NCBI GenBank assembly: GCA_001899445.1
Contig: MPOA01000006.1
Coordinates: 186,001-250,000 of the forward strand
Source: Candidatus Desulfopertinax cowenii
GTDB lineage: Bacteria > Bacillota > Desulfotomaculia > Desulfotomaculales > Desulforudaceae
DNA: 64,000 nucleotides
Reading direction: 5' to 3'
The position numbers and the translations under genes were made by a program. Under the pieces are notes generated by a model. The model was not told the origin of the DNA and ran no database searches. It was given only the letters and a program-made list of their open reading frames with translations. How positions within the stretch are numbered: the stretch's first letter is position 1; every line of letters begins with the position of its first letter. Of the stretch, positions 1 to 64,000 are shown piece after piece.

Positions 1-315
1 TCCGGCCATTACCGTGTAAATGGGCACTTCCCGGCCCATACTTTGCAGCAAGGCCTTGTCGATCACCGGAGACTCGCCCGACATTGTGTAAAGGCGGCCG
101 TATTTATCAATGCCGGGCAAGGGCACAACTAAAACGTCAAGCCCGGTTAAGGCCTCGGCAGCGTTGCGGCAAACCGACACCTTGGCGCCTCGATCCGAAA
201 CGGGTATACCCAGTACCTTCACCTGGGCACCCATGGAGGCAAATTCCTCGACTACGTAAACGCTCCGGGCGTCGCCACCCAGCACACTGATCCTTAAACC
301 TACCAGCGGCAGCAC
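1..315 (-). CDS. dpaA: Dipicolinate synthase subunit A, N-terminal part (cut by window edge)
   Basis: The first 105 codons are present; the rest lies beyond the window start. DpaA (SpoVFA) is the NAD(P)-binding subunit of the enzyme that makes dipicolinate, the calcium-chelating solute of the spore core, from the dapA-pathway intermediate. The visible N-terminus has a Rossmann-type segment (LRISVLGGDARSVYVVEEF) followed by VPLPGIDKYGRLYT, as in SpoVFA proteins. The chosen start is GTG at 315, with a strong GGGGGAGG ribosome site 7 nt upstream. It lies directly downstream of dapB, on the same strand. This fits the Bacillus pattern in which spoVFA sits next to lysine/diaminopimelate genes. Identity is by recognition of the family N-terminus, so the call is good but rests on a fragment. 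Confidence 0.85.
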   Translation of the reverse strand, partial: MLPLVGLRISVLGGDARSVYVVEEFASMGAQVKVLGIPVSDRGAKVSVCRNAAEALTGLDVLVVPLPGIDKYGRLYTMSGESPVIDKALLQSMGREVPIYTVMAG

Positions 316-395
316 TTTGGCACCTCCCCCTTGGTTGCTAGCCAATATATGACTAGCCGTCAAGAGTGGTGCCTGTCACCGCGGCGTGCCCGGCT

Positions 396-1208
396 TTACT
401 CGAAGATCAGGTTTTCCAGTCCCACAACCATTTCTTCCAGACCGATAACTCGGCGTACGGCCAGAACTACCCCGGGCATGAAGGATTCCCGGGAAATCGA
501 ATCGTGCCTCAAGGTAAGGGTTTGTCCAAGCCCACCAAAGATGACCTCCTGGTGGGCGACCAACCCAGGGAGGCGCACACTGTGGATGCGGATCCCGCCG
601 TTGTAGCTGCCGCCCCGCACGCCCTCAAGGGCGGTCATCGCGTCAACCGCATCCTGGCGGTAATCCCCACCCCGGGTCTGACTGATCTTCTCAGCTGTTT
701 TCAGCGCCGTACCCGACGGAGCATCCAGCTTCTGGTCGTGATGCAGTTCAATGATTTCCACCGCGGGGAAGAATTTGGCCGCCATCTCGGCGAACTTCAT
801 CATCAGGACCGCCCCAACGGCAAAGTTCGGGGCGACCACGACTCCCACCCGGGTTTCCGCGCTCAGCCGGCCCAGTTCGGCCAGGTCTTTCGGGTCCATC
901 CCCGTGGTGCCGATCACCGGCCGCACCCCCGCCCGGATAGCAGTGCGTGCGTTTTCGGCCACCGCGGCGGGCGAAGTGAAATCGACCATCACGTCGGGCT
1001 GGGTACCGACCAGCGTGCCTTTTAGATCGTTGCTAACAACCACCCCAAGGGGCGCGATACCGGCGACGACCCCAGCGTCGGTACCGAGGTCGTGATGGTC
1101 AACGGCCCCGACCAGTTCCAAGCCGTCCTCCCTAGCTACGGCCCGCACAACCTCGCGTCCCATCCGACCGGCGGCGCCGCAAACGGCTACTCGGATAATG
1201 ATATTCAC
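396..1208 (-). CDS. dapB: 4-hydroxy-tetrahydrodipicolinate reductase
   Basis: DapB reduces 4-hydroxy-tetrahydrodipicolinate to tetrahydrodipicolinate with NAD(P)H in the lysine/diaminopimelate pathway. The same pathway feeds dipicolinate synthesis by the next gene. The 270-residue protein has the N-terminal dinucleotide motif VAVCGAAGRMGREV, the central ATPNF-like segment VVAPNFAVGAVLMMKFA, and the substrate-binding stretch EIIELHHDQKLDAPSGTAL with the conserved HHxxKxDAPSGTA signature. Length is normal for the family. The start is GTG, with AAAGG just upstream. A good sigma-A type promoter lies 50 to 75 nt upstream, so dapB-dpaA probably form their own transcription unit. Confidence 0.96.
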   Translation of the reverse strand: MNIIIRVAVCGAAGRMGREVVRAVAREDGLELVGAVDHHDLGTDAGVVAGIAPLGVVVSNDLKGTLVGTQPDVMVDFTSPAAVAENARTAIRAGVRPVIGTTGMDPKDLAELGRLSAETRVGVVVAPNFAVGAVLMMKFAEMAAKFFPAVEIIELHHDQKLDAPSGTALKTAEKISQTRGGDYRQDAVDAMTALEGVRGGSYNGGIRIHSVRLPGLVAHQEVIFGGLGQTLTLRHDSISRESFMPGVVLAVRRVIGLEEMVVGLENLIFE

Positions 1209-1255
1209 ACACCTTTCGGGTTTTTTTCTGGCTATTTCGAATTTACTTTCTATCT

Positions 1256-1283
1256 ATTATGGCATGTCCATCCTGGATGTCAA
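1256..1283 (-). promoter_or_regulatory. Candidate sigma-A promoter of dapB-dpaA
   Basis: On the minus strand TTGACA (1278-1283) and CATAAT (1256-1261) are separated by 16 nt, or 17 nt to ATAATA. The box lies in the 130-bp gap between the ylzJ-like gene and dapB and points at dapB. The motif is seen directly; its use as a promoter is inferred. Confidence 0.6.
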
Positions 1284-1340
1284 GCAATGTCAGTGCCGGC
1301 CGCCCAAAAACGGCTGCTCGTCGCCGGTTGGAAACAACGG

Positions 1341-1517
1341 CTATTCCTGAAGCTCCCGTACTACTATCATCCGATGTTCACCCGGCCTGGAATAAGGCAT
1401 CTCGAATTCGGCCGACGGATACCCGCTAGAGTCGGATAGGGAGTAATAGCGGCTGGGGCGATGGTACCGGAACCGCACCCGGTAAACACGGACATCAGGT
1501 GCACTCTTTTTTTTCAA
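1341..1517 (-). CDS. YlzJ-like small protein
   Basis: A 58-residue basic, tyrosine-rich protein beginning KKKSAPDVRVYRV. The start is TTG at 1517, chosen because AAGGAGG lies 9 nt upstream. The TTG overlaps the stop of the preceding protease gene (TTGA), which suggests translational coupling. Small YlzJ-family proteins follow the ClpP-like gene tepA in Bacillus, and here the gene also follows a Clp-fold protease gene. Family assignment rests on position, size and a YSRPGEH-like segment, so it is tentative. No function is known for the family. Confidence 0.6.
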   Translation of the reverse strand: MKKKSAPDVRVYRVRFRYHRPSRYYSLSDSSGYPSAEFEMPYSRPGEHRMIVVRELQE

Positions 1518-2515
1518 TTGTGGTTTCCTCCTTGTGCACGGCGCCAACCCTGGCGCAGAATGTTTACGTTGAACTGACCTTCCGGGTCACGTCTTTCAAC
1601 GACGCCGCTGAAAACGAAAGCGTCCTGGCCGACCTCCGATTCCACCAATCCGCCAACCACCTCGAAGTCCGTACGGAAACCCCGCATGACCTCCGCCGGG
1701 TTAAACGGCTGGTCCAGAAGCAGTTCACGGTGAAAGTCCTCAAACAACTGCCACAGCAGGATTTCCAGTTCTGGATCGGGATAGGTAACCGCCAGCCCGA
1801 TTTTCGTGGCGGCTTCCCGGCGGGGAATCATGTGGTTGTGGGCGTAGAGTTTTTCGGTCAGACTGTCCACGATGTGCCGCACCTGTTCCGGCGGCGGAGG
1901 CTTTCGGCGAAGGGAAAGTAGCTTCTGGGCTAGGGAGCGTACCAGCAGGTAATTGCGGTGCACATTTCCCAGGGCCAACGGGTGAATCTTCTCGGCCAGC
2001 AGCAAGAACGCCTTTTCGCAGTCGTCTTCTTTTCCGATCCCGGCTACCTCCCGGGCCAGAGCCAGAAATGAATAAACGTCCTCCACGTTGACCGGCAGCC
2101 TGGCCGCCGGGTTTCCCGGGTCCTTCGGATTGAAGGCGTTGACCACGCTGGGGTCGATAGGACCCAACTCCCCCATTACTCCCATCACCAGTTCGTCCGC
2201 ACCCAGGCAGATCAAAGTGCCCGCGCTGTACGCCCGGAACGGAATCAGAACCGCAAACTCCGACGCAAACTCCCGGATCAGGTGGACCAGCCGCCACGGG
2301 GTAAGCACGTCGCCGCCGCGGCTGTACAAGAACAGGTCCAGCCGCTCCAACGCGGGGAGACTCTTAAGGTGGCGGTGGAATACCGGCAGGACGTCCGGGG
2401 CGATCCGCGTATTGACATTTCCCCGGTCACCGGTGATATAGGCGATGACCCTGGAGCCCCGCCGGCGGGAGATTTCATTCATTAGTAATCGTCTGGTCGC
2501 GAAACTCATCCCCAT
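1514..2515 (-). CDS. SDH-family Clp-fold serine proteinase
   Basis: A 333-residue member of the serine dehydrogenase proteinase family, a branch of the ClpP/SppA crotonase-like fold. Visible hallmarks are FLYSRGGDVLTPWRL (the oxyanion region), FRAYSAGTLICLGADELVM with the probable nucleophile Ser at about residue 97, and GELGPIDPSV. The substrate is unknown. Translation could begin further upstream in frame, but that stretch overlaps the terminator of ylmC. I therefore prefer the ATG at 2515 (or ATG at 2509); the exact start is uncertain. The protein occupies the position of tepA near dap/spoVF genes in Bacillus. Confidence 0.82.
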   Translation of the reverse strand: MGMSFATRRLLMNEISRRRGSRVIAYITGDRGNVNTRIAPDVLPVFHRHLKSLPALERLDLFLYSRGGDVLTPWRLVHLIREFASEFAVLIPFRAYSAGTLICLGADELVMGVMGELGPIDPSVVNAFNPKDPGNPAARLPVNVEDVYSFLALAREVAGIGKEDDCEKAFLLLAEKIHPLALGNVHRNYLLVRSLAQKLLSLRRKPPPPEQVRHIVDSLTEKLYAHNHMIPRREAATKIGLAVTYPDPELEILLWQLFEDFHRELLLDQPFNPAEVMRGFRTDFEVVGGLVESEVGQDAFVFSGVVERRDPEGQFNVNILRQGWRRAQGGNHN

Positions 2516-2566
2516 ACCCCATTCCAAGGGAGTTCCACACGACATAGTATGGCCGCTTAACCCTAG

Positions 2567-2609
2567 AAAAACCAAAAAGATTCCCGCGCGCTTAAAGCCC
2601 GCAGGAATC
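2567..2609 (-). terminator. Intrinsic terminator after ylmC
   Basis: Reading the minus strand, GATTCCTGCG pairs with CGCGGGAATC (one mismatch) around a short loop and is followed by TTTTTGGTTTTT. It lies just downstream of ylmC and upstream of the protease gene, so it should separate the two transcripts. Confidence 0.75.
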
Positions 2610-2633
2610 CGCAAGCATCCGACTTCGCCCGTT

Positions 2634-2909
2634 CTACAAAGACGAACGGCGCAAACGGGGCAGAGCCTGGTTGTTTTCCAGTTCCACGATCACTACTTCG
2701 GATCCGATCTTCCGGATGGCCTCCCAGGGAATGGTTAATTCCTGCCGTTCCAGCCACATGTTTACGATGTTGTTGCGGCGCGGCAGGATGATGGCATGTA
2801 CGTGCCCCGAATCGGCATCAATGGTCAGATCCGATTCTCCGATTATTCCAAGCCGCGCGCCGTTGAAAATGTTCACGATCTCTTTACCCGCCAGTTCGCT
2901 CAACCGCAC
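2634..2909 (-). CDS. ylmC: YlmC/YmxH family sporulation protein
   Basis: A 91-residue PRC-barrel protein. It matches the YlmC/YmxH family in MRLSELAGKEIVNI at the start, a central GRLGxIGE-like segment (GARLGIIGESDLTID) and a C-terminal IPWEAIRKIGSEVVIVE. Members are expressed during sporulation in Bacillus (ymxH next to spoVFA), but their biochemical role is unresolved. Gene order here (M16 peptidase, ylmC, dpaA nearby) reproduces the Bacillus mlpA-ymxH-spoVFA neighbourhood, with extra genes in between. A terminator follows. Confidence 0.88.
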   Translation of the reverse strand: MRLSELAGKEIVNIFNGARLGIIGESDLTIDADSGHVHAIILPRRNNIVNMWLERQELTIPWEAIRKIGSEVVIVELENNQALPRLRRSSL

Positions 2910-2932
2910 AGCCCACTACATCCTTTCCCTTT

Positions 2933-3298
2933 TCAACTCTCGAACCGGCCCCGGATCACGGCCCACAGTCGGATGAAAAACGGCTGCAGGATGGCCAGAC
3001 CAATCGCGATCACAGCCAGGGGGTCTACCTCCACCTCGCCCAGGCGGATCCTGCCGGGCACTACCACATCCAGGAAGGTAAACAAGAGAATCAGGGAGAG
3101 GTAAATGCCCCCGGCCATCCCGACCAGGTTGACGATCGCCTCGGAAAAGGGGGTAGACCGTGGTTCAACTTCCCAGGGCTTCTGACTGCGGTAGCGGGAC
3201 AAAACCCGGAGCCGGATTCTTTCCCGGATCGAGAAGAGTATCAGGATCAGCATCATCAGAAACAGCAGGGTCGCCGTAATCACCCGCCCCACCCCCAT
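2933..3298 (-). CDS. Small membrane protein of unknown function
   Basis: A 121-residue protein with three hydrophobic segments: residues about 5-22 (ITATLLFLMMLILILF), 57-77 (LVGMAGGIYLSLILLFTFLDV) and 93-113 (PLAVIAIGLAILQPFFIRLW). A basic, arginine-rich loop (RERIRLRVLSRYRSQK) follows the first segment. I do not recognise a named family. It lies 23 nt upstream of ylmC and is probably co-transcribed with it. Confidence 0.75.
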   Translation of the reverse strand: MGVGRVITATLLFLMMLILILFSIRERIRLRVLSRYRSQKPWEVEPRSTPFSEAIVNLVGMAGGIYLSLILLFTFLDVVVPGRIRLGEVEVDPLAVIAIGLAILQPFFIRLWAVIRGRFES

Positions 3299-3408
3299 AT
3301 ATTGATATGGGACGGGTCCAGCGATTATGACCGTTCCCAGCTACTCGCCCAGTAAATCCAAGCCCGGAAGGACAAAACACCATATCGGTCACGGAGCTTG
3401 TTTCCATC

Positions 3409-3879
3409 TCACCGTCCGGTGGAGCCAAACCCCCCGGAACCCCGATCGGTTTCCGCCAGCTCATCCACGTACTCAATCTCGGGCACGGCGATGGGCAAGC
3501 ACACCAACTGCGCGATCCGATCTCCCGGGTGGATGGTGAGGGGTTCGTGGCCGTGGTTGATCACCGGGCAGATGATTTCCCCGGTGTAATCGGCGTCAAT
3601 TACCCCAACGGCGTTGACTAGGGAGAGGCCGTGCCGGGCAGCCAGTCCGCTGCGCACGAATACCAGCCCCACCAGGCCGCGTGCCGGTAACTGGACCGCA
3701 ATCCCGGTGGGAATCCGAACTCGCTGCCCGGGAGCGACGGTGACCGGCTCCGGCACCGCGGCGCACAGGTCCAGACCGGCCGACCCGGGCGTGGCGTACG
3801 CCGGTGCGGGAAGTGAGGACCCAATTTCGGGGTTTACTTTCTTCACTTTCAGCTTGATCCCGCCGAACGTGGCAATCAC
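3409..3879 (-). CDS. dut: dUTP diphosphatase
   Basis: Hydrolyses dUTP to dUMP and pyrophosphate, keeping uracil out of DNA and supplying dUMP for thymidylate. The five trimeric dUTPase motifs are present in order: PGSAGLDL, RSGLA, GVIDADYTGEI with the catalytic Asp, RIAQLV, and the C-terminal GGFGSTGR arm that closes over the nucleotide. The ORF has 156 codons from GTG 3879. Family proteins start close to the segment KVKKVNPE, so an in-frame GTG at 3846 is an alternative start. Confidence 0.96.
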   Translation of the reverse strand: MIATFGGIKLKVKKVNPEIGSSLPAPAYATPGSAGLDLCAAVPEPVTVAPGQRVRIPTGIAVQLPARGLVGLVFVRSGLAARHGLSLVNAVGVIDADYTGEIICPVINHGHEPLTIHPGDRIAQLVCLPIAVPEIEYVDELAETDRGSGGFGSTGR

Positions 3880-3946
3880 GCTCCTCTACGATGGTCTTTG
3901 TCTTTGCCGAGGGGGCATATCCCAGCAGGGGCAAGCCCAACCGAAT

Positions 3947-5209
3947 CTACGCCAGACGCGAAAGCGCGTTGTGCCAGGCGCCTTCATCCCGCCATGGGCC
4001 GATGGACGCTAGGGACAGCTTTTCCGGGCGAAACAGTTGGTCAGCAACGGCGGCGATTTGGTCGACTTTTACCCGGGCCAGCTTCTCCACGATTTCTTCG
4101 GGGGTATGGACCCGCCCCAGGTAAAGTTCGGATTTTCCGAGGCGGTTCATCCGCGTACTGACGCTTTCCAGGCTCATGAGAAAGTTGCCCTTGAGCTGCT
4201 CCTTGCTTCGGGTCAGTTCCTCTTCCGTCACGCCCCCCCGGCGGATATCGTTCAGTTCTTCTAGAATGATGTCCAGTACCGTACCCACGTTCTCCGGGCT
4301 CAGTCCGGCGTAAACCCCAAAGAGCCCGGCGTCCCGGTACGAACTGTGGTAGGAGAATATGTTGTACGCCAGGCCCAGCTGTTCCCGCACCCGCTGGAAC
4401 AACCGCGAACTTAACCCCCCGCCCAGGATGGTGCTGACCACCTGGAGCACGTAGATGTTCTCGTCGTCCAGCCGCAAACCCTGGGTGCCGATACACAGGT
4501 GCACCTGTTCCGTGTCCTTATCGCGGCAGATGCATCCCGGATGGGGGTACGGCGCCACCAGGGGCTTGGGAGAACCACCACCTGGGGTGTGGCCGAAAAC
4601 TTCCTCCAGGCGCTCAACCACCCGCTCGTGCCGAACGTTTCCCGCCACCGCGATCACCATTCCGCCGAACCGGTAATGCTGGTCGTAGTAATCTAGAAGC
4701 TGGTCCCGGGACAGGTTCTGGATCACCGCCGCGTCACCGATAACCGGACGCCCCAGGGCGTGCTGCCGCCAGAGGGTCTGCGCCAATACGTCGTGCACTA
4801 GTTCGTCGGGGGTGTCCTCGTACATCTTGATTTCTTCCACGATTACGTTCCGTTCCCGCTCAATGTCCTCCGGCGCAAAACGTGACCGGAACAGCATATC
4901 GCTGATGACGTCGATCGCCAGGTCCAGGTGCTCGTCCAACACCCGGGCGTAATAACAGGTGTATTCCTTGGTGGTGAAAGCATTCAGCTGGCCGCCAATA
5001 CGGTCAAATGCCTCCGCGATGTCCTTGGCTGACCGCGTAGCGGTACCCTTGAACAACATATGTTCAATGAAGTGGCTGACTCCGCTGGCTTCGTCTTCCT
5101 CGTGCCGGGAACCGACATCCACCCACACGCCAACGGCTACCGAACGAACGTGCGGAATCTCCTCGGTGAGAATGCGGATGTCGTTGTTCAGAGTAACTTT
5201 GCGCACCAT
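3947..5209 (-). CDS. M16 family zinc peptidase (YmxG/MlpA type)
   Basis: A 420-residue processing-peptidase-like protein. The inverted zinc motif HFIEHMLFKGT (HxxEH) near residue 50 and a downstream glutamate in ERNVIVEEIKMYEDTPDE give the active site. The C-terminal half is the inactive M16 repeat. The start is ATG 5209, with TGGAGG 8 nt upstream. In Bacillus the orthologue mlpA (ymxG) lies between the ylxY deacetylase gene and ymxH, the same neighbours as here. Physiological substrate unknown. Confidence 0.93.
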   Translation of the reverse strand: MVRKVTLNNDIRILTEEIPHVRSVAVGVWVDVGSRHEEDEASGVSHFIEHMLFKGTATRSAKDIAEAFDRIGGQLNAFTTKEYTCYYARVLDEHLDLAIDVISDMLFRSRFAPEDIERERNVIVEEIKMYEDTPDELVHDVLAQTLWRQHALGRPVIGDAAVIQNLSRDQLLDYYDQHYRFGGMVIAVAGNVRHERVVERLEEVFGHTPGGGSPKPLVAPYPHPGCICRDKDTEQVHLCIGTQGLRLDDENIYVLQVVSTILGGGLSSRLFQRVREQLGLAYNIFSYHSSYRDAGLFGVYAGLSPENVGTVLDIILEELNDIRRGGVTEEELTRSKEQLKGNFLMSLESVSTRMNRLGKSELYLGRVHTPEEIVEKLARVKVDQIAAVADQLFRPEKLSLASIGPWRDEGAWHNALSRLA

Positions 5210-5287
5210 GTCTGCAACCTCCACCCAAATCCGGTCCCAAATCAGGTAATGCCTGGTGTATTCGCTTCGAAACCGGAAACTCCTCCG

Positions 5288-6022
5288 TCATTCGGATGGC
5301 GTTTCGGCGGTAGATTCGGCCCGATCTTCGAGAACCACCGTTTTCGCTAACAGCTGGCTCACCGTGACCAACCGGTATCCGTCTTTCCTCAGTTCCTGGA
5401 TGATCACCGGGAGCGCCTCGGCGGTAGCCGCCAACGGGTGCATCAGCACAATCGCCCCGGGATGAACCCGGTTGACCACCCGCGCGGTGATGGCGTCGGG
5501 GTCCCGCAGTTTCCAATCCAGGGTATCCACGCTCCAGAGAATGGTCCGGTAGCCGGCGCGCTCGGCCGCCTCCAGCACCGCGGGGCCATGCTCGCCGTAG
5601 GGCGGGGCGAACAGGCTGGTCCGGCGGGCGAGTATTTCCTCGATGGCGCTTTCCGCCCGCTGAATGTCGCGGAGGTTCGATTCCACTGAAAGCTGGTCCG
5701 GATGCGGATGGCCGAATCCGTGGTTTCCGATTTCGTGGCCGGCTTCGTCCATCCGGCGGACCAGATCGGGGAACTTTCCGGCCCACCGCCCGGTGACGAA
5801 AAAAGTAAGCCGGACATCGTGTTCCCGGCAAATCTCCAGCATCCGGGGCACGAACTCCTCGCCCCAGTCCACGTTCACGGTCAGCGCCACCATATTCAAA
5901 GTCTCTGGTCCATGGTACACCGGTTGCTGCACGGCGGGCACATCTGCCCGCCACGGGGTCCAGTAAACAAACAACACCAGCAATAAAATTCCCGGCAAAA
6001 GCAAAAATGACGCCAGGCGCAC
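5288..6022 (-). CDS. Polysaccharide deacetylase family protein (YlxY-like)
   Basis: A 244-residue protein with an N-terminal membrane anchor (LASFLLLPGILLLVLFVYW, residues 3-21) and a NodB-homology domain. Motif 1 is VNVDWGEE, motif 2 is GNHGFGHPHPD with the metal-binding histidines, then APPYGEHG and a C-terminal VHPGAIVLMHP. Such enzymes remove acetyl groups from cell-wall amino sugars; the YlxY subgroup sits between pnp and mlpA as seen here. The first motif departs from the usual TFDD, so activity is not certain. Confidence 0.9.
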   Translation of the reverse strand: MRLASFLLLPGILLLVLFVYWTPWRADVPAVQQPVYHGPETLNMVALTVNVDWGEEFVPRMLEICREHDVRLTFFVTGRWAGKFPDLVRRMDEAGHEIGNHGFGHPHPDQLSVESNLRDIQRAESAIEEILARRTSLFAPPYGEHGPAVLEAAERAGYRTILWSVDTLDWKLRDPDAITARVVNRVHPGAIVLMHPLAATAEALPVIIQELRKDGYRLVTVSQLLAKTVVLEDRAESTAETPSE

Positions 6023-6103
6023 CCATTCTCACCCCTATTTAATCGATATGCGCCGGAGGAGGATCCAAACCTGGAAAAATTAAAAAGCCCTCTTGTGAGG
6101 GCG

Positions 6104-8329
6104 TTACTTCTTGAACCTCGAATGGGGACCTCTCCTCCGTGTCCTCCGCTCACCGGGGCCCCGGTTGGCCCCTCCGGTTTCCTCCGCAGCCGAACCGGGC
6201 TCCATGGCCTCCTTCTTGGACAGCTTCAAGCGCCCCTGGTTGTCATAACCAATGGCCTTAACCAGAATCTGATCACCTTCCCGGCAAACGTCCTCCACCC
6301 GGCGCACCCGGCTGTGGGACAACTGCGAGATGTGCACCAACCCGTCTTTGCCCGGTAGACCCAGTACACCCGGGATAACCTCCACGAAGGCGCCGAAATC
6401 CATCACCTTAACCACCTTGCCCAGGTAAACCTGCCCGATGTTCACCTCGGCAGTGAGCGCCTGGATGATCTCCAGGGCCTTTTGGCCGTTTTCGGGATTG
6501 GGTGCAGTGATGTAAACCCGACCGTCGTCCTCCACGTCGATTTCCACGTTGGTGGTCTCCGTAATCTTGCGGATGACCTTACCGCCGGGCCCGATAATGT
6601 CCCGGATTTTCTCCGGATCTATGGTAATGTGGAAAACCCGCGGTGCCCGCGGGGAGAGTTCCGGCCTGGGACCGGGGAGAACCTCCTTGTACCGGTCTAA
6701 AATGTAGAGCCTGGCCTCCCGGGCCTGGGCCATGGCCTGAGCCAGGATTTCCGGGGTGATCCCGGCAATTTTGATATCCATCTGCAAGGCGGTGATCCCT
6801 GCCTCGGTGCCGGCCACCTTGAAGTCCATGTCCCCGAGGTGGTCCTCGGCGCCCTGAATGTCGGTCAAGATGACAACTTCGTCACCCTCCTTCACCAACC
6901 CCATCGCAATGCCGGCCACCGGGGCCTTGATGGGTACCCCGGCATCCATCAGCGCCAGGCAACTGCCGCATACGCTGGCCATGGAAGTCGAACCGTTTGA
7001 CTCCAGCACTTCGGACACAATCCTGATGGTGTACGGAAACTCGTCCTCTGACGGCAGGACCGCCTCCAGCGCCCGCCCGGCCAGCGCCCCGTGCCCGATT
7101 TCCCGGCGGGTTGCAGAGCGGATGGGACGTGCCTCCCCGGTGCTGAAACCGGGGAAATTGTAGTGATGCATGAACCGCTTGGTCTCCTGGGGATCCAACC
7201 CGTCCAGAATCTGTTCGTCCCGCACCGCACCCAGGGTGAGCACCGAAAGCACCTGGGTCTGACCGCGTCTGAACAGGCCCGACCCGTGCGTGCGCGGGAG
7301 GACATCAACCTCCACGCTGATATCTCGGATCTCGTTGGGGGCGCGACCGTCCAGGCGCACTTTCTCCTTGATCACCATCTCGCGCACGGCGTCTTTCTCC
7401 AGTTTGTCGACAAAGCGCTGAATAGTGGCCTCTTCTTCGGGATACTGCTCGAGCAACACCTGGACAATCTCGTCCTTGGTGTTGCTTAGGTACTCATCAC
7501 AGGCCTTTTTGTCTAGACGCTGGTCCCGGCAGTACTGCACCGCCGCTTTCATTTTGTCACGCCCGCTGGCGATGACCGCTGCAGCCAACTCGGAGTCCGC
7601 ATCCACAGCGGGGACTTCGATCTTGGGGTGCGCCAGGCCCATGGTTTCCGCCTCAGTCCGGACGGTTTCGATCCATTCCGCGATCCTCCTGATCTCCGTG
7701 TGCGCCTTGGTCAGCGCCTCAACCATCACCAGTTCGGAGATCTCTTTGGCTCCCGCCTCGACCATGTTGATCGCTTCGCGGGTACCGGCCACGGTGAGGT
7801 GCAGGTCCGACTTCTGATCCTGCTCAAGAGTCGGATTAATCACCAACTCCCCATCCACCCGGCCGATAATCACGCCCCCGATTGGTCCCTGAAAGGGAAT
7901 ATCCGAAATGCTGAGCGCTACCGAAGCGCCGAGAATTGCCGTGATGGTCGGCGAGCAATCCTGGTCCACCGAAAGAACGAGTGCCACCACGTGCACGTCC
8001 TGGGTGAACCCCTTCGGGAAAAGCGGCCGGATGGATCGGTCGATCAAGCGAGCCGAAAGGACCGCCTTCTCACCAGGCCGACCTTCACGTTTTAAAAAGC
8101 TTCCCGGGATGCGCCCGACCGCGTAATGTCTCTCCTCATAATCCACGGTGAGCGGGAAAAAGTTCAACCCTTCCCGGAGGGCCTGACGGGTGGCCGTAAC
8201 CAGAACCACCGTATCTCCATATCTGGCCAGTGCCGCTCCGGAGGCCTGTCCGGCCACCCGGCCGATGTCCACGCTGAACTTTCTACCTCCAATTTCCGTT
8301 TCTCTTCGCAAAAAAACTCGTTCTAACAT
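6104..8329 (-). CDS. pnp: Polyribonucleotide nucleotidyltransferase
   Basis: PNPase degrades RNA 3' to 5' phosphorolytically and can add tails; it is a core RNA-decay enzyme. The protein of about 741 residues has two RNase PH domains (first [14 protein letters not shown]-like, second with [19 protein letters not shown]), an alpha-helical linker, a KH domain ([14 protein letters not shown]) and a C-terminal S1 domain ([19 protein letters not shown]). ATG 8329 is chosen because the protein then begins [10 protein letters not shown] as in orthologues; an AGGAGG lies 14 nt upstream. The rpsO-pnp order is conserved in bacteria. The last 25 residues are basic and Gly/Arg rich. Confidence 0.97.
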
Positions 8330-8416
8330 GAACTTGTGCTTACCCTCCTGTTGTGTTTTCACCAATGATCCAGCCCCGTCATCCTGCTGAACAATAAGAA
8401 GCAGGGGATAGCTCCC

Positions 8417-8686
8417 CTACTTTCTTAGTCCAAGCTCCTGAATGAGTTTACGGTAGCGGTCCGGATTGGAATCGCGTAGGTAGTTCAACAGCGCCCGCCG
8501 TTGCCCAACCATTTTGAGTAGGCCGCGTCGGGAATGGAAATCCTTCTTGTGCGTCTTCAGGTGCTCGGTGAGCAGATTGATGCGCTCGGTCAGAATCGCC
8601 ACCTGAACCTCGGGGGAACCGGTGTCGTTCTCGTGGAGCTTGTATTTGTCGATGATCGCTTGTTTCTGACTTGCCGTTAGGGACAC
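8417..8686 (-). CDS. rpsO: 30S ribosomal protein S15
   Basis: S15 binds 16S rRNA at the central-domain three-way junction early in 30S assembly. The 89-residue protein has the family motif [11 protein letters not shown] and the [25 protein letters not shown] block (here [19 protein letters not shown]). The start is GTG 8686, with TGGAGG 8 nt upstream. A longer in-frame ATG at 8701 overlaps the ribosome site and is unlikely. Followed by pnp. Confidence 0.97.
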
Positions 8687-8769
8687 AAAAAATACCTCCA
8701 TTTAGTTAAGTAATTGCCGCCAGCCAAGCCAAGCGCCGGAGGCTCGCCAAGCCTAGCCAACAGTTCATC

Positions 8770-8991
8770 CTACTTCCCAATCACTGTGATCACCAGGCGG
8801 CCGCTGGGAATATCCTTGGCCACCAAATCAAACATGCGCCCGGATTTGGCAAAAAACCCCCGGAAGCGGGTGGCCGACGGAATATGTCCAGGAATAGTGC
8901 TAACCGCCTCTACAATATCTTTGATGGTAATGTCCTCCTGGCGGGCGTCCTTGAGCCGCTTACGGGCATGTTCCGTGATTATTACATGCAT
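8770..8991 (-). CDS. Small protein, possible RelE/DUF4258-like toxin-type fold
   Basis: A 73-residue basic protein, MHVIITEHARKRLKD at the start and SGRLVITVIGK at the end. The pattern HARKRLKDARQEDITIKDIVEAV followed by a two-strand hairpin with ARG/LYS residues resembles the small DUF4258/RelE-like proteins that often serve as toxin components. This is resemblance only. It lies 16 nt downstream of the 70-residue gene and the two probably form one operon, inserted between ribF and rpsO where Bacillus has nothing. Confidence 0.6.
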   Translation of the reverse strand: MHVIITEHARKRLKDARQEDITIKDIVEAVSTIPGHIPSATRFRGFFAKSGRMFDLVAKDIPSGRLVITVIGK

Positions 8992-9007
8992 ACCCCGCTT
9001 TCCTTAT

Positions 9008-9220
9008 TTAGGTTTCCTTTTCGGCTAAAAACGCATACAGCGCGTCCGAAAAAGCATTGAGCTTCGCTTCTTCGGTATCGGTGTCGGCACTGGAGGCCAA
9101 GTACAACATTTCAAGTTCATCCTTCAGGCGCTGAAACTCCTCGCTGAGACAAATGAAAGCAATGTGGTCGATCCACTTTTTCATCTCGTCCTCGGAAAAG
9201 TCGTACTTGGGAAACCCCAC
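9008..9220 (-). CDS. Small acidic protein of unknown function
   Basis: A 70-residue acidic, helix-rich protein (KYDFSEDEMKKWIDHIAF at the start, many Glu/Asp and Leu). It is not recognised. It directly precedes the 73-residue basic gene with a 16-nt gap. The acidic-then-basic small gene pair has the layout of an antitoxin-toxin module, but nothing in the sequence proves this. The start has GGTGGGG upstream (minus strand), a fair ribosome site. Confidence 0.6.
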   Translation of the reverse strand: MGFPKYDFSEDEMKKWIDHIAFICLSEEFQRLKDELEMLYLASSADTDTEEAKLNAFSDALYAFLAEKET

Positions 9221-9315
9221 TAGTACCCCACCTTTATATCCCGACTTATTTTAGCACAACCTTGTTAAACGTGTAAATGCCATTCATATCAAGATATACC
9301 GGGACTTGCGGCCGA

Positions 9316-10242
9316 TTATTCGCAACCTCGCGCCTGCCGGATGTCGGATTTTATCTGCCGCACCAGTTCGGCCGCCGAACTGAACTTACACTCGCCCCGG
9401 ATATACCGGGTAAAGCACACCCGCATGGATTGCCCGTAAAGATCGCGGGAAATATCAAAAAGGTGGATCTCAATGCGCCGCGCGTTATTGCCGGACACAA
9501 AGGTGGGGCGGTAGCCGATGTTGGCCACGCCCGGAAATGATTTTCCCCCAATTTCGGCCCTAACGGCGTAGACCCCGTTGGCCGGCACCAAAATGTCCGC
9601 GCTGGTCTCCAGGTTGGCCGTGGGAAACCCCAGCTGGCGGCCTCTACCGTCTCCGGAGACAACGATCCCATCGACAAACGGCGTGTAACCCAAAAACTTC
9701 CGCGCCTCCTCAACCCGACCCCGCATCAAGAGTTCGCGAATCAGGGTGCTGCTCACCACTTCGCCGGCTATTTCAACGGGCTCAATTACGGTCATCTCGT
9801 ACCCGTACCGGTGGGAAAAGTGGGCCAGCGTGGCCGGAACACCGCGCCCGCGGTGACCAAAGGTGTAGTTGTAACCCACGAAGATGCTCACGGCGCCCAA
9901 CTCGGCGTAAAGCACGTCACGAATGAATTCCTCCGGCGAAAGCCGGGCAAAGTCGGGTTCAAAAGGTATTCTCAGTACCAACCGGACACCTAGGCTGGTA
10001 ATAATTTCTTCTTTAGCTTCCTGGGTCAACAACAGCGGAGGCGCGCTCTCGGGCCGCAGCACCACCAGGGGATGGGGATGAAAGGTGAGGATGGCCGGGA
10101 CACCCCCGATCTGGCGTGCCCTGTTCACCATCCGCAGAATCAGTTCCCGGTGTCCTAGATGTACTCCGTCGAAGTTCCCCAGCCCGACCACCAGGTCGGG
10201 ATATTCGGACTTTAAATTCGTGAATGTGGTTCTTACGTCCAA
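9316..10242 (-). CDS. ribF: Bifunctional riboflavin kinase/FAD synthetase
   Basis: RibF phosphorylates riboflavin to FMN and adenylylates FMN to FAD. The N-terminal adenylyltransferase domain has GLGNFDGVHLGHRELI and a GxxxVSSTLIR segment (EVVSSTLIRELLMRG). The C-terminal kinase domain has GRGRQLGFPTANLE, then NGVYAV and GVANIGYRPTF. The in-frame ORF continues upstream inside truB, so I use TTG 10242, which has GGAGGG 9 nt upstream; ATG 10251 is an alternative. The truB-ribF order is conserved in Firmicutes. Confidence 0.95.
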   Translation of the reverse strand: MDVRTTFTNLKSEYPDLVVGLGNFDGVHLGHRELILRMVNRARQIGGVPAILTFHPHPLVVLRPESAPPLLLTQEAKEEIITSLGVRLVLRIPFEPDFARLSPEEFIRDVLYAELGAVSIFVGYNYTFGHRGRGVPATLAHFSHRYGYEMTVIEPVEIAGEVVSSTLIRELLMRGRVEEARKFLGYTPFVDGIVVSGDGRGRQLGFPTANLETSADILVPANGVYAVRAEIGGKSFPGVANIGYRPTFVSGNNARRIEIHLFDISRDLYGQSMRVCFTRYIRGECKFSSAAELVRQIKSDIRQARGCE

Positions 10243-10270
10243 TCCTTGCATCCCTCCGAACCTGTGCTCC

Positions 10271-11194
10271 CTAAGGCCTGCCCCGCACCCAGACGGGCTG
10301 GAAAACGCTCCGCTCCGGAGCGGCATTGCGGTCAACCGGCCTGGCCACGGCCAACAGGTCCGCCCCATCACTTAAACGTACGAAGTCCTTCACCTGCGCC
10401 GGGACCGCGGCGATTCCCGGGGGATACAGGGGTCTGCCGGACAATACCGCCCGTGCGGCGCCAGGCCGCACCCGCACCACCGGCAGATGCTCGAGGGCGG
10501 AGTCAATCGGAATCAAAACCTCGACCAGGGCGCCCGAACCGGCCAAAGTATCGATTTCCTCCAGGGTCCGGGCTACCGCAACGCTGAACGGACCCACCGC
10601 CGTCCGCACCAGGAAGGACATGTACGCCCCGTAGCCCATCCGCGCCCCGATGTCGGCGCAGAGGGTGCGGATATAGGTGCCCTTGCTGCAGGCTACATCA
10701 ATCATCACCCGCGGATGCGCTGTACACTCCGACCGGATGGCTACCAGCCGTAGGCGGTAGATTTCCACCGGACGGGGCTCCCGAGGCACCTCCAGCCCCC
10801 GGCGCGCCAGCTCATACAGCTTTTTCCCCCCGACCTTGCGGGCCGAAGTCATCGGTGGTACCTGGATCATCGGACCGGTGAACTCGTCCAGCACCGCCGT
10901 GAGCTGTTCTCTATCCAGGTGGACCACCGGTTTGACCTTTACCATCTCCCCCTGGGCGTCGCCCGTAGTAGTAGAAACGCCCAGCACGAACTCGGCGCGG
11001 TAGGCCTTGTCGTCCCGGAGAAAACGGGCAATCCGGGTCGCCCGGCCGATGCAAAGGACCAGAACCCCCGCGGCCAGCGGATCGAGGGTGCCGGTGTGCC
11101 CTACCTTTCGAACGGCCAGTTTCCGGCGAAGAAAACTGACCACGTCGTGGGAGGTCATCCCCGGCGGCTTCAAAACGCTAAGTATCCCTTCCAT
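10271..11194 (-). CDS. truB: tRNA pseudouridine(55) synthase
   Basis: Converts U55 of the tRNA T-arm to pseudouridine. The protein of about 307 residues begins [19 protein letters not shown]. It carries the catalytic motif GHTGTLDPLAAGVL with the active-site Asp, plus YRAEFVLGVSTTTGD and CSKGTYIRTLCADIG. A C-terminal PUA-like region follows. ATG 11194 is preferred, with GGAGG 6 nt upstream. It overlaps the 3' end of nrnA by 17 nt, so the two are coupled. Confidence 0.96.
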   Translation of the reverse strand: MEGILSVLKPPGMTSHDVVSFLRRKLAVRKVGHTGTLDPLAAGVLVLCIGRATRIARFLRDDKAYRAEFVLGVSTTTGDAQGEMVKVKPVVHLDREQLTAVLDEFTGPMIQVPPMTSARKVGGKKLYELARRGLEVPREPRPVEIYRLRLVAIRSECTAHPRVMIDVACSKGTYIRTLCADIGARMGYGAYMSFLVRTAVGPFSVAVARTLEEIDTLAGSGALVEVLIPIDSALEHLPVVRVRPGAARAVLSGRPLYPPGIAAVPAQVKDFVRLSDGADLLAVARPVDRNAAPERSVFQPVWVRGRP

Positions 11195-12179
11195 CAAAGG
11201 CCTCCGCGACAACCTTTTTTACGACCCCGATAACCCGGAGTTCAACCTCCGTCAGCCTGCCATCGTTGAATATGCACCCGGCGGCCCGGGGATGTCCACC
11301 GCCTCCGAACGTGGCGGCCAGCCGGCTGACATCAACCAGTCGCTTGGAGCGAAAACCGACTTTGATTCGACCTTCCGGCATTTCGCGGAAAAGAATTCCG
11401 ACCTCCACGCCCTGAATGGTACGCGCGTAATTAATGAGGTCTTCAGCCTCCACCTGACCAGCCCCGCACTCCGCCTCCATCGCCCTGGTCAACTTCAGCC
11501 AGGCGAAGCGGCCGCACTCGCTCACCGTCAACGTACCCAACACCCGGTGCAGCAGCTTGACAGCGGCCAGCGGTTTTTCGTCGTAGATCTGCGTGTTGAT
11601 CGCCCCCACTCCCAGGCCCTGCTCAATCAACCGGGCGACCCGGCGGTGCGTCCCCGGACTGGTATTTTCGTATCTAAACGAACCGGTGTCCGTGACGATG
11701 GCCGTGTACAGGCAGATAGAAATGTCTGCCGTCAGTTCAACCCCCAGGAGTTCGGCCAGATCAAACACAATTTCGCCAACCGCAGCCGCCGACGGATCAA
11801 TGTAATTATAGTCGGCGAATGGTACCGCCGAAACGTGGTGGTCAATGTTTATCACCCGGACTCCGGGCTGTGACAGCAACGGTTGTACCGCCTGGCCCAC
11901 CCGCTCCGGCACCGAACAATCCAACGCCACCAGGCAGTCGAACGGCCCTTCGGGAACCGAGCCGATGTGGATGCGGTCCACGCCGGGCAAGAAGCGGTAG
12001 GTGGTTGGTATCTGGTCCTGGCTGACCATAGTGACCGTCGCCCCCAGCTGTTCCAGCATGAAACCCAGGGCGAGCGTGGAACCGATGCTGTCACCGTCCG
12101 GCAACACGTGCCCGGCCAGAACCGGTTTTCTCGCCCTTCTGAGTTCGGCGCCAATCGCCGTGAGGTTGTGGTTAACCAT
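11178..12179 (-). CDS. nrnA: DHH-family nanoRNase/pAp phosphatase
   Basis: Degrades short oligoribonucleotides and dephosphorylates 3'-phosphoadenosine 5'-phosphate. DHH-domain motifs are [20 protein letters not shown], and NIDHHVSA with the DHH triplet; the C-terminal DHHA1 domain ends with the [10 protein letters not shown] motif. The start ATG 12179 overlaps the end of rbfA by 8 nt; a TTG at 12215 is in frame upstream. Position between rbfA and truB is standard for Firmicutes. Confidence 0.94.
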
Positions 12180-12531
12180 CTTGTCTGCTGGGTTGCCCCT
12201 TTCCGAGGTCGTCAATGATCCGAATAAGCCGTACCCCTTCCCCGATGGAGTGGTCCAAGGCGAAACTCACCTCCGGCGTGTGCCGCAAGCGGATCCGCTT
12301 CCCGAGTTTACTGCGCACAAAGCCCTGCGCGCGCTGTAACGCTTTCAGCGTGGCGTTCTGCTGCTCGTCGTCGCCCAGCACGCTCACGAACACCCTAGCG
12401 TAACGCAGGTCTGAAGAAACCTCCACCGTGGTGACGGTCACAAAGCCGATGCGCGGATCCTTCATCTGGCGGAGCAGATCGGATACCTCTTTCTTTATCA
12501 CCTCGGCCAGCCGTTCCGGCCTGAAAGACAT
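12172..12531 (-). CDS. rbfA: 30S ribosome-binding factor A
   Basis: A KH-fold protein that binds immature 30S subunits and helps mature the 5' end of 16S rRNA. The 119-residue sequence has the usual start ([31 protein letters not shown]) split by short insertions, [15 protein letters not shown], and [20 protein letters not shown]-like C-terminal residues. It lies 39 nt downstream of infB. Confidence 0.95.
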
Positions 12532-12570
12532 CAGGCCACACCTCCATTACGGATGTGCACGCTGCACTTA

Positions 12571-15291
12571 TTACAGTTCGCGCTGGATTTCCTCCGTGGT
12601 AAAGAACTCCAACTGGTCCCCCTCGTGAATGTCGTTGAAGCGCTCCAGGGTCAAGCCACATTCGTAGCCCTGGGCCACTTCCCGCACGTCGTCCTTGAAC
12701 CGTTTCAAGGACAAAAGTCGGCCTTCGTACACCACCTTGCCGTCACGAATGACCCGCACGTTGCCGCCTCGGACGATTTTGCCCTCCTGGACGTAGCAGC
12801 CTGCAATGGTGCCGATCCGGGAGGCCTTGAATATCTGGCGCACCTCCGCGTGCCCAAGAATCACCTCGCGGTACTGCGGTTCCAACAGTCCGCTCAGCGC
12901 GGCCTTGATGTCGTCCAGCGCTTCGTAAATCACCTGGTACGTGCGAATGTCCACCATTTCCCGCTCGGCTGCCTTACGCGCATTCATGTCCGGACGCACG
13001 TTAAAACCGATGATAATGGCGTTGGAAGCCGAAGCGAGCATCACGTCGGTTTCGGTGATGGCACCCGCACCCTGGTGAATCAACTGTACCTTGACCTCGT
13101 CGGTGCTCAGTCTTTCCAGGGCCTGAACCAGGGCTTCCACCGAACCCTGCACGTCAGCCTTGACGATCAGGGGTAGTTCCTTGACGGTGCCCTCCTGGAT
13201 ACGGCTGAACACCTCGTCCAGGGAGAGCCGCCCTGGCAATTTAAGGTCTTCCCGGCGCTTGCGCTCCTGCCGCTTCGCGGCGATTTGGCGGGCTGTCTTT
13301 TCGTTGTCTACCTGGTAAAACCGGTCCCCGGCCTGCGGAACCTCCGAGAAGCCGAGCACCTCCACTGGGGTGGACGGAACCGCTTTTTTCACCCGTCTCC
13401 CTTTGTAATCGATCATCGCCCGCACCCGGCAAAACGCGTTGCCGGCCACCAGGGCATCACCGACTCTCAGGGTGCCATTCTGAACCAGCACGGTGGCCAC
13501 GGGACCTCGACCCTTGTCAAGCTGCGACTCGATGACCGTTCCCCGGGCGTAACGTTTCGGATTGGCCTTAAGTTCGTTCATTTCGGCCACTAGCAGGATC
13601 ATCTCGAGCAATTCTTCCAGACCCGTCTTTTTGGTCGCCGACACAGGCACGCAGATGGTGTCACCGCCCCATTCCTCGGGCACCAGCCCATGTTCGGTAA
13701 GCTGTTGTTTTACCCGCTCCGGGTTAGCGTCGGGTTTGTCCATCTTATTTATGGCCACGACGAACGGCACCCCGGCCGCCTTGGCGTGGTTGATGGCCTC
13801 CACCGTCTGGGGCTTCACCCCGTCGTCGGCCGCGACCACAAGAATGACGATGTCCGTAATGCTGGCTCCCCGGGCGCGCATAGCTGTAAACGCCTCGTGT
13901 CCGGGTGTATCCACAAAGGTGATCCGCTTGCCCTGGTGCTGGACCTGGTAGGCGCCGATATGCTGGGTGATTCCACCCGCCTCGGTCGCCGCGACGTTCG
14001 CGCCGCGGATCGCGTCGAGCAGTGAGGTCTTGCCGTGGTCAACGTGACCCAATACCGTCACCACCGGCGGCCGGGGCTCCAGAGCGGCCGGGTCATCCTC
14101 CTCCTGCTCCAGTTCCAGGCGTTCTTCGACGTCGGGTTCTTTTTTCTTGAGTTCCACCTTGAAACCGAATTCGTGGGCGACCACCGCGGCAGTTTCGGCA
14201 TCAACCTCCTGGTTGATGGTAGCCATTGTGCCAAGGAACATAAGTTTCTTGATGATCTCGGCGGCCTTAATGCCCATTTTCTCGGCCAGTTCCCTAACGG
14301 TCAGACTGTCGCTAATGATGATGGGCTTTCTCTCGGCGGGTGGCACAACACGCGGCGTTCCCCGCGGGCCCCGGGGACGCCGGAGCCGTTCTTCCCGGGC
14401 CGACTTCTTCTTGCCCCACTGGCCTCCCCACGGCGACCGCCGTTCCTTTTCCTTTTCCTTTTTGTCGGCGAACCGCTGCTGCCCGGCGGTCTTGTCGGGT
14501 TTAGCCGCCTCCAGTTCCGCAGGCGGTTTGGGGATGGCCCGGGCAGGAATCCCGCCCCGACCCGGCCGGGGCCCGCCCTGGACCGGAAAAGGCGGGGCAG
14601 CCCCCGGACGCGCCCGCTGCGGTTGGGGTCTTCCCGGCCCGGCCGGTTTCGCGCCCTGCGCCGCCCATCCGCCCGGCTGCCGGCCGGCCACCTGCGAACG
14701 GCCGCCATGCGGGAATCGTGCCGGCTGGGGCCGTCCGCTATGGGGAGCTTGCGGTCCGACGGCGCGCGGACGGCTATCCCGCACCGGTTGTCCATCCGGA
14801 GTCTGTGGGGGCGCCTCGGCCCGCCGCGACGCCGCCGCCTTTGGTTCCGGCGCCCTGGCCGGTTCGGCCGCCGGCTTGGTCTCCTGAAAAGCGGAGGCCG
14901 TACCCTTAGGCTTGCCGCCGGTCTGGTCGCCGGTCGGAGGCAGAATGGTGGGCACCCGGAAGGGGCGTTCTATAAGGCGTTTATCGGGCGGCCGTTGCGG
15001 TACCTTGTCGACCAAGCCCGGCCCGTACTGGCTTAGTTTGACGCCTGGGGCGCGGGAGGACCGCCCGGCGGCCTGTTCGCCCCGGTCCGCCTGAGGAGCC
15101 GGCCCGTCTTTCGCCTCCTTGCCGCCCTGTTTCGCCGTTTCCAGGTGACGTCGCAGACGGCCGATATCTTCGTCATTCAGGGTATTCATGTGGGTCTTAA
15201 CCTTGATCCCTATGTCAGTCAAAACAGTGATCAGTTCCTTGCTCCCCATATTAAGTTCCTTGGCAACTTCGTGGACTCGCTTTTTCGTCAA
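12571..15291 (-). CDS. infB: Translation initiation factor IF-2
   Basis: GTPase that brings fMet-tRNA to the 30S subunit and promotes subunit joining. The 906-residue protein has an N-terminal IF2N helix domain (residues 1-55) and a long low-complexity linker rich in Pro, Ala, Arg and Gly (about 60-300). A second IF2N-type segment (325-385) precedes the G domain: GHVDHGKT at 415-422, DTPGH at 461-465 and NKMD at 515-518. Domains II to IV follow. It is longer than Bacillus IF-2 (716) because of the linker. Most of the basic high-G+C ORFs antisense to the linker are shadows. Confidence 0.97.
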
Positions 15292-15322
15292 GTAATCACC
15301 TCCACTGTTTAAAAGCCGTACG

Positions 15323-15631
15323 TCAGGCCTCAGATGCCTCCAGCAACCGCATCACCCGCCGGGCCAGATTATCTTCCAGTAAAGCCAGCACCGCCCTGGG
15401 CGACTTGCCCACCGCCGCCCCCAGTTCGTCCTTGGTGCCGAACTCCACGCACGGCACGGAGTAACGCGCCGCCAATAACGAAAAATCCCTCCTGGTGGCG
15501 GGGGCCGCGTCCCGGGCAACAATCACCAGCCTGGCCTGGTGTCTTTCCAACTTGGTGCGTACTCCCTCGTCGCCGGAAACCACGCTGCGCGCCCGCTGGC
15601 CCAACCCCAGGAGCTTAAACACCGCTTTCAC
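15323..15631 (-). CDS. L7Ae-like ribosomal protein family (YlxQ)
   Basis: A 102-residue L7Ae/L30e/Gadd45-fold protein beginning [24 protein letters not shown], with [18 protein letters not shown] and [26 protein letters not shown]. YlxQ proteins bind RNA kink-turns, though the natural target is unclear. GTG 15631 is used because AAGGAG lies about 10 nt upstream and the longer ORF runs through ylxR. It overlaps ylxR by 17 nt and precedes infB, the conserved nusA-ylxR-ylxQ-infB order. Confidence 0.9.
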
Positions 15632-15896
15632 GCCTCTCAATCTCCTTCCGGAGGTTCTGAACCGTTTCCGACAAAACACCCTGTTTCAGGGCCTTTTCCA
15701 ACCTCCTTGCTTCCATGGCCCGGTCCAGGCAGGCCTCCTGCCTGCACACGTAGGCACCCCGGCCGGGACGCTTACCGGTCGGGTCTATTTCCACCGAACC
15801 GCCAGCGGTATGCACCAGCCGGATCATTTCCTTTTTGGGCCGCAATTCCCGGCACCCCAAACACATTCGTAATGGCTCCCGCTTTCTTTTGGCCAT
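15615..15896 (-). CDS. rnpM: YlxR family RNase P modulator
   Basis: A 93-residue DUF448 protein. It has the family motif [19 protein letters not shown] near the start, then GRGAYVC and a C-terminal helix with KALKQGV. In Bacillus YlxR (RnpM) binds RNA and modulates RNase P; that role is taken from the family. It lies between nusA (21-nt gap) and ylxQ (overlap), as in most Firmicutes. Confidence 0.93.
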
Positions 15897-15917
15897 ACCG
15901 GAACCTCCCGTTCCCGC

Positions 15918-17012
15918 TTACGTCTGCTCGTAATGCTCCGGTTCCAGACCCTGCTGCTCAAGATACTCCCGGTAAATCTCAGCCATCTGCGATTCGCTCT
16001 TGATATCGATCTTCCACCCGGTGAGCTTGGCGGCCAGCCGCGCGTTTTGTCCCTCTTTGCCGATGGCCAACGACAACTGAAAGTCCGGGACAATCACCCG
16101 GGCAATCTTCTCGTCCTCCCAGACTTCCACGGCGATCACCTTGGCTGGGCTCAGAGAACTGGCCACAAACTTGGAGGAATCAGGACTCCACTTGACCACG
16201 TCAATCTTTTCCCCGTTCAGTTCCTGGACAATAGACTGCACCCGGGAGCCTTTGGGCCCGACGCAGGCACCGACCGGGTCAATGTTCTCGTCGTGGGAGT
16301 ACACGGCGATTTTGGAACGCACCCCGGCCTCCCGGGCCACCGCCTTCAGTTCGACCAGACCATCCTGCAGTTCGGGGACTTCAAGTTCAAATAGGCGCTT
16401 TAAAAGGCCCGGGTGCGTACGTGATACCAGGATCAGCGGCCCCTTGGTGGTTTTTTTTACCTCGACGATGTACGTCTTCAGGCGCTGACCGGACCGGTAG
16501 TTTTCCCGGGGTATCTGTTCGGCCGGACTAAGCACCGCTTCGGTCTTGCCCAGCTCAATGTACACGTTGCGCTGCTCGATGCGTTGCACGATGCCGGTTA
16601 TGATATCTCCTTCGCGGCTGGCGAACTCCTCGAAAACCATGTTCCTTTCGGCTTCTCGGATCCGCTGCACCACCACCTGTTTGGCAGTCTGGGCGGCGAT
16701 CCGCCCGAAATTGCCCGGGGTAATCTCCGATTCGACCGTGTCGTCAATCTGGTATTTCGGGTCTAGCATTCTGGCCTCTTCCAGGGAGATTTGATCGTGG
16801 GGATTCTCCACCTGTTCCACGACGGTCCGCCGTGCGAACACTTTACAGTCCCCGGTTTCGCGGTCAATGTGGATTCGGGCGTTGTGGGCGCTCCCGAAAT
16901 TACGCCGGTAAGCCGACAACAGGGCCGCCTCGATGGCTTCAAGGAGAACCTCCGTACTGATATTCCGTTCCTTCTCCAGATCACGCAACGCTGACAGAAA
17001 CTCGCTATTCAT
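15918..17012 (-). CDS. nusA: Transcription termination/antitermination protein NusA
   Basis: NusA binds RNA polymerase and nascent RNA and controls pausing, termination and antitermination. The 364-residue protein shows the N-terminal polymerase-binding domain (residues 1-125), an S1 domain ([21 protein letters not shown]) and tandem KH domains with [27 protein letters not shown] and [25 protein letters not shown]. Its length fits the Firmicutes form without the acidic C-terminal repeats. It lies 29 nt downstream of rimP. Confidence 0.97.
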
Positions 17013-17041
17013 TTTTCGAAAACCCCCTAAAGAAATAACCC

Positions 17042-17506
17042 CTAAAACTCCACGGCTAAACGCGCTTTGGAAATGTTATTCCAGGGAATGGTGATTTTGT
17101 GCTCATTCACCTGGATGGTGACCCCCTCTTCGTTACTTCCCATCAGCCGACCAGTGAATTTTCTACGGCCGTCCTGTGGCGCATAGGTGCCGATTTGGAT
17201 CAACCGGCCGGCATACCGTACGTAATCCTCCGCCCGCTTCAGCGGTCGCTCCAGACCGGGTGAAGATACTTCGAGTACGTAGGAATGAGGAATGAAATCC
17301 AGTTCATCCAGAACCTGCTCAATTTCCCTGGAGACCGTTTCGCAATCGTTCAGGTTCACGCCCCCGGGTTTATCCATAAAGATGCGTAGGCACCAACGCC
17401 CGTTCTCGTGAACGAACAACACCTCGACGATTTCCACACCGTTCCGATCCGCAATCGGCTGCACCAGTTCCTCAACCCGGCGGACGATCTCATCCCTGGA
17501 AAACAC
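17042..17506 (-). CDS. rimP: Ribosome maturation factor RimP
   Basis: Assembly factor for the 30S subunit. The 154-residue protein has the family pattern VEILFVHEN-type beta strand (VEIVEVLFVHENGRWCLRIFMDKPGGVNLNDCETVSREIEQVLDE, only partly quoted here as motif families) and the hallmark VSSPGLERPLK. The C-terminal Sm-like barrel ends IPWNNISKARLAVEF. It opens the nusA-infB operon and is preceded by a candidate promoter and a stem-loop. Confidence 0.95.
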   Translation of the reverse strand: MFSRDEIVRRVEELVQPIADRNGVEIVEVLFVHENGRWCLRIFMDKPGGVNLNDCETVSREIEQVLDELDFIPHSYVLEVSSPGLERPLKRAEDYVRYAGRLIQIGTYAPQDGRRKFTGRLMGSNEEGVTIQVNEHKITIPWNNISKARLAVEF

Positions 17507-17542
17507 CGTTTACACCTCCACAACCGTGACTCGATTAACGCA

Positions 17543-17568
17543 AAGGAGTGGGGCGGAACCCACTCCTT
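17543..17568. other. Perfect 10-bp stem-loop in the rimP leader
   Basis: AAGGAGTGGG (17543-17552) pairs perfectly with CCCACTCCTT (17559-17568) around a 6-nt loop. It lies between the candidate promoter and rimP, in the untranslated leader. No T-run follows on either strand, so it does not look like an intrinsic terminator. On the minus strand the hairpin contains AAGGAG but is 40 nt from the rimP start, so a direct ribosome-site role is unlikely. Confidence 0.6.
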
Positions 17569-17604
17569 CGGAAACCGTGCGTCAAAATCACATTACCGGA
17601 GGAT

Positions 17605-17633
17605 AGTGTAACACAAAACCAGCCACATTACAA
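17605..17633 (-). promoter_or_regulatory. Candidate promoter of the rimP-nusA-infB operon
   Basis: Minus-strand TTGTAA (17628-17633) and TACACT (17605-17610) with a 17-nt spacer lie about 100 nt upstream of rimP, in the trxA-rimP gap (17507-17744). Otherwise that gap holds only the stem-loop and a C-rich stretch. Confidence 0.5.
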
Positions 17634-17744
17634 CAAAAATACACCCTTCCGATGCTGACCGTTCCTTTCCCCCACAACCGCCGCTAAGGACCGGCTCCGG
17701 CCCGCCCCCCCTGGGATCCCGCCTTTTCGGCGAGACATCCGTAC

Positions 17745-18071
17745 CTACTTGGTGCTCAAAAGGGCGTTGACCTTTTCCACCACTACGTTCCGCGGAATAA
17801 AACCGACTTCCTGGTCAACCACCTGGCCGTCCTTAAAAAACAGCAGGGTTGGAATCCCTTTGATTCCGAAGCGGGCCGTCAGCGCCTGGTTCTGGTCAAC
17901 GTTTACTTTCCCGAACTTGACCTTGCCGGCGTATTCCTCAGCCACCTGTTCCATTATCGGCGCCAGGCTCCGGCACGGACCACACCACGCCGCCCAAAAA
18001 TCGACGACCACTGGTTGGCTGCTCTTGGAAACTTCGTTTTCGAAAGTTTGTTCGTTGATTTCCACTATCAT
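17745..18071 (-). CDS. trxA: Thioredoxin
   Basis: Cytoplasmic disulfide reductase. The 108-residue protein has the thioredoxin fold with the redox site WAAWCGPCRSLAPIM (Cys30 and Cys33), the buried Asp in VVVDFWA and the cis-proline segment GIKGIPTLLFFKDGQV. Length is standard. A perfect 8-bp stem-loop (18104-18122) lies upstream, between trxA and the zinc-ribbon gene, but no T-run follows it. Confidence 0.97.
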   Translation of the reverse strand: MIVEINEQTFENEVSKSSQPVVVDFWAAWCGPCRSLAPIMEQVAEEYAGKVKFGKVNVDQNQALTARFGIKGIPTLLFFKDGQVVDQEVGFIPRNVVVEKVNALLSTK

Positions 18072-18137
18072 TTCAAGACATCCCTTTCAATAAACATTAT
18101 TTTGGGGAACACCCTGTTCCCCAATTGCTTAAACTCT

Positions 18138-18332
18138 TCAGCCACCGCCGAAACCACCTGACCCGCATGCATCCCGGGATGACCTTCGACCAAACAAACT
18201 GAAGGGGGAAATGGTCTGCCGGACATCCTGACTCCTACATTTTGGACAGTACAATTTGTCCTTTTCCCACAGGTGGACGAGGACGGTGAACTTATGACCG
18301 CAATCGCGGCACTTAAAGTCGTAAACTGGCAT
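18138..18332 (-). CDS. FmdB family zinc-ribbon protein
   Basis: A 64-residue protein with the N-terminal FmdB/CxxC regulatory-type zinc ribbon: MPVYDFKCRDCGHKFTVLV, then YCPKCRSQDVRQTI. The tail is Gly/Ser rich (GSGGFGGG). ATG 18332 is used, with GGGGAGG 11 nt upstream; a GTG four codons earlier is possible. Members are often annotated as regulatory proteins, but no activity is established. Confidence 0.88.
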   Translation of the reverse strand: MPVYDFKCRDCGHKFTVLVHLWEKDKLYCPKCRSQDVRQTISPFSLFGRRSSRDACGSGGFGGG

Positions 18333-18430
18333 AATAACGGTCACCTCCCCCTACAAGCCTCACGCCCTAAAACGTTTGCCTTAATATTGTAATATAAACC
18401 ATTTTCCCTGGCAATATTATGCCACCATTT

Positions 18431-18538
18431 TTAACGATGACTTAAGTAGTAAAGCAACCTTGGCCCGGACGGAAGTTCCTGAAGGGTGTAACCCCTCTCC
18501 TCGTGCAGGATGCGTATCTGCTGGCCCTTGACCAGCAT
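18431..18538 (-). pseudogene. Possible remnant of an XRE-type HTH protein (35 codons)
   Basis: A short ORF from ATG 18538 reads MLVKGQQIRILHEERGYTLQ and continues ELPSG, then stops after 35 codons. The first 22 residues resemble helix 1 and the start of helix 2 of Cro/CI-type repressors (IRxLREERGxTLQEL). The recognition helix is missing. It lies in the 326-bp gap between the zinc-ribbon gene and the penicillin-binding protein gene; nothing else is seen in that gap except AT-rich sequence near 18360-18430 and 18550-18655. It may be a decayed regulator or chance. Confidence 0.3.
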
Positions 18539-18658
18539 AGGACTGCCGTCTCTCTCTGAAAGTAAGTTTAGCTATTATTCTATTACAATCCGACTAAAAA
18601 AGTAAAATAAGTAATTTCCGACCCCCGGTCACCTACTAAATTTGTACACTTCCTCGAA

Positions 18659-20347
18659 CTACGACCTTTCAGCAACTATCCTTTCGGCAATGGCCCGGAA
18701 TATCGGCGCCGCCGTTTCCCCACCGCTGGCGCCGTTCCGTACGAGCACGGTCACCGCGTAGCGGGGTTCCGGTGCCGGAACGAACCCTGAAAACCAGGTG
18801 TTGTTGCCGCCGTACGGGCCTTGCGCCGTCCCGGTCTTACCCGCACTTCCCCACCCGGGCACCAGGGCCTGCGATCCCCGACCGCCGCTGGTCACCAACG
18901 CCATCATTTCAGCCAACTTCCGTGCCGTTTCCAGCGACATTATCCGTTCCGGCGTTCCCGGTTCAAAGGCGCGCACCGCCCGGTTGCGGTACCGGACTTC
19001 GCTGACGAGCCGCGGTTGGACGTAAACCCCCTCCCGCCCGATGGCGGCCACCAGGGCAGTGATTTGCACCGGGGTCAACAATACCGGTCCCTGGCCAACC
19101 CCGGCGTTGGCCAGGTTGAACGGCCGCTCAATCAAACCAAAATCCTGACGCGGATCCGGCGCGGCATCAAAGCCGATCAGCGCCTGCTGGTCAAGCCGGA
19201 AGCGTACGGCGTACTCGACCAGCTTCCTGCTCCCCAGTTGGAGGGCAAGCCGGGCGAATACCGGATTGCAGGATTCGGCGAAAGCCTCGGCAAAGTTGAG
19301 TTCGCCGTGGCCCCCGGCCAGCCAGCACGGAACAAGTTCGTCCCGGTGCCCGGTACAGACAAAGGTGCTCTCCGGCGCGACCAGATTCTCCTCCAGCACC
19401 GCCGCCGCCACCGCGATCTTAAAAATAGATCCCGGCTGAAACAGCGCCAGCGCCTGGTTGATGAACACGTCGGCGACGCCGGAATCCAGATAGGCGCCCA
19501 CCCGCCCGGGATGATAGTCGGGACGGGAAGCCAACGCCAGGATATCCCCGGTGGCGATGTCCATCACCACCACCGCACCGGAAGCGATTTTCCGATCCAT
19601 AATTTCTTCCACGATTTGCTGGAGTCGCAGGTCCAAGGTCAGCCGCACGTCGTGCCGGCCGTCGTCAGCGGTTCCGGCTTCTACTACCAGCCCCAACCCG
19701 GAAAGTGGACGGCCACGGGCGTCCAGGAAAGCCCGGACCGCGGCCCGGGGGCTCAGACCCCGTAGTTCGGCTTCGTAAAGCCGTTCGATACCGGATTTGC
19801 CCACAAGTTCGTTCGCCTCGTACTTCGTCCCGCCCGGTGCTTCCAGGTCTTTGTCCATTCCGGGGGAATAGGGGCCCAAGTGCCCCACCGTGTGCACAGC
19901 CAGGGGGCGTTCCCCGTACCGCAAGGTTACGGGCAAAACGCCCACCCCCGCCCAACCCCGGGTGATAATGTCCACCTTTTGCGTTCGTGAAACCGGAAAA
20001 GGCAGGATGCCGGCCGTGTCCAGGTGTTCCCGGATCTCACTGGTCTCCACGCTCATTATTTCGGCAAGCCCCGCCGCAACCTCGTCCGGTTTCTCAATCA
20101 GTTGCGGAATTACCACGATGCGGAAGACAACCTGCCGTCCCGTCAGGTCGTACAAATTGCGGTCCAGGATTTGGCCCCGTGGGACCGGTTCCAGGGACAC
20201 CTCTACCGTGTTCTGGCTGAGCTTAGCCAACGCGTAAGCCCCGTGGTGTCTGATCTGAATGTCGCCTAGCCGCCAGCCGAGCAGTGCCAGGGCCACCGCA
20301 AAAACCAGAAAAATCCACCTTAATCGCCGGTAGCGCACACCGTCCAC
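18659..20347 (-). CDS. Class B penicillin-binding protein (transpeptidase)
   Basis: A 562-residue peptidoglycan transpeptidase with an N-terminal membrane anchor (residues 11-26, IFLVFAVALALLGW) followed by the PBP dimerisation segment (EPVPRGQILDRN). The transpeptidase domain has SIFK with Ser307 as nucleophile, SCN at 359-361 and KTGTA from Lys504. It is shorter than Bacillus PBP2B or SpoVD and has no PASTA domains. The monofunctional PBP2/FtsI family is clear, but the exact role (division, elongation or sporulation) cannot be read from sequence. Start GTG 20347. Confidence 0.9.
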   Translation of the reverse strand: MDGVRYRRLRWIFLVFAVALALLGWRLGDIQIRHHGAYALAKLSQNTVEVSLEPVPRGQILDRNLYDLTGRQVVFRIVVIPQLIEKPDEVAAGLAEIMSVETSEIREHLDTAGILPFPVSRTQKVDIITRGWAGVGVLPVTLRYGERPLAVHTVGHLGPYSPGMDKDLEAPGGTKYEANELVGKSGIERLYEAELRGLSPRAAVRAFLDARGRPLSGLGLVVEAGTADDGRHDVRLTLDLRLQQIVEEIMDRKIASGAVVVMDIATGDILALASRPDYHPGRVGAYLDSGVADVFINQALALFQPGSIFKIAVAAAVLEENLVAPESTFVCTGHRDELVPCWLAGGHGELNFAEAFAESCNPVFARLALQLGSRKLVEYAVRFRLDQQALIGFDAAPDPRQDFGLIERPFNLANAGVGQGPVLLTPVQITALVAAIGREGVYVQPRLVSEVRYRNRAVRAFEPGTPERIMSLETARKLAEMMALVTSGGRGSQALVPGWGSAGKTGTAQGPYGGNNTWFSGFVPAPEPRYAVTVLVRNGASGGETAAPIFRAIAERIVAERS

Positions 20348-20462
20348 TAATGCCGTCTTTCCCTTTCCAGCAAGCTTTTGCTAAGCAGTAAACTCGAGCG
20401 GTATTAGCTGGTTTGGGAATAGGATTGCCGAAAAGTGGGAGCTTTAGTACCCGGGGTGAGGA

Positions 20463-21500
20463 TTAGGGAAGGTAGCGACGCTTGTTCTCGTTGTGTTCGG
20501 CCAGCGTGCGGGAAAAAGCGTGGCTACCGTCGGGTTTGGCCACGTAATAAAGGTAATCATGCTCTTCGGGCTCCACGGCGGCCAGCAGGGACTCCCGCCC
20601 CGGGCTGGCGATGGGGGCTGGTGGCAGCCCGGGGTAACGGTAGGTATTATACGGAGAATCGACCTTCAGGTCGGCGTACAGCACTACTTCCCGGGCATAG
20701 TCACCAAGGGCGTAAATAACGGTAGCGTCCACCTGGAGCAGCATCCCCAGCCGCAGACGGTTGTGCAGCACCCCCGAAATCACGCGGCGTTCCTCGGGAA
20801 CCCGCGCTTCCCGCTCGATCAGAGAAGCCAGGGTCACCGCTTCGTGCAGGGTCATCCCCCGCTCCCGGGCCCGGGCGGCCAGGTCTAGCCGCTCTATTTC
20901 TTCTTCAAAGCGGGAGAGCATGCACATGATGATCTCTTTCTCACCGGTGCCGGGGGAAATTAGGTAGGTATCCGGAAAAAGGTAACCTTCCAGACTGAAC
21001 CCCCCGGTGGGCAGCTCATAACCCAGGGGGTGACTAGCAGCGATTTCGCCAAGCAACCGCGCAAAAGTTTCCTGATCAACCAATCCGCTTTCCACCAGCA
21101 GGACGGTGATTTGGTCCAGGTTAAGCCCCTCGGGGATGGTGAACCTGATCAGCCGGGTCCGCCCCTGGACCAGGAAATCAATGATCTCCGGAGTTGATAA
21201 TCCCGGAGATATTTCGTATTCTCCGGCCTGCAACCTGGCGTCCAAACCGGTAAACCGGGCATACAACCGGAAAGCCGTCTGGTTGCGGATCAGGTCGTGG
21301 TCATCCAAAACAACGGCGATGTCGACGGTCGAAGCGTTGGGTGGAATCTGTACCACCACCGGGACCGACTCTCGGGCGGCGACGGGGGCTAAAAACACGT
21401 GAAATAAGACCCCGGTCACCCCCACCAGGAAAGCGACTAGGCCCAGCGCTCCCAACAAGAGCTGCAGGAAACCATAGTTCATCCTCTGCCGCAAGCTCAA
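20463..21500 (-). CDS. mltG: Endolytic murein transglycosylase
   Basis: Cleaves nascent peptidoglycan strands at the membrane and limits glycan length. The 345-residue YceG-like protein has one N-terminal membrane segment (about 10-40), a LysM-like region (VVQIPPNASTVDIAVVL), GGFSLEGYLFPDTY, and the catalytic block ASLIEREARVPEER with Glu229. HNRLRLGMLLQVDATVIYALG and SPYNTYRYPGLPPAPIASPG follow. Downstream of alaS-ireB-ruvX-DUF1292, this matches the Bacillus alaS-yrzL-yrrK-yrzB-yrrL order, with a VanW-type gene inserted before it. Confidence 0.95.
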   Translation of the reverse strand: MSLRQRMNYGFLQLLLGALGLVAFLVGVTGVLFHVFLAPVAARESVPVVVQIPPNASTVDIAVVLDDHDLIRNQTAFRLYARFTGLDARLQAGEYEISPGLSTPEIIDFLVQGRTRLIRFTIPEGLNLDQITVLLVESGLVDQETFARLLGEIAASHPLGYELPTGGFSLEGYLFPDTYLISPGTGEKEIIMCMLSRFEEEIERLDLAARARERGMTLHEAVTLASLIEREARVPEERRVISGVLHNRLRLGMLLQVDATVIYALGDYAREVVLYADLKVDSPYNTYRYPGLPPAPIASPGRESLLAAVEPEEHDYLYYVAKPDGSHAFSRTLAEHNENKRRYLP

Positions 21501-21607
21501 AGGCCTAAAACCCCTGTGCTGAATTGTTAGGCAGATTATAACACTGATTAACCGGCATGTAAAAACTTATTTGTTATTTTTTGAATCAAATCTATGTTTT
21601 AATCTAT

Positions 21608-21646
21608 ATGCCGCCGGGTGCAGGAGGATTAAAAAGCGGCGGGCAT
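21608..21646. repeat. Hairpin 1 of a tandem pair with an identical loop
   Basis: ATGCCGCCG (21608-21616) pairs with CGGCGG-G-CAT (21637-21646, one bulged G). The loop begins GGTGCAGGAGGATTAAAA (21617-21634). The same 18-nt loop, with one difference, recurs 64 nt downstream in a hairpin of unrelated stem sequence. The strand of action is unknown. Confidence 0.75.
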
Positions 21647-21670
21647 TGTTCTTAAGCGCTGTAATTCGCG

Positions 21671-21708
21671 GACAGGCGCAGGTGCAGGAGTATTAAAATC
21701 CGCCTGTC
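21671..21708. repeat. Hairpin 2 of a tandem pair with an identical loop
   Basis: GACAGGCG (21671-21678) pairs perfectly with CGCCTGTC (21701-21708). The loop contains GGTGCAGGAGTATTAAAA (21681-21698), matching hairpin 1 at 17 of 18 positions. The stems differ completely between the two copies, so the loop is conserved and the stem only as structure. Both lie in the 225-bp gap between mltG and the VanW-type gene. Confidence 0.75.
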
Positions 21709-21725
21709 GCTCAATAGGTCATCGG

Positions 21726-23225
21726 TCACCGGCCGTTTATGCGGTCAAAAGAGGGCTGGGTTTCGGGACCGGGGTTCGGTTCCGAAACTACCGGTACCAG
21801 GGGTTCCGGTCCTTCGGCCGGCGGCGACGTATCCGGTAATCCGTTCCCGCCGGGCATCGCGATCGCCGCGGGGGTTTCCCTGGTGCCGACAGCAATGATC
21901 TCGGGCACCGGATGGTAAAAACTCGCGGGAAGGGGCTCCTTTTCCACGGTTCCGTTACGCCATATCCACCGTTCCGCCTGCGCCCGGTAACCACGCAGGC
22001 CCGCCTGCTTAACCACCTCTTTGCCCTGTTCCAGGTTCTCGTCGTTCTCGTAAACCGTACGGTAATCAAGCGTCTCGGTAATCCAGCTCTTGATTTCGAC
22101 CCGGGGATGATTACGGTGATCACCAAATATCTTCACCGTCACCCGGCCATTCCCGGCAGCCGTTTTAATGTACACGTAAGATTCGGAATTGTTGCGGAAC
22201 TTCAGATCAATCGCCCCGTAGACCACGGTCGCGTCCCGCCCTACGGGTACGTAATTTACCGGGAGCGAGTGATTTTTGCGCTCCAGTACCTCCAGGTTGG
22301 CCAGGAGCACGGCGTTGTACAGCGTAGTCGACACCTGGCAGACCCCGCCTCCCAGCCCATCCTGAAACTCGTTCTTGATGATCACCGGGGCCGTACGGTA
22401 ACCCGCCTCGCTGCTCCGCGGGCCGACGATCTGGTTGAAAGAAACGATTTCACCCGGAGCCACCAGGAGATTGTTCAGTACGCTGGCCGCGACGCTGATG
22501 TTATACGACCGGTTTACCACCGTGGGGTCGTAGGCGGTGCTGAATTCCGCCAGCAGCCCGGTCAGTCCCATGGCCTCTATGTCCCGGGTGGTATACTCGG
22601 GGGTAACGTGAATGAGGGGAATCGCCAACGGGGTTCTGGTGTCACCCCGCTGCAGCTGTTCAAGGATCGCGGCGGATAACCGGTCAAAATCGACCTGGTA
22701 CCCGTCCTGGTGCGGGATAATCTGTACCGTATCGTCGTCACCTATGTGATACCTGGCATCCACCGGCGGACAGGTGATGTCCGCGGTCAGTTCTCCGATA
22801 ACCCGGCGGAAACACTCCTGTTCCAACCGGGCCTCGAGATCCAGGCGCAACCCGTTGCGGCCAATCCGGCTCCGTTCGAACAGTTGGGAAACATAAAACC
22901 CGGAACGCCCAGCGGTCACGGCCTGGGCGGTAATGCGCTCTTCGTCCAGCCGCAACCCGAGTTCGCCAAGCTCGACCCGCCAGACCCTATCTCCCTGGGT
23001 CAGGGTGATCGGGGTTTGGCGAAGCCGGGTCTCAAGGTCCCTTACCTTTTCCCGGCATTCCTGCTCGGTCAGGCCGCCGAGTTCGACCCCGTAAACCGAT
23101 ACACCAGGAAAAACAACGGGCGACCTGCCCTCAACGGCGGCGATCCCCAGGAAGGCCGCCACAACCAATAGGGCTGATACCGTCAGACCGGCATAAATGA
23201 ATAGCGGGATACGCAGCCGGGACAC
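21726..23225 (-). CDS. VanW family protein with G5 domain
   Basis: A 499-residue exported or membrane-anchored protein. It has an N-terminal signal/anchor (residues 6-29), a peptidoglycan-binding-like N-terminal region (residues 40-215), a VanW domain (about 225-350, NRSYNISVAASVLNNLLVAPGE, GGGVCQVSTTLYNA) and a G5-type domain near 385-435 (ETLDYRTVYENDENL). The tail is Pro-rich. VanW was first noted beside vancomycin-resistance genes, but its function is unknown, and nothing here points to resistance. Inserted between mltG and the DUF1292 gene. Confidence 0.9.
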   Translation of the reverse strand: MSRLRIPLFIYAGLTVSALLVVAAFLGIAAVEGRSPVVFPGVSVYGVELGGLTEQECREKVRDLETRLRQTPITLTQGDRVWRVELGELGLRLDEERITAQAVTAGRSGFYVSQLFERSRIGRNGLRLDLEARLEQECFRRVIGELTADITCPPVDARYHIGDDDTVQIIPHQDGYQVDFDRLSAAILEQLQRGDTRTPLAIPLIHVTPEYTTRDIEAMGLTGLLAEFSTAYDPTVVNRSYNISVAASVLNNLLVAPGEIVSFNQIVGPRSSEAGYRTAPVIIKNEFQDGLGGGVCQVSTTLYNAVLLANLEVLERKNHSLPVNYVPVGRDATVVYGAIDLKFRNNSESYVYIKTAAGNGRVTVKIFGDHRNHPRVEIKSWITETLDYRTVYENDENLEQGKEVVKQAGLRGYRAQAERWIWRNGTVEKEPLPASFYHPVPEIIAVGTRETPAAIAMPGGNGLPDTSPPAEGPEPLVPVVSEPNPGPETQPSFDRINGR

Positions 23226-23236
23226 GGCTTTTCCCC

Positions 23237-23491
23237 CTAGTGCTCCCTACCAACTTTGTCCTGCCAGGCGTCGGCAACCTTTTCCCATTCCTCGTCCTCG
23301 ATCTCCATCAGGATCTCGTTTCCTTCCTCGTCCTCGGTAAACTTGAAAATCACTACTTCATCGTCCTGTCCCTCGTCACCCAGCGGGATCAGGATTGCGT
23401 ACTCGGTTCCCTCTACATCCAGAATATCCAGGACGTTGAAATCATGTTCAACGCCCTCTTCGTCCACCAGCGTGATAACCTCTTCTGCCAT
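23237..23491 (-). CDS. DUF1292 family protein (YrzB-like)
   Basis: An 84-residue, very acidic protein: ITLVDEEGVEHDFNVLDILD, then EYAILIPL and VVIFKFTEDEEGNEILMEIE. This is the YrzB pattern found downstream of ruvX in Firmicutes. Function unknown. ATG 23491 is preferred; an upstream GTG at 23506 is also in frame and GAGG lies 9 nt before the ATG. Confidence 0.92.
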   Translation of the reverse strand: MAEEVITLVDEEGVEHDFNVLDILDVEGTEYAILIPLGDEGQDDEVVIFKFTEDEEGNEILMEIEDEEWEKVADAWQDKVGREH

Positions 23492-23551
23492 AGTCAATTT
23501 CCTCACTCCTTCACCAAATTATGAGTATTCTATTGGGCATGGTCCAAAACG

Positions 23552-23977
23552 TCAAGCATTCCGATCTGATTTTTGAAAACGTAGATAGGAATCAAGGATT
23601 ACGGCCGCGGCCAGCTTATCGATAACCCGGTGCCGCCGGCGGCGGCTTAGATCGGCACTGACCAATAGCTTTTCCACCTCCGCGGTGGTTAACCGTTCGT
23701 CCCAGGGCACAACGGGAACGGGCAAGTCGGCCTGCAACCGCTCCAGGAAGACCCGTACCTTTTGAGCCTGCGGGCCGATTTCACCGGCGAGCGTTATGGG
23801 CATGCCTACCACCACCCGTTTTACCCCGTGCCGTTTGACCAGGGCGGCGATCCGGCGGATGTCCTCCGCCCGTGACGTGCGGTTGATCACCTCCAGGGGA
23901 AATGCAACCAATCCTTCTTCATCACTCAAGGCCACCCCGATCCTCCGGTTGCCCACGTCAAGCCCCATAAAACGCAT
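23552..23977 (-). CDS. yqgF: Putative pre-16S rRNA nuclease / Holliday junction resolvase-like (YqgF)
   Basis: A 141-residue RNase H-fold protein: MGLDVGNRRIGVALSDE with the first catalytic Asp, VVVGMPITLAGEIGPQA, PWDERLTTAEVEKLL, and a C-terminal IDKLAAAVILDSYL with the last acidic residue. In E. coli the protein processes the 5' end of 16S rRNA; resolvase activity was proposed from fold. It begins immediately after the stop of the aldo/keto reductase gene. Confidence 0.93.
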   Translation of the reverse strand: MRFMGLDVGNRRIGVALSDEEGLVAFPLEVINRTSRAEDIRRIAALVKRHGVKRVVVGMPITLAGEIGPQAQKVRVFLERLQADLPVPVVPWDERLTTAEVEKLLVSADLSRRRRHRVIDKLAAAVILDSYLRFQKSDRNA

Positions 23978-24943
23978 TCAGATCACCTTGATGGCGAAAT
24001 CCGGGCAAGCCGCCGCACAGTAACCGCAGAGGGTGCACCTTTCCTGCCTGACCGCCACCCGGCCATCCTTCCCGCTATAGAGTGCCCCGGCGGAACACAA
24101 TTTTACACATTCACCGCAAGCCCGGCACCAATCCTCGATCAGCAACCGGCGGGGCCGCCGCCGGAGGCGCTCCCGCAGCCCTTCGGGAACCGGCTGCCCG
24201 GAGAACAGGCGGAGATTGAATTCCACCTCCAACGTGGACTGCATCCCCACGGCCACCGAAGCCAACTCCGGAAGAGAGAGAACAAATCTCAGAGCCGCCT
24301 CTGGGTCGTCCAACAGGTGACCTCCGCCCAAAGCCTTCATTCCGTATACACCCTTGCCGTTTTGAACCGCCCGCCGGATGGCCGCCACCATGGCCCGGCT
24401 GTCACCGTCGCGGATGCCGATGCCCTGCTGGTTGATGAGAGGATGAATTACCTCGATATCCGGGTCCGTGGCCGCAGCCTCCACACCGGCCACGTAATGG
24501 GTGGATACCCCGACCGCGCGAACCAGCCCCTTTTCCCGCGCCTCAAACAAGTACTCCAGGGCTTCGCGGTGCCCGCGCAGGGTCAGGGCCGATTCCTGCT
24601 CGTGGAGCAGGAAAACGTCGATCCATTCCCGCTGCAGCGCCCGCAGGGCGTAATGCAGACTTTTTTCCATCTGGTCACGGCGGTAAGCGTAGCACTTGGT
24701 GGCCACGATCACCTGATCGTTCAGACCCCGCAGGGCCGCCCAGATTTGGTCATAGTTCTGGTAGAGTTCGGCCGTATCCACGAAGTTTACGCCCGCCTCG
24801 AACGCATAGCGCATCACGCGTGCGGCTTCACGTACCGGGAGATTGGCCTGCAGGGGACTAATCGTAAGTGACCCGAAACAGAGCCGGGAAACCCGCAGCC
24901 CGGTTCTTCCCAGTTGGCAGTAAATCATCGGTCCGGGTGCCAA
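23978..24943 (-). CDS. Aldo/keto reductase with C-terminal 2[4Fe-4S] ferredoxin domain
   Basis: A 321-residue fusion. The N-terminal aldo/keto reductase barrel has the catalytic Asp and Tyr in GVNFVDTAELYQNYD, the Lys in VIVATKCYA and LLHEQE in place of the usual His motif. The C-terminal 55 residues carry two ferredoxin clusters, CRACGECVKLCSAGAL and CTLCGYCAAACPDFAI. Such proteins are common in strict anaerobes and probably couple ferredoxin electrons to an unidentified substrate. It sits between ireB and yqgF, an insertion relative to Bacillus. The start is TTG 24943 (AGGG 10 nt upstream) or ATG 24928. Confidence 0.9.
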   Translation of the reverse strand: MAPGPMIYCQLGRTGLRVSRLCFGSLTISPLQANLPVREAARVMRYAFEAGVNFVDTAELYQNYDQIWAALRGLNDQVIVATKCYAYRRDQMEKSLHYALRALQREWIDVFLLHEQESALTLRGHREALEYLFEAREKGLVRAVGVSTHYVAGVEAAATDPDIEVIHPLINQQGIGIRDGDSRAMVAAIRRAVQNGKGVYGMKALGGGHLLDDPEAALRFVLSLPELASVAVGMQSTLEVEFNLRLFSGQPVPEGLRERLRRRPRRLLIEDWCRACGECVKLCSAGALYSGKDGRVAVRQERCTLCGYCAAACPDFAIKVI

Positions 24944-24955
24944 GACTGACAGGCC

Positions 24956-25231
24956 CTACCCTCCGGTAGGGCCCTTACGGGTTAGGTAGTTTTTGAGCAG
25001 TTCTTCCAACAGCTCGTCACGTTCGAGGCGTCTGATCAGGTTGCGGGCGTTGCGATGACTCGTAATGTAGGAGGGGTCTCCGGAAATCAGATAGCCGACC
25101 ATCTGGTTTATCGGGTTATAACCTTTGTCCTTCAGCGCCTGGTAGACGGACAAGAGAATTTGATGCGCAGCGTCTATATCTTCTGCCTTCCGCTCAAACC
25201 TGACGGTTTGATCAGGAAAATCGCGGCTCAT
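24956..25231 (-). CDS. ireB: IreB family regulatory phosphoprotein (UPF0297)
   Basis: A 91-residue protein with the almost invariant family core [20 protein letters not shown] followed by [29 protein letters not shown]. In Enterococcus IreB is phosphorylated by the Ser/Thr kinase IreK and tunes cell-wall stress. ATG 25231 is chosen, with GAGGGGG 9 nt upstream; the ORF extends further 5' without a supported site. Directly downstream of alaS as in Bacillus (yrzL). Confidence 0.95.
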
Positions 25232-25356
25232 CACCCCGAACCCCCTCAAAATTGAACCCGGGATACGTACTGATTTTGACAAGCAACGTTATCTGGGTTA
25301 GCTTCTCCATTCCGGTAACAATTTCCTCCCGGGCACCAAAAAAAGCTCCGGCGGCT

Positions 25357-27987
25357 TTAGCCCACTTGGCGCAGCGCCATCTCGCGGGCCTTCGCCAGCG
25401 CCTCCGTCAGCTTTTCGGGCCGCCGACCGCCGGCCTGAGCCATTTCGGGCCGGCCGCCCCCGCCGCCCCCGGCAACCACCGCGGCTTCCTTCACAATCGC
25501 GCCGGCGTGCAAACCCCGCGTCACTAGGTCCGGGGACACGGACGCCACAAGGTTCACCTTCCCGTCCAAAACGGAACCGAGCACGATCACCGACGGCCCC
25601 AGGCGGTCCCGTAACAGGTCCACCAGGCCTCGTAACTCGGCCATGTCGCGCGCCCGGACGCTGGTCGCCAGGATGTTTACCCCGTTATGCATGCCGGCTT
25701 GATCCAGGATCTCCTTGACCTCGAAAACCCGCAGCCGGTCCTTGAGCTGTTCATTCTCCCGCTGCATTTTCTTCAGCTCGGCAACCAACCGTTCAACCCT
25801 TACCGGCAGATCCTTCATCGACGCCCCGATCACCCTGGCGATCCGGCTCAACTGCCGGTGCCCGGCATTCAGAAATTCCAGGGCGCCGCTGCCGGTAACC
25901 GCCTCTAGACGCCGCAATCCGGCCCCGATGCTGGTTTCCCCGGTTACTTTGAACAGCCCGATCTCGGCGGTCGACACGACATGTGTCCCGCCACAGAGCT
26001 CCTTGCTGAAATCGCCAATGCGCACCACCCGGACCACATCTCCGTATTTCTCGCCGAACAGCGCGATGGCGCCCATTTCCTGGGCTTGTTCAAAAGAGGT
26101 TTGAAAGACGTCCACTTTCATATTTGACAGCACCACCCGGTTGACGCGGGTTTCCAGTTCGGCCAACTCGGACTCGGAAAGCGGCTGGAAATGGGTGAAG
26201 TCGAAACGCAAGCGGTCCGGCGCCACCAGCGACCCGGCCTGATTTACGTGGTTCCCCAGGACCTCTTTCAGGGTCTGGTGCAATAGGTGGGTAGCCGTGT
26301 GGTTTCGGCAGATCTCCCGGCGCCGCGCGTCGTCCACCACAACCTGCACCTGATCACCCTCGTGGAGAATTCCCTCCTCCACCGTCACTGTGTGCACGTG
26401 GAGCCCGGTCACCGGGGCAACCGTATCGCTAACCCGGCCGCGCACGTTCACACCTTGGATCACGGCCTGATCGCCCACCTGACCACCGGCCTCGGCGTAA
26501 CAGGGCGTAACGTCCAGTACCACCTCAACCCGGTCCCCGGCACCGGCGGTATCCACCCGCCGGCTGTCCCGTACCAGGCTCCGGACAGTCGCCGTACATT
26601 CCAACGCCTCGTAACCCACAAACCTGGTCGGGCCGACCTCGTCGCGGAGGGTTCGGTAAAATACTTCCCGTTCCCCCAGATACTTCGTTTCCTGCCGGCC
26701 CCGGCGCGCCTTCTCCTGCTGCACCTGCATGGCGGCCTGAAACCCAGCCTCATCCACGCCCAGGCCCTGCTCGGCACAGATCTCCCGGGTCAATTCCAGG
26801 GGGAAGCCGTAGGTATCGTACAACTGGAAGGCGGCCTCGCCCTCCAGAACGGAACGCCCCGCGGCCCGGGCTTGAGCAATTAGGCGGTTAATGATCTCGG
26901 TGCCCTGCACCAGGTTCTGCCGGAAACGTTCCTCCTCGACCCGGACCACCTTCCGCACGCTCTCCCGCGCCTTCTGCAGCTCCGGATAGGCTTCGGCCAT
27001 CTGGTCGATGACCGCCGCTGCCACCCCGTCCAGAAACGGTTTTTCCTGCCCCAGCAACACCGCTTTTCGGACCGCTCGGCGCAACAAGCGGCGGATCACG
27101 TAGCCCCGCCCTTCATTGGAAGGCAGTACCCCGTCGGCCACGGCGAAGGTGATCGCCCGGCTGTGATCGGCGATCACTTTTAGCGCGGTATCGGTCTCGG
27201 GTTCCCGGCCGCACTCCACCCCCAGAACCCTAGCGATATGGTCCATCAAACCGCGGAACAGGTCGGTGTCAAAGTTGGTGTCCACGCCCTGGAGCACCGA
27301 TGCTACCCGTTCCAGGCCCATTCCGGTATCGATGCCCTTGTTGGCCAGCGGCGTATAGTTTCCGGCCTCGTCACGGAAAAATTGGATGAACACCAGGTTC
27401 CAAATCTCCAGGTAGCGGTCGCAATCGCAACCCGGCCCGCAGGCCGGGTTGTCACAACCGGTCTCCGGCCCGCGGTCGTAATAGATTTCCGAACAGGGAC
27501 CGCACGGACCAACTCCAATTTCCCAGAAGTTGGTATCTTTCCCGAGGCGCACGATCCTTTCCGCAGGTATGCCTAGGCGCCGCCAGTGCTCAAACGCCTC
27601 GCCGTCCTCCAGGTAGACTGAAATCCACAGCCGCTCGGGCGCCAGCCCCAGATCGCGGGTTATGAACTCCCAGGCCCACGGAATCGCTTTTTCCTTGAAG
27701 TAGTCCCCAAACGAGAAGTTGCCCAGCATCTCGAAAAAGGTGTGGTGGCGCGCCGTTTTGCCCACCATCTCTATGTCAGGGGTACGCAGGCACTTCTGGC
27801 AGGTAGCCACCCGGCGGTAATCGGGCACGGCCGTGCCGGTAAAATACGGTTTGAACGGAACCATTCCCGCCGAAGTCCAGAGCAGGCTAAGATCATTGGC
27901 CGGTACAAGAGAAGCGCTGGGAAGAACCTTGTGTTCCCGCGCCGCGAAAAAATCCAGAAAGCACTTACGGATTTCATTACTGTTCAT
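25357..27987 (-). CDS. alaS: Alanyl-tRNA synthetase
   Basis: Charges tRNA-Ala and clears misacylated Ser/Gly. The 876-residue protein has the class II catalytic domain (motif 1 near LTSAGMVPFKPYFTG-like LLWTSAGMVPFKPYF, HHTFFEMLGNFSFGDYFK, GMGLERVASVLQ), the editing domain with HTATHLLHQTL and CGGTHVVSTAEIG zinc/editing residues, and the C-terminal DHHA1 domain ending GGGGGGRPEMAQAGG. The start is ATG 27987. The leader contains a terminator-like hairpin but no T-box consensus was seen. Confidence 0.98.
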   Translation of the reverse strand: MNSNEIRKCFLDFFAAREHKVLPSASLVPANDLSLLWTSAGMVPFKPYFTGTAVPDYRRVATCQKCLRTPDIEMVGKTARHHTFFEMLGNFSFGDYFKEKAIPWAWEFITRDLGLAPERLWISVYLEDGEAFEHWRRLGIPAERIVRLGKDTNFWEIGVGPCGPCSEIYYDRGPETGCDNPACGPGCDCDRYLEIWNLVFIQFFRDEAGNYTPLANKGIDTGMGLERVASVLQGVDTNFDTDLFRGLMDHIARVLGVECGREPETDTALKVIADHSRAITFAVADGVLPSNEGRGYVIRRLLRRAVRKAVLLGQEKPFLDGVAAAVIDQMAEAYPELQKARESVRKVVRVEEERFRQNLVQGTEIINRLIAQARAAGRSVLEGEAAFQLYDTYGFPLELTREICAEQGLGVDEAGFQAAMQVQQEKARRGRQETKYLGEREVFYRTLRDEVGPTRFVGYEALECTATVRSLVRDSRRVDTAGAGDRVEVVLDVTPCYAEAGGQVGDQAVIQGVNVRGRVSDTVAPVTGLHVHTVTVEEGILHEGDQVQVVVDDARRREICRNHTATHLLHQTLKEVLGNHVNQAGSLVAPDRLRFDFTHFQPLSESELAELETRVNRVVLSNMKVDVFQTSFEQAQEMGAIALFGEKYGDVVRVVRIGDFSKELCGGTHVVSTAEIGLFKVTGETSIGAGLRRLEAVTGSGALEFLNAGHRQLSRIARVIGASMKDLPVRVERLVAELKKMQRENEQLKDRLRVFEVKEILDQAGMHNGVNILATSVRARDMAELRGLVDLLRDRLGPSVIVLGSVLDGKVNLVASVSPDLVTRGLHAGAIVKEAAVVAGGGGGGRPEMAQAGGRRPEKLTEALAKAREMALRQVG

Positions 27988-27999
27988 TAATTAAAACAG

Positions 28000-28030
28000 C
28001 CCCCAAAAAGAAGGGGTTTTAGCAAACCCC
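28000..28030 (-). promoter_or_regulatory. Terminator-like hairpin in the alaS leader (possible attenuator)
   Basis: On the minus strand GGGGTTT pairs with AAACCCC and is followed by TTCTTTTT, an intrinsic-terminator layout lying only about 10 to 40 nt after the predicted alaS transcript start. The second arm CCCC can instead pair with the GGGGG just after the T-run, giving an alternative hairpin. Attenuation is inferred; no T-box elements are visible. Confidence 0.5.
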
Positions 28031-28047
28031 CGTCGTTTCGCTCCTAA

Positions 28048-28076
28048 ATTATACAAACAATTGCCAGCATGGTCAA
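28048..28076 (-). promoter_or_regulatory. Sigma-A promoter of alaS
   Basis: Minus-strand TTGACC (28071-28076), 17-nt spacer, TATAAT (28048-28053): near consensus. It points at alaS and is divergent from the promoter of the SAM riboswitch operon 80 bp away. Confidence 0.8.
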
Positions 28077-28156
28077 GAAAAGCGACACTCGTAAGCCGGC
28101 CCAGCAGAGTATCGCACCACCCAGACGCGGTAACACAAAAACAGCGCAAAATCTTC

Positions 28157-28186
28157 TTGACAGTAAACCAACCAAACTGCTAGACT
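28157..28186 (+). promoter_or_regulatory. Sigma-A promoter of the SAM riboswitch operon
   Basis: TTGACA (28157-28162), 18-nt spacer, TAGACT (28181-28186). The transcript would begin about 20 nt before the riboswitch aptamer. Confidence 0.75.
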
Positions 28187-28212
28187 AGGACCATAATTTT
28201 ATACTGCCTTAA

Positions 28213-28332
28213 TCTCTTATCAAGAGCGGCGGAGGGACTGGCCCAATGAAGCCCGGCAACCAGCCGGTGACCACGGTGGCACCGGCCAGGTGCTAAATCC
28301 TGCGGGAGAACGTTTCTCCCGGGAGATAAGGG
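28213..28332 (+). ncRNA. SAM-I (S-box) riboswitch
   Basis: The aptamer has the S-box hallmarks: closing helix P1 with CTTATC near the 5' end pairing GATAAG (28325-28330), then AGAGCGGCGGAGGGACTGGC, CCAATGAAGCCCGGCAACC, and GGTGCTAAATCCTGC. The P4-like hairpin GGGAGAACGTTTCTCCC closes it. In Firmicutes this element turns off sulfur-amino-acid genes when S-adenosylmethionine is high. Downstream is a 10-bp terminator hairpin and then a homocysteine synthesis gene, so the regulatory logic is consistent. Confidence 0.95.
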
Positions 28333-28347
28333 GGCCGTGGTTGAATA

Positions 28348-28392
28348 GGACCTCTTTTCCCGTGGAGAAGAGGTCCTATTAATTCTCCGGGG
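28348..28392 (+). terminator. Riboswitch-controlled terminator
   Basis: AGGACCTCTT (28348-28357) pairs perfectly with AAGAGGTCCT (28368-28377) and is followed by ATTAATTCT. The T-run is weak but position, just after the SAM aptamer and before the first gene, fits the expression platform. The segment GGGGCCGTGG just before it could take part in the antiterminator. Confidence 0.7.
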
Positions 28393-28421
28393 GAAGCACA
28401 AGATAACTGGAGGTGTGACAG

Positions 28422-29633
28422 GTGAGTATTAGAACCTACGCCGAAATCAACGCGCGGCTCCGGAAGGGAAACGCGGTGGTCGTCACCGCGGAAGAGGTGG
28501 TGTCCATGGTCCGGGAACAAGGGCTGACCGAAACAGCCCGCCAGGTGGACGTGGTCACCACGGGGACTTTCGCCCCCATGTGTTCCTCTGGTGTGTACCT
28601 GAATTTCGGACACAGCGCCCCGCGCGTCAAAGGACACCGGATCACGCTAAACGACGTGCCGGCCTATGGCGGCCTGGCCGCCGTAGACACTTACCTGGGC
28701 GCCACCGCGGTGCCCGAGGATGATCCGCTGAACAGTACTCACCCGGGCGAATTCCGGTACGGGGGCGGCCATGTGATTCACGACCTGGTAGCAGGGAAAC
28801 CGGTCAAACTCCGGGTCATTGGGTACGGTACCGATTGTTATCCCCGGCGGGAAATCGAAACCTACGTCACCCTGGATGACCTGAACGAAGTCGTGCTCTT
28901 CAACCCGCGTAACGCATACCAGAATTACAACGTGGCCGTCAACCTCGGAGACAGTACGCTTTACACTTATATGGGGGTCCTCAAACCTCGCCTTGGAAAC
29001 GCGCACTACTCAACCAGCGGACAACTGAGCCCGCTGCTGAAAGATCCTTACTTCCGCACCATCGGCATCGGCACGCGGATATTTCTGGGCGGCGGTATCG
29101 GCTACGTGGTCTGGAACGGCACCCAGCACTTCCCGTCCGTCCGGGAGGGTCCGGTGAAAGGGTCGGTGTTTGCGGCCGGGGGCACGCTCACCGTGTTGGG
29201 CGACCTCAAGCAAATGAGCCCCCAATGGTTGGTCGGGGCCAGCTTCCTGGGTTACGGCGCCACCCTGGTGGTGGGCATCGGCGTACCCATCCCGATCCTG
29301 GACGAGGAAGTGCTCCGCTACACCGCCCTGTCCGACGCGGAACTTTACGCCCCGGTTATGGATTACAACAAGGCCTATCCGCAGCGGCTGTCGGAAACCC
29401 TGGGTCTAGTCAGCTATGCTGAACTCAAGTCCGGAACGATCAAGATTAACGGCCAGAACGTGCCCACCGCATCCATGTCCAGCTACAGCAAAGCCCGGGA
29501 GATCGCCGGCATTCTGAAGGAATGGCTGCTGGGAGGCGAATTCCTCCTGTCCGAGCCAGCCCAACTGCTCCCATCGCCGCACGCGGGCTTGGTGGGTAAA
29601 CCTCTTGAAATCAAAGGCCCGAAGGAGTGTTGA
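28422..29633 (+). CDS. Homocysteine biosynthesis protein (DUF39/COG1900)
   Basis: A 403-residue DUF39 protein with two conserved cysteine-containing regions: TTGTFAPMCSSGVYLNFGH and YGTDCYPRREIETYV. It also has a glycine-rich GIGTRIFLGGGIGYVVWNGTQH. In Methanosarcina the homologue (MA1821) is needed to make homocysteine directly from aspartate semialdehyde and a sulfide donor. The SAM-I riboswitch in front and the NIL-ferredoxin and COG2122 genes behind support the same role here. Start GTG 28422 has TGGAGGTG upstream. Catalytic detail is known only from the family. Confidence 0.9.
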   Translation: MSIRTYAEINARLRKGNAVVVTAEEVVSMVREQGLTETARQVDVVTTGTFAPMCSSGVYLNFGHSAPRVKGHRITLNDVPAYGGLAAVDTYLGATAVPEDDPLNSTHPGEFRYGGGHVIHDLVAGKPVKLRVIGYGTDCYPRREIETYVTLDDLNEVVLFNPRNAYQNYNVAVNLGDSTLYTYMGVLKPRLGNAHYSTSGQLSPLLKDPYFRTIGIGTRIFLGGGIGYVVWNGTQHFPSVREGPVKGSVFAAGGTLTVLGDLKQMSPQWLVGASFLGYGATLVVGIGVPIPILDEEVLRYTALSDAELYAPVMDYNKAYPQRLSETLGLVSYAELKSGTIKINGQNVPTASMSSYSKAREIAGILKEWLLGGEFLLSEPAQLLPSPHAGLVGKPLEIKGPKEC

Positions 29634-29635
29634 TA

Positions 29636-30037
29636 ATGACCCCGAAAAAGGTGGTCTTGCGTTTCCCGGCCGAGGTGTCCGACAAACCCTTGATTTATTA
29701 CCTGGTCAAGGATTACAACCTGATGGTAAACATCCTCAAAGCGAATATCAACCCGCACAAGCAAGGCACTATGATCATGGAGCTGAGCGGGGATAAATTT
29801 GATGCCGGAATCGCGTTCCTAGAGTCCCGGGGCGTGAACGTCCAGCCGCTCAGCGAGGAGATTGTCCGTAACGAGGACCGGTGCATCAGTTGCGGCGCCT
29901 GCACTGCCATCTGTCCGTCCGGGGCGCTGTTCGTTGAGCGCCCGGCCATGACGGTGCGTTTCGACGGAGGAAAATGCGTGGTCTGCCAGCTGTGCACCCG
30001 GGCCTGCCCCATCCGGGCGATGGAGGTCAAGTTTTAA
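29636..30037 (+). CDS. NIL domain plus 2[4Fe-4S] ferredoxin protein
   Basis: A 133-residue protein with an N-terminal NIL domain (VVLRFPAEVSDKPLIYYLV, residues about 5-70) and two ferredoxin motifs, CISCGACTAICPSGAL and CVVCQLCTRACPIRAM. It is the partner (MA1822-like) of the DUF39 enzyme in direct homocysteine synthesis, probably supplying electrons for sulfur transfer. ATG 29636 follows AAGGAG by 8 nt, inside the end of the preceding gene, so the two are translationally coupled. Confidence 0.9.
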   Translation: MTPKKVVLRFPAEVSDKPLIYYLVKDYNLMVNILKANINPHKQGTMIMELSGDKFDAGIAFLESRGVNVQPLSEEIVRNEDRCISCGACTAICPSGALFVERPAMTVRFDGGKCVVCQLCTRACPIRAMEVKF

Positions 30038-30056
30038 CTGGAGGTTAGGCGTTACC

Positions 30057-30788
30057 TTGGAAAGGACCTACCGGCAGCGGTTCCGCCAAGATGATCTCAC
30101 CCATTTCCAGGTGGTGGTGCGCGAAACCGACCTCTTCATCGGGGTACGGCGGAACCGCTTGACCCCCGAACTGGCGCACCGGGTGGAACGATACGTTCGG
30201 GAACTGCGCCGGGAGTTGGAAGCGTACATCGCCGGCGACCCCGGTTTCCTACGGGCTTTGGAACCCTACCCCGTCCCTCCCGCGGCGCCGCGCATCGTCC
30301 GGGACATGGCGGCCGCTGCGGCACCGGCCGGGGTCGGGCCCATGGCCACCGTGGCCGGCGCGCTCGCCGAGTACGTCGGGCGGCTCCTAAATCGTTATTC
30401 CCGGGACGTGATCGTGGAAAACGGCGGTGACCTGTTTATCAAGTCCGCGCGGCAGCGGACGGTCGGGATTTTCGCCGGCGCCTCACCCTTCAGTAACCGG
30501 CTGGGTTTGGTGATCTCGCCGGAAATGACCCCCCTCGGGGTCTGCACCTCCTCGGGCACCCTGGGGCATTCCTTAAGCTACGGTAAGGCCGACGCCGTCA
30601 CCATCCTGGCCCGCACGGCTATCCTGGCAGACGCGGTGGCCACAGCAGCCGCCAACCGGGTACGGACCCCCGAGGACTTGGCCCCAGCGGTGGACTTTGC
30701 CCTTTCAGTCGAGGGCGTGTCCGGAGCCCTGGCCGTGATGGGTGACCAGTTGGCCATGCGCGGCACGATCAAACTGGCGCCGCTATAG
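30057..30788 (+). CDS. UPF0280/COG2122 family protein
   Basis: A 243-residue ApbE-related protein with ETDLFIGVRRN at the start, GVGPMATVAGALAEYVG, DVIVENGGDLFIKS and CTSSGTLGHSLSYGKADAVTILA. COG2122 has been implicated, together with DUF39 and NIL-ferredoxin proteins, in sulfur assimilation and homocysteine formation in methanogens. It is the third gene of the riboswitch operon (TTG start, TGGAGG 12 nt upstream). The biochemical step is not established. It ends 3 nt before the converging zinc-ribbon gene. Confidence 0.85.
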   Translation: MERTYRQRFRQDDLTHFQVVVRETDLFIGVRRNRLTPELAHRVERYVRELRRELEAYIAGDPGFLRALEPYPVPPAAPRIVRDMAAAAAPAGVGPMATVAGALAEYVGRLLNRYSRDVIVENGGDLFIKSARQRTVGIFAGASPFSNRLGLVISPEMTPLGVCTSSGTLGHSLSYGKADAVTILARTAILADAVATAAANRVRTPEDLAPAVDFALSVEGVSGALAVMGDQLAMRGTIKLAPL

Positions 30789-30790
30789 GT

Positions 30791-30964
30791 TCAATAAACC
30801 AAGTCGTTGTTGGGGTCAAAGGCAACCAGGCTCCCATCCTCGTTCACTTCAAAAATGCGCACGCCCTCCTTGTCCAGCCGGTACTCCACACAGCAGTCCC
30901 AGCAGTAGTACTGTTCCACACCCACTTTACCGGTAGCTTTTCCGTTACAAATGGGACAGTGCAC
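30791..30964 (-). CDS. Small zinc-ribbon protein
   Basis: A 57-residue protein with HCPICNGKATGKVG and YYCWDCCVEYRLD, a four-cysteine zinc site, followed by VRIFEVNEDGSLVAFDPNN. The start is GTG 30964, chosen for the strong GGGGAGG 8 nt upstream; the ORF runs further 5' without support. It lies downstream of nifS. Function unknown; similar short proteins occur next to nifS in other Clostridia. Confidence 0.75.
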   Translation of the reverse strand: MHCPICNGKATGKVGVEQYYCWDCCVEYRLDKEGVRIFEVNEDGSLVAFDPNNDLVY

Positions 30965-31074
30965 AACGATTACCTCCCCCGCCCGGATACTCTCCAGTGG
31001 GTAGTATGTCCGGGATTTTGTCTCCCTAACCGAAGTTAAGGCCACCGGGAAGGCAATCCAGGCAACGGATACTA

Positions 31075-32241
31075 TCAACAGGAATCCGTTTCGCGACGAG
31101 GCCGTTGCCGGGCCTCCCGTACCAACCGTTCTAGCGTATCCGCAAAGACGTGCACATCTGCTTCCGTGTTCGCCCGTCCCAGGGTCACCCGTAGCGAACC
31201 GCGGGCCAATTCGTCCGGGATTCCCATGGCCCTGAGCACATGGGACAGCGCCCCCGATCCGACAGCGCAGGCTGAAGCCACCGAAACGGCGATTCCCGCG
31301 GCGTCAAGCCCGGCCAACAGGTCGGCGCCGGTTACCCCTTCGATACAAAAGTGAGCGTTGTGCGGCACCCGCAATTCCCGGTGACCGCTGAAGTGCACCC
31401 CCGGAATGTGCCGCAGGATCTGGTCCGCCAGCTGGTCCCGCAGGGCGCGTACGTGCGCCGCTTCGGCCTCCAGGTTGCGCACCGCCAGATCGGCGGCCGC
31501 CCCCAGGCCCACGATACCGGCCACGTTCTCGGTGCCCGGACGCCGCTTGTTCTCCTGACCCCCGCCCCGGTTCAGCGGCTGCCAGGCCGTGCCCTCCCGT
31601 AGGTACAGCGCCCCCGCGCCCTTGGGCCCGTATATCTTGTGGGCCGAAACTGACAGCATGTCTACCCCCAATTCCTGAACATCAAGCGCGGTCTTGCCAA
31701 AACCCTGGACGGCATCGGTGTGGCACAGCGCCCCGGCTTCCCGGGCCAGGGCAGCGATTTCCTTCACCGGCTGGACAGTGCCCACCTCGTTGTTCACCAG
31801 CATGACGGTAACCAGGATGGTGGTGGGCCGGAGGGCCGCCGCCACGTCTCGGGGGTCCACAATCCCGTCGGCGTCAACCGGTATCCAGGTGACCTCGAAC
31901 CCGTTTTCCGCCAGGTCCAGGCAGGTGTCCAGCACCGAATGGTGCTCAATCCGCGAGGCGATGATGTGGTTACCGCGATCCCGGTTGGCGTGGGCCACGC
32001 CCCTGACTGCCAGGTAGTTGGCCTCCGACCCGCCGCTGGTGAAAATAATCTCCCGGAGATCCACGTTCAGGGCCCGGGCCACCCGCGCCCGCGCTGTTTC
32101 GACCCCCTTCCGAGCCTCGCGTCCGAAAGCGTGCGCGCTTGACGGATTTCCAAAAACGTTCCTCAGGTAAGGAAGCATTTCGTCAACCACCCGCGAGTCC
32201 AGCGGGGTGGTCGCCCCATGATCCAGGTATATCCTGCGCAA
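31075..32241 (-). CDS. nifS: Cysteine desulfurase (NifS/IscS type)
   Basis: PLP enzyme that takes sulfur from cysteine for Fe-S clusters or tRNA thiolation. The protein of about 388 residues has YLDHGATTPLD, the PLP region TSGGSEANYLAV, HHSVLDTC, and NNEVGTVQP. The Schiff-base lysine is in SAHKIYGPKG (about 202) and the active cysteine in SVASACAVGSGALSHVL (about 325). TTG 32241 has AGAGGG 8 nt upstream; GTG 32250 is an alternative. It follows the 6S RNA gene and aspS, as yrvO does near aspS in Bacillus. Whether it serves Isc or tRNA thiolation is open. Confidence 0.95.
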   Translation of the reverse strand: MRRIYLDHGATTPLDSRVVDEMLPYLRNVFGNPSSAHAFGREARKGVETARARVARALNVDLREIIFTSGGSEANYLAVRGVAHANRDRGNHIIASRIEHHSVLDTCLDLAENGFEVTWIPVDADGIVDPRDVAAALRPTTILVTVMLVNNEVGTVQPVKEIAALAREAGALCHTDAVQGFGKTALDVQELGVDMLSVSAHKIYGPKGAGALYLREGTAWQPLNRGGGQENKRRPGTENVAGIVGLGAAADLAVRNLEAEAAHVRALRDQLADQILRHIPGVHFSGHRELRVPHNAHFCIEGVTGADLLAGLDAAGIAVSVASACAVGSGALSHVLRAMGIPDELARGSLRVTLGRANTEADVHVFADTLERLVREARQRPRRETDSC

Positions 32242-32287
32242 CCGATCCACCCTCTCGGAAATAGATTTTCATTGTGCCTCACTAGCG

Positions 32288-32500
32288 AAAAAACCCCACC
32301 GATGCCGTTGACCCCTCAAAGTTTCCTGAACCCCGTCTCAGAACAGGTGGGTGCCCTCCTGATTGCTTATCACTTCCCCCCTGCGGGGGCCTGTGAGCTA
32401 CAACCAGAGACCGGGCTCCCTATGTGTCGATGTTGGCTCAGAACTTCAAGGCTGGTCACGAGCACAGTAGGGTTTTAAAGTATTTTGTTTTTCTTGGTCT
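32288..32500 (-). ncRNA. ssrS: 6S RNA
   Basis: An RNA of about 212 nt that binds the sigma-A holoenzyme as a promoter mimic. Seen on the minus strand: a perfect-spacing promoter, a 5' arm GACCAGCCTTGAAGTTCTGAG, the characteristic GCTCACAGGCCCCCGCAGGG and AAGTGATAAGCAATCAGGAG on either side of the central bubble, CCTGTTCTGAGACGGGGTTC, and a terminator GGTGGGGTTTTTT. Location between aspS and the nifS region equals that of bsrA (6S-1) in Bacillus. Exact ends are estimated from the promoter and the T-run. It fills the 320-bp gap. Confidence 0.88.
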
Positions 32501-32506
32501 AAAACA

Positions 32507-32535
32507 ATACTAGCACAGCGCCGCTCTTTTGACAA
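32507..32535 (-). promoter_or_regulatory. Promoter of 6S RNA
   Basis: Minus-strand TTGTCA (32530-32535), 17-nt spacer, TAGTAT (32507-32512). The transcript would start near 32500. Confidence 0.75.
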
Positions 32536-32570
32536 GTGTTAAAACTTAAAATCCCTTCTGTCCTTGGGAA

Positions 32571-34364
32571 TTACGACCGCTCCCGGTTCTTCCTGTCCAA
32601 CACCCGCACACCCACTTCCGCAAGCTGTTCCGGCGCCACCGCACCCGGGGCCTCGGTCAGCAGGTCGGTGCCGCTCTGCGTCTTGGGAAAGGCCATTACG
32701 TCACGGATGGTCCGCTTCCCCGCCAGCAGCATCACCAGGCGGTCAAAGCCGATGGCGAAACCGCCGTGGGGTGGCGTCCCGTACTCGAAAGCGTCCAGTA
32801 GAAACCCGAACTTCTCGCGGGCTTCGCCCGGCGCCAGGCCGATAACCCCGAACAGCAATTCCTGCACGTCCCGGCGGTGGATCCTGATGCTGCCCCCGCC
32901 GATTTCGACCCCGTTCAGCACCAGGTCGTAAGCCCGAGCCCGCACCTTTTCCGGTTCGGATCGCAAGCGTTCGACGTCCTCTTCCACCGGTGCCGTGAAG
33001 GGGTGGTGGACAGCCACAAACCGCTTTTCCTCGTGATCGTACTCCAGCAGCGGAAACTGATGCACCCAAACGAACTCGAACCGTGACCGGTCAATGAGCC
33101 CCAGCCGCTCCCCCAACTCCCGGCGCAAGGCCGAGAGCGCTGCCGCCACCACGTCTGGGGCGTCAGCCACGAACAACAACAGATCCCCCGGCGCCGCTTC
33201 CAGGCGATTGATCAGGGTATCCAGTTCCGCCGTGGTGAAGAACTTGGTGATCGGGGATTTCAGTCCTTCGTCGGTATACAGGAAATACGCCAAGCCCCGA
33301 GCCCCGTGCCGCACCGCGAACTTGGTGAGGTCGTCCAGTTCCTTGCGGCTGTAATCCGCGCACCCCGGCACGCGGATACCCCTTACCTGGCCTCCGGCCG
33401 CAACGGCCACCTTGAACACCTTGAACTCGCAACCGGCGGCCACGTCCGTAACGTCCCGCAGTTCCATCCCGTAACGGAGATCCGGCTTGTCCGTGCCGAA
33501 CCGGCGCATGGCTTCATCGTAGGTGATCCGGGGAAACGGGGTCGCAATCTCCAGCCCGTTCACCTCCCGGCAAACGACGGCCAATAACTCTTCCACTAGG
33601 GCCATCACGTCGTCACTCTCGACGTACGACATCTCCAGGTCAACCTGAGTGAATTCTGGCTGTCGGTCCGCCCTTAAGTCCTCGTCACGGAAACAACGCA
33701 CAATCTGGAAGTATCGCTCAACCCCGGACACCATCAGGAGCTGCTTGAACAGCTGCGGCGACTGCGGCAGGGCATAGAACTTTCCAGGGTTGAGCCGGCT
33801 GGGCACCAGGAAATCCCGCGCTCCCTCCGGGGTGCTCCGGGTTAAAACAGGGGTTTCGATCTCCCAGAATCCCCGGGAATCCAAAAAGTCCCGGATCAAT
33901 TTGGCCGCCCGGTGCCGGAGCTCCAGCGCCCGCTGCATTTCGGGACGGCGCAGGTCCAGGTAGCGGTAACGGAGACGCAAGTTTTCGTCCACCTCGATGC
34001 CGTCCTCGATGTAAAACACGGGGGTCCGGGCCCGGTTCAGGATCCGGGCCTCCCGGGCAACGACTTCGATATCCCCCGTTTTCAGCTTTTCATTTTCGGT
34101 GCCTTCTGGGCGCACCCGCACCGTTCCGGCCACGGCCACCACGTATTCGTTCCGTAGGTTCTCGGCCTTGGTGAACGCCGTTTTGTTGTCCGGACTGAAC
34201 ACCACCTGCACAATTCCCGACCGGTCCCGCAGGTCCACAAAAATAAGGCCCCCGTGGTCCCGGCGGCTGTCGACCCAGCCCATGACTACCACCTCGGAGC
34301 CCACCTCGTTCCGGGACAGAGTGCCGCATCCGTGAGTGCGCTTCAGTCCCCGCATCGATTCCAA
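32571..34364 (-). CDS. aspS: Aspartyl-tRNA synthetase
   Basis: A class II synthetase with an N-terminal OB-fold anticodon domain (VVVMGWVDSRRDHGGLIFVDLRD), motif 2 region RCFRDEDLRADRQPEFTQVDLEMS and motif 3 FAIGFDRLVMLLAG, plus the bacterial GAD insertion domain (about residues 290-420). The GTG at 34370 is too close to GAGGG; TTG 34364 (9 nt) fits better and ATG 34355 is also possible. Whether it is discriminating (AspRS) or also charges tRNA-Asn cannot be told from the parts examined. Pairs with hisS as in Bacillus. Confidence 0.97.
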   Translation of the reverse strand: MESMRGLKRTHGCGTLSRNEVGSEVVVMGWVDSRRDHGGLIFVDLRDRSGIVQVVFSPDNKTAFTKAENLRNEYVVAVAGTVRVRPEGTENEKLKTGDIEVVAREARILNRARTPVFYIEDGIEVDENLRLRYRYLDLRRPEMQRALELRHRAAKLIRDFLDSRGFWEIETPVLTRSTPEGARDFLVPSRLNPGKFYALPQSPQLFKQLLMVSGVERYFQIVRCFRDEDLRADRQPEFTQVDLEMSYVESDDVMALVEELLAVVCREVNGLEIATPFPRITYDEAMRRFGTDKPDLRYGMELRDVTDVAAGCEFKVFKVAVAAGGQVRGIRVPGCADYSRKELDDLTKFAVRHGARGLAYFLYTDEGLKSPITKFFTTAELDTLINRLEAAPGDLLLFVADAPDVVAAALSALRRELGERLGLIDRSRFEFVWVHQFPLLEYDHEEKRFVAVHHPFTAPVEEDVERLRSEPEKVRARAYDLVLNGVEIGGGSIRIHRRDVQELLFGVIGLAPGEAREKFGFLLDAFEYGTPPHGGFAIGFDRLVMLLAGKRTIRDVMAFPKTQSGTDLLTEAPGAVAPEQLAEVGVRVLDRKNRERS

Positions 34365-34388
34365 TTCCACTGTCCCTCACACCCCCAG

Positions 34389-35657
34389 CTATTTGCCGAC
34401 GGCCCGCCGCAGAAAGTCTACCATTTCCTCAAGGTAGACCTCGGTCTGCCGGCCCGCCTCCATATCTTTCAGGGCGACCCGTCCGCCCCGCAATTCATCT
34501 TCACCAACGATGACCACGTAGCGCGCGCCGAGCTTCCCGGCGTACTTCATCTGCGCCTTCAGACTCCGCCCGGTGTAGTCCCGGTCAGCCACCAGCCCCG
34601 CGGCCCGCAGGTCGGCCACCAGCCTGGTCGCCGTGTCCCGGGTTTCCCCGGCTGTAACCACGAACACCTCGGGGCCCGGAGCCGTCGCGACCTCCCCGGC
34701 CCCGTCCAGCATAAGCAGAAGCGTCCTTTCCAGACCCAGGGCAAAGCCGACTCCGGGTACCGACCGACCACCTATCTCTTGCACCAGTCCATCGTAACGA
34801 CCACCCCCGCCGACGGCATCCTGTGCTCCGGCCCCCGGGATGATGATTTCAAAAGCTGTTTTGGTGTAGTAGTCCAGCCCGCGCACCAGGCGCGGATTCA
34901 GGTGATAAGGAATATTCAAAAGGTCCAGGTAGCGCCGCAGGTGTTCGAAGTGAGCGCCGCATTCGGTACACAGGCAATCCACCGGACTGGGGGCGCCGCG
35001 CCTGATCTCCCGGCAGCTGTCTTCCTTGCAGTCCAGAATTCGCAAGGGGTTCTTGACGAGGCGGTTGCGGCAATCCTGGCAGCATTCCTGAATTCGTAAG
35101 TTGAAGTATTCAACCAGCTTTTCCCGCATAACGGGCCGGCACTCGGGACAGCCCACGCTGTTCAGGTGCAATTCCAGTCCCTTCAGACCCAGCTTTTTGA
35201 AGAACGTCATGGCCAGGGCGATAACCTCGGCGTCGGCTGCCGGGTCATCGGCCCCGAAGATTTCGGCCCCGAACTGATGAAACTGGCGGTAGCGTCCGGC
35301 CTGCGGACGGTCATAACGAAACATGGGTCCGATATAATAGAGTTTCACCGGTTGGGGCAAAGCGTACAGACCATTCTCCAAATAGGCCCTGGCCACCGGA
35401 GCGGTCCCTTCGGGCCTGAGTGTAAGGCTATTTGCCCGCTTACCCTTGCTCTTAAAAGTGTACATCTCTTTTTCTACAATATCGGTAGCCTCTCCCACCC
35501 CGCGCAAAAACAGATCAGTTGTTTCAAAAATGGGGGTGCGGATCTCCCCATAGCCGTATAAGCGGCAAAGCTCGTGAATAACGTTCTCAAGCTTTCGCCA
35601 CCTTCGGGCTTCCTCAGGTAGGATATCGCTTGTTCCCCGCGGTCTGGATATCTGCAT
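34389..35657 (-). CDS. hisS: Histidyl-tRNA synthetase
   Basis: A class II synthetase of 422 residues. Motif 1 is near PRGTSDILPEEARRW, motif 2 is MFRYDRPQAGRYRQFHQFGAE, the histidine A-motif is RGLDYYTKTAFEI, and motif 3 is GVGFALGLERTLLLM. The C-terminal anticodon domain ends the protein. ATG 35657 gives the normal start (MQISRPRGTSDILPEE) and has GAGG 8 nt upstream. The longer ORF to 35696 runs into a stem-loop and is not used. Followed by aspS. Confidence 0.97.
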   Translation of the reverse strand: MQISRPRGTSDILPEEARRWRKLENVIHELCRLYGYGEIRTPIFETTDLFLRGVGEATDIVEKEMYTFKSKGKRANSLTLRPEGTAPVARAYLENGLYALPQPVKLYYIGPMFRYDRPQAGRYRQFHQFGAEIFGADDPAADAEVIALAMTFFKKLGLKGLELHLNSVGCPECRPVMREKLVEYFNLRIQECCQDCRNRLVKNPLRILDCKEDSCREIRRGAPSPVDCLCTECGAHFEHLRRYLDLLNIPYHLNPRLVRGLDYYTKTAFEIIIPGAGAQDAVGGGGRYDGLVQEIGGRSVPGVGFALGLERTLLLMLDGAGEVATAPGPEVFVVTAGETRDTATRLVADLRAAGLVADRDYTGRSLKAQMKYAGKLGARYVVIVGEDELRGGRVALKDMEAGRQTEVYLEEMVDFLRRAVGK

Positions 35658-35684
35658 GGGACAGTCCTCATCTCCAACAATAAA

Positions 35685-35728
35685 CTCCCGCCCCATGGCG
35701 ACGTATGCGGTATGGGCGAGGGCGGGAG
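35685..35728 (-). promoter_or_regulatory. Terminator-like stem-loop in the hisS leader
   Basis: CTCCCGCCC and GGGCGGGAG form a perfect 9-bp stem with an inner CCCAT/ATGGG pairing; on the minus strand TTTATTGTT follows. It lies about 30 nt before hisS. It may end transcription from upstream or attenuate hisS-aspS. No T-box sequence was found in the 240-bp gap above hisS. Confidence 0.5.
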
Positions 35729-35894
35729 CATCTCTCGAAATTTTACGCCAGCCGCCCGGAACCTGTCAAGACTTGGGTTCCTTTAGTGGTGGCCAGAAAA
35801 ATTCTCCGTCGCCGGTTACCACGACCGTGAATTTCCGCCGGTCAAGATCGGTGTGCTTCGCTGGGCTTGCCGCGCCAAGGTGCCCGGACCCGGT

Positions 35895-36527
35895 TTACCA
35901 GTCGGTCGTCAGGTAGGGGTTGTCCCGCTTTTCCTCGCCCATGGTGCTGGCCGGTCCGTGCCCGGGATAAACGCGTATCTCGTCGGGAAGCGGCAGCAAC
36001 CGCCTCACCAAGGACCTGGTGAGTTCCTGGAAACTACCGCCCGGAAAGTCGGTACGCCCGACGGCGCCGGCAAACAGCGTGTCCCCGCTGAACAATACGT
36101 CATCACCGAGCAGGCAGATACTGCCCTGGGTGTGCCCCGGGGTGTGGAGCACCGTAAGGCTGATCCCGGCGCCGAATTCTACCACATCCCCGTCGGACAA
36201 CAGTACGTCCGCTGGTGGCAGGGTCAGCGCCGAACCGAGGTAGGCGGTAAGATTCCGGTGCGGGTCGGTCAGCAGGCCCGCATCCTCCCGGTGCACTAGG
36301 ACCTGGGCACCGGTCGCCTCCCGCAGTTCGCCGCAGGCACCGATGTGGTCACCGTGGGCGTGGGTCAGCACCAGTTTCTTTAACTGTAAACCCTGTTTTT
36401 CCAAAACCGTCCGGATGCGTCCGGCTTCCGCCCCGGGATCAATCACCAGCGCCTCCCGGGTCTCCGGGCAGCCGAGAACATAGCAATTGGTCTGTAGTGA
36501 CCCAACCACTAGCGTTTCCAAAATCAA
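35895..36527 (-). CDS. Metallo-beta-lactamase fold hydrolase (glyoxalase II-like)
   Basis: A 210-residue MBL-fold enzyme with the metal motif THAHGDHIGA, then HTPGHTQGSICL, LFSGDTLFAGAVGRTDFPGG and the last histidine in VYPGHGPAST. It resembles YqgX/GloB-like hydrolases that act on thioesters such as S-lactoylglutathione analogues. The substrate is not known. It lies between dtd and hisS, roughly where other Firmicutes place small accessory genes. Confidence 0.92.
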   Translation of the reverse strand: MILETLVVGSLQTNCYVLGCPETREALVIDPGAEAGRIRTVLEKQGLQLKKLVLTHAHGDHIGACGELREATGAQVLVHREDAGLLTDPHRNLTAYLGSALTLPPADVLLSDGDVVEFGAGISLTVLHTPGHTQGSICLLGDDVLFSGDTLFAGAVGRTDFPGGSFQELTRSLVRRLLPLPDEIRVYPGHGPASTMGEEKRDNPYLTTDW

Positions 36528-36616
36528 TTAAAGTACCTCCCTGTTGAATCCCAGTTCGATCGTGCAAACCGGTAATTACCTTCCCTGCCTTCCAGGAGCC
36601 AGCAGCTCTGCCGGCG

Positions 36617-37066
36617 CTAAAAGAGCTTCTTGCTATCCAGCAGCAGGGTGACGGGGCCGTCGTTCACGATCTCCACCTGCATGTGTTCCCGAAACTGGCC
36701 CTGCGCCACCGGAAGACCCAGCGCCTCCAGCCGCCGCACCACTTCGACGTACAGCTCCCGCGCCCGGTCCGGTCCGGCGGCGGTGGAAAACCCGGGTCGG
36801 CGTCCCTTGCGGCAGTCCCCGAACAGGGTGAACTGCGAGACCACCAGCACGCTGCCGTCAACCTCCAGTACCGACCGGTTCATTTTGCCAGTACTGTCCT
36901 CGAAAACCCGCAGGTGGGCGATTTTTTCCGCCAGGTAGGCCGCATCTTCCGCGGTGTCGTCCTGGCCGACCCCTAGGAGTACCACGAATCCGCGGCCGAT
37001 CTCCCCCACCGTTTCCGGGCCAACCCGGACCGCCCCCCGGGTAACCCGCTGCACCACCGCGCGCAT
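36617..37066 (-). CDS. dtd: D-aminoacyl-tRNA deacylase
   Basis: Hydrolyses D-amino acids (and Gly mis-charged on tRNA-Ala) from tRNA. The 149-residue protein has [51 protein letters not shown] with the SQFTL motif, and the C-terminal [11 protein letters not shown] with the cross-subunit GlyxPro-like NxGPV motif. Located directly downstream of relA as in Bacillus. Confidence 0.96.
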
Positions 37067-37113
37067 CCTAGACCACCCGCCTTTCTTTACCGTAACCCAC
37101 CCCGGCCGGACAG

Positions 37114-39258
37114 CTAGACCACCCGCCTTACTTCGAATATGTCCCGTACCTTCCGCAGTTTCTGCTGCAGGTATTCCAGCTGCTCCAGGTTACGGATTTC
37201 AATGGTTAGATCAATGGTGGCCATCTTACTCTTGTTGCCCCGGGCGGTGACCCAGCTGGCGCTGATTTTCATCTCGCTGAGTACGTTCATCACATCGCGC
37301 AGAAGACCCGCCCGGTCCATCCCGGATACCTCCAGGCGGATCTGGAACGAGGCGTCGAACTGCTGGTCCCAGGCCACCTTGACCAGCCGTTCCTGCTCCC
37401 TTTCCCGCCAGAGCGTGATGTTGCGGCAGTCTTCCCGGTGCACCGAAACTCCGCGCCCCCGGGTGATGTAACCGACGATCGCGTCTCCCGGCACTGGGTT
37501 GCAGCAGTGGGCCAGGCGCACTAGCAGGTTATCGATTCCCAGCACCCGGATCCCTTTGGCGTTCTTAGACCACCGCTTTTGTTCCACGACCACCTCGGCC
37601 GTTTCCTCTTCCGGGTGCTCCGCCCGGACCTGTTCCTTCAACCTGGCGACCAGCGCGCCGGCCGCCACCACGCCGAGCGCCACGGCGGCGTAAACGTCCT
37701 CGATGGTATGCAGGGTGTAGCGCTTGCCCAGTTCCAGCATCTTTTCCCCGCGTAGGTGTTCCATGTCCAGGCCTTGCTTGCGCGCTTCGCGCTCCAGCGC
37801 CTCCCGGCCGCGGTTGATATTTTCCTCCCGCTGCTCCCGCTTGAACCACTGTCGGATCTTCGCCTTGGCCTGGGAGGTCTTGACCAGATTCAGCCAGTCC
37901 CGGCTGGGACTGGGCTGTTTCGCCTTGATGATGTCCACAATGTCGCCCGTTTTCAGTTGGTAGTTTAGGGGCACCAGTTTCCCGTTTACCCGCGCCCCGA
38001 CACAGCGGTGCCCAAGGTCGGTGTGAATCCGGTAGGCGAAGTCGAGCGGCACGGCACCGGCCGGCAGCTCCAATACGTCGCCCATGGGCGTGAAAACGTA
38101 CACCGAGTCGGCGAAAAGGTCAATCTTTAGCGTTTCCATGAACTCCCGGGCGTCCCGCAATTCGTGCTGCCATTCCAGGATCTGCCGTAGCCAGGCCAGT
38201 TTTTCGTCGTACGCAGGGTCGTCCTTGGCCCCCGACTTGTACCGCCAGTGGGCGGCGATCCCGTATTCGGCAGTCCGGTGCATGTCCCAGGTGCGAATCT
38301 GGATCTCCAATATCTCACCCTCCGGACCGATGACCGAGGTGTGGAGGGACTGGTACATGTTCGACTTGGGCACGGCGATGAAGTCCTTGAATCGACCCGG
38401 CACCGGCTTCCAAAGAGTATGGATCACGCCCAGGGTGGCGTAGCAGTCCTTCACCGAATCAACCAGGAGCCTGATGCCAAGGATGTCGAAGATCTCGTTC
38501 AGGTCCTTGTTCTGGGCCACCATCTTCTGGTAAATGCTGTATAGGTGCTTGGGCCGGCCCTGGATGTCGGCGCCAATGCCCATGGCGGCCAGTTTTTCCT
38601 GAAGTAGATCAATCACGTTGCGGATGTATCCCTCACGCGCGCCCCGGGTAGAGGACAACCGCTGCGCTAACTCGTAATACTTCTCCGGTTCCCGGTAGCG
38701 AAAGGCGATGTCTTCCAGCTCCCACTTGATCCGGTAAATGCCAAGGCGGTGTGCCAGGGGGGCGAAGATTTCCAGGGTCTCCTGGGCGATTTCCCGCTGC
38801 TTGGGCACCGAATGGTACTGGATGGTGCGCAGGTTGTGGAGCCGGTCGGCCAGCTTGATCAGGATCACCCGCACGTCCTTCGCCATGGCCAGAAACATCT
38901 TCCGGAGGTTTTCGGCCTGCTGCTCTTCCTTGGAACGATAAGCCAGGCGGCGCAGCTTGGTGACGCCGTCGACCAGGAGGGCCACCTCGTCCCCGAACTC
39001 TTCGCGGATCACGCCTAGGTCGATCCTCGCGTCCTCCACGGTGTCGTGCAGGAGACCCCCGACCACGCTCTGCAAATCGAGTTCCAGTTCGGCCAGAATC
39101 CGGGCCACCTCCAGGGGATGGACGATAAAATCCTCACCAGAGATCCGCTTTTGGTTATGGTGCGCCTCAAGGGCGAAATCGTAGGCCCGGTGTAGAAAGG
39201 AAACGTCGCAGTTAGGATTATATTGTTGGATTCTGGCTACGAGCGGCTTGATGGCCAT
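37114..39258 (-). CDS. relA: Bifunctional (p)ppGpp synthetase/hydrolase
   Basis: A long RSH stringent-response enzyme of about 714 residues. Visible are the HD hydrolase ([10 protein letters not shown] near residue 71, and [12 protein letters not shown]), the synthetase domain ([33 protein letters not shown]), a TGS domain ([24 protein letters not shown]), a zinc-finger/helical linker ([16 protein letters not shown]) and a C-terminal ACT domain. Both catalytic domains look intact. ATG 39258 is preferred; it overlaps recJ by 41 nt. The apt gene that separates recJ and relA in Bacillus is absent. Confidence 0.96.
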
Positions 39259-41845
39259 GCGTATTATCATCACCCAACGAGATTATATCACATCCGAAAA
39301 AACGGGCTAGATCGGCACGTGACGCCCGGAGAAAAAACTGCTGGCACCGCCAGGCGTCCCGCTTAATTCTATGCACGCGCCGGAAGGTCGGCGACCGGCT
39401 CAACAGCTTTCTCCCAGAAGTTTTCGGTAATTCGAGCCGACCTCCCTGCTGCCTAACCAGCCCGAGTTCACCCAAAATCGCCAGTCCGATGTCCAGGGTG
39501 GCAGCACAAAAATAATCGTAACCCCGGCGGCGCATCCCGCGCACCACCACCTGCCGGTCAAAATCCGCGTCACCGGCCAGATCGCGGAGCAACCGGTACA
39601 GTTGCAGCAGGCAGTTTCGGTTGGGTGCCAGGCCCCGGAGGTGACGCCAGTTTCGTTCGTGGTCCTGACGGGAAAAAGCGAGTACCAGCTCGTCCCCGCT
39701 CCGGGCCAGGGTTTTCCAATCGGACCAGCCGTACATCAAGCCGGGGACCACGATCCGGGCCGGCCGCAGCGCGCAGCCGTCCGGAGGCACGCTGATCAGG
39801 ATAGTCGCCGCGCCGGAACGGAACCGTTCCGTCACCGCCGCATGTTCATCCACCCCCATCGCGGGAGTCAAACGGGCCAACCGGCCATAGCAATCCGGAC
39901 GGGCCAGCCGGATGATGGCCGCAATCTCCGCAATCATTTCCGGATTAGGCACCGCCACCAGGGTAGGCTGGGCGCCGTCCAGGAACCGTCCGGCGCCTGC
40001 CTTCCAAAACGGCAGGTGGCGCAGGTCGTACACTCTCTTCAGCCTTACCTCACCCCGGGTTTTGGTGACCGTTTCCCCACGCAACACCCGGGCAAGAAAG
40101 GGGGGCAGGACATCATCATCTTCGGGTTCGGCCTGCAAAACGGCGAGATCCGAAGCCGCCGCCGCTTCCGCCACCAACGACCCGGACGATCCCGGCTTCC
40201 AGTCCACCACCTTGACTTCGGGCGTTTCCCGCCCGTTCCACCGGTTGATCAGTGGCACAAAGGCCAGGTCAACACCCGAACAATTTTCCATTTGGGCGCG
40301 GGCCTCGGACAAGTTAAACCCGATCGCGTCGATCAGGGTGTTTCCCTGGCCGACATAGAGTTTCAGGTGCTCCCCGTTACGGCCCACTTCCCGGCAGCGC
40401 AGCACGCACAAGCCCTCTGCCGCCAATAAGGGCGGCTCGTTTCCGGCGCCCCAGGGTTCCAGCGTCTCGATTTCCCGCAACAGGGGCAACGACAGTTCAT
40501 CCAGATTGACCACGGCGTCGATCTCCGCCATCGGAACGGGTTCCCGGGCCGGCAGGGCCGCGGCATATTCGTTCATGGCCTGGGCGAAACGAGGGATGAA
40601 TCCGGCGGGCAAAGTAAATCCGGCGGCCCGGCGGTGTCCACCGAAACGAGTCAGCAAATCCCGGCAGGCGGTCAGCGCCTCCACCAGGTCAAACCGGGCA
40701 TTGCTCCGCGCCGAACCCCGTCCTTCTTCCCCTTCCACCGCAATCAAAGCCACCGGGCGATCAAGACGGCTTGCTAACCGGGAAGCGACGATGCCGACCA
40801 CACCCGGATTCCATCCCTCGCCGGCGATCACCACCACCCGGGGCAATTCGGACCAATCGCCCAGCGCGGCCAGCACCTCGGCCGACACCTTTTCCTCCAG
40901 GTACTTGCGCTCCTCGTTCAGGGCGCTCAACTCTGCCGCCAGGGCCCGGGCCGTGTCCGCGTCCTCGGCCAGCAGGAGCTCAACCCCCAACTCGGCGCGG
41001 CCGAGGCGGCCGGCCGCGTTTAAGAGCGGCGCGATCCTGAAGGCCACGTCCCTGACTCCGGGGCTCTCCGGCCCGGTTTTGTTCCCGAGCGCAGCGATAC
41101 CGGGGTTATCAGGCAACAATGGCAGACCATACCGAACCAGAAGCCGGTTTTCACCGACAAGCGGCATTACGTCGGCCACGGTGCCCAGGCAGGCCAAACC
41201 CAGGAATTCCGGCGGAAATTGCCCGTCCAGCAACGCCTGCACCAGCTTCAGGGCCACCCCGGCCCCGGCCAGGTCCTTGAACGGGTACAGGCAGTCTCGC
41301 CGCCTGGGGTTTACCACGGGCACCGGAGGTAATTCGCCTTGGGGCTCGTGGTGGTCGGTGACGATTACGTCAAGCCCTATTTCCCGGGCCCGCTCCACCT
41401 CGGCCACGGCGGTGACCCCGCAGTCCACCGTGATCACCAGGCCCACCCCGTCTGCCGCCGCCCGCTCCAGGACCGGGCCGTGCAGGCCATAGCCGTCGTT
41501 CCGACCAGGAATGTAATACCTGGGCTCTCCCCCCAGGGCTCGGAGCACCCTGACCAACAGCGCGGTGGCCGTCATTCCGTCTACGTCGTAATCCCCGTAA
41601 ACCAGGACTTTCTCCCCGGCATCCAGGGCCGCCCGGATCCGGGCCACCGCCCGGCCCATGTCCCGTAACAGATACGGGGACCACAGATCATTAAGGTCCC
41701 CGTTTAGGAACACGCGGGCTTCTTCCACGGTGTATACGCCCCGGTTGACCAACAACTGGGCCGTCAATTCGAACAGGCCACACTCGCGGGCCAGCATGCG
41801 GGCCAGCACAGGCTCCCGGTTCTTTACCAGCCACTCGATGTTAAT
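39218..41845 (-). CDS. recJ: Single-stranded-DNA exonuclease RecJ
   Basis: A 5'-3' ssDNA exonuclease for repair and recombination. DHH-family motifs are GDYDVDGMTATALL (about 84-90), TVDCG, VTDHHEP (about 164-166) and FGGHRRAAGFTL in DHHA1. An OB-type region and a long C-terminal domain (about 300 residues) follow, as in Bacillus RecJ. The first standard in-frame start is GTG 41809, with a poorly spaced site. An ATT at 41845 has AGGAAGG 7 nt upstream and would add NIEWLVKNREPV, which restores the conserved N-terminus. I mark the ATT start as likely but unproven. Confidence 0.94.
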   Translation of the reverse strand: MNIEWLVKNREPVLARMLARECGLFELTAQLLVNRGVYTVEEARVFLNGDLNDLWSPYLLRDMGRAVARIRAALDAGEKVLVYGDYDVDGMTATALLVRVLRALGGEPRYYIPGRNDGYGLHGPVLERAAADGVGLVITVDCGVTAVAEVERAREIGLDVIVTDHHEPQGELPPVPVVNPRRRDCLYPFKDLAGAGVALKLVQALLDGQFPPEFLGLACLGTVADVMPLVGENRLLVRYGLPLLPDNPGIAALGNKTGPESPGVRDVAFRIAPLLNAAGRLGRAELGVELLLAEDADTARALAAELSALNEERKYLEEKVSAEVLAALGDWSELPRVVVIAGEGWNPGVVGIVASRLASRLDRPVALIAVEGEEGRGSARSNARFDLVEALTACRDLLTRFGGHRRAAGFTLPAGFIPRFAQAMNEYAAALPAREPVPMAEIDAVVNLDELSLPLLREIETLEPWGAGNEPPLLAAEGLCVLRCREVGRNGEHLKLYVGQGNTLIDAIGFNLSEARAQMENCSGVDLAFVPLINRWNGRETPEVKVVDWKPGSSGSLVAEAAAASDLAVLQAEPEDDDVLPPFLARVLRGETVTKTRGEVRLKRVYDLRHLPFWKAGAGRFLDGAQPTLVAVPNPEMIAEIAAIIRLARPDCYGRLARLTPAMGVDEHAAVTERFRSGAATILISVPPDGCALRPARIVVPGLMYGWSDWKTLARSGDELVLAFSRQDHERNWRHLRGLAPNRNCLLQLYRLLRDLAGDADFDRQVVVRGMRRRGYDYFCAATLDIGLAILGELGLVRQQGGRLELPKTSGRKLLSRSPTFRRVHRIKRDAWRCQQFFLRASRADLARFFGCDIISLGDDNTHGHQAARSQNPTI

Positions 41846-41961
41846 AGACCGCCCTTCCTGGAAATTTCCCCTTTGGAAAAATTATAATTTTCCGGCGGCC
41901 CTTTTACAAGGTAAGCGATCCAAAGGCCCGCGGACGTAGATGTTGGGAGAGCCCGTCCCCG

Positions 41962-42261
41962 CTACATCAACAGTTGTTCTTCTTCTTTTAACTCCTTCAA
42001 CTCGATGAATTCCCAACCAAGCTTGGTGAGACTGCAGATCTTACTCTTGCCCTCCGCCATGACATCCACCAGTCCCAGGGCATACAACTGCATAATAATG
42101 TGGTCCAGTACCGCCCTTTTCACCCGGGAGGTGAGGGACAGCTCCTCCTTGTTCATCCGACCCTGTTCTCCCAGGGCGCGCAGCACTCTGGCGGCTTCCG
42201 GGGGCAGGCGATGATCCACCTGCATGAAGTACTCGGTCAGGGAAGTCGAAGAGCTGATCAT
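41962..42261 (-). CDS. Small winged-helix DNA-binding-like protein
   Basis: A 99-residue protein with LPPEAARVLRALGEQGRMNKEELSL, then SRVKRAVLDHIIMQLYALGLVDVM and SKICSLTKLGWEFIEL. The order helix, turn-helix, and C-terminal beta wing resembles MarR/ArsR-type winged helices. No ligand or target is evident. ATG 42261 has GAGGAGG 12 nt upstream. Not recognised at family level. Confidence 0.7.
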   Translation of the reverse strand: MISSSTSLTEYFMQVDHRLPPEAARVLRALGEQGRMNKEELSLTSRVKRAVLDHIIMQLYALGLVDVMAEGKSKICSLTKLGWEFIELKELKEEEQLLM

Positions 42262-42402
42262 CCTTGTCGTTCGCCTCCTCGCAGTAATTTTCAAATAGTA
42301 TGTACATTTTAGCTTTCATTAATAACTAAATAGTTATCTCGGCGCTGGAATTTAGCGGCAGAAAATTCTCTGATAATCCGGCGGCGAATGGTTATACTAT
42401 GG

Positions 42403-42845
42403 TCAAGGGCTCGTAATGGCCGAGCCTGAGATTACCGCCGGGTCTAAAACAAAGCTCGGCGGTAGTCAAGCCAAAGGTCGATATCGGGTCAAAATGGCTC
42501 GGTATCGGCTGGAGGTAAGGGCAGATGGTTTCTCGCCGGGCTAGGGTACAGTCCAACGACTGTATCCTGGTCATAAGAGAGACTCCCTGCCCGAGGCTAA
42601 GATTAAAGTGGCTGCTCAAGACTCAGGTTTATCCCTGAGAAAAGGGTTACTGGTAGTCGAGAGACCGCCAGTAGCTCTCAAGGTAGTCACTTTAATCAAG
42701 CAAAAGTCATCACAGGTTTCCAAAAAGGTCCGCGGCAGCCGAAAGGTTGTTGCGGGCTGTAAAGAAACCTATGGTGGCTGAAGCGCAGGCCATTACGGGC
42801 TCTTAAAAATAGAAACCCTTCTCTTTTGAGAAGGGTTTCTTGTTT
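42403..42845 (+). ncRNA. Large structured non-coding RNA (OLE-like candidate)
   Basis: A region of about 400 nt without a protein gene, folded into one closed structure. AAGGGCTCGTAATGGCC (42405-42421) pairs with GGCCATTACGGGCTCTT (42788-42804) as a 17-bp closing helix with two G-U pairs. Inside are helices 42433-42442/42455-42464, 42476-42491/42495-42510 (16 bp, five G-U), 42541-42553/42558-42570, 42601-42613/42685-42697 (13 bp) and 42714-42720/42764-42770. GNRA-type tetraloops lie at 42659-42662 (GAGA) and 42741-42744 (GAAA). The non-Watson-Crick pairs are G-U only if transcribed from the plus strand, which fixes the strand. A weak TATACT (-10) lies at 42393-42398. Size, closure and host fit the OLE RNA class, but no characteristic OLE protein gene is adjacent and the match was not computed. 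Confidence 0.85.
42811..42845 (+). terminator. Bidirectional terminator of the structured RNA and spoIVA
   Basis: AGAAACCCTTCTC and GAGAAGGGTTTCT form a perfect 13-bp stem with a TTTT loop. On plus, TTGTTT follows; on minus, TATTTTT follows. It therefore can end both the plus-strand RNA and the convergent spoIVA transcript. Confidence 0.88.
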
Positions 42846-42856
42846 ACGTTACGGGC

Positions 42857-44332
42857 TTAGATGATTATGCAAATCAGGCCTCCGCTTCCGTCATTGACGA
42901 TCCGCTGTAGCGTCTCCTGCAACTTCGACTGGGCGTTTTCGGGCATCCGGTGCAGTTTGTTTTGAATTCCCTCCCGGACCAGATCGTGCAGCGATTTACC
43001 AAAAATTTCAGATTCCCAGATCTTCCTTGGATCGTCTTCAAACTCGTTCAGGATAAACCGCACCAGTTCCTCGCACTGTTTCTCGGTACCGATGATCGGC
43101 GTGATCTCGGTGGTGATATCCGCCCGGATCACGTGCAGCGAGGGTGCGCTGGCCCGCAGCCGGACCCCGAACCGGTTTCCCTGCCGGATCAGTTCCGGTT
43201 CCTCTAGGTTCATTTCGTCCAGTCGGGGCGTCACCACGCCGTAGCCGGTCTCCCGCACCTCGTGCAGCGCAGCGGCGACCTTGTCGTACTCTCGCTTGGC
43301 CACGGCCAGGTCCCGCATCAGCCGGAAGAGGTCGTGATCGCCGGTCACCTCGAACCCGCTGACCTCACTCACGATCTCGTAGAACAGGTTCGGACGGGCC
43401 CTGACTTCGATCTGCGCCCAACCGGTACCCATGTTCAGCTCCCGCAGGGACGTTTCCGCAACGAAGTCGTATTCGGCCAACTGATCGGTCACCCCACGAA
43501 TATCCCGCACCCGCTGGACCTTCCGCAGAGCTTCGTGTACGGCCAGTTCAAACTTTTCACGTAGCCAGTGAGTTGGTTCCAATTCCTCCACCCAGAGCGG
43601 GATGTCGATCTTCACCTCGGTTACCGGGAACTCGTACAGGATCTCCTCCAGGATGGTCACCACGTCCCCCTGGCTCATTTCCAAGCAGTCCAGCGGTAGC
43701 ACCGGCACGTCGTACTTCGCCTGCAGCTCCCCGGCCAGGTGCTGGGTGTCCAGGGCATGGGGCTTGGTCGTATTCAGGACAACCAAAAAGGGCTTATTCA
43801 GTTGCTTTAGTTCATCCACCACCCGCTCCTCAGCCTCAACGTAGTTCTCGCGCGGAATGTCGGTGATGCTGCCATCGGTGGTCATCACCAGGCCGATGGT
43901 CGAATGGTCGGTGATCACCTTGCGGGTTCCTATCTCTGCCGCTTCCACAAACGGAATCGGCTCGTCAAACCAGGGTGTGGTCACCATTCTGGGCTCTTCC
44001 TCTTCTTCGTAGCCCAGGGCTCCTTCTACCCGGTATCCGACATTGTCAACCAGACGTACTTTGAGCTTGACCTGCCCGATCTGGATCTCCACGGCCTCGT
44101 TGGGCACGAACTTAGGTTCGGTGGTCATAATGGTGCGCCCCGTTCCGCTCTGCGGCAACTCGTCCCGTGCCCGTTCCTTATCGTACACGTCCTCAATGTT
44201 CGGGATTACGAGGAGTTCCATAAACCGCTTGATGAAAGTTGACTTACCCGTGCGTACTCCCCCGACTACACCGATGTAGATGTCGCCACCAGTGCGTTCG
44301 GCAATATCACGAAAAATATCGATCCTCTCCAT
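42857..44332 (-). CDS. spoIVA: Stage IV sporulation protein A
   Basis: An ATPase that polymerises around the forespore to form the basement layer of the spore coat. The 491-residue protein matches Bacillus SpoIVA in length (492) and motifs: IYIGVVGGVRTGKSTFIKRFM (Walker A GGVRTGKST about 24-32), DNVGYRVEGALGY and TTDGSITDIPRENYVEAEERVV. Start ATG 44332 is used because GAAGG lies just upstream and the longer in-frame ORF (to 44446) has no support. A sigma-E type promoter lies further upstream. Its stop is convergent with the structured RNA. Confidence 0.97.
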   Translation of the reverse strand: MERIDIFRDIAERTGGDIYIGVVGGVRTGKSTFIKRFMELLVIPNIEDVYDKERARDELPQSGTGRTIMTTEPKFVPNEAVEIQIGQVKLKVRLVDNVGYRVEGALGYEEEEEPRMVTTPWFDEPIPFVEAAEIGTRKVITDHSTIGLVMTTDGSITDIPRENYVEAEERVVDELKQLNKPFLVVLNTTKPHALDTQHLAGELQAKYDVPVLPLDCLEMSQGDVVTILEEILYEFPVTEVKIDIPLWVEELEPTHWLREKFELAVHEALRKVQRVRDIRGVTDQLAEYDFVAETSLRELNMGTGWAQIEVRARPNLFYEIVSEVSGFEVTGDHDLFRLMRDLAVAKREYDKVAAALHEVRETGYGVVTPRLDEMNLEEPELIRQGNRFGVRLRASAPSLHVIRADITTEITPIIGTEKQCEELVRFILNEFEDDPRKIWESEIFGKSLHDLVREGIQNKLHRMPENAQSKLQETLQRIVNDGSGGLICIII

Positions 44333-44477
44333 GAACCTGCCTTCCCCCCTTTTAATTTCAAGGTATACCGGGTCCCGCCAAAAGATATGTTCAAAGCCTA
44401 ACGCATCCCCCCCGAGACAATCCTCATGGGAAGAAACTTTTTCCATAGCCAGACTTTAACACTATATACATGAACCA

Positions 44478-44506
44478 TATATATGAACCGGAGTTCCCAA
44501 TATACC
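44478..44506 (-). promoter_or_regulatory. Candidate sigma-E promoter of spoIVA
   Basis: Minus-strand GGTATATT (44499-44506), 13-nt spacer, CATATATA (44478-44485). This is close to the Bacillus mother-cell sigma-E consensus. The start of spoIVA is about 145 nt downstream, and spoIVA is a sigma-E gene in Bacillus. The pattern is seen; function is inferred. Confidence 0.5.
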
Positions 44507-44516
44507 GGAAGGCCAA

Positions 44517-44550
44517 ACAAAAAATCCCACCCATTTTCTTGGACGGGATT
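44517..44550 (-). terminator. Terminator after the DRTGG-domain gene
   Basis: On the minus strand AATCCCGTCC pairs with GGGTGGGATT (with two G-U) around AAGAAAAT, followed by TTTTTG. It lies 25 to 55 nt downstream of the stop of the DRTGG-domain gene and upstream of the spoIVA promoter. Confidence 0.75.
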
Positions 44551-44573
44551 GCTTTCTAAAACCAGAGAGCCGG

Positions 44574-45629
44574 TTACGTTTTCAGGGTTTCGATGATCTT
44601 TTGCCAGTCACAGTACCGCTCAATGTTTTCCAGGGCCAGGGCGATGGCCTTCTGGTCGCCGGGGCGGATCCGGCGCGCAACCTCCGAAATCCGTTCGATG
44701 GTGGTAACGGTGTCGTAATGCACCAGGATTACCGGTACGCCTTTTTCCTTGGCCCTGGTGATCACGTTGAGGTGCGGATAGAGGCCCCCGGTGAGAATCA
44801 GCACCGAGGTACTCGTCTCCAACGCCGCCAGGGCGTAGTCCGAGCGATCCCCGCCGATGATCACCGCCTTGTTGAGCGCCCGGCGCAGGGCGTCCAGGGC
44901 GCTTTCGATGGTCATGGCCCCGATAAGCACGTCTTCAACCAGGAGGTCCAGTTTGTCCTCTCCGGCCAGAATCTCGCCCCCAAGTACGTCGTAATACTCG
45001 GCCACTGTCGGAGAGTGAATCTCCGGCCGGCTCGGGATCGTCCCCAACCACCGGTACCCGAAGCTTTCCAGAAGACGGGCGTACACCCCCTGCGTCTTGG
45101 CCAGCATCGGCCGGGGAACGTTATTAAAAATGTTACCCACCAGGGGCAACCCCTTGGCGACCACGTAACGGTTGAAAAACAGGGTCGCATCGAAATCAAA
45201 ATCGTTCTTAACCCGCATGGTGCACAGGATTCCAGCCCCGACGTCGCGGGCGATGCTAATGGCGTCCAGGCCGAAGCTAGCCATCACCCAGGGAAAACTG
45301 GTCCCGTCAATGATCACCGGGTCGAACTTGTCGGCGATCCGCTGGTAGGATTTCAACACCTGGTCGCGGGACTTTTTCGGGTCCCGCTGCCCCGATACGT
45401 AGAAATTTCCCGCGGTGAGGGATACAATGGTCTCCAGGTCGTCTGTCATTCCCAGGACGGTCTTCATCAGGACGCCGTCCTCGTCCCGCCGGTCGAGCAC
45501 CCCGGCGGTACTGCCCACCGGCTTGAAATAGCCGGGATTAAAACCCTCCTGGCGCAGCTTTAGCGCCAGCCCGAGCGCCACGGCCGTCTTTCCACTCCCG
45601 GGGGCACCGATCAAATAAATGCTTTTCAC
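44574..45629 (-). CDS. DRTGG-domain P-loop protein (phosphotransacetylase N-terminal-like)
   Basis: A 351-residue protein. The N-terminal half is a BioD/CobQ-like P-loop domain (IYLIGAPGSGKTAVALGLALK; VIIDGTSFPW). The C-terminal half is a DRTGG domain (ALDALRRALNKAVIIGGDRSDYALAALETSTSVLILTGG). The same pair forms the N-terminal regulatory part of large phosphotransacetylases. Here it stands alone after an ADP-forming acyl-CoA synthetase, with GTG 45629 just inside the end of that gene (GAGGTGG upstream). A role in sensing or tuning acetyl-CoA/acetate interconversion is an inference. Confidence 0.82.
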   Translation of the reverse strand: MKSIYLIGAPGSGKTAVALGLALKLRQEGFNPGYFKPVGSTAGVLDRRDEDGVLMKTVLGMTDDLETIVSLTAGNFYVSGQRDPKKSRDQVLKSYQRIADKFDPVIIDGTSFPWVMASFGLDAISIARDVGAGILCTMRVKNDFDFDATLFFNRYVVAKGLPLVGNIFNNVPRPMLAKTQGVYARLLESFGYRWLGTIPSRPEIHSPTVAEYYDVLGGEILAGEDKLDLLVEDVLIGAMTIESALDALRRALNKAVIIGGDRSDYALAALETSTSVLILTGGLYPHLNVITRAKEKGVPVILVHYDTVTTIERISEVARRIRPGDQKAIALALENIERYCDWQKIIETLKT

Positions 45630-45640
45630 CGTTCGCCACC

Positions 45641-47743
45641 TCACGAAATGGTAATTTTCACGTCCAGGGCCTGCGCCCCCGACTCGTACGCGAACACCGG
45701 GTTGATGTCCATTTCCATGATTTCCGGAAAGTCGGTGACCAACCGAGCCACCCGGGCAATGATGTTCACCAGGGCACCAACGTCCGCGGGTTTTTGTCCC
45801 CGGTAACCGCGCAGCAGGGAAAAGGCCTTGGTTTCGGTGATCATCTTTTCGATTTCCCGTAGGGATAGCCCGTGGGCAAGGCGGAAGGAAACGTCCTTTA
45901 ACAGGTTGACGTAGATGCCGCCCAGGCCGAAGGCGATCAGGGGACCGAAGTGGATGTCTCTGGTCACGCCGATGATCACCTCGGTGCCCTTGGGCGCCAT
46001 GCGCTGGACATCGATGCCGTGCGGGATGACATCCGGCAGGGAACGCTGCACGTTGCTCATCACCGCCCAGAAGTTGGCCATCACCTCGCCGGGAGTGTCC
46101 AACCCCATGCGCACGCCCCCGATGTCGGTCTTGTGGATTATTTTCGGTGACGCCACCTTCAACACAATCGGGTAACCAATTTCCTCGGCGATGGCCACGG
46201 CCTCCTCGGCCCTAGTGGCCAGCTTCGTCGGTGCCACGGGAATGCCGTAAGCTTCCATCACCGCCGCCCCCTCGCTACCCAGCAGCACCAAGCGGTTGTC
46301 TTCCTTCGCCGCCTTGAAAACGGCGCGAACGCGCTCCCGGTCCACACCACCGTATTCTGGCAGGGGTTCGTCTTCCTTGGCTTGCACCACCCGGGTGTAA
46401 TGCGCCAGCCCGCCCATGGCGTTCACGGCCACTTCGGGGAAGGTGTAACACGGAATGCCCTCTTCGGACAAGATGCGGGCCCCCTCCTCCAGGATCTCGC
46501 CGCCCATGTACACCCCGAAAACCGGCTTTTCCGGAACCTGCCGGGCCACCTCCACGATCGCCCGGGCGGTCTCCCCCGGCTCGGCGGCCGCGGTCGGGCA
46601 GACCAATACCACCGCGGCATCCACATTCTCGTCCTCCAGCACCTTGGCCAGCGCAAAGCGGTACCGATCGGCCCGGCCGTCTCCCAGCACGTCCACCGGG
46701 TTGTAAATACTGGCTTCCCGCGGTAGCTCCGCCCGCAGAGCATCCAGGGTGGCCTTACTGAACCGGGCGATGGAGAGACCCTTCTGCTCGGCGGTATCGG
46801 TGGCCACGATCCCGGGGCCGCCGGAATTGGTGATAATGGCCAGGCAGTCCCCTTTAGGGACCGGCTGCTTGGCAAAGGCAAAGGCTAGGTCAAACAGTTC
46901 GGACATACTCCGGACCCGGATCACCCCGGCCCGGCGGAAGGCCACCTCGTAGGCCAGGTCACTCCCAACCAGTGCCCCGGTATGGGACGAAGCTGCCTGT
47001 GCCCCGGCCTGGCTGGTGCCCGACTTTAACACCACGATCGGTTTCCTGCGGCTGGCCCGGGTAGCTGCGTCCAGGAAGCGCATCCCGTCCGAAACGTCTT
47101 CGATGTAGCAGAGGATGACCTTGGTGGTGGGGTCGTCAGCAGCCGCGGCGATAAAATCGGACTCGTCCAGATCGGACTTGTTCCCCAAGCTGACAAACTT
47201 GCTGAAACCGAGACTGCTGGTCAGGCTCCAGTCCAGAATCGCCACCAGCATGGCGCCACTCTGGGAAATAAACGCGATTTTCCCCTTCTTCGGAAAACCG
47301 GCGGCAAAAGACGCGTTCAACGGGGTGTGGGTGTCCATTATCCCCACGCAGTTAGGACCGACCACCCGCATCCCGTGACGCCGGGCGATGGTCACCAGTT
47401 CCTTTTCCAGCGCCAGCCCTTCGGCACCCGTTTCCTTGAATCCGGCGCTGATCACGATCAGGTGCTTTACACCGGCCCGGCCGCATTCCTCGACCACCGG
47501 CAGGACCCCGCGTGCCGGAACGGCGATCACGGCCACGTCCACCGGCTCGGGCACCTGGGTAATCGAGGGGTATGCCGGGTAACCTTCAATTTCGTCAGCC
47601 TTCGGATTGATCGGGAAGATGCGGCCGGAGTACCCGCACGCGATCACGTTCTTTAAAATGATGTTCCCGATTTTGCCCGGCTTGCCGGAAGCGCCGATAA
47701 TCGCCACCGACACCGGACGAAAAAGGGGCGTTAAGTTCTGCAA
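45641..47743 (-). CDS. ADP-forming acyl-CoA synthetase (acetate--CoA ligase, fused alpha-beta)
   Basis: A 700-residue enzyme that makes an acyl-CoA from acid, CoA and ATP, or runs in reverse to form ATP from acetyl-CoA. The N-terminal alpha part has a CoA-binding Rossmann domain (SVAIIGASGKPGKIGN) and the Ser/His segment ISQSGAML and AQAASSHTGALVGSD with the phosphohistidine site. The C-terminal beta part is an ATP-grasp domain (AEEIGYPIVLKVASPKIIHKTDIGGV). TTG 47743 is chosen, with AGGAAGG 8 nt upstream; an upstream GTG is possible. Substrate preference is not visible. Confidence 0.92.
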   Translation of the reverse strand: MQNLTPLFRPVSVAIIGASGKPGKIGNIILKNVIACGYSGRIFPINPKADEIEGYPAYPSITQVPEPVDVAVIAVPARGVLPVVEECGRAGVKHLIVISAGFKETGAEGLALEKELVTIARRHGMRVVGPNCVGIMDTHTPLNASFAAGFPKKGKIAFISQSGAMLVAILDWSLTSSLGFSKFVSLGNKSDLDESDFIAAAADDPTTKVILCYIEDVSDGMRFLDAATRASRRKPIVVLKSGTSQAGAQAASSHTGALVGSDLAYEVAFRRAGVIRVRSMSELFDLAFAFAKQPVPKGDCLAIITNSGGPGIVATDTAEQKGLSIARFSKATLDALRAELPREASIYNPVDVLGDGRADRYRFALAKVLEDENVDAAVVLVCPTAAAEPGETARAIVEVARQVPEKPVFGVYMGGEILEEGARILSEEGIPCYTFPEVAVNAMGGLAHYTRVVQAKEDEPLPEYGGVDRERVRAVFKAAKEDNRLVLLGSEGAAVMEAYGIPVAPTKLATRAEEAVAIAEEIGYPIVLKVASPKIIHKTDIGGVRMGLDTPGEVMANFWAVMSNVQRSLPDVIPHGIDVQRMAPKGTEVIIGVTRDIHFGPLIAFGLGGIYVNLLKDVSFRLAHGLSLREIEKMITETKAFSLLRGYRGQKPADVGALVNIIARVARLVTDFPEIMEMDINPVFAYESGAQALDVKITIS

Positions 47744-47855
47744 CCCGGTCACCTTCCTGCGCAATCTACAGGTATCCTGCACCGATTCGGTACTTCATAG
47801 CACATTCGCCAGCTCTGCCAGTCCTTTTTCTGCTAAAAAATGGTGTTTAAAACGC

Positions 47856-48512
47856 CTAAACTTGGCTGGCAAAGACGTGGTTTCCGATCCTGGTGATCAC
47901 CGGCAGCGTGCGGATCCAGGTATCATCTGCCGTATCCGGGTTGTAGAAAAACAACGCACCCTGGGTCGGATCGTTACCGGTCAGCGCTTGCCGGGCAGCT
48001 TCAAATGCCCGCTCATCGGGTGGAAGTACTATCGACCCGTCACCGACCGGCGAAAACTGGTATACATTACCTGTGCGCTGGTAGATCACTTCCCGGAGAT
48101 CGGACGGGAAATCCGGGCTGGCCAGCCTGTTCATGATCACGGCGCCAACGGCCACCTGCCCCGTGAAACTTTCTCCCCGGGCCTCGGCGTGAATGATCCG
48201 GGCCAGAAGCAGAAGGTCCTTTTCGCAAATATCCCCCCGGGAATACCGGAGGACGTGCTCCGGAATCACCAGCACCTGGTTGGGCACGATCAGGTCACCG
48301 CGCAACCGGTTGGCGGCACTAAGCACCCCGACGGAAACGCCGAATTGTTTGGCGATGTCATAGAGTGTGTCCCCGTTGCGGACCGTGTAATACACGTGCG
48401 CATTTGCGGGTGCGGCCGGAACCAGAGCCAGCCACAGCGTCAGAATCAGAACCAGGATTCTCGCCGGTACTACTTTGCATCCTCCTCCTTCCGAACCGGT
48501 ACTACTTTGCAT
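47856..48512 (-). CDS. LysM plus SleB-type cell-wall hydrolase
   Basis: A 218-residue secreted protein: short basic N-terminus, signal segment ARILVLILTLWLALVPAAPANA, a LysM domain (VYYTVRNGDTLYDIAKQFGV, residues about 45-90) and a Hydrolase_2 domain (LLLLARIIHAEARGESFTGQVAVGAVIMNR with the catalytic Glu). SleB-like enzymes open the spore cortex at germination; related enzymes also act in growth. The start is ATG 48512 inside a 32-bp tandem duplication that carries the ribosome site. Specific spore role is inferred. Confidence 0.88.
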   Translation of the reverse strand: MQSSTGSEGGGCKVVPARILVLILTLWLALVPAAPANAHVYYTVRNGDTLYDIAKQFGVSVGVLSAANRLRGDLIVPNQVLVIPEHVLRYSRGDICEKDLLLLARIIHAEARGESFTGQVAVGAVIMNRLASPDFPSDLREVIYQRTGNVYQFSPVGDGSIVLPPDERAFEAARQALTGNDPTQGALFFYNPDTADDTWIRTLPVITRIGNHVFASQV

Positions 48513-48527
48513 CCTCCTCCTTCCGAA
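48464..48527. repeat. 32-bp perfect tandem duplication at the hydrolase gene start
   Basis: Two identical 32-bp units abut (48464-48495 and 48496-48527). On the minus strand each unit reads as ribosome site AAGGAGGAGG, then ATG CAA AGT. Because 32 is not a multiple of 3, the ATG in the upstream unit is in the hydrolase frame while the one in the downstream unit is not. Confidence 0.95.
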
Positions 48528-48664
48528 AACGTATTCTGCATAACCAGCGAGAGCACTATGCAGCCATTTATAAACTGCACAGTTAATTATCTCCATTTTG
48601 GGAATAAATATAACCGGGTAGTTGAACCCGGTTCCACAAATAGAAACTGTTGACCGGCCGAAAC

Positions 48665-49393
48665 CTAGGTCGCTGTCTCCTTTCGCAGGCGGCGGGCGAT
48701 ACGGATATCGACCTCGGTTAGGAGGCGGCAGGGACGGCACATCTGAAAAAGCCGCGAAGTAGTTCGTTTCCCCAGGTATTCCCCCAGGTCCTCCAGGCTG
48801 ATATTGGTGGTGACCACCACCGGCAGCTGGTGATTCAAACGGTGATTGACCAGCGAGTATATTTTCTGCCGAGCCCATTCGGTGTAGTGGTGGGCGCCAA
48901 GATCGTCGAGGATTAGGACCGGCGCCGCCTTAGCGGCGTCGGTCAGGTCCACCTCGGTATACTCCGGACGCTGGAGGTCGTAAGTGGCCCGGATCCGATC
49001 CAGGAAGTCCGGAACCACCAGGAAGAGGACCTCGACCCCCTCTTCCAGCAGGCGGTTGGCGATACAGCAGGCCAGAAAAGTCTTTCCGGTGCCGACTGAA
49101 CCAGTAATGTAAAGTCCATCGGCCGCTCTCCCGGCGAGCACCCGTTCCACGAATTCCTTAGCCGCTCCAAAGGTCAGCCGGGCGGTCTCATAGTACGACC
49201 GGCTGTTTTCCATCCGCTGCCGGGAATAGTACTTGAATTCGAACCGGTCAAAGGTGTGCTGCCGCATCATCCCGGTGAGGTGGGCCAGCTTCAGCCGGTT
49301 TGAAAGCGCTTTCTGCCGCATGCACGGGCAGGGGATTGCCGTCTCGCCCACCATATAGATGCCACGATCACCGCAAGTGCTACAAGCTGGCAC
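48665..49393 (-). CDS. DnaC/DnaI-like helicase loader ATPase
   Basis: A 242-residue AAA+ protein with an N-terminal zinc site (CSTCGDRGIY and PCPC, Cys 4, 7, 22, 24), Walker A GSVGTGKT (98-105), Walker B VLILDDLGAH and an arginine-finger region SRLFQM. This is the DnaI/DnaC architecture of proteins that load the replicative helicase. It lies 13 nt downstream of the DnaD-like gene, so the two form a small primosome operon like dnaD/dnaB-dnaI elsewhere. A phage-type loader cannot be excluded. Confidence 0.88.
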   Translation of the reverse strand: MPACSTCGDRGIYMVGETAIPCPCMRQKALSNRLKLAHLTGMMRQHTFDRFEFKYYSRQRMENSRSYYETARLTFGAAKEFVERVLAGRAADGLYITGSVGTGKTFLACCIANRLLEEGVEVLFLVVPDFLDRIRATYDLQRPEYTEVDLTDAAKAAPVLILDDLGAHHYTEWARQKIYSLVNHRLNHQLPVVVTTNISLEDLGEYLGKRTTSRLFQMCRPCRLLTEVDIRIARRLRKETAT

Positions 49394-49406
49394 GTTATTA
49401 GGCTCC

Positions 49407-50204
49407 TCAGCTAATGTACAGCGCTTTGATCAGGGCTCGTTCCCTTTCCCGATCCCGCTTCACGTCGCCCATCTTTCGTGGTTTGCGACCGCGGCGCTGC
49501 TGAAACTTCCGCTCGTACTCCTGCACTTCCGCGATGGTCCGTACGTTGTTCTTATGCCATTCAATCAGGATGCTGTCGATGTACTTGAAGTTATGTTTAC
49601 CGATCAGTACCGCCCGGCGCAGCGCCTCCCGCACAAGGGTCGACCCCAGATCGGCGTACCAACGGGACACCTGTTCCGCCTCGATCGGTGAAAGCAGTCT
49701 CCCAAACTCCTTGGCAAACTCATCGTAAAGCCGTCCCAGCTCCTGGTCCTCCAACCCCGAAGCGTTACCGCCCTCCAGGATGGCCTGCGTTTTTTCTATT
49801 TCGTGCACCTTGCTGCGCGCCCACACTTCCGACAGCTTCTCAAACAGAGGCTCGAAATCGTACCCTTCCGAAACCGCTTGATCCTCCTCGTGGAAATACT
49901 GGGTTACGGTGATGATTCCCTTTTTCCGGAGGCTCTCCAGATCCCGCTCGGCCTGGGCCTTGCCGCCGGATAATAGTTCTCCGAGCGTTTCTGCCGTTGG
50001 GTAGAGTTCCTTTTCCTCGGTGCGCAGGCGCAGGAGGTGCAAGAGGAGCATCATTTCCGACTCCGTCAAGCCCATGTACCGGTACCATTTCAGCAACAGG
50101 CTGGGCACAAAGGTGACACCGTGGATAAAAAGGTCGGTACCGAAAGCCGCCGTGATGTTTCCTTCCCGGTATTGCTTCACTGCCTGACCGTTGCGTTCCG
50201 CCAT
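49407..50204 (-). CDS. DnaD domain protein
   Basis: A 265-residue protein with an N-terminal winged-helix region (FVPSLLLKWYRYMGLTESEMMLLLHLLRL) and a DnaD/DnaB-II helical domain (about 150-230: LYDEFAKEFGRLLSPIEAEQVSRW, REALRRAVLIGKHNFKYIDSILIEWHKN). The tail is basic (RGRKPRKMGDVKRDRERE). DnaD-type proteins act at oriC and in replication restart in Firmicutes. It starts at ATG 50204 (GGAGGAG upstream). Confidence 0.9.
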   Translation of the reverse strand: MAERNGQAVKQYREGNITAAFGTDLFIHGVTFVPSLLLKWYRYMGLTESEMMLLLHLLRLRTEEKELYPTAETLGELLSGGKAQAERDLESLRKKGIITVTQYFHEEDQAVSEGYDFEPLFEKLSEVWARSKVHEIEKTQAILEGGNASGLEDQELGRLYDEFAKEFGRLLSPIEAEQVSRWYADLGSTLVREALRRAVLIGKHNFKYIDSILIEWHKNNVRTIAEVQEYERKFQQRRGRKPRKMGDVKRDRERERALIKALYIS

Positions 50205-50222
50205 GCGCGTCTCCTCCTGGCT

Positions 50223-51110
50223 CTATTTTAAGTTCGGAATTCGGGGTTTGTCCAACGCTACTACCTCCCGCCGTAGAAAAGTAGCTACCCCAAGCTTTAG
50301 TTTAGCCAGTTGCGCTAACGCTTTGTCCAGTCCGGAGGCCAAATCGGACAGGCGGTGGGCATCTGACCCCACGGTAAAATACCGTACACCGTGATCCCGG
50401 GCCAACCGCGAAAGGTCGAGGCCGGGGATGCATTCCGCGTGGCCCAGGCGGATGCTGGAGGAATTGATTTCCAAACCCAGGCCCCGATCGGCCATCCGGG
50501 CAAGAATCGGTTCCACCCAGCCTTCGTGCAGGGTGTCCATCGCCCGGCCCAGGTACCGCCATCCGTGTCGCCTGTAGAGATCCAGGTGGCCCACGGAATC
50601 GAACAAGCCGGAGTCCACCAGAGCCGCCAGCTTCCGGAAATAGTCCGCGGCTACTTGCTCGGGCGTTTTGTCCCGGAAGTACCGGCCGCTTTCCTCGGAA
50701 CTGGAGATGGCGACGTGTTCCAGGCAGTGCACCGACCCGATCACGTAATCAAAGGGATAGGTTTCCAATACCCGGGCAAACAGTTCCTCCTGTCCGTACT
50801 CGTAACCAACCTCTAGACCGGCACCGATCATTAGGCGGTTGCCGTACCGCCGGCGGACCGTTTCAATTTCCCGGAAATACTCCTCGAGCCAGACCGGATC
50901 GTCCATGGGGTGCAGCCGGCCACGCAGCCGCACCACCCCGTCCCGGCTCCGGCGCTCCGGATCGGCCTCGAAGTGCGGGGTGAAACAAATTCCTCTCAGT
51001 CCTATTTCCACCGCCCGGCGGCAGTACGCTTCTATGCTGTGGGCTTCGGCGTCGATGGAGAAGTCCGGATGCACGTGGTAATCTATGATGTCGAACACAC
51101 CTCCGGTCAT
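50223..51110 (-). CDS. PHP-domain histidinol-phosphatase (HisJ family)
   Basis: A 295-residue PHP-fold hydrolase. Metal-binding residues are in IIDYHVHPDF, a second at CFTPHFE, EVGYEYGQEE, VIGSVHCLE, SVGHLDLYRR and TVGSDAH. HisJ enzymes dephosphorylate histidinol phosphate in histidine synthesis. No other his gene is in the window, so the assignment to histidine rests on family. ATG 51110 has GGGGGA 8 nt upstream; the longer ORF runs through the next gene. Confidence 0.9.
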   Translation of the reverse strand: MTGGVFDIIDYHVHPDFSIDAEAHSIEAYCRRAVEIGLRGICFTPHFEADPERRSRDGVVRLRGRLHPMDDPVWLEEYFREIETVRRRYGNRLMIGAGLEVGYEYGQEELFARVLETYPFDYVIGSVHCLEHVAISSSEESGRYFRDKTPEQVAADYFRKLAALVDSGLFDSVGHLDLYRRHGWRYLGRAMDTLHEGWVEPILARMADRGLGLEINSSSIRLGHAECIPGLDLSRLARDHGVRYFTVGSDAHRLSDLASGLDKALAQLAKLKLGVATFLRREVVALDKPRIPNLK

Positions 51111-51150
51111 AAACAAGATCCCCCGGCGGGGAACCTTGAAGGCAAAGCCG

Positions 51151-51687
51151 CTATCTGATCTTTGCTCCCAGTACCGACTCCATCTGGTGCAGCGCCCACT
51201 CGTGCGCCCGGAGATCGAAGCTCGCCACAGCGTTCCGGTAAACAACGGTACGCAGGTCCCGGTTACACAGCTCCTCCACCGTGTATAGAACACAGATGTT
51301 GGTACAGACGCCGACAACGTGAACCTCGTCGACCTCCAGGGATTTCAGGATTTGGTCCAGATCGGTGCCGTAGAAGGCGCTATACCTGGTCTTTTCCAGG
51401 TGGATCACCCGGGGGGCCATCTCGGCCGCGTCGGCAATTTCCGCGATCAACTCGGCGCCGGGGGTGCCACGGACGCAGTGCGCCGGAAAGCGTTCAAATT
51501 CCAGGTCTTCCGGAGCATGGGCATCTTTCACGAAAATGACCGGCTCCCCGACCGCGGCGAATTCCTTGATCCTCGCCCCTACCACCGGGATGATCTCCCG
51601 GGCGGCATCCCCACAGTAAAGGGCGCCCTCAGAAGCCATGAAGTCGTGCAACAGGTCGATGGCCAGCAAGACCCTTTTGCCCAACAC
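51151..51687 (-). CDS. Isochorismatase-family cysteine hydrolase
   Basis: A 178-residue hydrolase with the catalytic triad of the nicotinamidase group: Asp11 in LLAIDLLHDF, Lys99 in HLEKTRYSAF and Cys132 in VVGVCTNICVLYTVEE. Nicotinamidase (NAD salvage) is the commonest role of proteins this close to the pattern, but other amidases share it. It sits 40 nt upstream of the PHP gene on the same strand. Confidence 0.9.
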   Translation of the reverse strand: MLGKRVLLAIDLLHDFMASEGALYCGDAAREIIPVVGARIKEFAAVGEPVIFVKDAHAPEDLEFERFPAHCVRGTPGAELIAEIADAAEMAPRVIHLEKTRYSAFYGTDLDQILKSLEVDEVHVVGVCTNICVLYTVEELCNRDLRTVVYRNAVASFDLRAHEWALHQMESVLGAKIR

Positions 51688-51709
51688 GATCCCTCCCGCA
51701 TTGAATACG

Positions 51710-51907
51710 TCACTCCCAAGTGCGAGCGTCGATCAGAGCCCCCAAATCCCTCGTTCCGATTTCCACAATCACCTCGTTCTTTCCGGCCCCGTTAGGCCCG
51801 ATGACGGCCAGAATGTCCCCCGGGTTCACTTCCTGGTAAATCCCGGCAAGGGCGGCAACCCCACCGAAATGCAGGGTCAAACCGTCGATGACAAGCTGGG
51901 GCACCAC
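51710..51907 (-). pseudogene. Truncated branched-chain amino-acid ABC transporter ATPase (LivG-like)
   Basis: A 65-codon ORF. The first 45 codons match the start of LivG: LVIDGLTLHFGGVAALAGIY and VNPGDILAVIGPNGAGK. Just after the P-loop Lys, the next residue is Asn instead of Thr/Ser and the sequence becomes unrelated (EVIVEIGTRDLGALIDARTWE), then stops. ABC signature and Walker B are missing, so the product cannot be a working ATPase. It looks like a deletion remnant. Confidence 0.75.
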
Positions 51908-52037
51908 TCTAATACATCCCTTCGTTCGCTGTGTTTTTCAGAACTGCTCTTCAACCTGGGCAAGGGGGAATCCTTCTTGATGATGAAAAACCACTTACAC
52001 TTAAACAATTAACGCTTGCTTGCAAACTACTTAATGC

Positions 52038-52319
52038 TTAAATGATCTCCGTTTGGTAATGGACAATCTCCAGCCCCCGCTGGGCGGCGATGAAATTGAC
52101 CACTTCCGCGAGGATCTGGTCAAGGTGCATGCTACGGTTACTGACGGCCGCAATGCCCAGCGTGGCCCGTTGCCAGTTGTCCTGCCGGTCTACTTCGGCC
52201 ACTGAGACATTGTAGCGGTTGTGGAGCCTGGCGATCAGGCTCTTGATATGTCTGCGCTTCTCCTTCAGCGAACCGGACTCACCCAGGAACAGTTCCACGG
52301 TCAGAATCCCGACGATCAT
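52038..52319 (-). CDS. DUF503 family protein (YlxP)
   Basis: A 93-residue protein with IVGILTVELFLGESGSLKEKR, HIKSLIARLHNRYNVSVAEVD and GIAAVSNRSMHLDQILAEV. This is YlxP (DUF503). In most Firmicutes it lies between infB and rbfA; here that site is empty and the gene is 40 kb away. Function unknown. ATG 52319 is used, with GGGGG 6 nt upstream. The 130-bp stretch 51908-52037 before the next minus-strand remnant shows nothing I can name. Confidence 0.92.
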   Translation of the reverse strand: MIVGILTVELFLGESGSLKEKRRHIKSLIARLHNRYNVSVAEVDRQDNWQRATLGIAAVSNRSMHLDQILAEVVNFIAAQRGLEIVHYQTEII

Positions 52320-52415
52320 CGTCATCCCCCAAAGGAAATTATTTCAGACCACCGCCGCCTACATGCTACAATAACGATAACAAAAAACAGTAATCACCGG
52401 TAGGGGGATCGAGTT

Positions 52416-52895
52416 GTGTCGACGTTCGCGCTGGTGGTGGCCTTGTTGTTTTTCATCGCGGGGTTTGCCGGCATCATATTTCCGGTGCTGCCCGGAGTGA
52501 TCCTGATCTGGGTGGGAATGCTGATCTACGGGCTGATGACCGGGTTCGAAAACCTCTCCTGGATCTTCTACGCCGGCCAGGGGGCGGCTGTCGCCCTCAC
52601 CGCCTTCGTGGATTACGCGGCCACCGTGTGGGGCGTGCACCGTTACGGCGGTTCCCGGATCGCCATCTGGGGAGGCGTCGCCGGATTACTGTTGGGGGTC
52701 GTATTGCTCGGTCCGTTCGGCATAATTTTGGGCCCGGTTATGGGCGCCTTCGGCGCTGAACTGCTCGTGCGGGGTTCCATCCACCAGGCGCTGCGCGTGG
52801 GAGTAGGCACCCTGATCGGGTTCATCGGCAGCACCGTGATCAAGCTGATTATCGCTGGGGCGATGCTCCTCTGGTTTTTTGTGGCGATTTCTTAA
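52416..52895 (+). CDS. DUF456 membrane protein
   Basis: A 159-residue protein with at least four hydrophobic segments (about 5-27, 30-50, 85-115, 130-155) and glycine-rich PGVILIWVG, FGIILGPVMGAFGAELLV repeats typical of DUF456. Function unknown. Start GTG 52416 has GGGGG 8 nt upstream. Its 3' end overlaps the convergent activase gene by 47 bp. Confidence 0.9.
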   Translation: MSTFALVVALLFFIAGFAGIIFPVLPGVILIWVGMLIYGLMTGFENLSWIFYAGQGAAVALTAFVDYAATVWGVHRYGGSRIAIWGGVAGLLLGVVLLGPFGIILGPVMGAFGAELLVRGSIHQALRVGVGTLIGFIGSTVIKLIIAGAMLLWFFVAIS

Positions 52896-53664
52896 CGGCC
52901 CGGGTCCAGGCAATCAGCGCCGCGCCCAAGGCGCCCACAATCTGCGGCTCTTGCGGAACCCTGATCGGCACCCCGAGCCTGGCGGACAGTGCCCGAACCA
53001 CGCCCGCGTTTTTGGCCACCCCGCCGGTCATAATCACCTCCGGCTCCAAACCTACGCGGCTCACCAGGACCGCCGTGCGTTCGGCCACCGATTCCAGAAG
53101 CCCCCGGGCAATCTCCTTCCGGAGCACGCCCTGTCCAATCAGGGACACCACCTCCGACTCCGCGAACACGGTGCACAGGCTGCTGATGCTGGCCGCCTTT
53201 GACGCGCCCGCGGCCAGGTCGCTCAACGCTTCCACTTCTGTCTCCAGTGCTCGGGCCATTACCTCCAAGAACCGGCCTGTTCCGGCCGCGCACTTGTCGT
53301 TCATGACGAAGTCGATCACCGTACCGCCGCCATCCAGTCGGATCACCTTGCTGTCCTGACCACCGATATCGATGACCGTTCTAGTGTCCGGATTCAGGTG
53401 GAACGCACCCCGGGCGTGGCAGGTGATTTCGGTGACCTGCAGGTCGGCGAACGGCACGCTGACCCGGCCGTAACCGGTGGCCACGGTGAAGGTCACCTCA
53501 TCCGGGGAGCGACCCGCCCGTTCTAAAGCCCGGGTGAACGCTTTTTTGGCGGCCTGACGGCTGTCCGCTCCTGTGGGCAGAATGCTGTAAGCGGCCATTT
53601 TACCGTCCTCTATCACTACGGCCTCCGCAGAAAGCGAGCCGACGTCGATACCAACTGCCAGCAT
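52849..53664 (-). CDS. Acyl-CoA dehydratase activase (BadFG/HgdC type)
   Basis: A 271-residue ASKHA-fold ATPase with the first phosphate motif GIDVGSLSAEAVVI, DIGGQDSKVIRLDG, the [4Fe-4S]-ligating Cys in NDKCAAGTGRFLEVMA, and SSLCTVFAESEVVSLI with the second Cys. MTGGVAKN and ALGAAL close the fold. The dimer injects electrons with ATP into 2-hydroxyacyl-CoA dehydratases or benzoyl-CoA-reductase-like enzymes. No dehydratase subunit genes are next to it, so its partner is unknown. Confidence 0.92.
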   Translation of the reverse strand: MLAVGIDVGSLSAEAVVIEDGKMAAYSILPTGADSRQAAKKAFTRALERAGRSPDEVTFTVATGYGRVSVPFADLQVTEITCHARGAFHLNPDTRTVIDIGGQDSKVIRLDGGGTVIDFVMNDKCAAGTGRFLEVMARALETEVEALSDLAAGASKAASISSLCTVFAESEVVSLIGQGVLRKEIARGLLESVAERTAVLVSRVGLEPEVIMTGGVAKNAGVVRALSARLGVPIRVPQEPQIVGALGAALIAWTRAVKKSPQKTRGASPQR

Positions 53665-53714
53665 CGGGCAGATTCCTCCTCCCGGGGCTAAATAATCTTC
53701 ATCTTCGGCAGCAG

Positions 53715-54656
53715 TTACGGTTTCCGATGCGCCACTAACACCTGCCGGTCATCTATGCTCCGGACCACCGGCGGCTCAAAACCGGCCTGCGTCAGCCAGG
53801 AGGTATACTCCTCCACCTTCCACACCCCGCCGGAAACCGAGGAAACCAGCATGTTCAAGCCCAGGCAGGGTGCCCGTGTGCTCAAGCCCCGCACGTAGTC
53901 GAGGATGACGATCCGCCCGCCGGGCACAAGCTCGTGCGCCACCCTGGCAAACAACGCCCGGTTTTCGTCGGGGCCGTAAATGTGGGTGATGTTGCCCAGA
54001 AAAGCCACCTCGTACGGTCCGGGGGCCACGGCCGCGTTGAAATCCCCGCTGACCATCCGGATGTCAAGACCGGGCGGAACTGCCGGACGCATCAGTTCCA
54101 CAACTTCGGGAATGTCCTGTACGGTAACCGCAACACCCCGCCGGGCAAAGGGCACGGCGTAGTTCAGCGGTCCGCCGCCCAGGTCCAGTAACCGCAACGG
54201 TAAAGACAGCCCCTCCAGGCACAGGTTCACCACCGCCGGGGCCACCTGGCGCGCGTGCTCCCGCATGGCGTCCATCAGGTACCGGAGGCGTTCCGGGCTG
54301 TGCTTCTTCGGGGGCGCCGTCCCGGTCCTGATCACCTCCGGCAGGGCCAGCCACGTTCGCAGTCGGGAGTAGGCGTGCATAAACGCAAACCCGGCGTACT
54401 CCTCGCTCTCCGGGTCATAAAACATCCGTCGGGCCGCCACCGTAAGGCCGACAGAACCATCAGCTAGCTCCAGGTATCCCAACTGCGCCAGCGCATCGAC
54501 GACCCGCTCCAACGCCCCACGGTGGGCACCGATCGCTTCCGCCACCTCCGCCAGCGGCCGTGGACCATCACGCAGGGCCGCAAATAGACCGCTCTTTACA
54601 CCCGCCCCGGCCAGCAACAGTTCCTCGGGGAGACGCAACTCTTTCGGATTAGGCAT
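53715..54656 (-). CDS. SAM-dependent methyltransferase (O-methyltransferase type)
   Basis: A 313-residue protein with an N-terminal winged helix (residues 10-75: GLFAALRDGPRPLAEVAEAIG) and a C-terminal Rossmann methyltransferase with SAM motif I LLDLGGGPLNYAV, IPEVVELM and VPGGRIVILDYV. This is the plant-type family 2 O-methyltransferase architecture (also seen in bacteriochlorophyll and quinone enzymes). Substrate unknown. The 170-bp gap up to the TtcA-type gene shows no clear feature. Confidence 0.88.
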   Translation of the reverse strand: MPNPKELRLPEELLLAGAGVKSGLFAALRDGPRPLAEVAEAIGAHRGALERVVDALAQLGYLELADGSVGLTVAARRMFYDPESEEYAGFAFMHAYSRLRTWLALPEVIRTGTAPPKKHSPERLRYLMDAMREHARQVAPAVVNLCLEGLSLPLRLLDLGGGPLNYAVPFARRGVAVTVQDIPEVVELMRPAVPPGLDIRMVSGDFNAAVAPGPYEVAFLGNITHIYGPDENRALFARVAHELVPGGRIVILDYVRGLSTRAPCLGLNMLVSSVSGGVWKVEEYTSWLTQAGFEPPVVRSIDDRQVLVAHRKP

Positions 54657-54826
54657 CTGATTCCTCCCACCACCTTGGCTTCAAACACCATGCGGTCCAC
54701 AGCCTGGTAAAACCATTCCTAGGGGCCCCGGTTGTTTCGGGCAATGTTTCGCCAGTTCACATCTTTTCTCCTGCCCCGTAAAAATGGCGCATTTAACCGG
54801 ATCGCGGCTCAAGTTCTCCCCCCACT

Positions 54827-55621
54827 TCAGCTTCCCTGTTCACCCCGGGCCGGCACCCCGTCCCCCGGCGGACGGCTTCGAAAGCCGCCTCGTTGTTTCC
54901 AGAGGTTTTCGAGACTCACATTCTGTAGGCCGGTGAGAAAGCGCTCCCGGAAATCTGGATATCGGGCCGACAGTTCCCTCACGATCCGCTTCATCTCATC
55001 CCGCTTGGTGAACCCGTTGTACGGGCACGGGTTCGTGATCACCGGAAGCTCTTCGGACCGGACCAGGCCGACCGTAACCCGCTCGGGCAGGTACACCAGG
55101 GGCCGGATCAGGGTCAGGCCGGTGTTGCTCAGGTAAGTACTAGGCAGGAACGTCTTCATCTGGCCCGTAAAGATCAGGTTTAAAAACCAGGTTTCGATCA
55201 CGTCGTCCAGGTGATGGCCCAAGGCCACCCGGCTTGCCCCCAAATCAAGGGCGATATTGTTCAGGATGCCCGCGCGGAGCTTTCCGCACAGCGCACACGG
55301 ATTCATGTCTGCCTTTTCGCTGATAATTTGGGCCACCGGGTGGGCGCGGATGTGCAGCGGCACCTCGAGGCGCCGGCACAACTCCCGGTGCGGCCCAAAA
55401 TCCACTTCTCCCCACCCGAGGTCCAGCATCACCGCCTCCAGTTCGAACCTCAGGTGCGAATAGCTTTTCAGGTAAGCGAGAATAAACAGCAGGGCGGTGC
55501 TGTCCTTCCCCCCTGAAACCCCGGCCACCACGCGGTCACCGTCGGAGATCATGCTGTAGTCGCTAATCGCCTTCTTGACCCGGGTAAGAAACCACCTCCG
55601 GTAGTTTCGCGTTCTGCCCAC
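54827..55621 (-). CDS. TtcA-family PP-loop tRNA-thiolation-like ATPase
   Basis: A 264-residue protein with the PP-loop GVSGGKDSTALLFI, Cys pair NPCALCGKLR, SRVALGHHLDDVIET and a third Cys in TNPCPYNGFTKR. TtcA adds sulfur to C32 of tRNA using a [4Fe-4S] cluster; related proteins have other targets. The start is GTG 55621 (AAGGGAG 7 nt upstream) because the longer ORF runs toward gap. The Cys pattern fits TtcA, but exact target is not proven. Confidence 0.88.
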   Translation of the reverse strand: MGRTRNYRRWFLTRVKKAISDYSMISDGDRVVAGVSGGKDSTALLFILAYLKSYSHLRFELEAVMLDLGWGEVDFGPHRELCRRLEVPLHIRAHPVAQIISEKADMNPCALCGKLRAGILNNIALDLGASRVALGHHLDDVIETWFLNLIFTGQMKTFLPSTYLSNTGLTLIRPLVYLPERVTVGLVRSEELPVITNPCPYNGFTKRDEMKRIVRELSARYPDFRERFLTGLQNVSLENLWKQRGGFRSRPPGDGVPARGEQGS

Positions 55622-55764
55622 AGTCTTTCTCCCTTTCGCCGATCCTAAAGACCCGGAAAACCGGTCCGGACTGAAAAGCGTACCCGCGCCCGCCGGTATA
55701 ATCGGGTTTTGCATGGGTATAATAGCCCGAGATCAGCGCAAAGTGCAAGGAGGGCAACCAAGGG

Positions 55765-56823
55765 ATGACTATTCGCGTGGGAATCAACGGTTTCGGCCGG
55801 ATTGGGCGCAATTTCTTCCGCATTGTTCACGGTCATCCGGATCTGGAGGTGGTGGCCGTCAACGACCTGTCCAACGCGGCCACCCTGGCGCACCTTTTGA
55901 AATACGATTCGGTGCACCGCACCTTCGAGGCTGACGTCCGGGTAACCGAAAACAGCTTCTGGGTTGACGACCAGGAAATTGCCGTTTACGCCGAGCCGGA
56001 CCCGGCCCAACTCCCTTGGGGCAAGCTGGGGGTGGACGTGGTGGTCGAATGCACCGGTCGGTTCACCAAGGCCGAAGGTGCCGGCAAACACCTGCAGGCC
56101 GGGGCGCACAAAGTATTGATCTCCGCACCGGCCAACGGCGAGGACGTAATGATTATCATGGGAGTGAACGAGGAACGATACAATCCGGACCGGCACCGGA
56201 TCATCTCCGCCGGCTCCTGCACCACTAACGGCTTGGCGCCGGTGGTGAAGGTGCTTAACGACCACTTCGGTGTCAAACGCGGTTTTATGACCACCACCCA
56301 CTCCTACACCAACGACCAGCAGTTGCTGGACCTGTCCCACCGGGACCTGCGGCGCGCCCGGGCGGCGGCCATGTCTATCATCCCGACCACCACCGGCGCG
56401 GCCAAGAACGTGGCCGGGGCGATTCCCGAACTGGAGGGAAAACTTACCGGGCTCGCCCTGCGGGTACCCACGCCGAACGTTTCAATTATCGACTTCGTGG
56501 CGGAGGTGGAGCGGTCAACCACCAAGGAAGAGGTCAACGATACCCTGCGGGCGGCCGCCGAGGGCGACCTGCTGGGCGTTCTCGCCTACAACGAACTGCC
56601 GTTGGTATCGGTGGACTACACAGGGGACCCGCATTCCTCGATTGTGGACGGGCTTTCCACCATGGTTATCGAGGGAACGCTGGTCAAGGTCCTGGCCTGG
56701 TACGACAACGAGTGGGGCTTCTCCAATCGCCTATTGGACATCATCCTATACATGCACTTCCGGGAAACGGTGGGCGATGCGGCCCGCGAGAAGATGCGCG
56801 CGGCGGTGCGCCTGCGGCACTAG
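55765..56823 (+). CDS. gap: Glyceraldehyde-3-phosphate dehydrogenase
   Basis: A 352-residue enzyme of central carbon flow, converting glyceraldehyde-3-phosphate and phosphate to 1,3-bisphosphoglycerate. It has VGINGFGRIGRN, VNDLSNAATLAHLLKYDSVH and the catalytic Cys152 in SAGSCTTNGLAP, with His in TTTHSYTNDQQLLD and C-terminal WYDNEWGFSNR. The usual second Cys (CTTNC) is Gly. ATG 55765 has AAGGAGG 11 nt upstream, and TATAAT lies in the 140-bp gap. No other glycolysis gene follows; the next gene is convergent metF. Confidence 0.96.
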   Translation: MTIRVGINGFGRIGRNFFRIVHGHPDLEVVAVNDLSNAATLAHLLKYDSVHRTFEADVRVTENSFWVDDQEIAVYAEPDPAQLPWGKLGVDVVVECTGRFTKAEGAGKHLQAGAHKVLISAPANGEDVMIIMGVNEERYNPDRHRIISAGSCTTNGLAPVVKVLNDHFGVKRGFMTTTHSYTNDQQLLDLSHRDLRRARAAAMSIIPTTTGAAKNVAGAIPELEGKLTGLALRVPTPNVSIIDFVAEVERSTTKEEVNDTLRAAAEGDLLGVLAYNELPLVSVDYTGDPHSSIVDGLSTMVIEGTLVKVLAWYDNEWGFSNRLLDIILYMHFRETVGDAAREKMRAAVRLRH

Positions 56824-56863
56824 GAAAACGCAAGGTATCGAGGAGCAGCACTTTCAGGGTTGC

Positions 56864-57790
56864 TCAGACTGGAAGGGCCGGGCGGGGGTACAGTCCTGCC
56901 CGTTTTACGATTTCGGGCACGATTTTTTCCCAAGCAATGGCCATGATGTGCACCCCGGCCACGCCTTCAATTTCCCGCAGTTCCCGGATCTGCTCGACGC
57001 AGAGGGACACCCCTGCCGCGGCCAAGTCGGCGGCGGATTCCAAGCGGGCGAGTATTTCGTCCGGGATGGTGATCCCGGCCACCTGGTCGCGCATGAACCG
57101 GGCCATGCGCACCGACTTCAGCGGCGTCACCCCGGCCAGGATGCGGCAGCGCCGGTGGAGTCCACGCCCCCGCACCAGGACCATGAATCGCCGAAACCGT
57201 TCCAGGTCAAAGACGCACTGGGTCTGGATGAATTCGGCCCCAGCTGCAATTTTCTTCTCCAGCCGCAGCACCCGCATCTCCAACGAACCGGCGAAGGGGT
57301 TCTCCACCGCCCCGACGAAGAAACGGGGGCGCTCCCCGCGGATCGGTTCGCCACATAGGAATTCACCCGGCTCGCCCATCCGCCGCACCATCGCCACCAT
57401 CTGGATCGAATCAAGATCAAAAACGCCCCGGGCCTCCGGGTGGTTGCCAAACCGCTGGTGGTCTCCGGTGAGGCACAATAGGTTCCGGATCCCCAGACTC
57501 CAGGCGCCCAGGAGGTCACTTTGAATAGCGATCCGGTTCCGGTCGCGCCCGGTCATTTGGACCACCGGTTCCAGGCCTGCCGACCGCAGGTGCACGGCCG
57601 CAGCGATGCTGGAGAGCCGCACCACGGCGGTCTGGCAGTCGGTGATGTTGACTGCGTCCACGTAGCCCTTGAGGTAGGCGGCCTTTTCCAGCAGCTGGTC
57701 CGCGGCCGCTCCCTTCGGCGGGCCGACCTCGGCGGTCACCACGAATTGCCCGTCCCGGAGCAAGCGCGCGAAATTACTTGCGGCGTTCAC
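56864..57790 (-). CDS. metF: Methylenetetrahydrofolate reductase
   Basis: A 308-residue TIM-barrel flavoprotein that reduces 5,10-methylene-THF to 5-methyl-THF in the methyl branch of the Wood-Ljungdahl pathway. It has FVVTAEVGPPKGA at the start, VNITDCQTAV, NLLCLTGDHQRFGNHPEA and GAEFIQTQCVFDLERF. Start overlaps the end of metV by 4 nt. With metV, mvhD and hdrA it forms a coupled electron-transfer unit, as in acetogens. Confidence 0.95.
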   Translation of the reverse strand: MNAASNFARLLRDGQFVVTAEVGPPKGAAADQLLEKAAYLKGYVDAVNITDCQTAVVRLSSIAAAVHLRSAGLEPVVQMTGRDRNRIAIQSDLLGAWSLGIRNLLCLTGDHQRFGNHPEARGVFDLDSIQMVAMVRRMGEPGEFLCGEPIRGERPRFFVGAVENPFAGSLEMRVLRLEKKIAAGAEFIQTQCVFDLERFRRFMVLVRGRGLHRRCRILAGVTPLKSVRMARFMRDQVAGITIPDEILARLESAADLAAAGVSLCVEQIRELREIEGVAGVHIMAIAWEKIVPEIVKRAGLYPRPALPV

Positions 57791-58446
57791 CCACTCGCAC
57801 CCCCCGAACTTCGCGGGCCGCCATTGCCGTTCGCCCAGTTCCGGGGACGCCGAATTTGGGCCAGCAGTTCAAACCGGCCCAGGGCGGACAATCGCTCCCA
57901 AACCAGGCTCCAGGCGCAGGGCACGTCATCTCCGACCTCGCAGCGGCTATCCTGGGACCCCCCGCACGGCCCGTTCAGGATGCCCTTGGCGCACCGGGCC
58001 CGGATGCAGATCCCCCCGGTCAGGTGCAGGATGCAGTCCCCGCACAGCCGGCATCTTTCCTCCCAAGTGCCCGGCGCCGCCAAACCACCCACAAAGCGGG
58101 TGTTCAACGCCGGAAAAACCGGTACTTGGGGAAAACGATCGGCCAGAAACTGCACCCCCACGCCGCAGCCCAGGGAAAGTACCGCCCCGGTCCGGCCCAC
58201 CGCCGCAGCCAGCTCCTCGATGAATTCCGGCTCGCACTGCCGGGTAACACCGGCCACCTCGGTTTCCAGCGCCACGCCCCTGATCCGGAAATGAATCCGG
58301 AGCGCGGCCGCCAGTTCCTCGGCCTGCCGCACGCCGCCCACGCCGCAGATGGCCGTGCACCCCGCGCAAGCCGCCACCAGCAGGCGGGGAAAAGAGCTGA
58401 CCATTTCCGCTACTTCGGCAAAGGACTTCGCTTCAGCCACGATCAA
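57787..58446 (-). CDS. metV: MetV, methylene-THF reductase zinc/Fe-S partner subunit
   Basis: A 219-residue protein rich in cysteines: ACAGCTAICGVGG, LSLGCGVGVQFL, CRLCGDCILHLTGGICI, RCAKGILNGPCGG and CEVGDDVPCAW. This is the MetV (methylene-THF reductase C-terminal domain) pattern. In Moorella MetV forms a complex with MetF and Hdr/Mvh-type subunits. It overlaps mvhD by 14 nt. Confidence 0.9.
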   Translation of the reverse strand: MIVAEAKSFAEVAEMVSSFPRLLVAACAGCTAICGVGGVRQAEELAAALRIHFRIRGVALETEVAGVTRQCEPEFIEELAAAVGRTGAVLSLGCGVGVQFLADRFPQVPVFPALNTRFVGGLAAPGTWEERCRLCGDCILHLTGGICIRARCAKGILNGPCGGSQDSRCEVGDDVPCAWSLVWERLSALGRFELLAQIRRPRNWANGNGGPRSSGGASG

Positions 58447-58876
58447 CGCCGCTCACCCCGCTCTTCCCCCGCTGCCGCACCGGCGAAGGTGGCAACCCCC
58501 GGATCCGGGCCGCGAACTCGCCGGCGATTTCCCCGAACCTGGCCGCCATTGCCGCCGATACCTGGTACATCTCCAGCCTTTCGGCCTCCAGGCCGATGTG
58601 TTCCAGCGCCGCCCGCAGGGTCTGTACCCGCTCCCGGGCGCGCAGGTTTCCCGACTTGTAGCGACACTCGCCATCCAGGCAACCGGCAACGAACACCCCG
58701 TCGGCGCCCTCTTCGAAGGCGGACAGCACCACCGCGGGTTCCACGGCCCCGGTGCAGGGAATAGCCACGATGGTGATCTCCGGGTCGTAGGCCACCCGCA
58801 GCGACCCGGCTAGGTCAGCGGCGGCATAGGCGCAGTTACAGCAGCAGAAAGCAATTATCCTGGGATTCGGGTTCAT
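58433..58876 (-). CDS. mvhD: MvhD-like hydrogenase iron-sulfur subunit
   Basis: A 147-residue protein with IIAFCCCNCAYAAADLAG, VAIPCTGAVEPAVVL and VFVAGCLDGECRYKSGN, the cysteine pattern of MvhD, which carries a [2Fe-2S] cluster to HdrA. It overlaps hdrA by 4 nt, so both are translated together. Confidence 0.92.
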   Translation of the reverse strand: MNPNPRIIAFCCCNCAYAAADLAGSLRVAYDPEITIVAIPCTGAVEPAVVLSAFEEGADGVFVAGCLDGECRYKSGNLRARERVQTLRAALEHIGLEAERLEMYQVSAAMAARFGEIAGEFAARIRGLPPSPVRQRGKSGVSGVDRG

Positions 58877-61845
58877 CCGGCCACCTCCCGTAAACCGGCC
58901 CGCAGGAGCGCCAGGAGCTGCTCCTGGCGGTAACCGATCAGGTGGATGGCCCTGTTAGGACATTCTGCCACGCAGATCCCGCACCCCTGGCACTGCACCG
59001 GCTCGATCCGGGATGTGTTCCCCACGATGACCGGAACGTTAAACGGGCAGACCCGGACGCAGCGCAGACAGGCCGCGCACCTGTCTGGGCTGACCCGGGC
59101 GTACACCCCGCGGGCGCGCACCTCTCCCTTGCTCAGGACGGCCGCGCACCGGGTCGCCACCGCGCGCCCTTCCAGGAGGCTCTCAGACAGCGTTTTGGGC
59201 CCGGCGGCGTCGCCGCACATGAACACACCCGCGGCGGAGAAATCCACGGGCCGCAGGGTGGTGTGCGCCTCCAGGAAAAACCCGTCCCGGTCCGTGGGTA
59301 CCTTGAACAGGTGCGCCAACGCCCGGCTGTCCCCGGAGGCCTCGGTGGCCGCGGCCAGGATCACTAGGTCAGCCGCGATCCGGATCGGACGTTTCAGTAC
59401 CGGATCGGTTATCGCAACCGTCACCTGCTTTCCGGCGGGCGCCAGTGCCGGTTCCCCCCGGGGCTGGTAACGGATGAACACAATCCCACGGGACCGGGCA
59501 CAGGTATATAGTTCTTCGTCGGCGCCGTAAACGACAAGATCCCGGAACAGCACATAAATGTTACGCTCGGGATCAACCTCTTTCATTTTTAGGGCCAGCT
59601 GCAGGCTGCGGCGGCAGCAGGTCCGGCTGCAGTAGGGTCGTTCCTTGCTGCGCGACCCGACGCACTGGATGAACACCACTGTGCCCGCGTCCGGGTCCGG
59701 CTGCCGCTCAGCCTTGGTGAGCGTGCACACCGCCGGGTGCTCCCCGTACAGGTAGCCATCCGGCCGTGCTTCCCGTGCTCCGGTGGCCAGCACCACCGTG
59801 CCGTGCCTTACGGTCTGCCCGCCCCGCAGGCGGGTGTGAAACTGCCCGACGTGACCGTCCACGGCCACCGGTTCATTGTCCGGGTAAAACCGGACCAGCG
59901 GGTGCTGTAATGTCTGTTCGGCCAGGGACCGGACCGATTGGGCGTCTGGCAGGCCGTCGCCCGGTCCCGGCCGGTAGCCGCCCCCCGCCTGCGCCTCTTT
60001 TTCGACCAGGTGCACTTCGAAACCCTGTTCAGCCAGCCCTAGGGCGGCGGCCAGCCCGGACGGACCGGCACCCACCACCAATGCCGCAGGCACCACCGGC
60101 ACCGTAACGTCGATCACCGGTTCCAGCAGACGGGCCTTGGCCACCGCCATGGCCACCAGCTTGCACGCCTTGGCAGTTGCCACTCGGGCATTGGTATGCA
60201 CCCAGGCACAGTGGTCGCGGATGTTGGCCATCTCGCACAGGTAGGCGTTGATCCCGGCTTCGCGAAGCACCTGCTGAAAAAGGGGTTTGTGGCTGCGCGG
60301 GCTGCAGGCTGCCACCACTAGGCGGTTCAGGCCGTATTCCCGGACCACGTCGCGGATCCGGCTCAGGCTGTCCTCGGAACAGGCGTGGGTCATTTCCAGG
60401 GCCAGCGCCACCCCGTCCAGCTTTTCCGCCGACCGGACCACCACCGGAACGCTCACCACCCCGGCGATGTTGGTCCCACACCGACAGACCACCACGCCCA
60501 CCCGCGGCACTTCTTTCCGCACGTCCCGCCCGGGTGCCAGCGTCTCGCCGCGCTTCTCCGCACCCCGCGCACCGGCCAGCAGGGCGGCAGCCTCGGCCGC
60601 CGCGGCGCTGGATTCGATTACCGCCCCGGCGATATCCTTGGGACCCGCGAACGCCCCGGCCGCAAACACACCCGGCCGAACAGCGGCGGTGCCGCCCGGC
60701 GCCGCCGGGGTGCAGAAACCATGCCGGTCCGGTTTTAGTCCGAGCCGCCGCGCCAGTTCGACCGCCCCGGACGGAGGCTGTACTCCGACGGACAGCACCA
60801 CCAGGTCGAAAACCCGGCGGCCCGCGCCCTGCTCGTCAGCGTAACGCAGTTCCAGTCCGCCGTCCTCAACTTGGCGCACCGAATCAACCCCGGCGCGCCA
60901 CAAACACACGCCCGCCTGCTCAGCTCGCCGGCGGTACCGTTCAAAACCCTTGCCAAAGGTACGCATTTCCTGGTAGAAGATCACGGTCTCCAGCGGTCCC
61001 TCGGCCTGTTCCCGCGCCGTGACCGCCGCCTTGAGCGCCGCCATGCAGCAGACCGCCGAACAGTATTCTCGGCCAAGCGCCCGGTTACGGGAACCGACAC
61101 ACTGGATCCAGGCGATGCTCCGCGGCGCCCGGCCGTCCGAGGGGCGCGCCAGCCGGCCCCCGAAGGGTCCCCCGACGCTCAGAAGCCGTTCGAACTCCAG
61201 GCCGGTGACCACGTCGGAAAACCGGCCGTACCCCAGGTTTTCCAGGGGCGTAGGGTCAAACGGTTCGTAACCGGGACAGAGGATAACCGCCCCCACCTCG
61301 ATCTCCCGGGTCCGCTCCGGTTCGTCGAGCGTCACCGCCCCCGCGGGGCAGGCCGCCACGCACAGGGTGCACTCAAGGCAGGCTCCCCGGTCAATGGCGA
61401 AGGCCCGGGGGTAAGCCTGAGGGTAGGGCTGGAAAATCGCCTTGCGGGTGCTGAAGCCCATGTTGAAGGCGTCTGGGATTTCAACCGGGCAGACGGCGGC
61501 ACACTCGCCGCAGGCTTTGCACTGCTCCGGGTCAACACCCCGGGGGAGACGGCGCAATATCACCCGGAACCGGCCGGGCTCCCCGGCAACATCCTCCACC
61601 CGCGTGTTGGTGAGAATGGTGAGGTTTGGGTGCCGGGCGCACTCCGCCAGCCACGGCGAAAAAGAACACAGCGAACACTCGTTGGTTGGGAAAGTTCTGG
61701 ACAGGAGGGGAACTTTGCCACCCAGGGCGAAAGCCTCGTCCACCAGGTAAACCCGGAACCCTCCCTCGGCAAGATCAAGAGCGGCCTGGATTCCCGCAAC
61801 GCCGCCCCCGGCCACCAGGACCGCTCCCACTCGGTTGACTGCCAA
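58873..61845 (-). CDS. hdrA: Double-length HdrA (two fused HdrA-type units)
   Basis: A 990-residue heterodisulfide reductase subunit A-like flavoprotein. Residues 1-430 form one HdrA-like unit with FAD motif VAGGGVAGI (11-19) and ferredoxin clusters CKACGECAAVCP (109-120) and CLECTLCVAACP (156-167). Residues 449-990 form a second unit beginning VGVVVCRCGTNIAGVV, with VGAGPSGL (591-598) and C-terminal clusters CAACLRCVRVCP (923-934) and CQGCGICVAECP (952-963). Each unit has an ECSLC-, YCSAVCC- or YCSRTCC-type segment for Fe-S binding. No HdrB or HdrC gene is present. It probably passes electrons, possibly with bifurcation, between MvhD and MetFV or ferredoxin. Confidence 0.93.
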   Translation of the reverse strand: MAVNRVGAVLVAGGGVAGIQAALDLAEGGFRVYLVDEAFALGGKVPLLSRTFPTNECSLCSFSPWLAECARHPNLTILTNTRVEDVAGEPGRFRVILRRLPRGVDPEQCKACGECAAVCPVEIPDAFNMGFSTRKAIFQPYPQAYPRAFAIDRGACLECTLCVAACPAGAVTLDEPERTREIEVGAVILCPGYEPFDPTPLENLGYGRFSDVVTGLEFERLLSVGGPFGGRLARPSDGRAPRSIAWIQCVGSRNRALGREYCSAVCCMAALKAAVTAREQAEGPLETVIFYQEMRTFGKGFERYRRRAEQAGVCLWRAGVDSVRQVEDGGLELRYADEQGAGRRVFDLVVLSVGVQPPSGAVELARRLGLKPDRHGFCTPAAPGGTAAVRPGVFAAGAFAGPKDIAGAVIESSAAAAEAAALLAGARGAEKRGETLAPGRDVRKEVPRVGVVVCRCGTNIAGVVSVPVVVRSAEKLDGVALALEMTHACSEDSLSRIRDVVREYGLNRLVVAACSPRSHKPLFQQVLREAGINAYLCEMANIRDHCAWVHTNARVATAKACKLVAMAVAKARLLEPVIDVTVPVVPAALVVGAGPSGLAAALGLAEQGFEVHLVEKEAQAGGGYRPGPGDGLPDAQSVRSLAEQTLQHPLVRFYPDNEPVAVDGHVGQFHTRLRGGQTVRHGTVVLATGAREARPDGYLYGEHPAVCTLTKAERQPDPDAGTVVFIQCVGSRSKERPYCSRTCCRRSLQLALKMKEVDPERNIYVLFRDLVVYGADEELYTCARSRGIVFIRYQPRGEPALAPAGKQVTVAITDPVLKRPIRIAADLVILAAATEASGDSRALAHLFKVPTDRDGFFLEAHTTLRPVDFSAAGVFMCGDAAGPKTLSESLLEGRAVATRCAAVLSKGEVRARGVYARVSPDRCAACLRCVRVCPFNVPVIVGNTSRIEPVQCQGCGICVAECPNRAIHLIGYRQEQLLALLRAGLREVAG

Positions 61846-61869
61846 ACCTGCCTCACCCCGTGCCTTGGA

Positions 61870-62664
61870 CTAACGCTTCTGGAAAGTTTTCAGGAAGGAA
61901 TCGCAGTAAACCTCCCGGTTCAACAGGATGTTCGCGGTGGCGATCGCGTCTAGCAGGGCCGCGTCACCCACGTCGAGAATCGCCGCGTCGAGACCGGCGG
62001 CCATCGCCATCACTAGGTAGGTGCGGTTAATTAAGGAGCGCTCCCGTGCCCGCTGCGAGATATTGCTCAGCCCCACCACGGTCCGCGGCGGCGGTGAGGC
62101 CAGAAGCTTTACCTGCCGGATGGTTTCCAGCACCTCTATGGCGTGTTCCTGGGCTACGTTCACCGGCAGAATCAACGGGTCAATGAATAGGTCTTCCATC
62201 GGGATTCCGTGGGCGTCGGCATTGGCCACCAACTCCATCGCTAGGGTCAGGCGGTCGCCGGCATCCTTGGGTACGCCCCGCTCGTTCATGGCCAGCCCGA
62301 TGATCGCCGCCCCGTATCGGACGGCCAGCGGGAAAAACTGGTCCATCCGCTCCTGGTCGGCGCTGGTGGAATTGATGATCGCCTTGCCTTGGTGCACCCG
62401 GAGCCCCGCCTCCATGGCGCCCGGGTTCACCGTATCGAGACAACACGGCAATCCGACCGCTTCCTGGGCGGTCCGCACCAGCCATTCCACGATCGCCGGC
62501 TGTTCCTCGGCCGCGACCGCTGGACCGGTGCTGATGTCCAGGTAGTGCGCCCCGGCCTGCGCCTGCCGTTTGGCCCATTCTGCGACGGGACCGGGTTCAC
62601 GCTTTTCGATAGCTTCACGGATGTCCCGAAACATACCGTTGATTCTTTCGCCGATGAGGATCAA
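61870..62664 (-). CDS. acsE: Methyltetrahydrofolate:corrinoid/iron-sulfur protein methyltransferase
   Basis: A 264-residue pterin-binding TIM barrel with MILIGERINGMFRDI, GAHYLDISTGPA, CLDTVNPGAMEAGL, IINSTSADQERMDQFFPLAV and VGLSNISQR. AcsE moves the methyl group of methyl-THF to the corrinoid iron-sulfur protein. It lies between acsD and hdrA, 24 nt before hdrA. Confidence 0.95.
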   Translation of the reverse strand: MILIGERINGMFRDIREAIEKREPGPVAEWAKRQAQAGAHYLDISTGPAVAAEEQPAIVEWLVRTAQEAVGLPCCLDTVNPGAMEAGLRVHQGKAIINSTSADQERMDQFFPLAVRYGAAIIGLAMNERGVPKDAGDRLTLAMELVANADAHGIPMEDLFIDPLILPVNVAQEHAIEVLETIRQVKLLASPPPRTVVGLSNISQRARERSLINRTYLVMAMAAGLDAAILDVGDAALLDAIATANILLNREVYCDSFLKTFQKR

Positions 62665-62720
62665 GCGGTTACCTCCTCAAAGAACTAAGAATTCAGGAGT
62701 TGGAATTCAAGTTTTGGAGA

Positions 62721-63662
62721 TTAGTATACCTGTTGGCCCATGAGGGCGTCAATTTTTCTATTGAATCGGGTCAGGGATTCTGGGTGCCGAAATACGAAGA
62801 TGGAACCGCCCGCCAGGGCCAGCGTGACGGCTGTCATCGCTTCCCAGAGCACTGCCCGCCGGGTCTGGTCCCCCCACTCTGGAACATCCTCGGCCTGGGC
62901 CTCCTTGATCTTCCAGGACTCCTCGCCCACTAGGCAGATCACCGGCTGAGCCAGCATCCGGTCGCCGGTCAGCGCCCCGAGCCGTTTTCGTTCGATGATC
63001 GAGTACGCGTATTCGATCCCGTAACCCAGCGGTCCAATGGACGGGTCCATGGCGATCCGTTCAGGCGGCAGGTTCATCTCGGTAATCAGGATGTTCAACT
63101 GTTTCGCCAGGTTGATGTCCAAGGGCGAAGTAGCCACCACGCTATGCCCGTAAGCCAGGCAGCCGGCCACCACGGCCTTGTAGTTATCCATCGTGGCCTG
63201 GCCAAGCAGACAGTTTTGCCCTTCCAGGGCCTCGGCCACCACCGGGAGGATCCGGGCATCCTTTTCCTCCACGCCGCAGCCCAGCACGATCAGGGGCACG
63301 CTCACCGCCCCGGCCACCGCGCGGGCGGTGGCGGCCACCGCCTCGGCCCCGGCATCCCCGCTTTCCGGGTGGGCGCCGGCCAGCCGGAGGGCCACCAGGT
63401 CGGCACCAACTTCCACACACCGGCACGCCCAGGCCACGGGGTCACCCAGCACCTCGGCAAACGGCGCCCGCAGTACCTCCGGCCAGTCGGACGGTTCCAC
63501 GTCCTGCACTTCCAGTGCGGTTACCGGCCGTGCCGTCTTCCCCTCGAAGTGCATGAACGGCAGGGACGTATCACCCCCCACCCGAACGGTGTGGGGTTCG
63601 CGGCCCAGCATCATTTCGTATACCTTGCCCTTCCATCTTTCCCGTACGATTTCCACGGACAT
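62721..63662 (-). CDS. acsD: Corrinoid/iron-sulfur protein small subunit (acetyl-CoA synthase delta)
   Basis: A 313-residue TIM-barrel protein of the CdhD/AcsD family: VRVGGDTSLPFMHFEG at the start, VALRLAGAHPES, NYKAVVAGCLAYGHSVVA, INLAKQLNILITEMNL, MDPSIGPLGYGIEYAYSIIER. With AcsC it carries the methyl group on cobalt to acetyl-CoA synthase. The AcsC and AcsB genes are probably beyond the window edge. Confidence 0.95.
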   Translation of the reverse strand: MSVEIVRERWKGKVYEMMLGREPHTVRVGGDTSLPFMHFEGKTARPVTALEVQDVEPSDWPEVLRAPFAEVLGDPVAWACRCVEVGADLVALRLAGAHPESGDAGAEAVAATARAVAGAVSVPLIVLGCGVEEKDARILPVVAEALEGQNCLLGQATMDNYKAVVAGCLAYGHSVVATSPLDINLAKQLNILITEMNLPPERIAMDPSIGPLGYGIEYAYSIIERKRLGALTGDRMLAQPVICLVGEESWKIKEAQAEDVPEWGDQTRRAVLWEAMTAVTLALAGGSIFVFRHPESLTRFNRKIDALMGQQVY

Positions 63663-63678
63663 GCAGCATTTCTCCCCG

Positions 63679-64000
63679 TTACTCCGTTTTCCCGGACGCC
63701 GGCGCTGTTCCCGTGGCGCCTTTTACTCCCAAAACGGTCCGCTTAATAATCTCCCGCACGGCGGCGACCACCGGTGAGTCGTCCGGCAACTGCACCAGCG
63801 GCCTGCCCCGCAGGTCCCAGGACTCCACCGCCGGATCGTAAGGCAGCCAGCCGGCGACCTCCAAACCGGTCTCCCCGATTTCCGCTTCCAGTGCCCCAAG
63901 CGCCCCGTCCCGCACCCGGTTGACCACCAGGTAGGACCGCCCAATGCCCAAGTCAAGCCGTTCCGTCAGCCCGTGAATCCGGCCCGCCGAACGGACGCCG
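63679..64000 (-). CDS. CooC/AcsF-type nickel-insertion ATPase, C-terminal part (cut by window edge)
   Basis: The last 107 codons are present, in frame to the window end. SAGRIHGLTERLDLGIGRSY followed by LVVNRVRDG and GWLPYDPAVESWDLRGRPL matches the C-terminal half of CooC/AcsF ATPases, which help load nickel into CO dehydrogenase/acetyl-CoA synthase. The P-loop would lie outside the window. It ends 16 nt before acsD. Confidence 0.85.
   Translation of the reverse strand, partial: GVRSAGRIHGLTERLDLGIGRSYLVVNRVRDGALGALEAEIGETGLEVAGWLPYDPAVESWDLRGRPLVQLPDDSPVVAAVREIIKRTVLGVKGATGTAPASGKTE

Follow-up and report, generated by a model that had tools for sequence, protein, structure and literature searches.

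A candidate forespore-transcribed structured RNA class in spore-forming Bacillota

A large structured RNA gene was identified in a 64,000-nt stretch of the genome of Candidatus Desulfopertinax cowenii (contig MPOA01000006.1, positions 186,001 to 250,000; hereafter the window). It is best explained, at a probability of roughly 0.55, as a stand-alone gene transcribed in the forespore that belongs to an uncatalogued class and works through its three-dimensional fold, the likeliest role being that of a scaffold or particle. Comparison of sequences across genomes revealed a conserved structure, a promoter and terminator of its own, a link with sporulating genomes, and repeated modules. An earlier note on this DNA had described the fold from the letters of the window; it missed the forespore promoter, the spread over the phylum, the presence of more than one copy per genome, and the recurrence of the wobble triple.

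Extent and fold of the RNA

The RNA forms a single closed domain of six helices between positions 42405 and 42804 of the plus strand (MFE z = -20), in which helix P1 closes the domain around the hairpins P2 and P3 and the long arms P4 to P6; a terminator follows (Table 1). The 17-bp closing helix, the GNRA tetraloops GAGA and GAAA, and the terminator claimed in the earlier note were all present. The plus-strand MFE was -259.2 kcal/mol with a z of -20.5, and 0 of 100 shuffles folded equally well. The minus strand of the region reached a z of -9.5, and the plus strand was therefore identified as the structured one, as had been proposed. G-U pairs made up 30 of the 169 pairs in the fold of the window sequence. 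Inside the closing helix, 96 of 400 nt (24%) were unpaired, with no unpaired stretch longer than 10 nt, and the region ranked first in stability among 80 sampled 400-nt stretches of the window.

The three long arms were found to be similar to one another: each has a tip of the form CAGUC-loop-GAUUG, a GGUC/GGCU module, an internal loop, and an element resembling GUUCC/GGGAU. Other parts of the same RNA were also matched by models of the last arm, and the motif CGAGCNAAGR recurred in the linkers between arms. A 5-bp AGCCT/AGGCT helix of the single-sequence fold (42423-42427/42594-42598) derives from an insert present in 3 of 75 sequences; in copies without it, the linkers between arms are joined by short G-C pairs. 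The distal helix of P4 was absent in three close relatives (loci L006, L007, and L008, Candidatus Desulforudis among them), where a short loop takes its place and the other parts of the RNA are intact.

Protein coding was rejected, in agreement with the earlier note: the sole open reading frame is a chance one of 75 aa on the minus strand, and the helices covary. A DNA-level structure such as a cruciform was likewise rejected, as conserved G.U pairs are meaningful only in a plus-strand RNA. The terminator hairpin sequence was kept across genera of the class, and in the window it probably also serves the convergent spoIVA.

Table 1. Features of the RNA gene and its surroundings, in window positions.
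Feature	Position	Strand	Remarks
sigma-F/sigma-G-type promoter	42371-42399	+	-35 TGATAAT (42371-42377), -10 GGTTATACTA (42390-42399)
Structured RNA gene	42405-42845	+	about 440 nt including terminator; conserved core 42405-42804
P1 closing helix, 5' strand	42405-42421	+	17 bp in window; 98.3% of cells paired, two-sided covariation at 11/16 pairs (75 copies)
P1 closing helix, 3' strand	42788-42804	+	pairs with 42405-42421
P2 hairpin	42430-42467	+	GGUC...GGCU module as cap; 98.7% paired, 13/16 pairs covarying
P3 arm	42470-42516	+	AAA/GGA internal loop, GGUC...GGCU module as cap; main helix 97.8% paired, covariation at 12/15 pairs
P4 long arm	42519-42592	+	two stacked helices; 30/31 pairs covarying
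P5 long arm	42598-42701	+	variable hairpin insert about 42617-42642; GNRA tetraloop 42659-42662; 30/35 pairs covarying
P6 long arm	42700-42784	+	GAAA tetraloop 42741-42744; 29/31 pairs covarying
GNU/GNU triples 1-3	42408-42410/42799-42801, 42441-42443/42454-42456, 42487-42489/42497-42499	+	
GNU/GNU triples 4-6	42540-42542/42569-42571, 42645-42647/42674-42676, 42727-42729/42756-42758	+	
Intrinsic terminator	42807-42845	+	12 bp 42812-42823/42828-42839 plus 5 A/U-rich pairs
spoIVA	42857-44446	-	convergent neighbour, outside the RNA gene; Pfam SpoIVA domains, E = 2.4e-118

Covariation and recurrent wobble triples

Covariation, which the earlier note had proposed to look for in aligned homologues, was assessed in 75 copies of at most 85% identity (mean 58%). 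The helices were kept: 96.6% of cells pair in the consensus fold, with two-sided compensatory change at 127 of 150 pairs. Cells with a double change numbered 2131, compared to 534 in shuffles and 269-457 in slid controls. When the fold from the window sequence alone was applied to the same copies, 94.3% of cells were paired and 128 of 152 pairs had compensatory change, and an earlier set of 30 full-length copies aligned end to end gave compensatory change at 82 of 146 pairs.

Six helices carry one conserved GNU/GNU triple each, consisting of a G.U pair, a pair N-N', and a U.G pair. Both wobbles of each triple were kept in at least 80% of the 75 copies, while neighbouring pairs, and in most triples also the middle pair, varied freely. 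The six triples compare with an expectation of 0.46, and six were reached in 0 of 20,000 shuffles. As the wobbles are kept while the pairs around them covary, selection acts on the wobbles themselves, and the plus-strand RNA is therefore the active molecule. The triples suggest a contact site or metal site that recurs in the RNA. Conserved unpaired junction nucleotides, AAGA and AAAGG, adjoin strict wobble pairs.

Relation to known RNAs

Rfam 15 with 4227 models was searched with the RNA of the window and with 10 loci carrying homologues, and no family reached its gathering score; the best chance match, PyrR, had 28.4 bits at a cut-off of 54. This result of the full search suggested in the earlier note makes a new class probable, and agrees with its view that the RNA is not RNase P RNA, tmRNA, or SRP RNA. 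Its suggestion of an OLE-like RNA failed, with no match to the OLE model (RF01071) at the gathering score or at E <= 5. OLE RNA was found at a separate locus in 12 of 12 genomes tested, including the window's own, where the full OLE RNA lies at G000:C3:80146-80749 (E = 2.7e-146). No gene for the OLE-associated membrane protein was found beside the RNA, its neighbours being spoIVA and a gene for a small HTH-like protein. For GOLLD and ROOL, no match at the gathering score occurred in the window or the 10 homologue loci, and none at E <= 5 in the window region. Neither was there an Rfam-model match to the raiA motif RNA (ModT), which we take to be a member of Rfam. The raiA motif RNA is reported to be a structured, widely conserved RNA of Bacillota, studied in C. 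difficile (PMC11706538). Literature searches over open-licence papers yielded no description of the class. OLE, GOLLD, ROOL, and the other Rfam families were rejected as identities on the missing model matches and, for OLE, also on its other locus; the RNA is thus probably a new class and neither a member nor a variant of any of them.

Like the RNA described here, OLE is a large, ornate, plus-strand non-coding RNA of anaerobic Bacillota. It differs in sequence and architecture, with 616 model positions against a core of about 405 nt, and the present RNA has a forespore-type promoter and no fixed protein neighbour. ROOL and GOLLD share large closed folds, very high pairing, and an unknown function, but they occur in phages and prophages near tRNA islands, whereas this RNA is chromosomal. 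We know of no developmental promoter for OLE, GOLLD, or ROOL. By its sequence features, the RNA stands beside these large ornate RNAs with a predicted developmental promoter in addition. Oligomers or self-assembly have been reported for ROOL, GOLLD, and OLE, with RNA-only oligomers of ROOL and GOLLD resolved by cryo-EM (PMC12286853).

Bvs196/S547 of Bacillus is a forespore RNA whose gene, like the present one, stands alone and has a terminator and, immediately upstream, a promoter of the sigma-F/sigma-G kind (PMC9147052). It is 294 nt long with an MFE of -82 kcal/mol, lies between hinT and ecsA, and has been reported in Bacillus only, as an mRNA-binding regulator (PMC9147052). CsfG of Bacillus is cited as a forespore RNA under sigma-F and sigma-G (PMC9147052) and is described as a small RNA of endospore formers. 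The distinction of our RNA from Bvs196/S547 and CsfG is drawn from their descriptions.

Forespore-type promoter

The motif GGNNANAMTA lies 9-13 nt before the first bases of P1, measured to the closing-helix G as anchor, and is preceded at a fixed distance by NATAA. The test set comprised 50 non-redundant copies whose upstream 60 nt were less than 65% identical and whose flanks were non-homologous. In this set, the -10 element GG..A.A.TR stood directly upstream in 29 of 50 copies (shuffles: mean 0.85, maximum 5) and was absent from the next 48 nt upstream. The -35 element NATAA emerged unprompted at the correct spacing from the -10.

Standard sigma consensus strings were used for scoring. At least 85% of the sigma-F consensus was reached in 37 of 50 copies (0.6 expected) and of the sigma-G consensus in 24 of 50, while sigma-A, sigma-E, and sigma-K reached this level in 0, 0, and 1 of 50 copies, respectively. 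Promoters of the sigma-A, -B, -D, -E, -H, -K, and -L types were rejected, as their scores were far below those of sigma-F/G. In the 1.78-Mb genome of the window, the promoter of the RNA (TGATAAT-N12-GGTTATACTA) was the sole instance of the pattern TGATAAT-N10-14-GGNNANANTA. Among the SASP genes of this genome, used as positive control, two of three had a similar promoter, one of the two sites being read by eye. Elements of the forespore type thus stand at the correct spacing and at the predicted transcript start, as in the sigma-F/sigma-G regulon, and transcription should start at about 42404-42406. The motif identifies a predicted promoter of a type that is active only inside the developing spore. 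No choice was made between sigma-F and sigma-G because their consensus sequences and regulons overlap in C. difficile (PMC7438776).

Genomic context and copy number

The adjacency to spoIVA, a spore-coat gene, emphasized in the earlier note held for the window's family and a few others but was not general. Among 44 named loci, local synteny was observed within lineages and no neighbour gene was conserved beyond them. The gene spoVT lies directly upstream on the same strand in Desulfallas, Desulfotruncus, Desulfoscipio, and related MAGs (L128, L127, L119, L106, L129, L130, L088); two conserved GTAATGGTTT-like repeats were seen upstream of spoVT in these loci. The HTH-like protein just upstream of the RNA in the window (41962-42294, minus strand; weak TFIIE-alpha/TFE match) has homologues flanking the RNA in Desulforudis relatives and one Pelotomaculum MAG. 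Elsewhere in the window, a 6S RNA (RF00013, 106 bits) was found at 32289-32476 (minus) and a SAM-I riboswitch (RF00162, 89 bits) at 28214-28332 (plus).

Copies ranged from one in the window's genome to at least four. One single-contig genome carried four full-length dispersed copies, each with its own upstream promoter, and L060 held two in tandem (1204-1657 and 1712-2166), about 55 nt apart. No match was found in 72,556 plasmids and 50,697 phages, nor in IMG/VR for the exact RNA pattern. Because no neighbour is conserved and dispersed copies have their own promoters, the RNA is taken as a trans-acting chromosomal gene and not a leader. A leader or riboswitch role was excluded because no conserved same-strand downstream gene occurred in the 44 named loci; the RNA is followed by its own terminator. 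Cis-regulation of spoIVA was rejected, as this gene lies convergently on the opposite strand in a neighbourhood without conservation.

Distribution and association with sporulation

DNA search identified copies in 69 of 100 near relatives. Two covariance models, R1 and R2, were built from P6. R1, a model of this 3' arm, matched in 86 of 113 genomes of the class and in 151 of 398 genomes sampled over the phylum, and the broader R2 matched in 174 of the 398, under about 70 family labels. An iterated profile search showed 39 of 40 distant loci fetched to be full-length RNA, and of ten more R2 loci checked, nine spanned nearly the whole RNA and one only part. The genome counts are lower bounds because one genome with a weak R1 match (G017) has a complete copy. 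Named carriers include Desulforudis, Desulfofundulus, Desulfovirgula, Pelotomaculum, Desulfotruncus, Desulfoscipio, Desulfallas, Desulfocucumis, and Carboxydocella. A record titled 'Actinobacteria bacterium' (L123) has the same RNA neighbourhood as the Peptococcaceae MAG L091 and is probably a misassigned MAG.

Co-occurrence with SpoIVA, present in 336 of the 398 genomes, was scored genome by genome by reading both lists. The RNA occurred in 169 of 336 genomes with SpoIVA and in 5 of 62 without (Fisher p about 5e-11, genomes counted as independent). Restricted to good genomes, the counts were 156 of 307 and 2 of 49, respectively (Fisher p about 4e-11, genomes counted as independent). Three of the five carriers lacking SpoIVA are genomes only 61-80% complete, and all 23 genomes gained with R2 have SpoIVA. 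About half of the SpoIVA-positive genomes had no model match, so that the RNA either is not generally required for sporulation or has diverged beyond the reach of the model.

Discussion

In the preferred reading, the gene would be transcribed in the forespore by sigma-F and/or sigma-G into an RNA of about 440 nt with one closing helix, two short hairpins, and three similar long arms. The RNA would act through its three-dimensional fold and not by pairing with mRNAs. As a scaffold, it would combine with copies of itself, with a spore protein, or with both to form a stable particle that stays in the spore, and the repeated wobble triples and linkers would be the contact points. Forespore expression, persistence in the spore, and the scaffold or particle role are what we infer from the promoter and fold. 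A scaffold or self-assembling particle, as found for OLE, GOLLD, and ROOL (PMC12286853), fits the conserved fold, which is rigid and repetitive. A more specific version, that a phylum-wide forespore RNA self-assembles via triples and linkers into a stored spore particle needed for resistance or revival, is put forward tentatively, with the odds somewhat against it.

The main rival of the scaffold reading is a multi-site decoy, in which the triples titrate an RNA-binding protein or a part of RNA polymerase in the forespore, as CsrB or 6S RNA do. Six identical modules in separate helices, repeated linkers, and three like arms would suit such a role, and several copies per genome would increase the dosage. 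It is nevertheless unlikely, as no known protein site was recognised, an elaborate closed fold with exact junctions would be superfluous for a pure decoy, and 6S RNA is a separate gene in the window.

A base-pairing RNA of the forespore like CsfG or Bvs196/S547, regulating spore mRNAs by antisense, would have a promoter of the same kind. Conserved unpaired stretches are just 3-6 nt long, however; the longest loop, which measures 10 nt in the window, is variable in both length and sequence, and conservation sits in helices and junctions. The alignment of 75 copies held no accessible conserved seed of about 7 nt or more, which makes antisense action improbable.

G.U pairs are known metal sites, and the highly conserved AAGA and AAAGG beside them could belong to a ribozyme or a ligand- or metal-sensing RNA active in the developing or germinating spore. 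The conserved unpaired bases recur from arm to arm, which points to architecture and not to a single active site, and no gene is under cis control, leaving this reading little probability. A mobile or selfish element spreading through carrier genomes would account for the dispersed copies, the tandem pair in L060, and the variable neighbours, but is very improbable in view of the missing plasmid, phage, and IMG/VR matches, the synteny within lineages, and the strong purifying selection that acts on both the structure and the promoter. A divergent OLE RNA, for which a large ornate RNA in the same anaerobic Firmicutes might speak, is refuted by the absent model match and the true OLE elsewhere in all genomes tested, and has practically no probability left.

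Only a few large bacterial RNAs of unknown role have been described (OLE, GOLLD, ROOL), and the unclear condition under which they act makes their biology difficult to approach. The class described here, which to judge from its promoter, fold, and carriers is probably a building block or a regulator of bacterial spores that has gone unrecognised, has a predicted compartment and time, the developing spore, and its function is therefore directly testable. The six conserved wobble triples are also of structural interest as a new recurrent RNA module. If the more specific version, with a stored particle needed for resistance or revival, is true, this would be the first developmental role for a large ornate RNA. 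As spore biology has been studied mostly on proteins and in Bacillus, a widespread component of the endospores of anaerobic Bacillota may have been overlooked.
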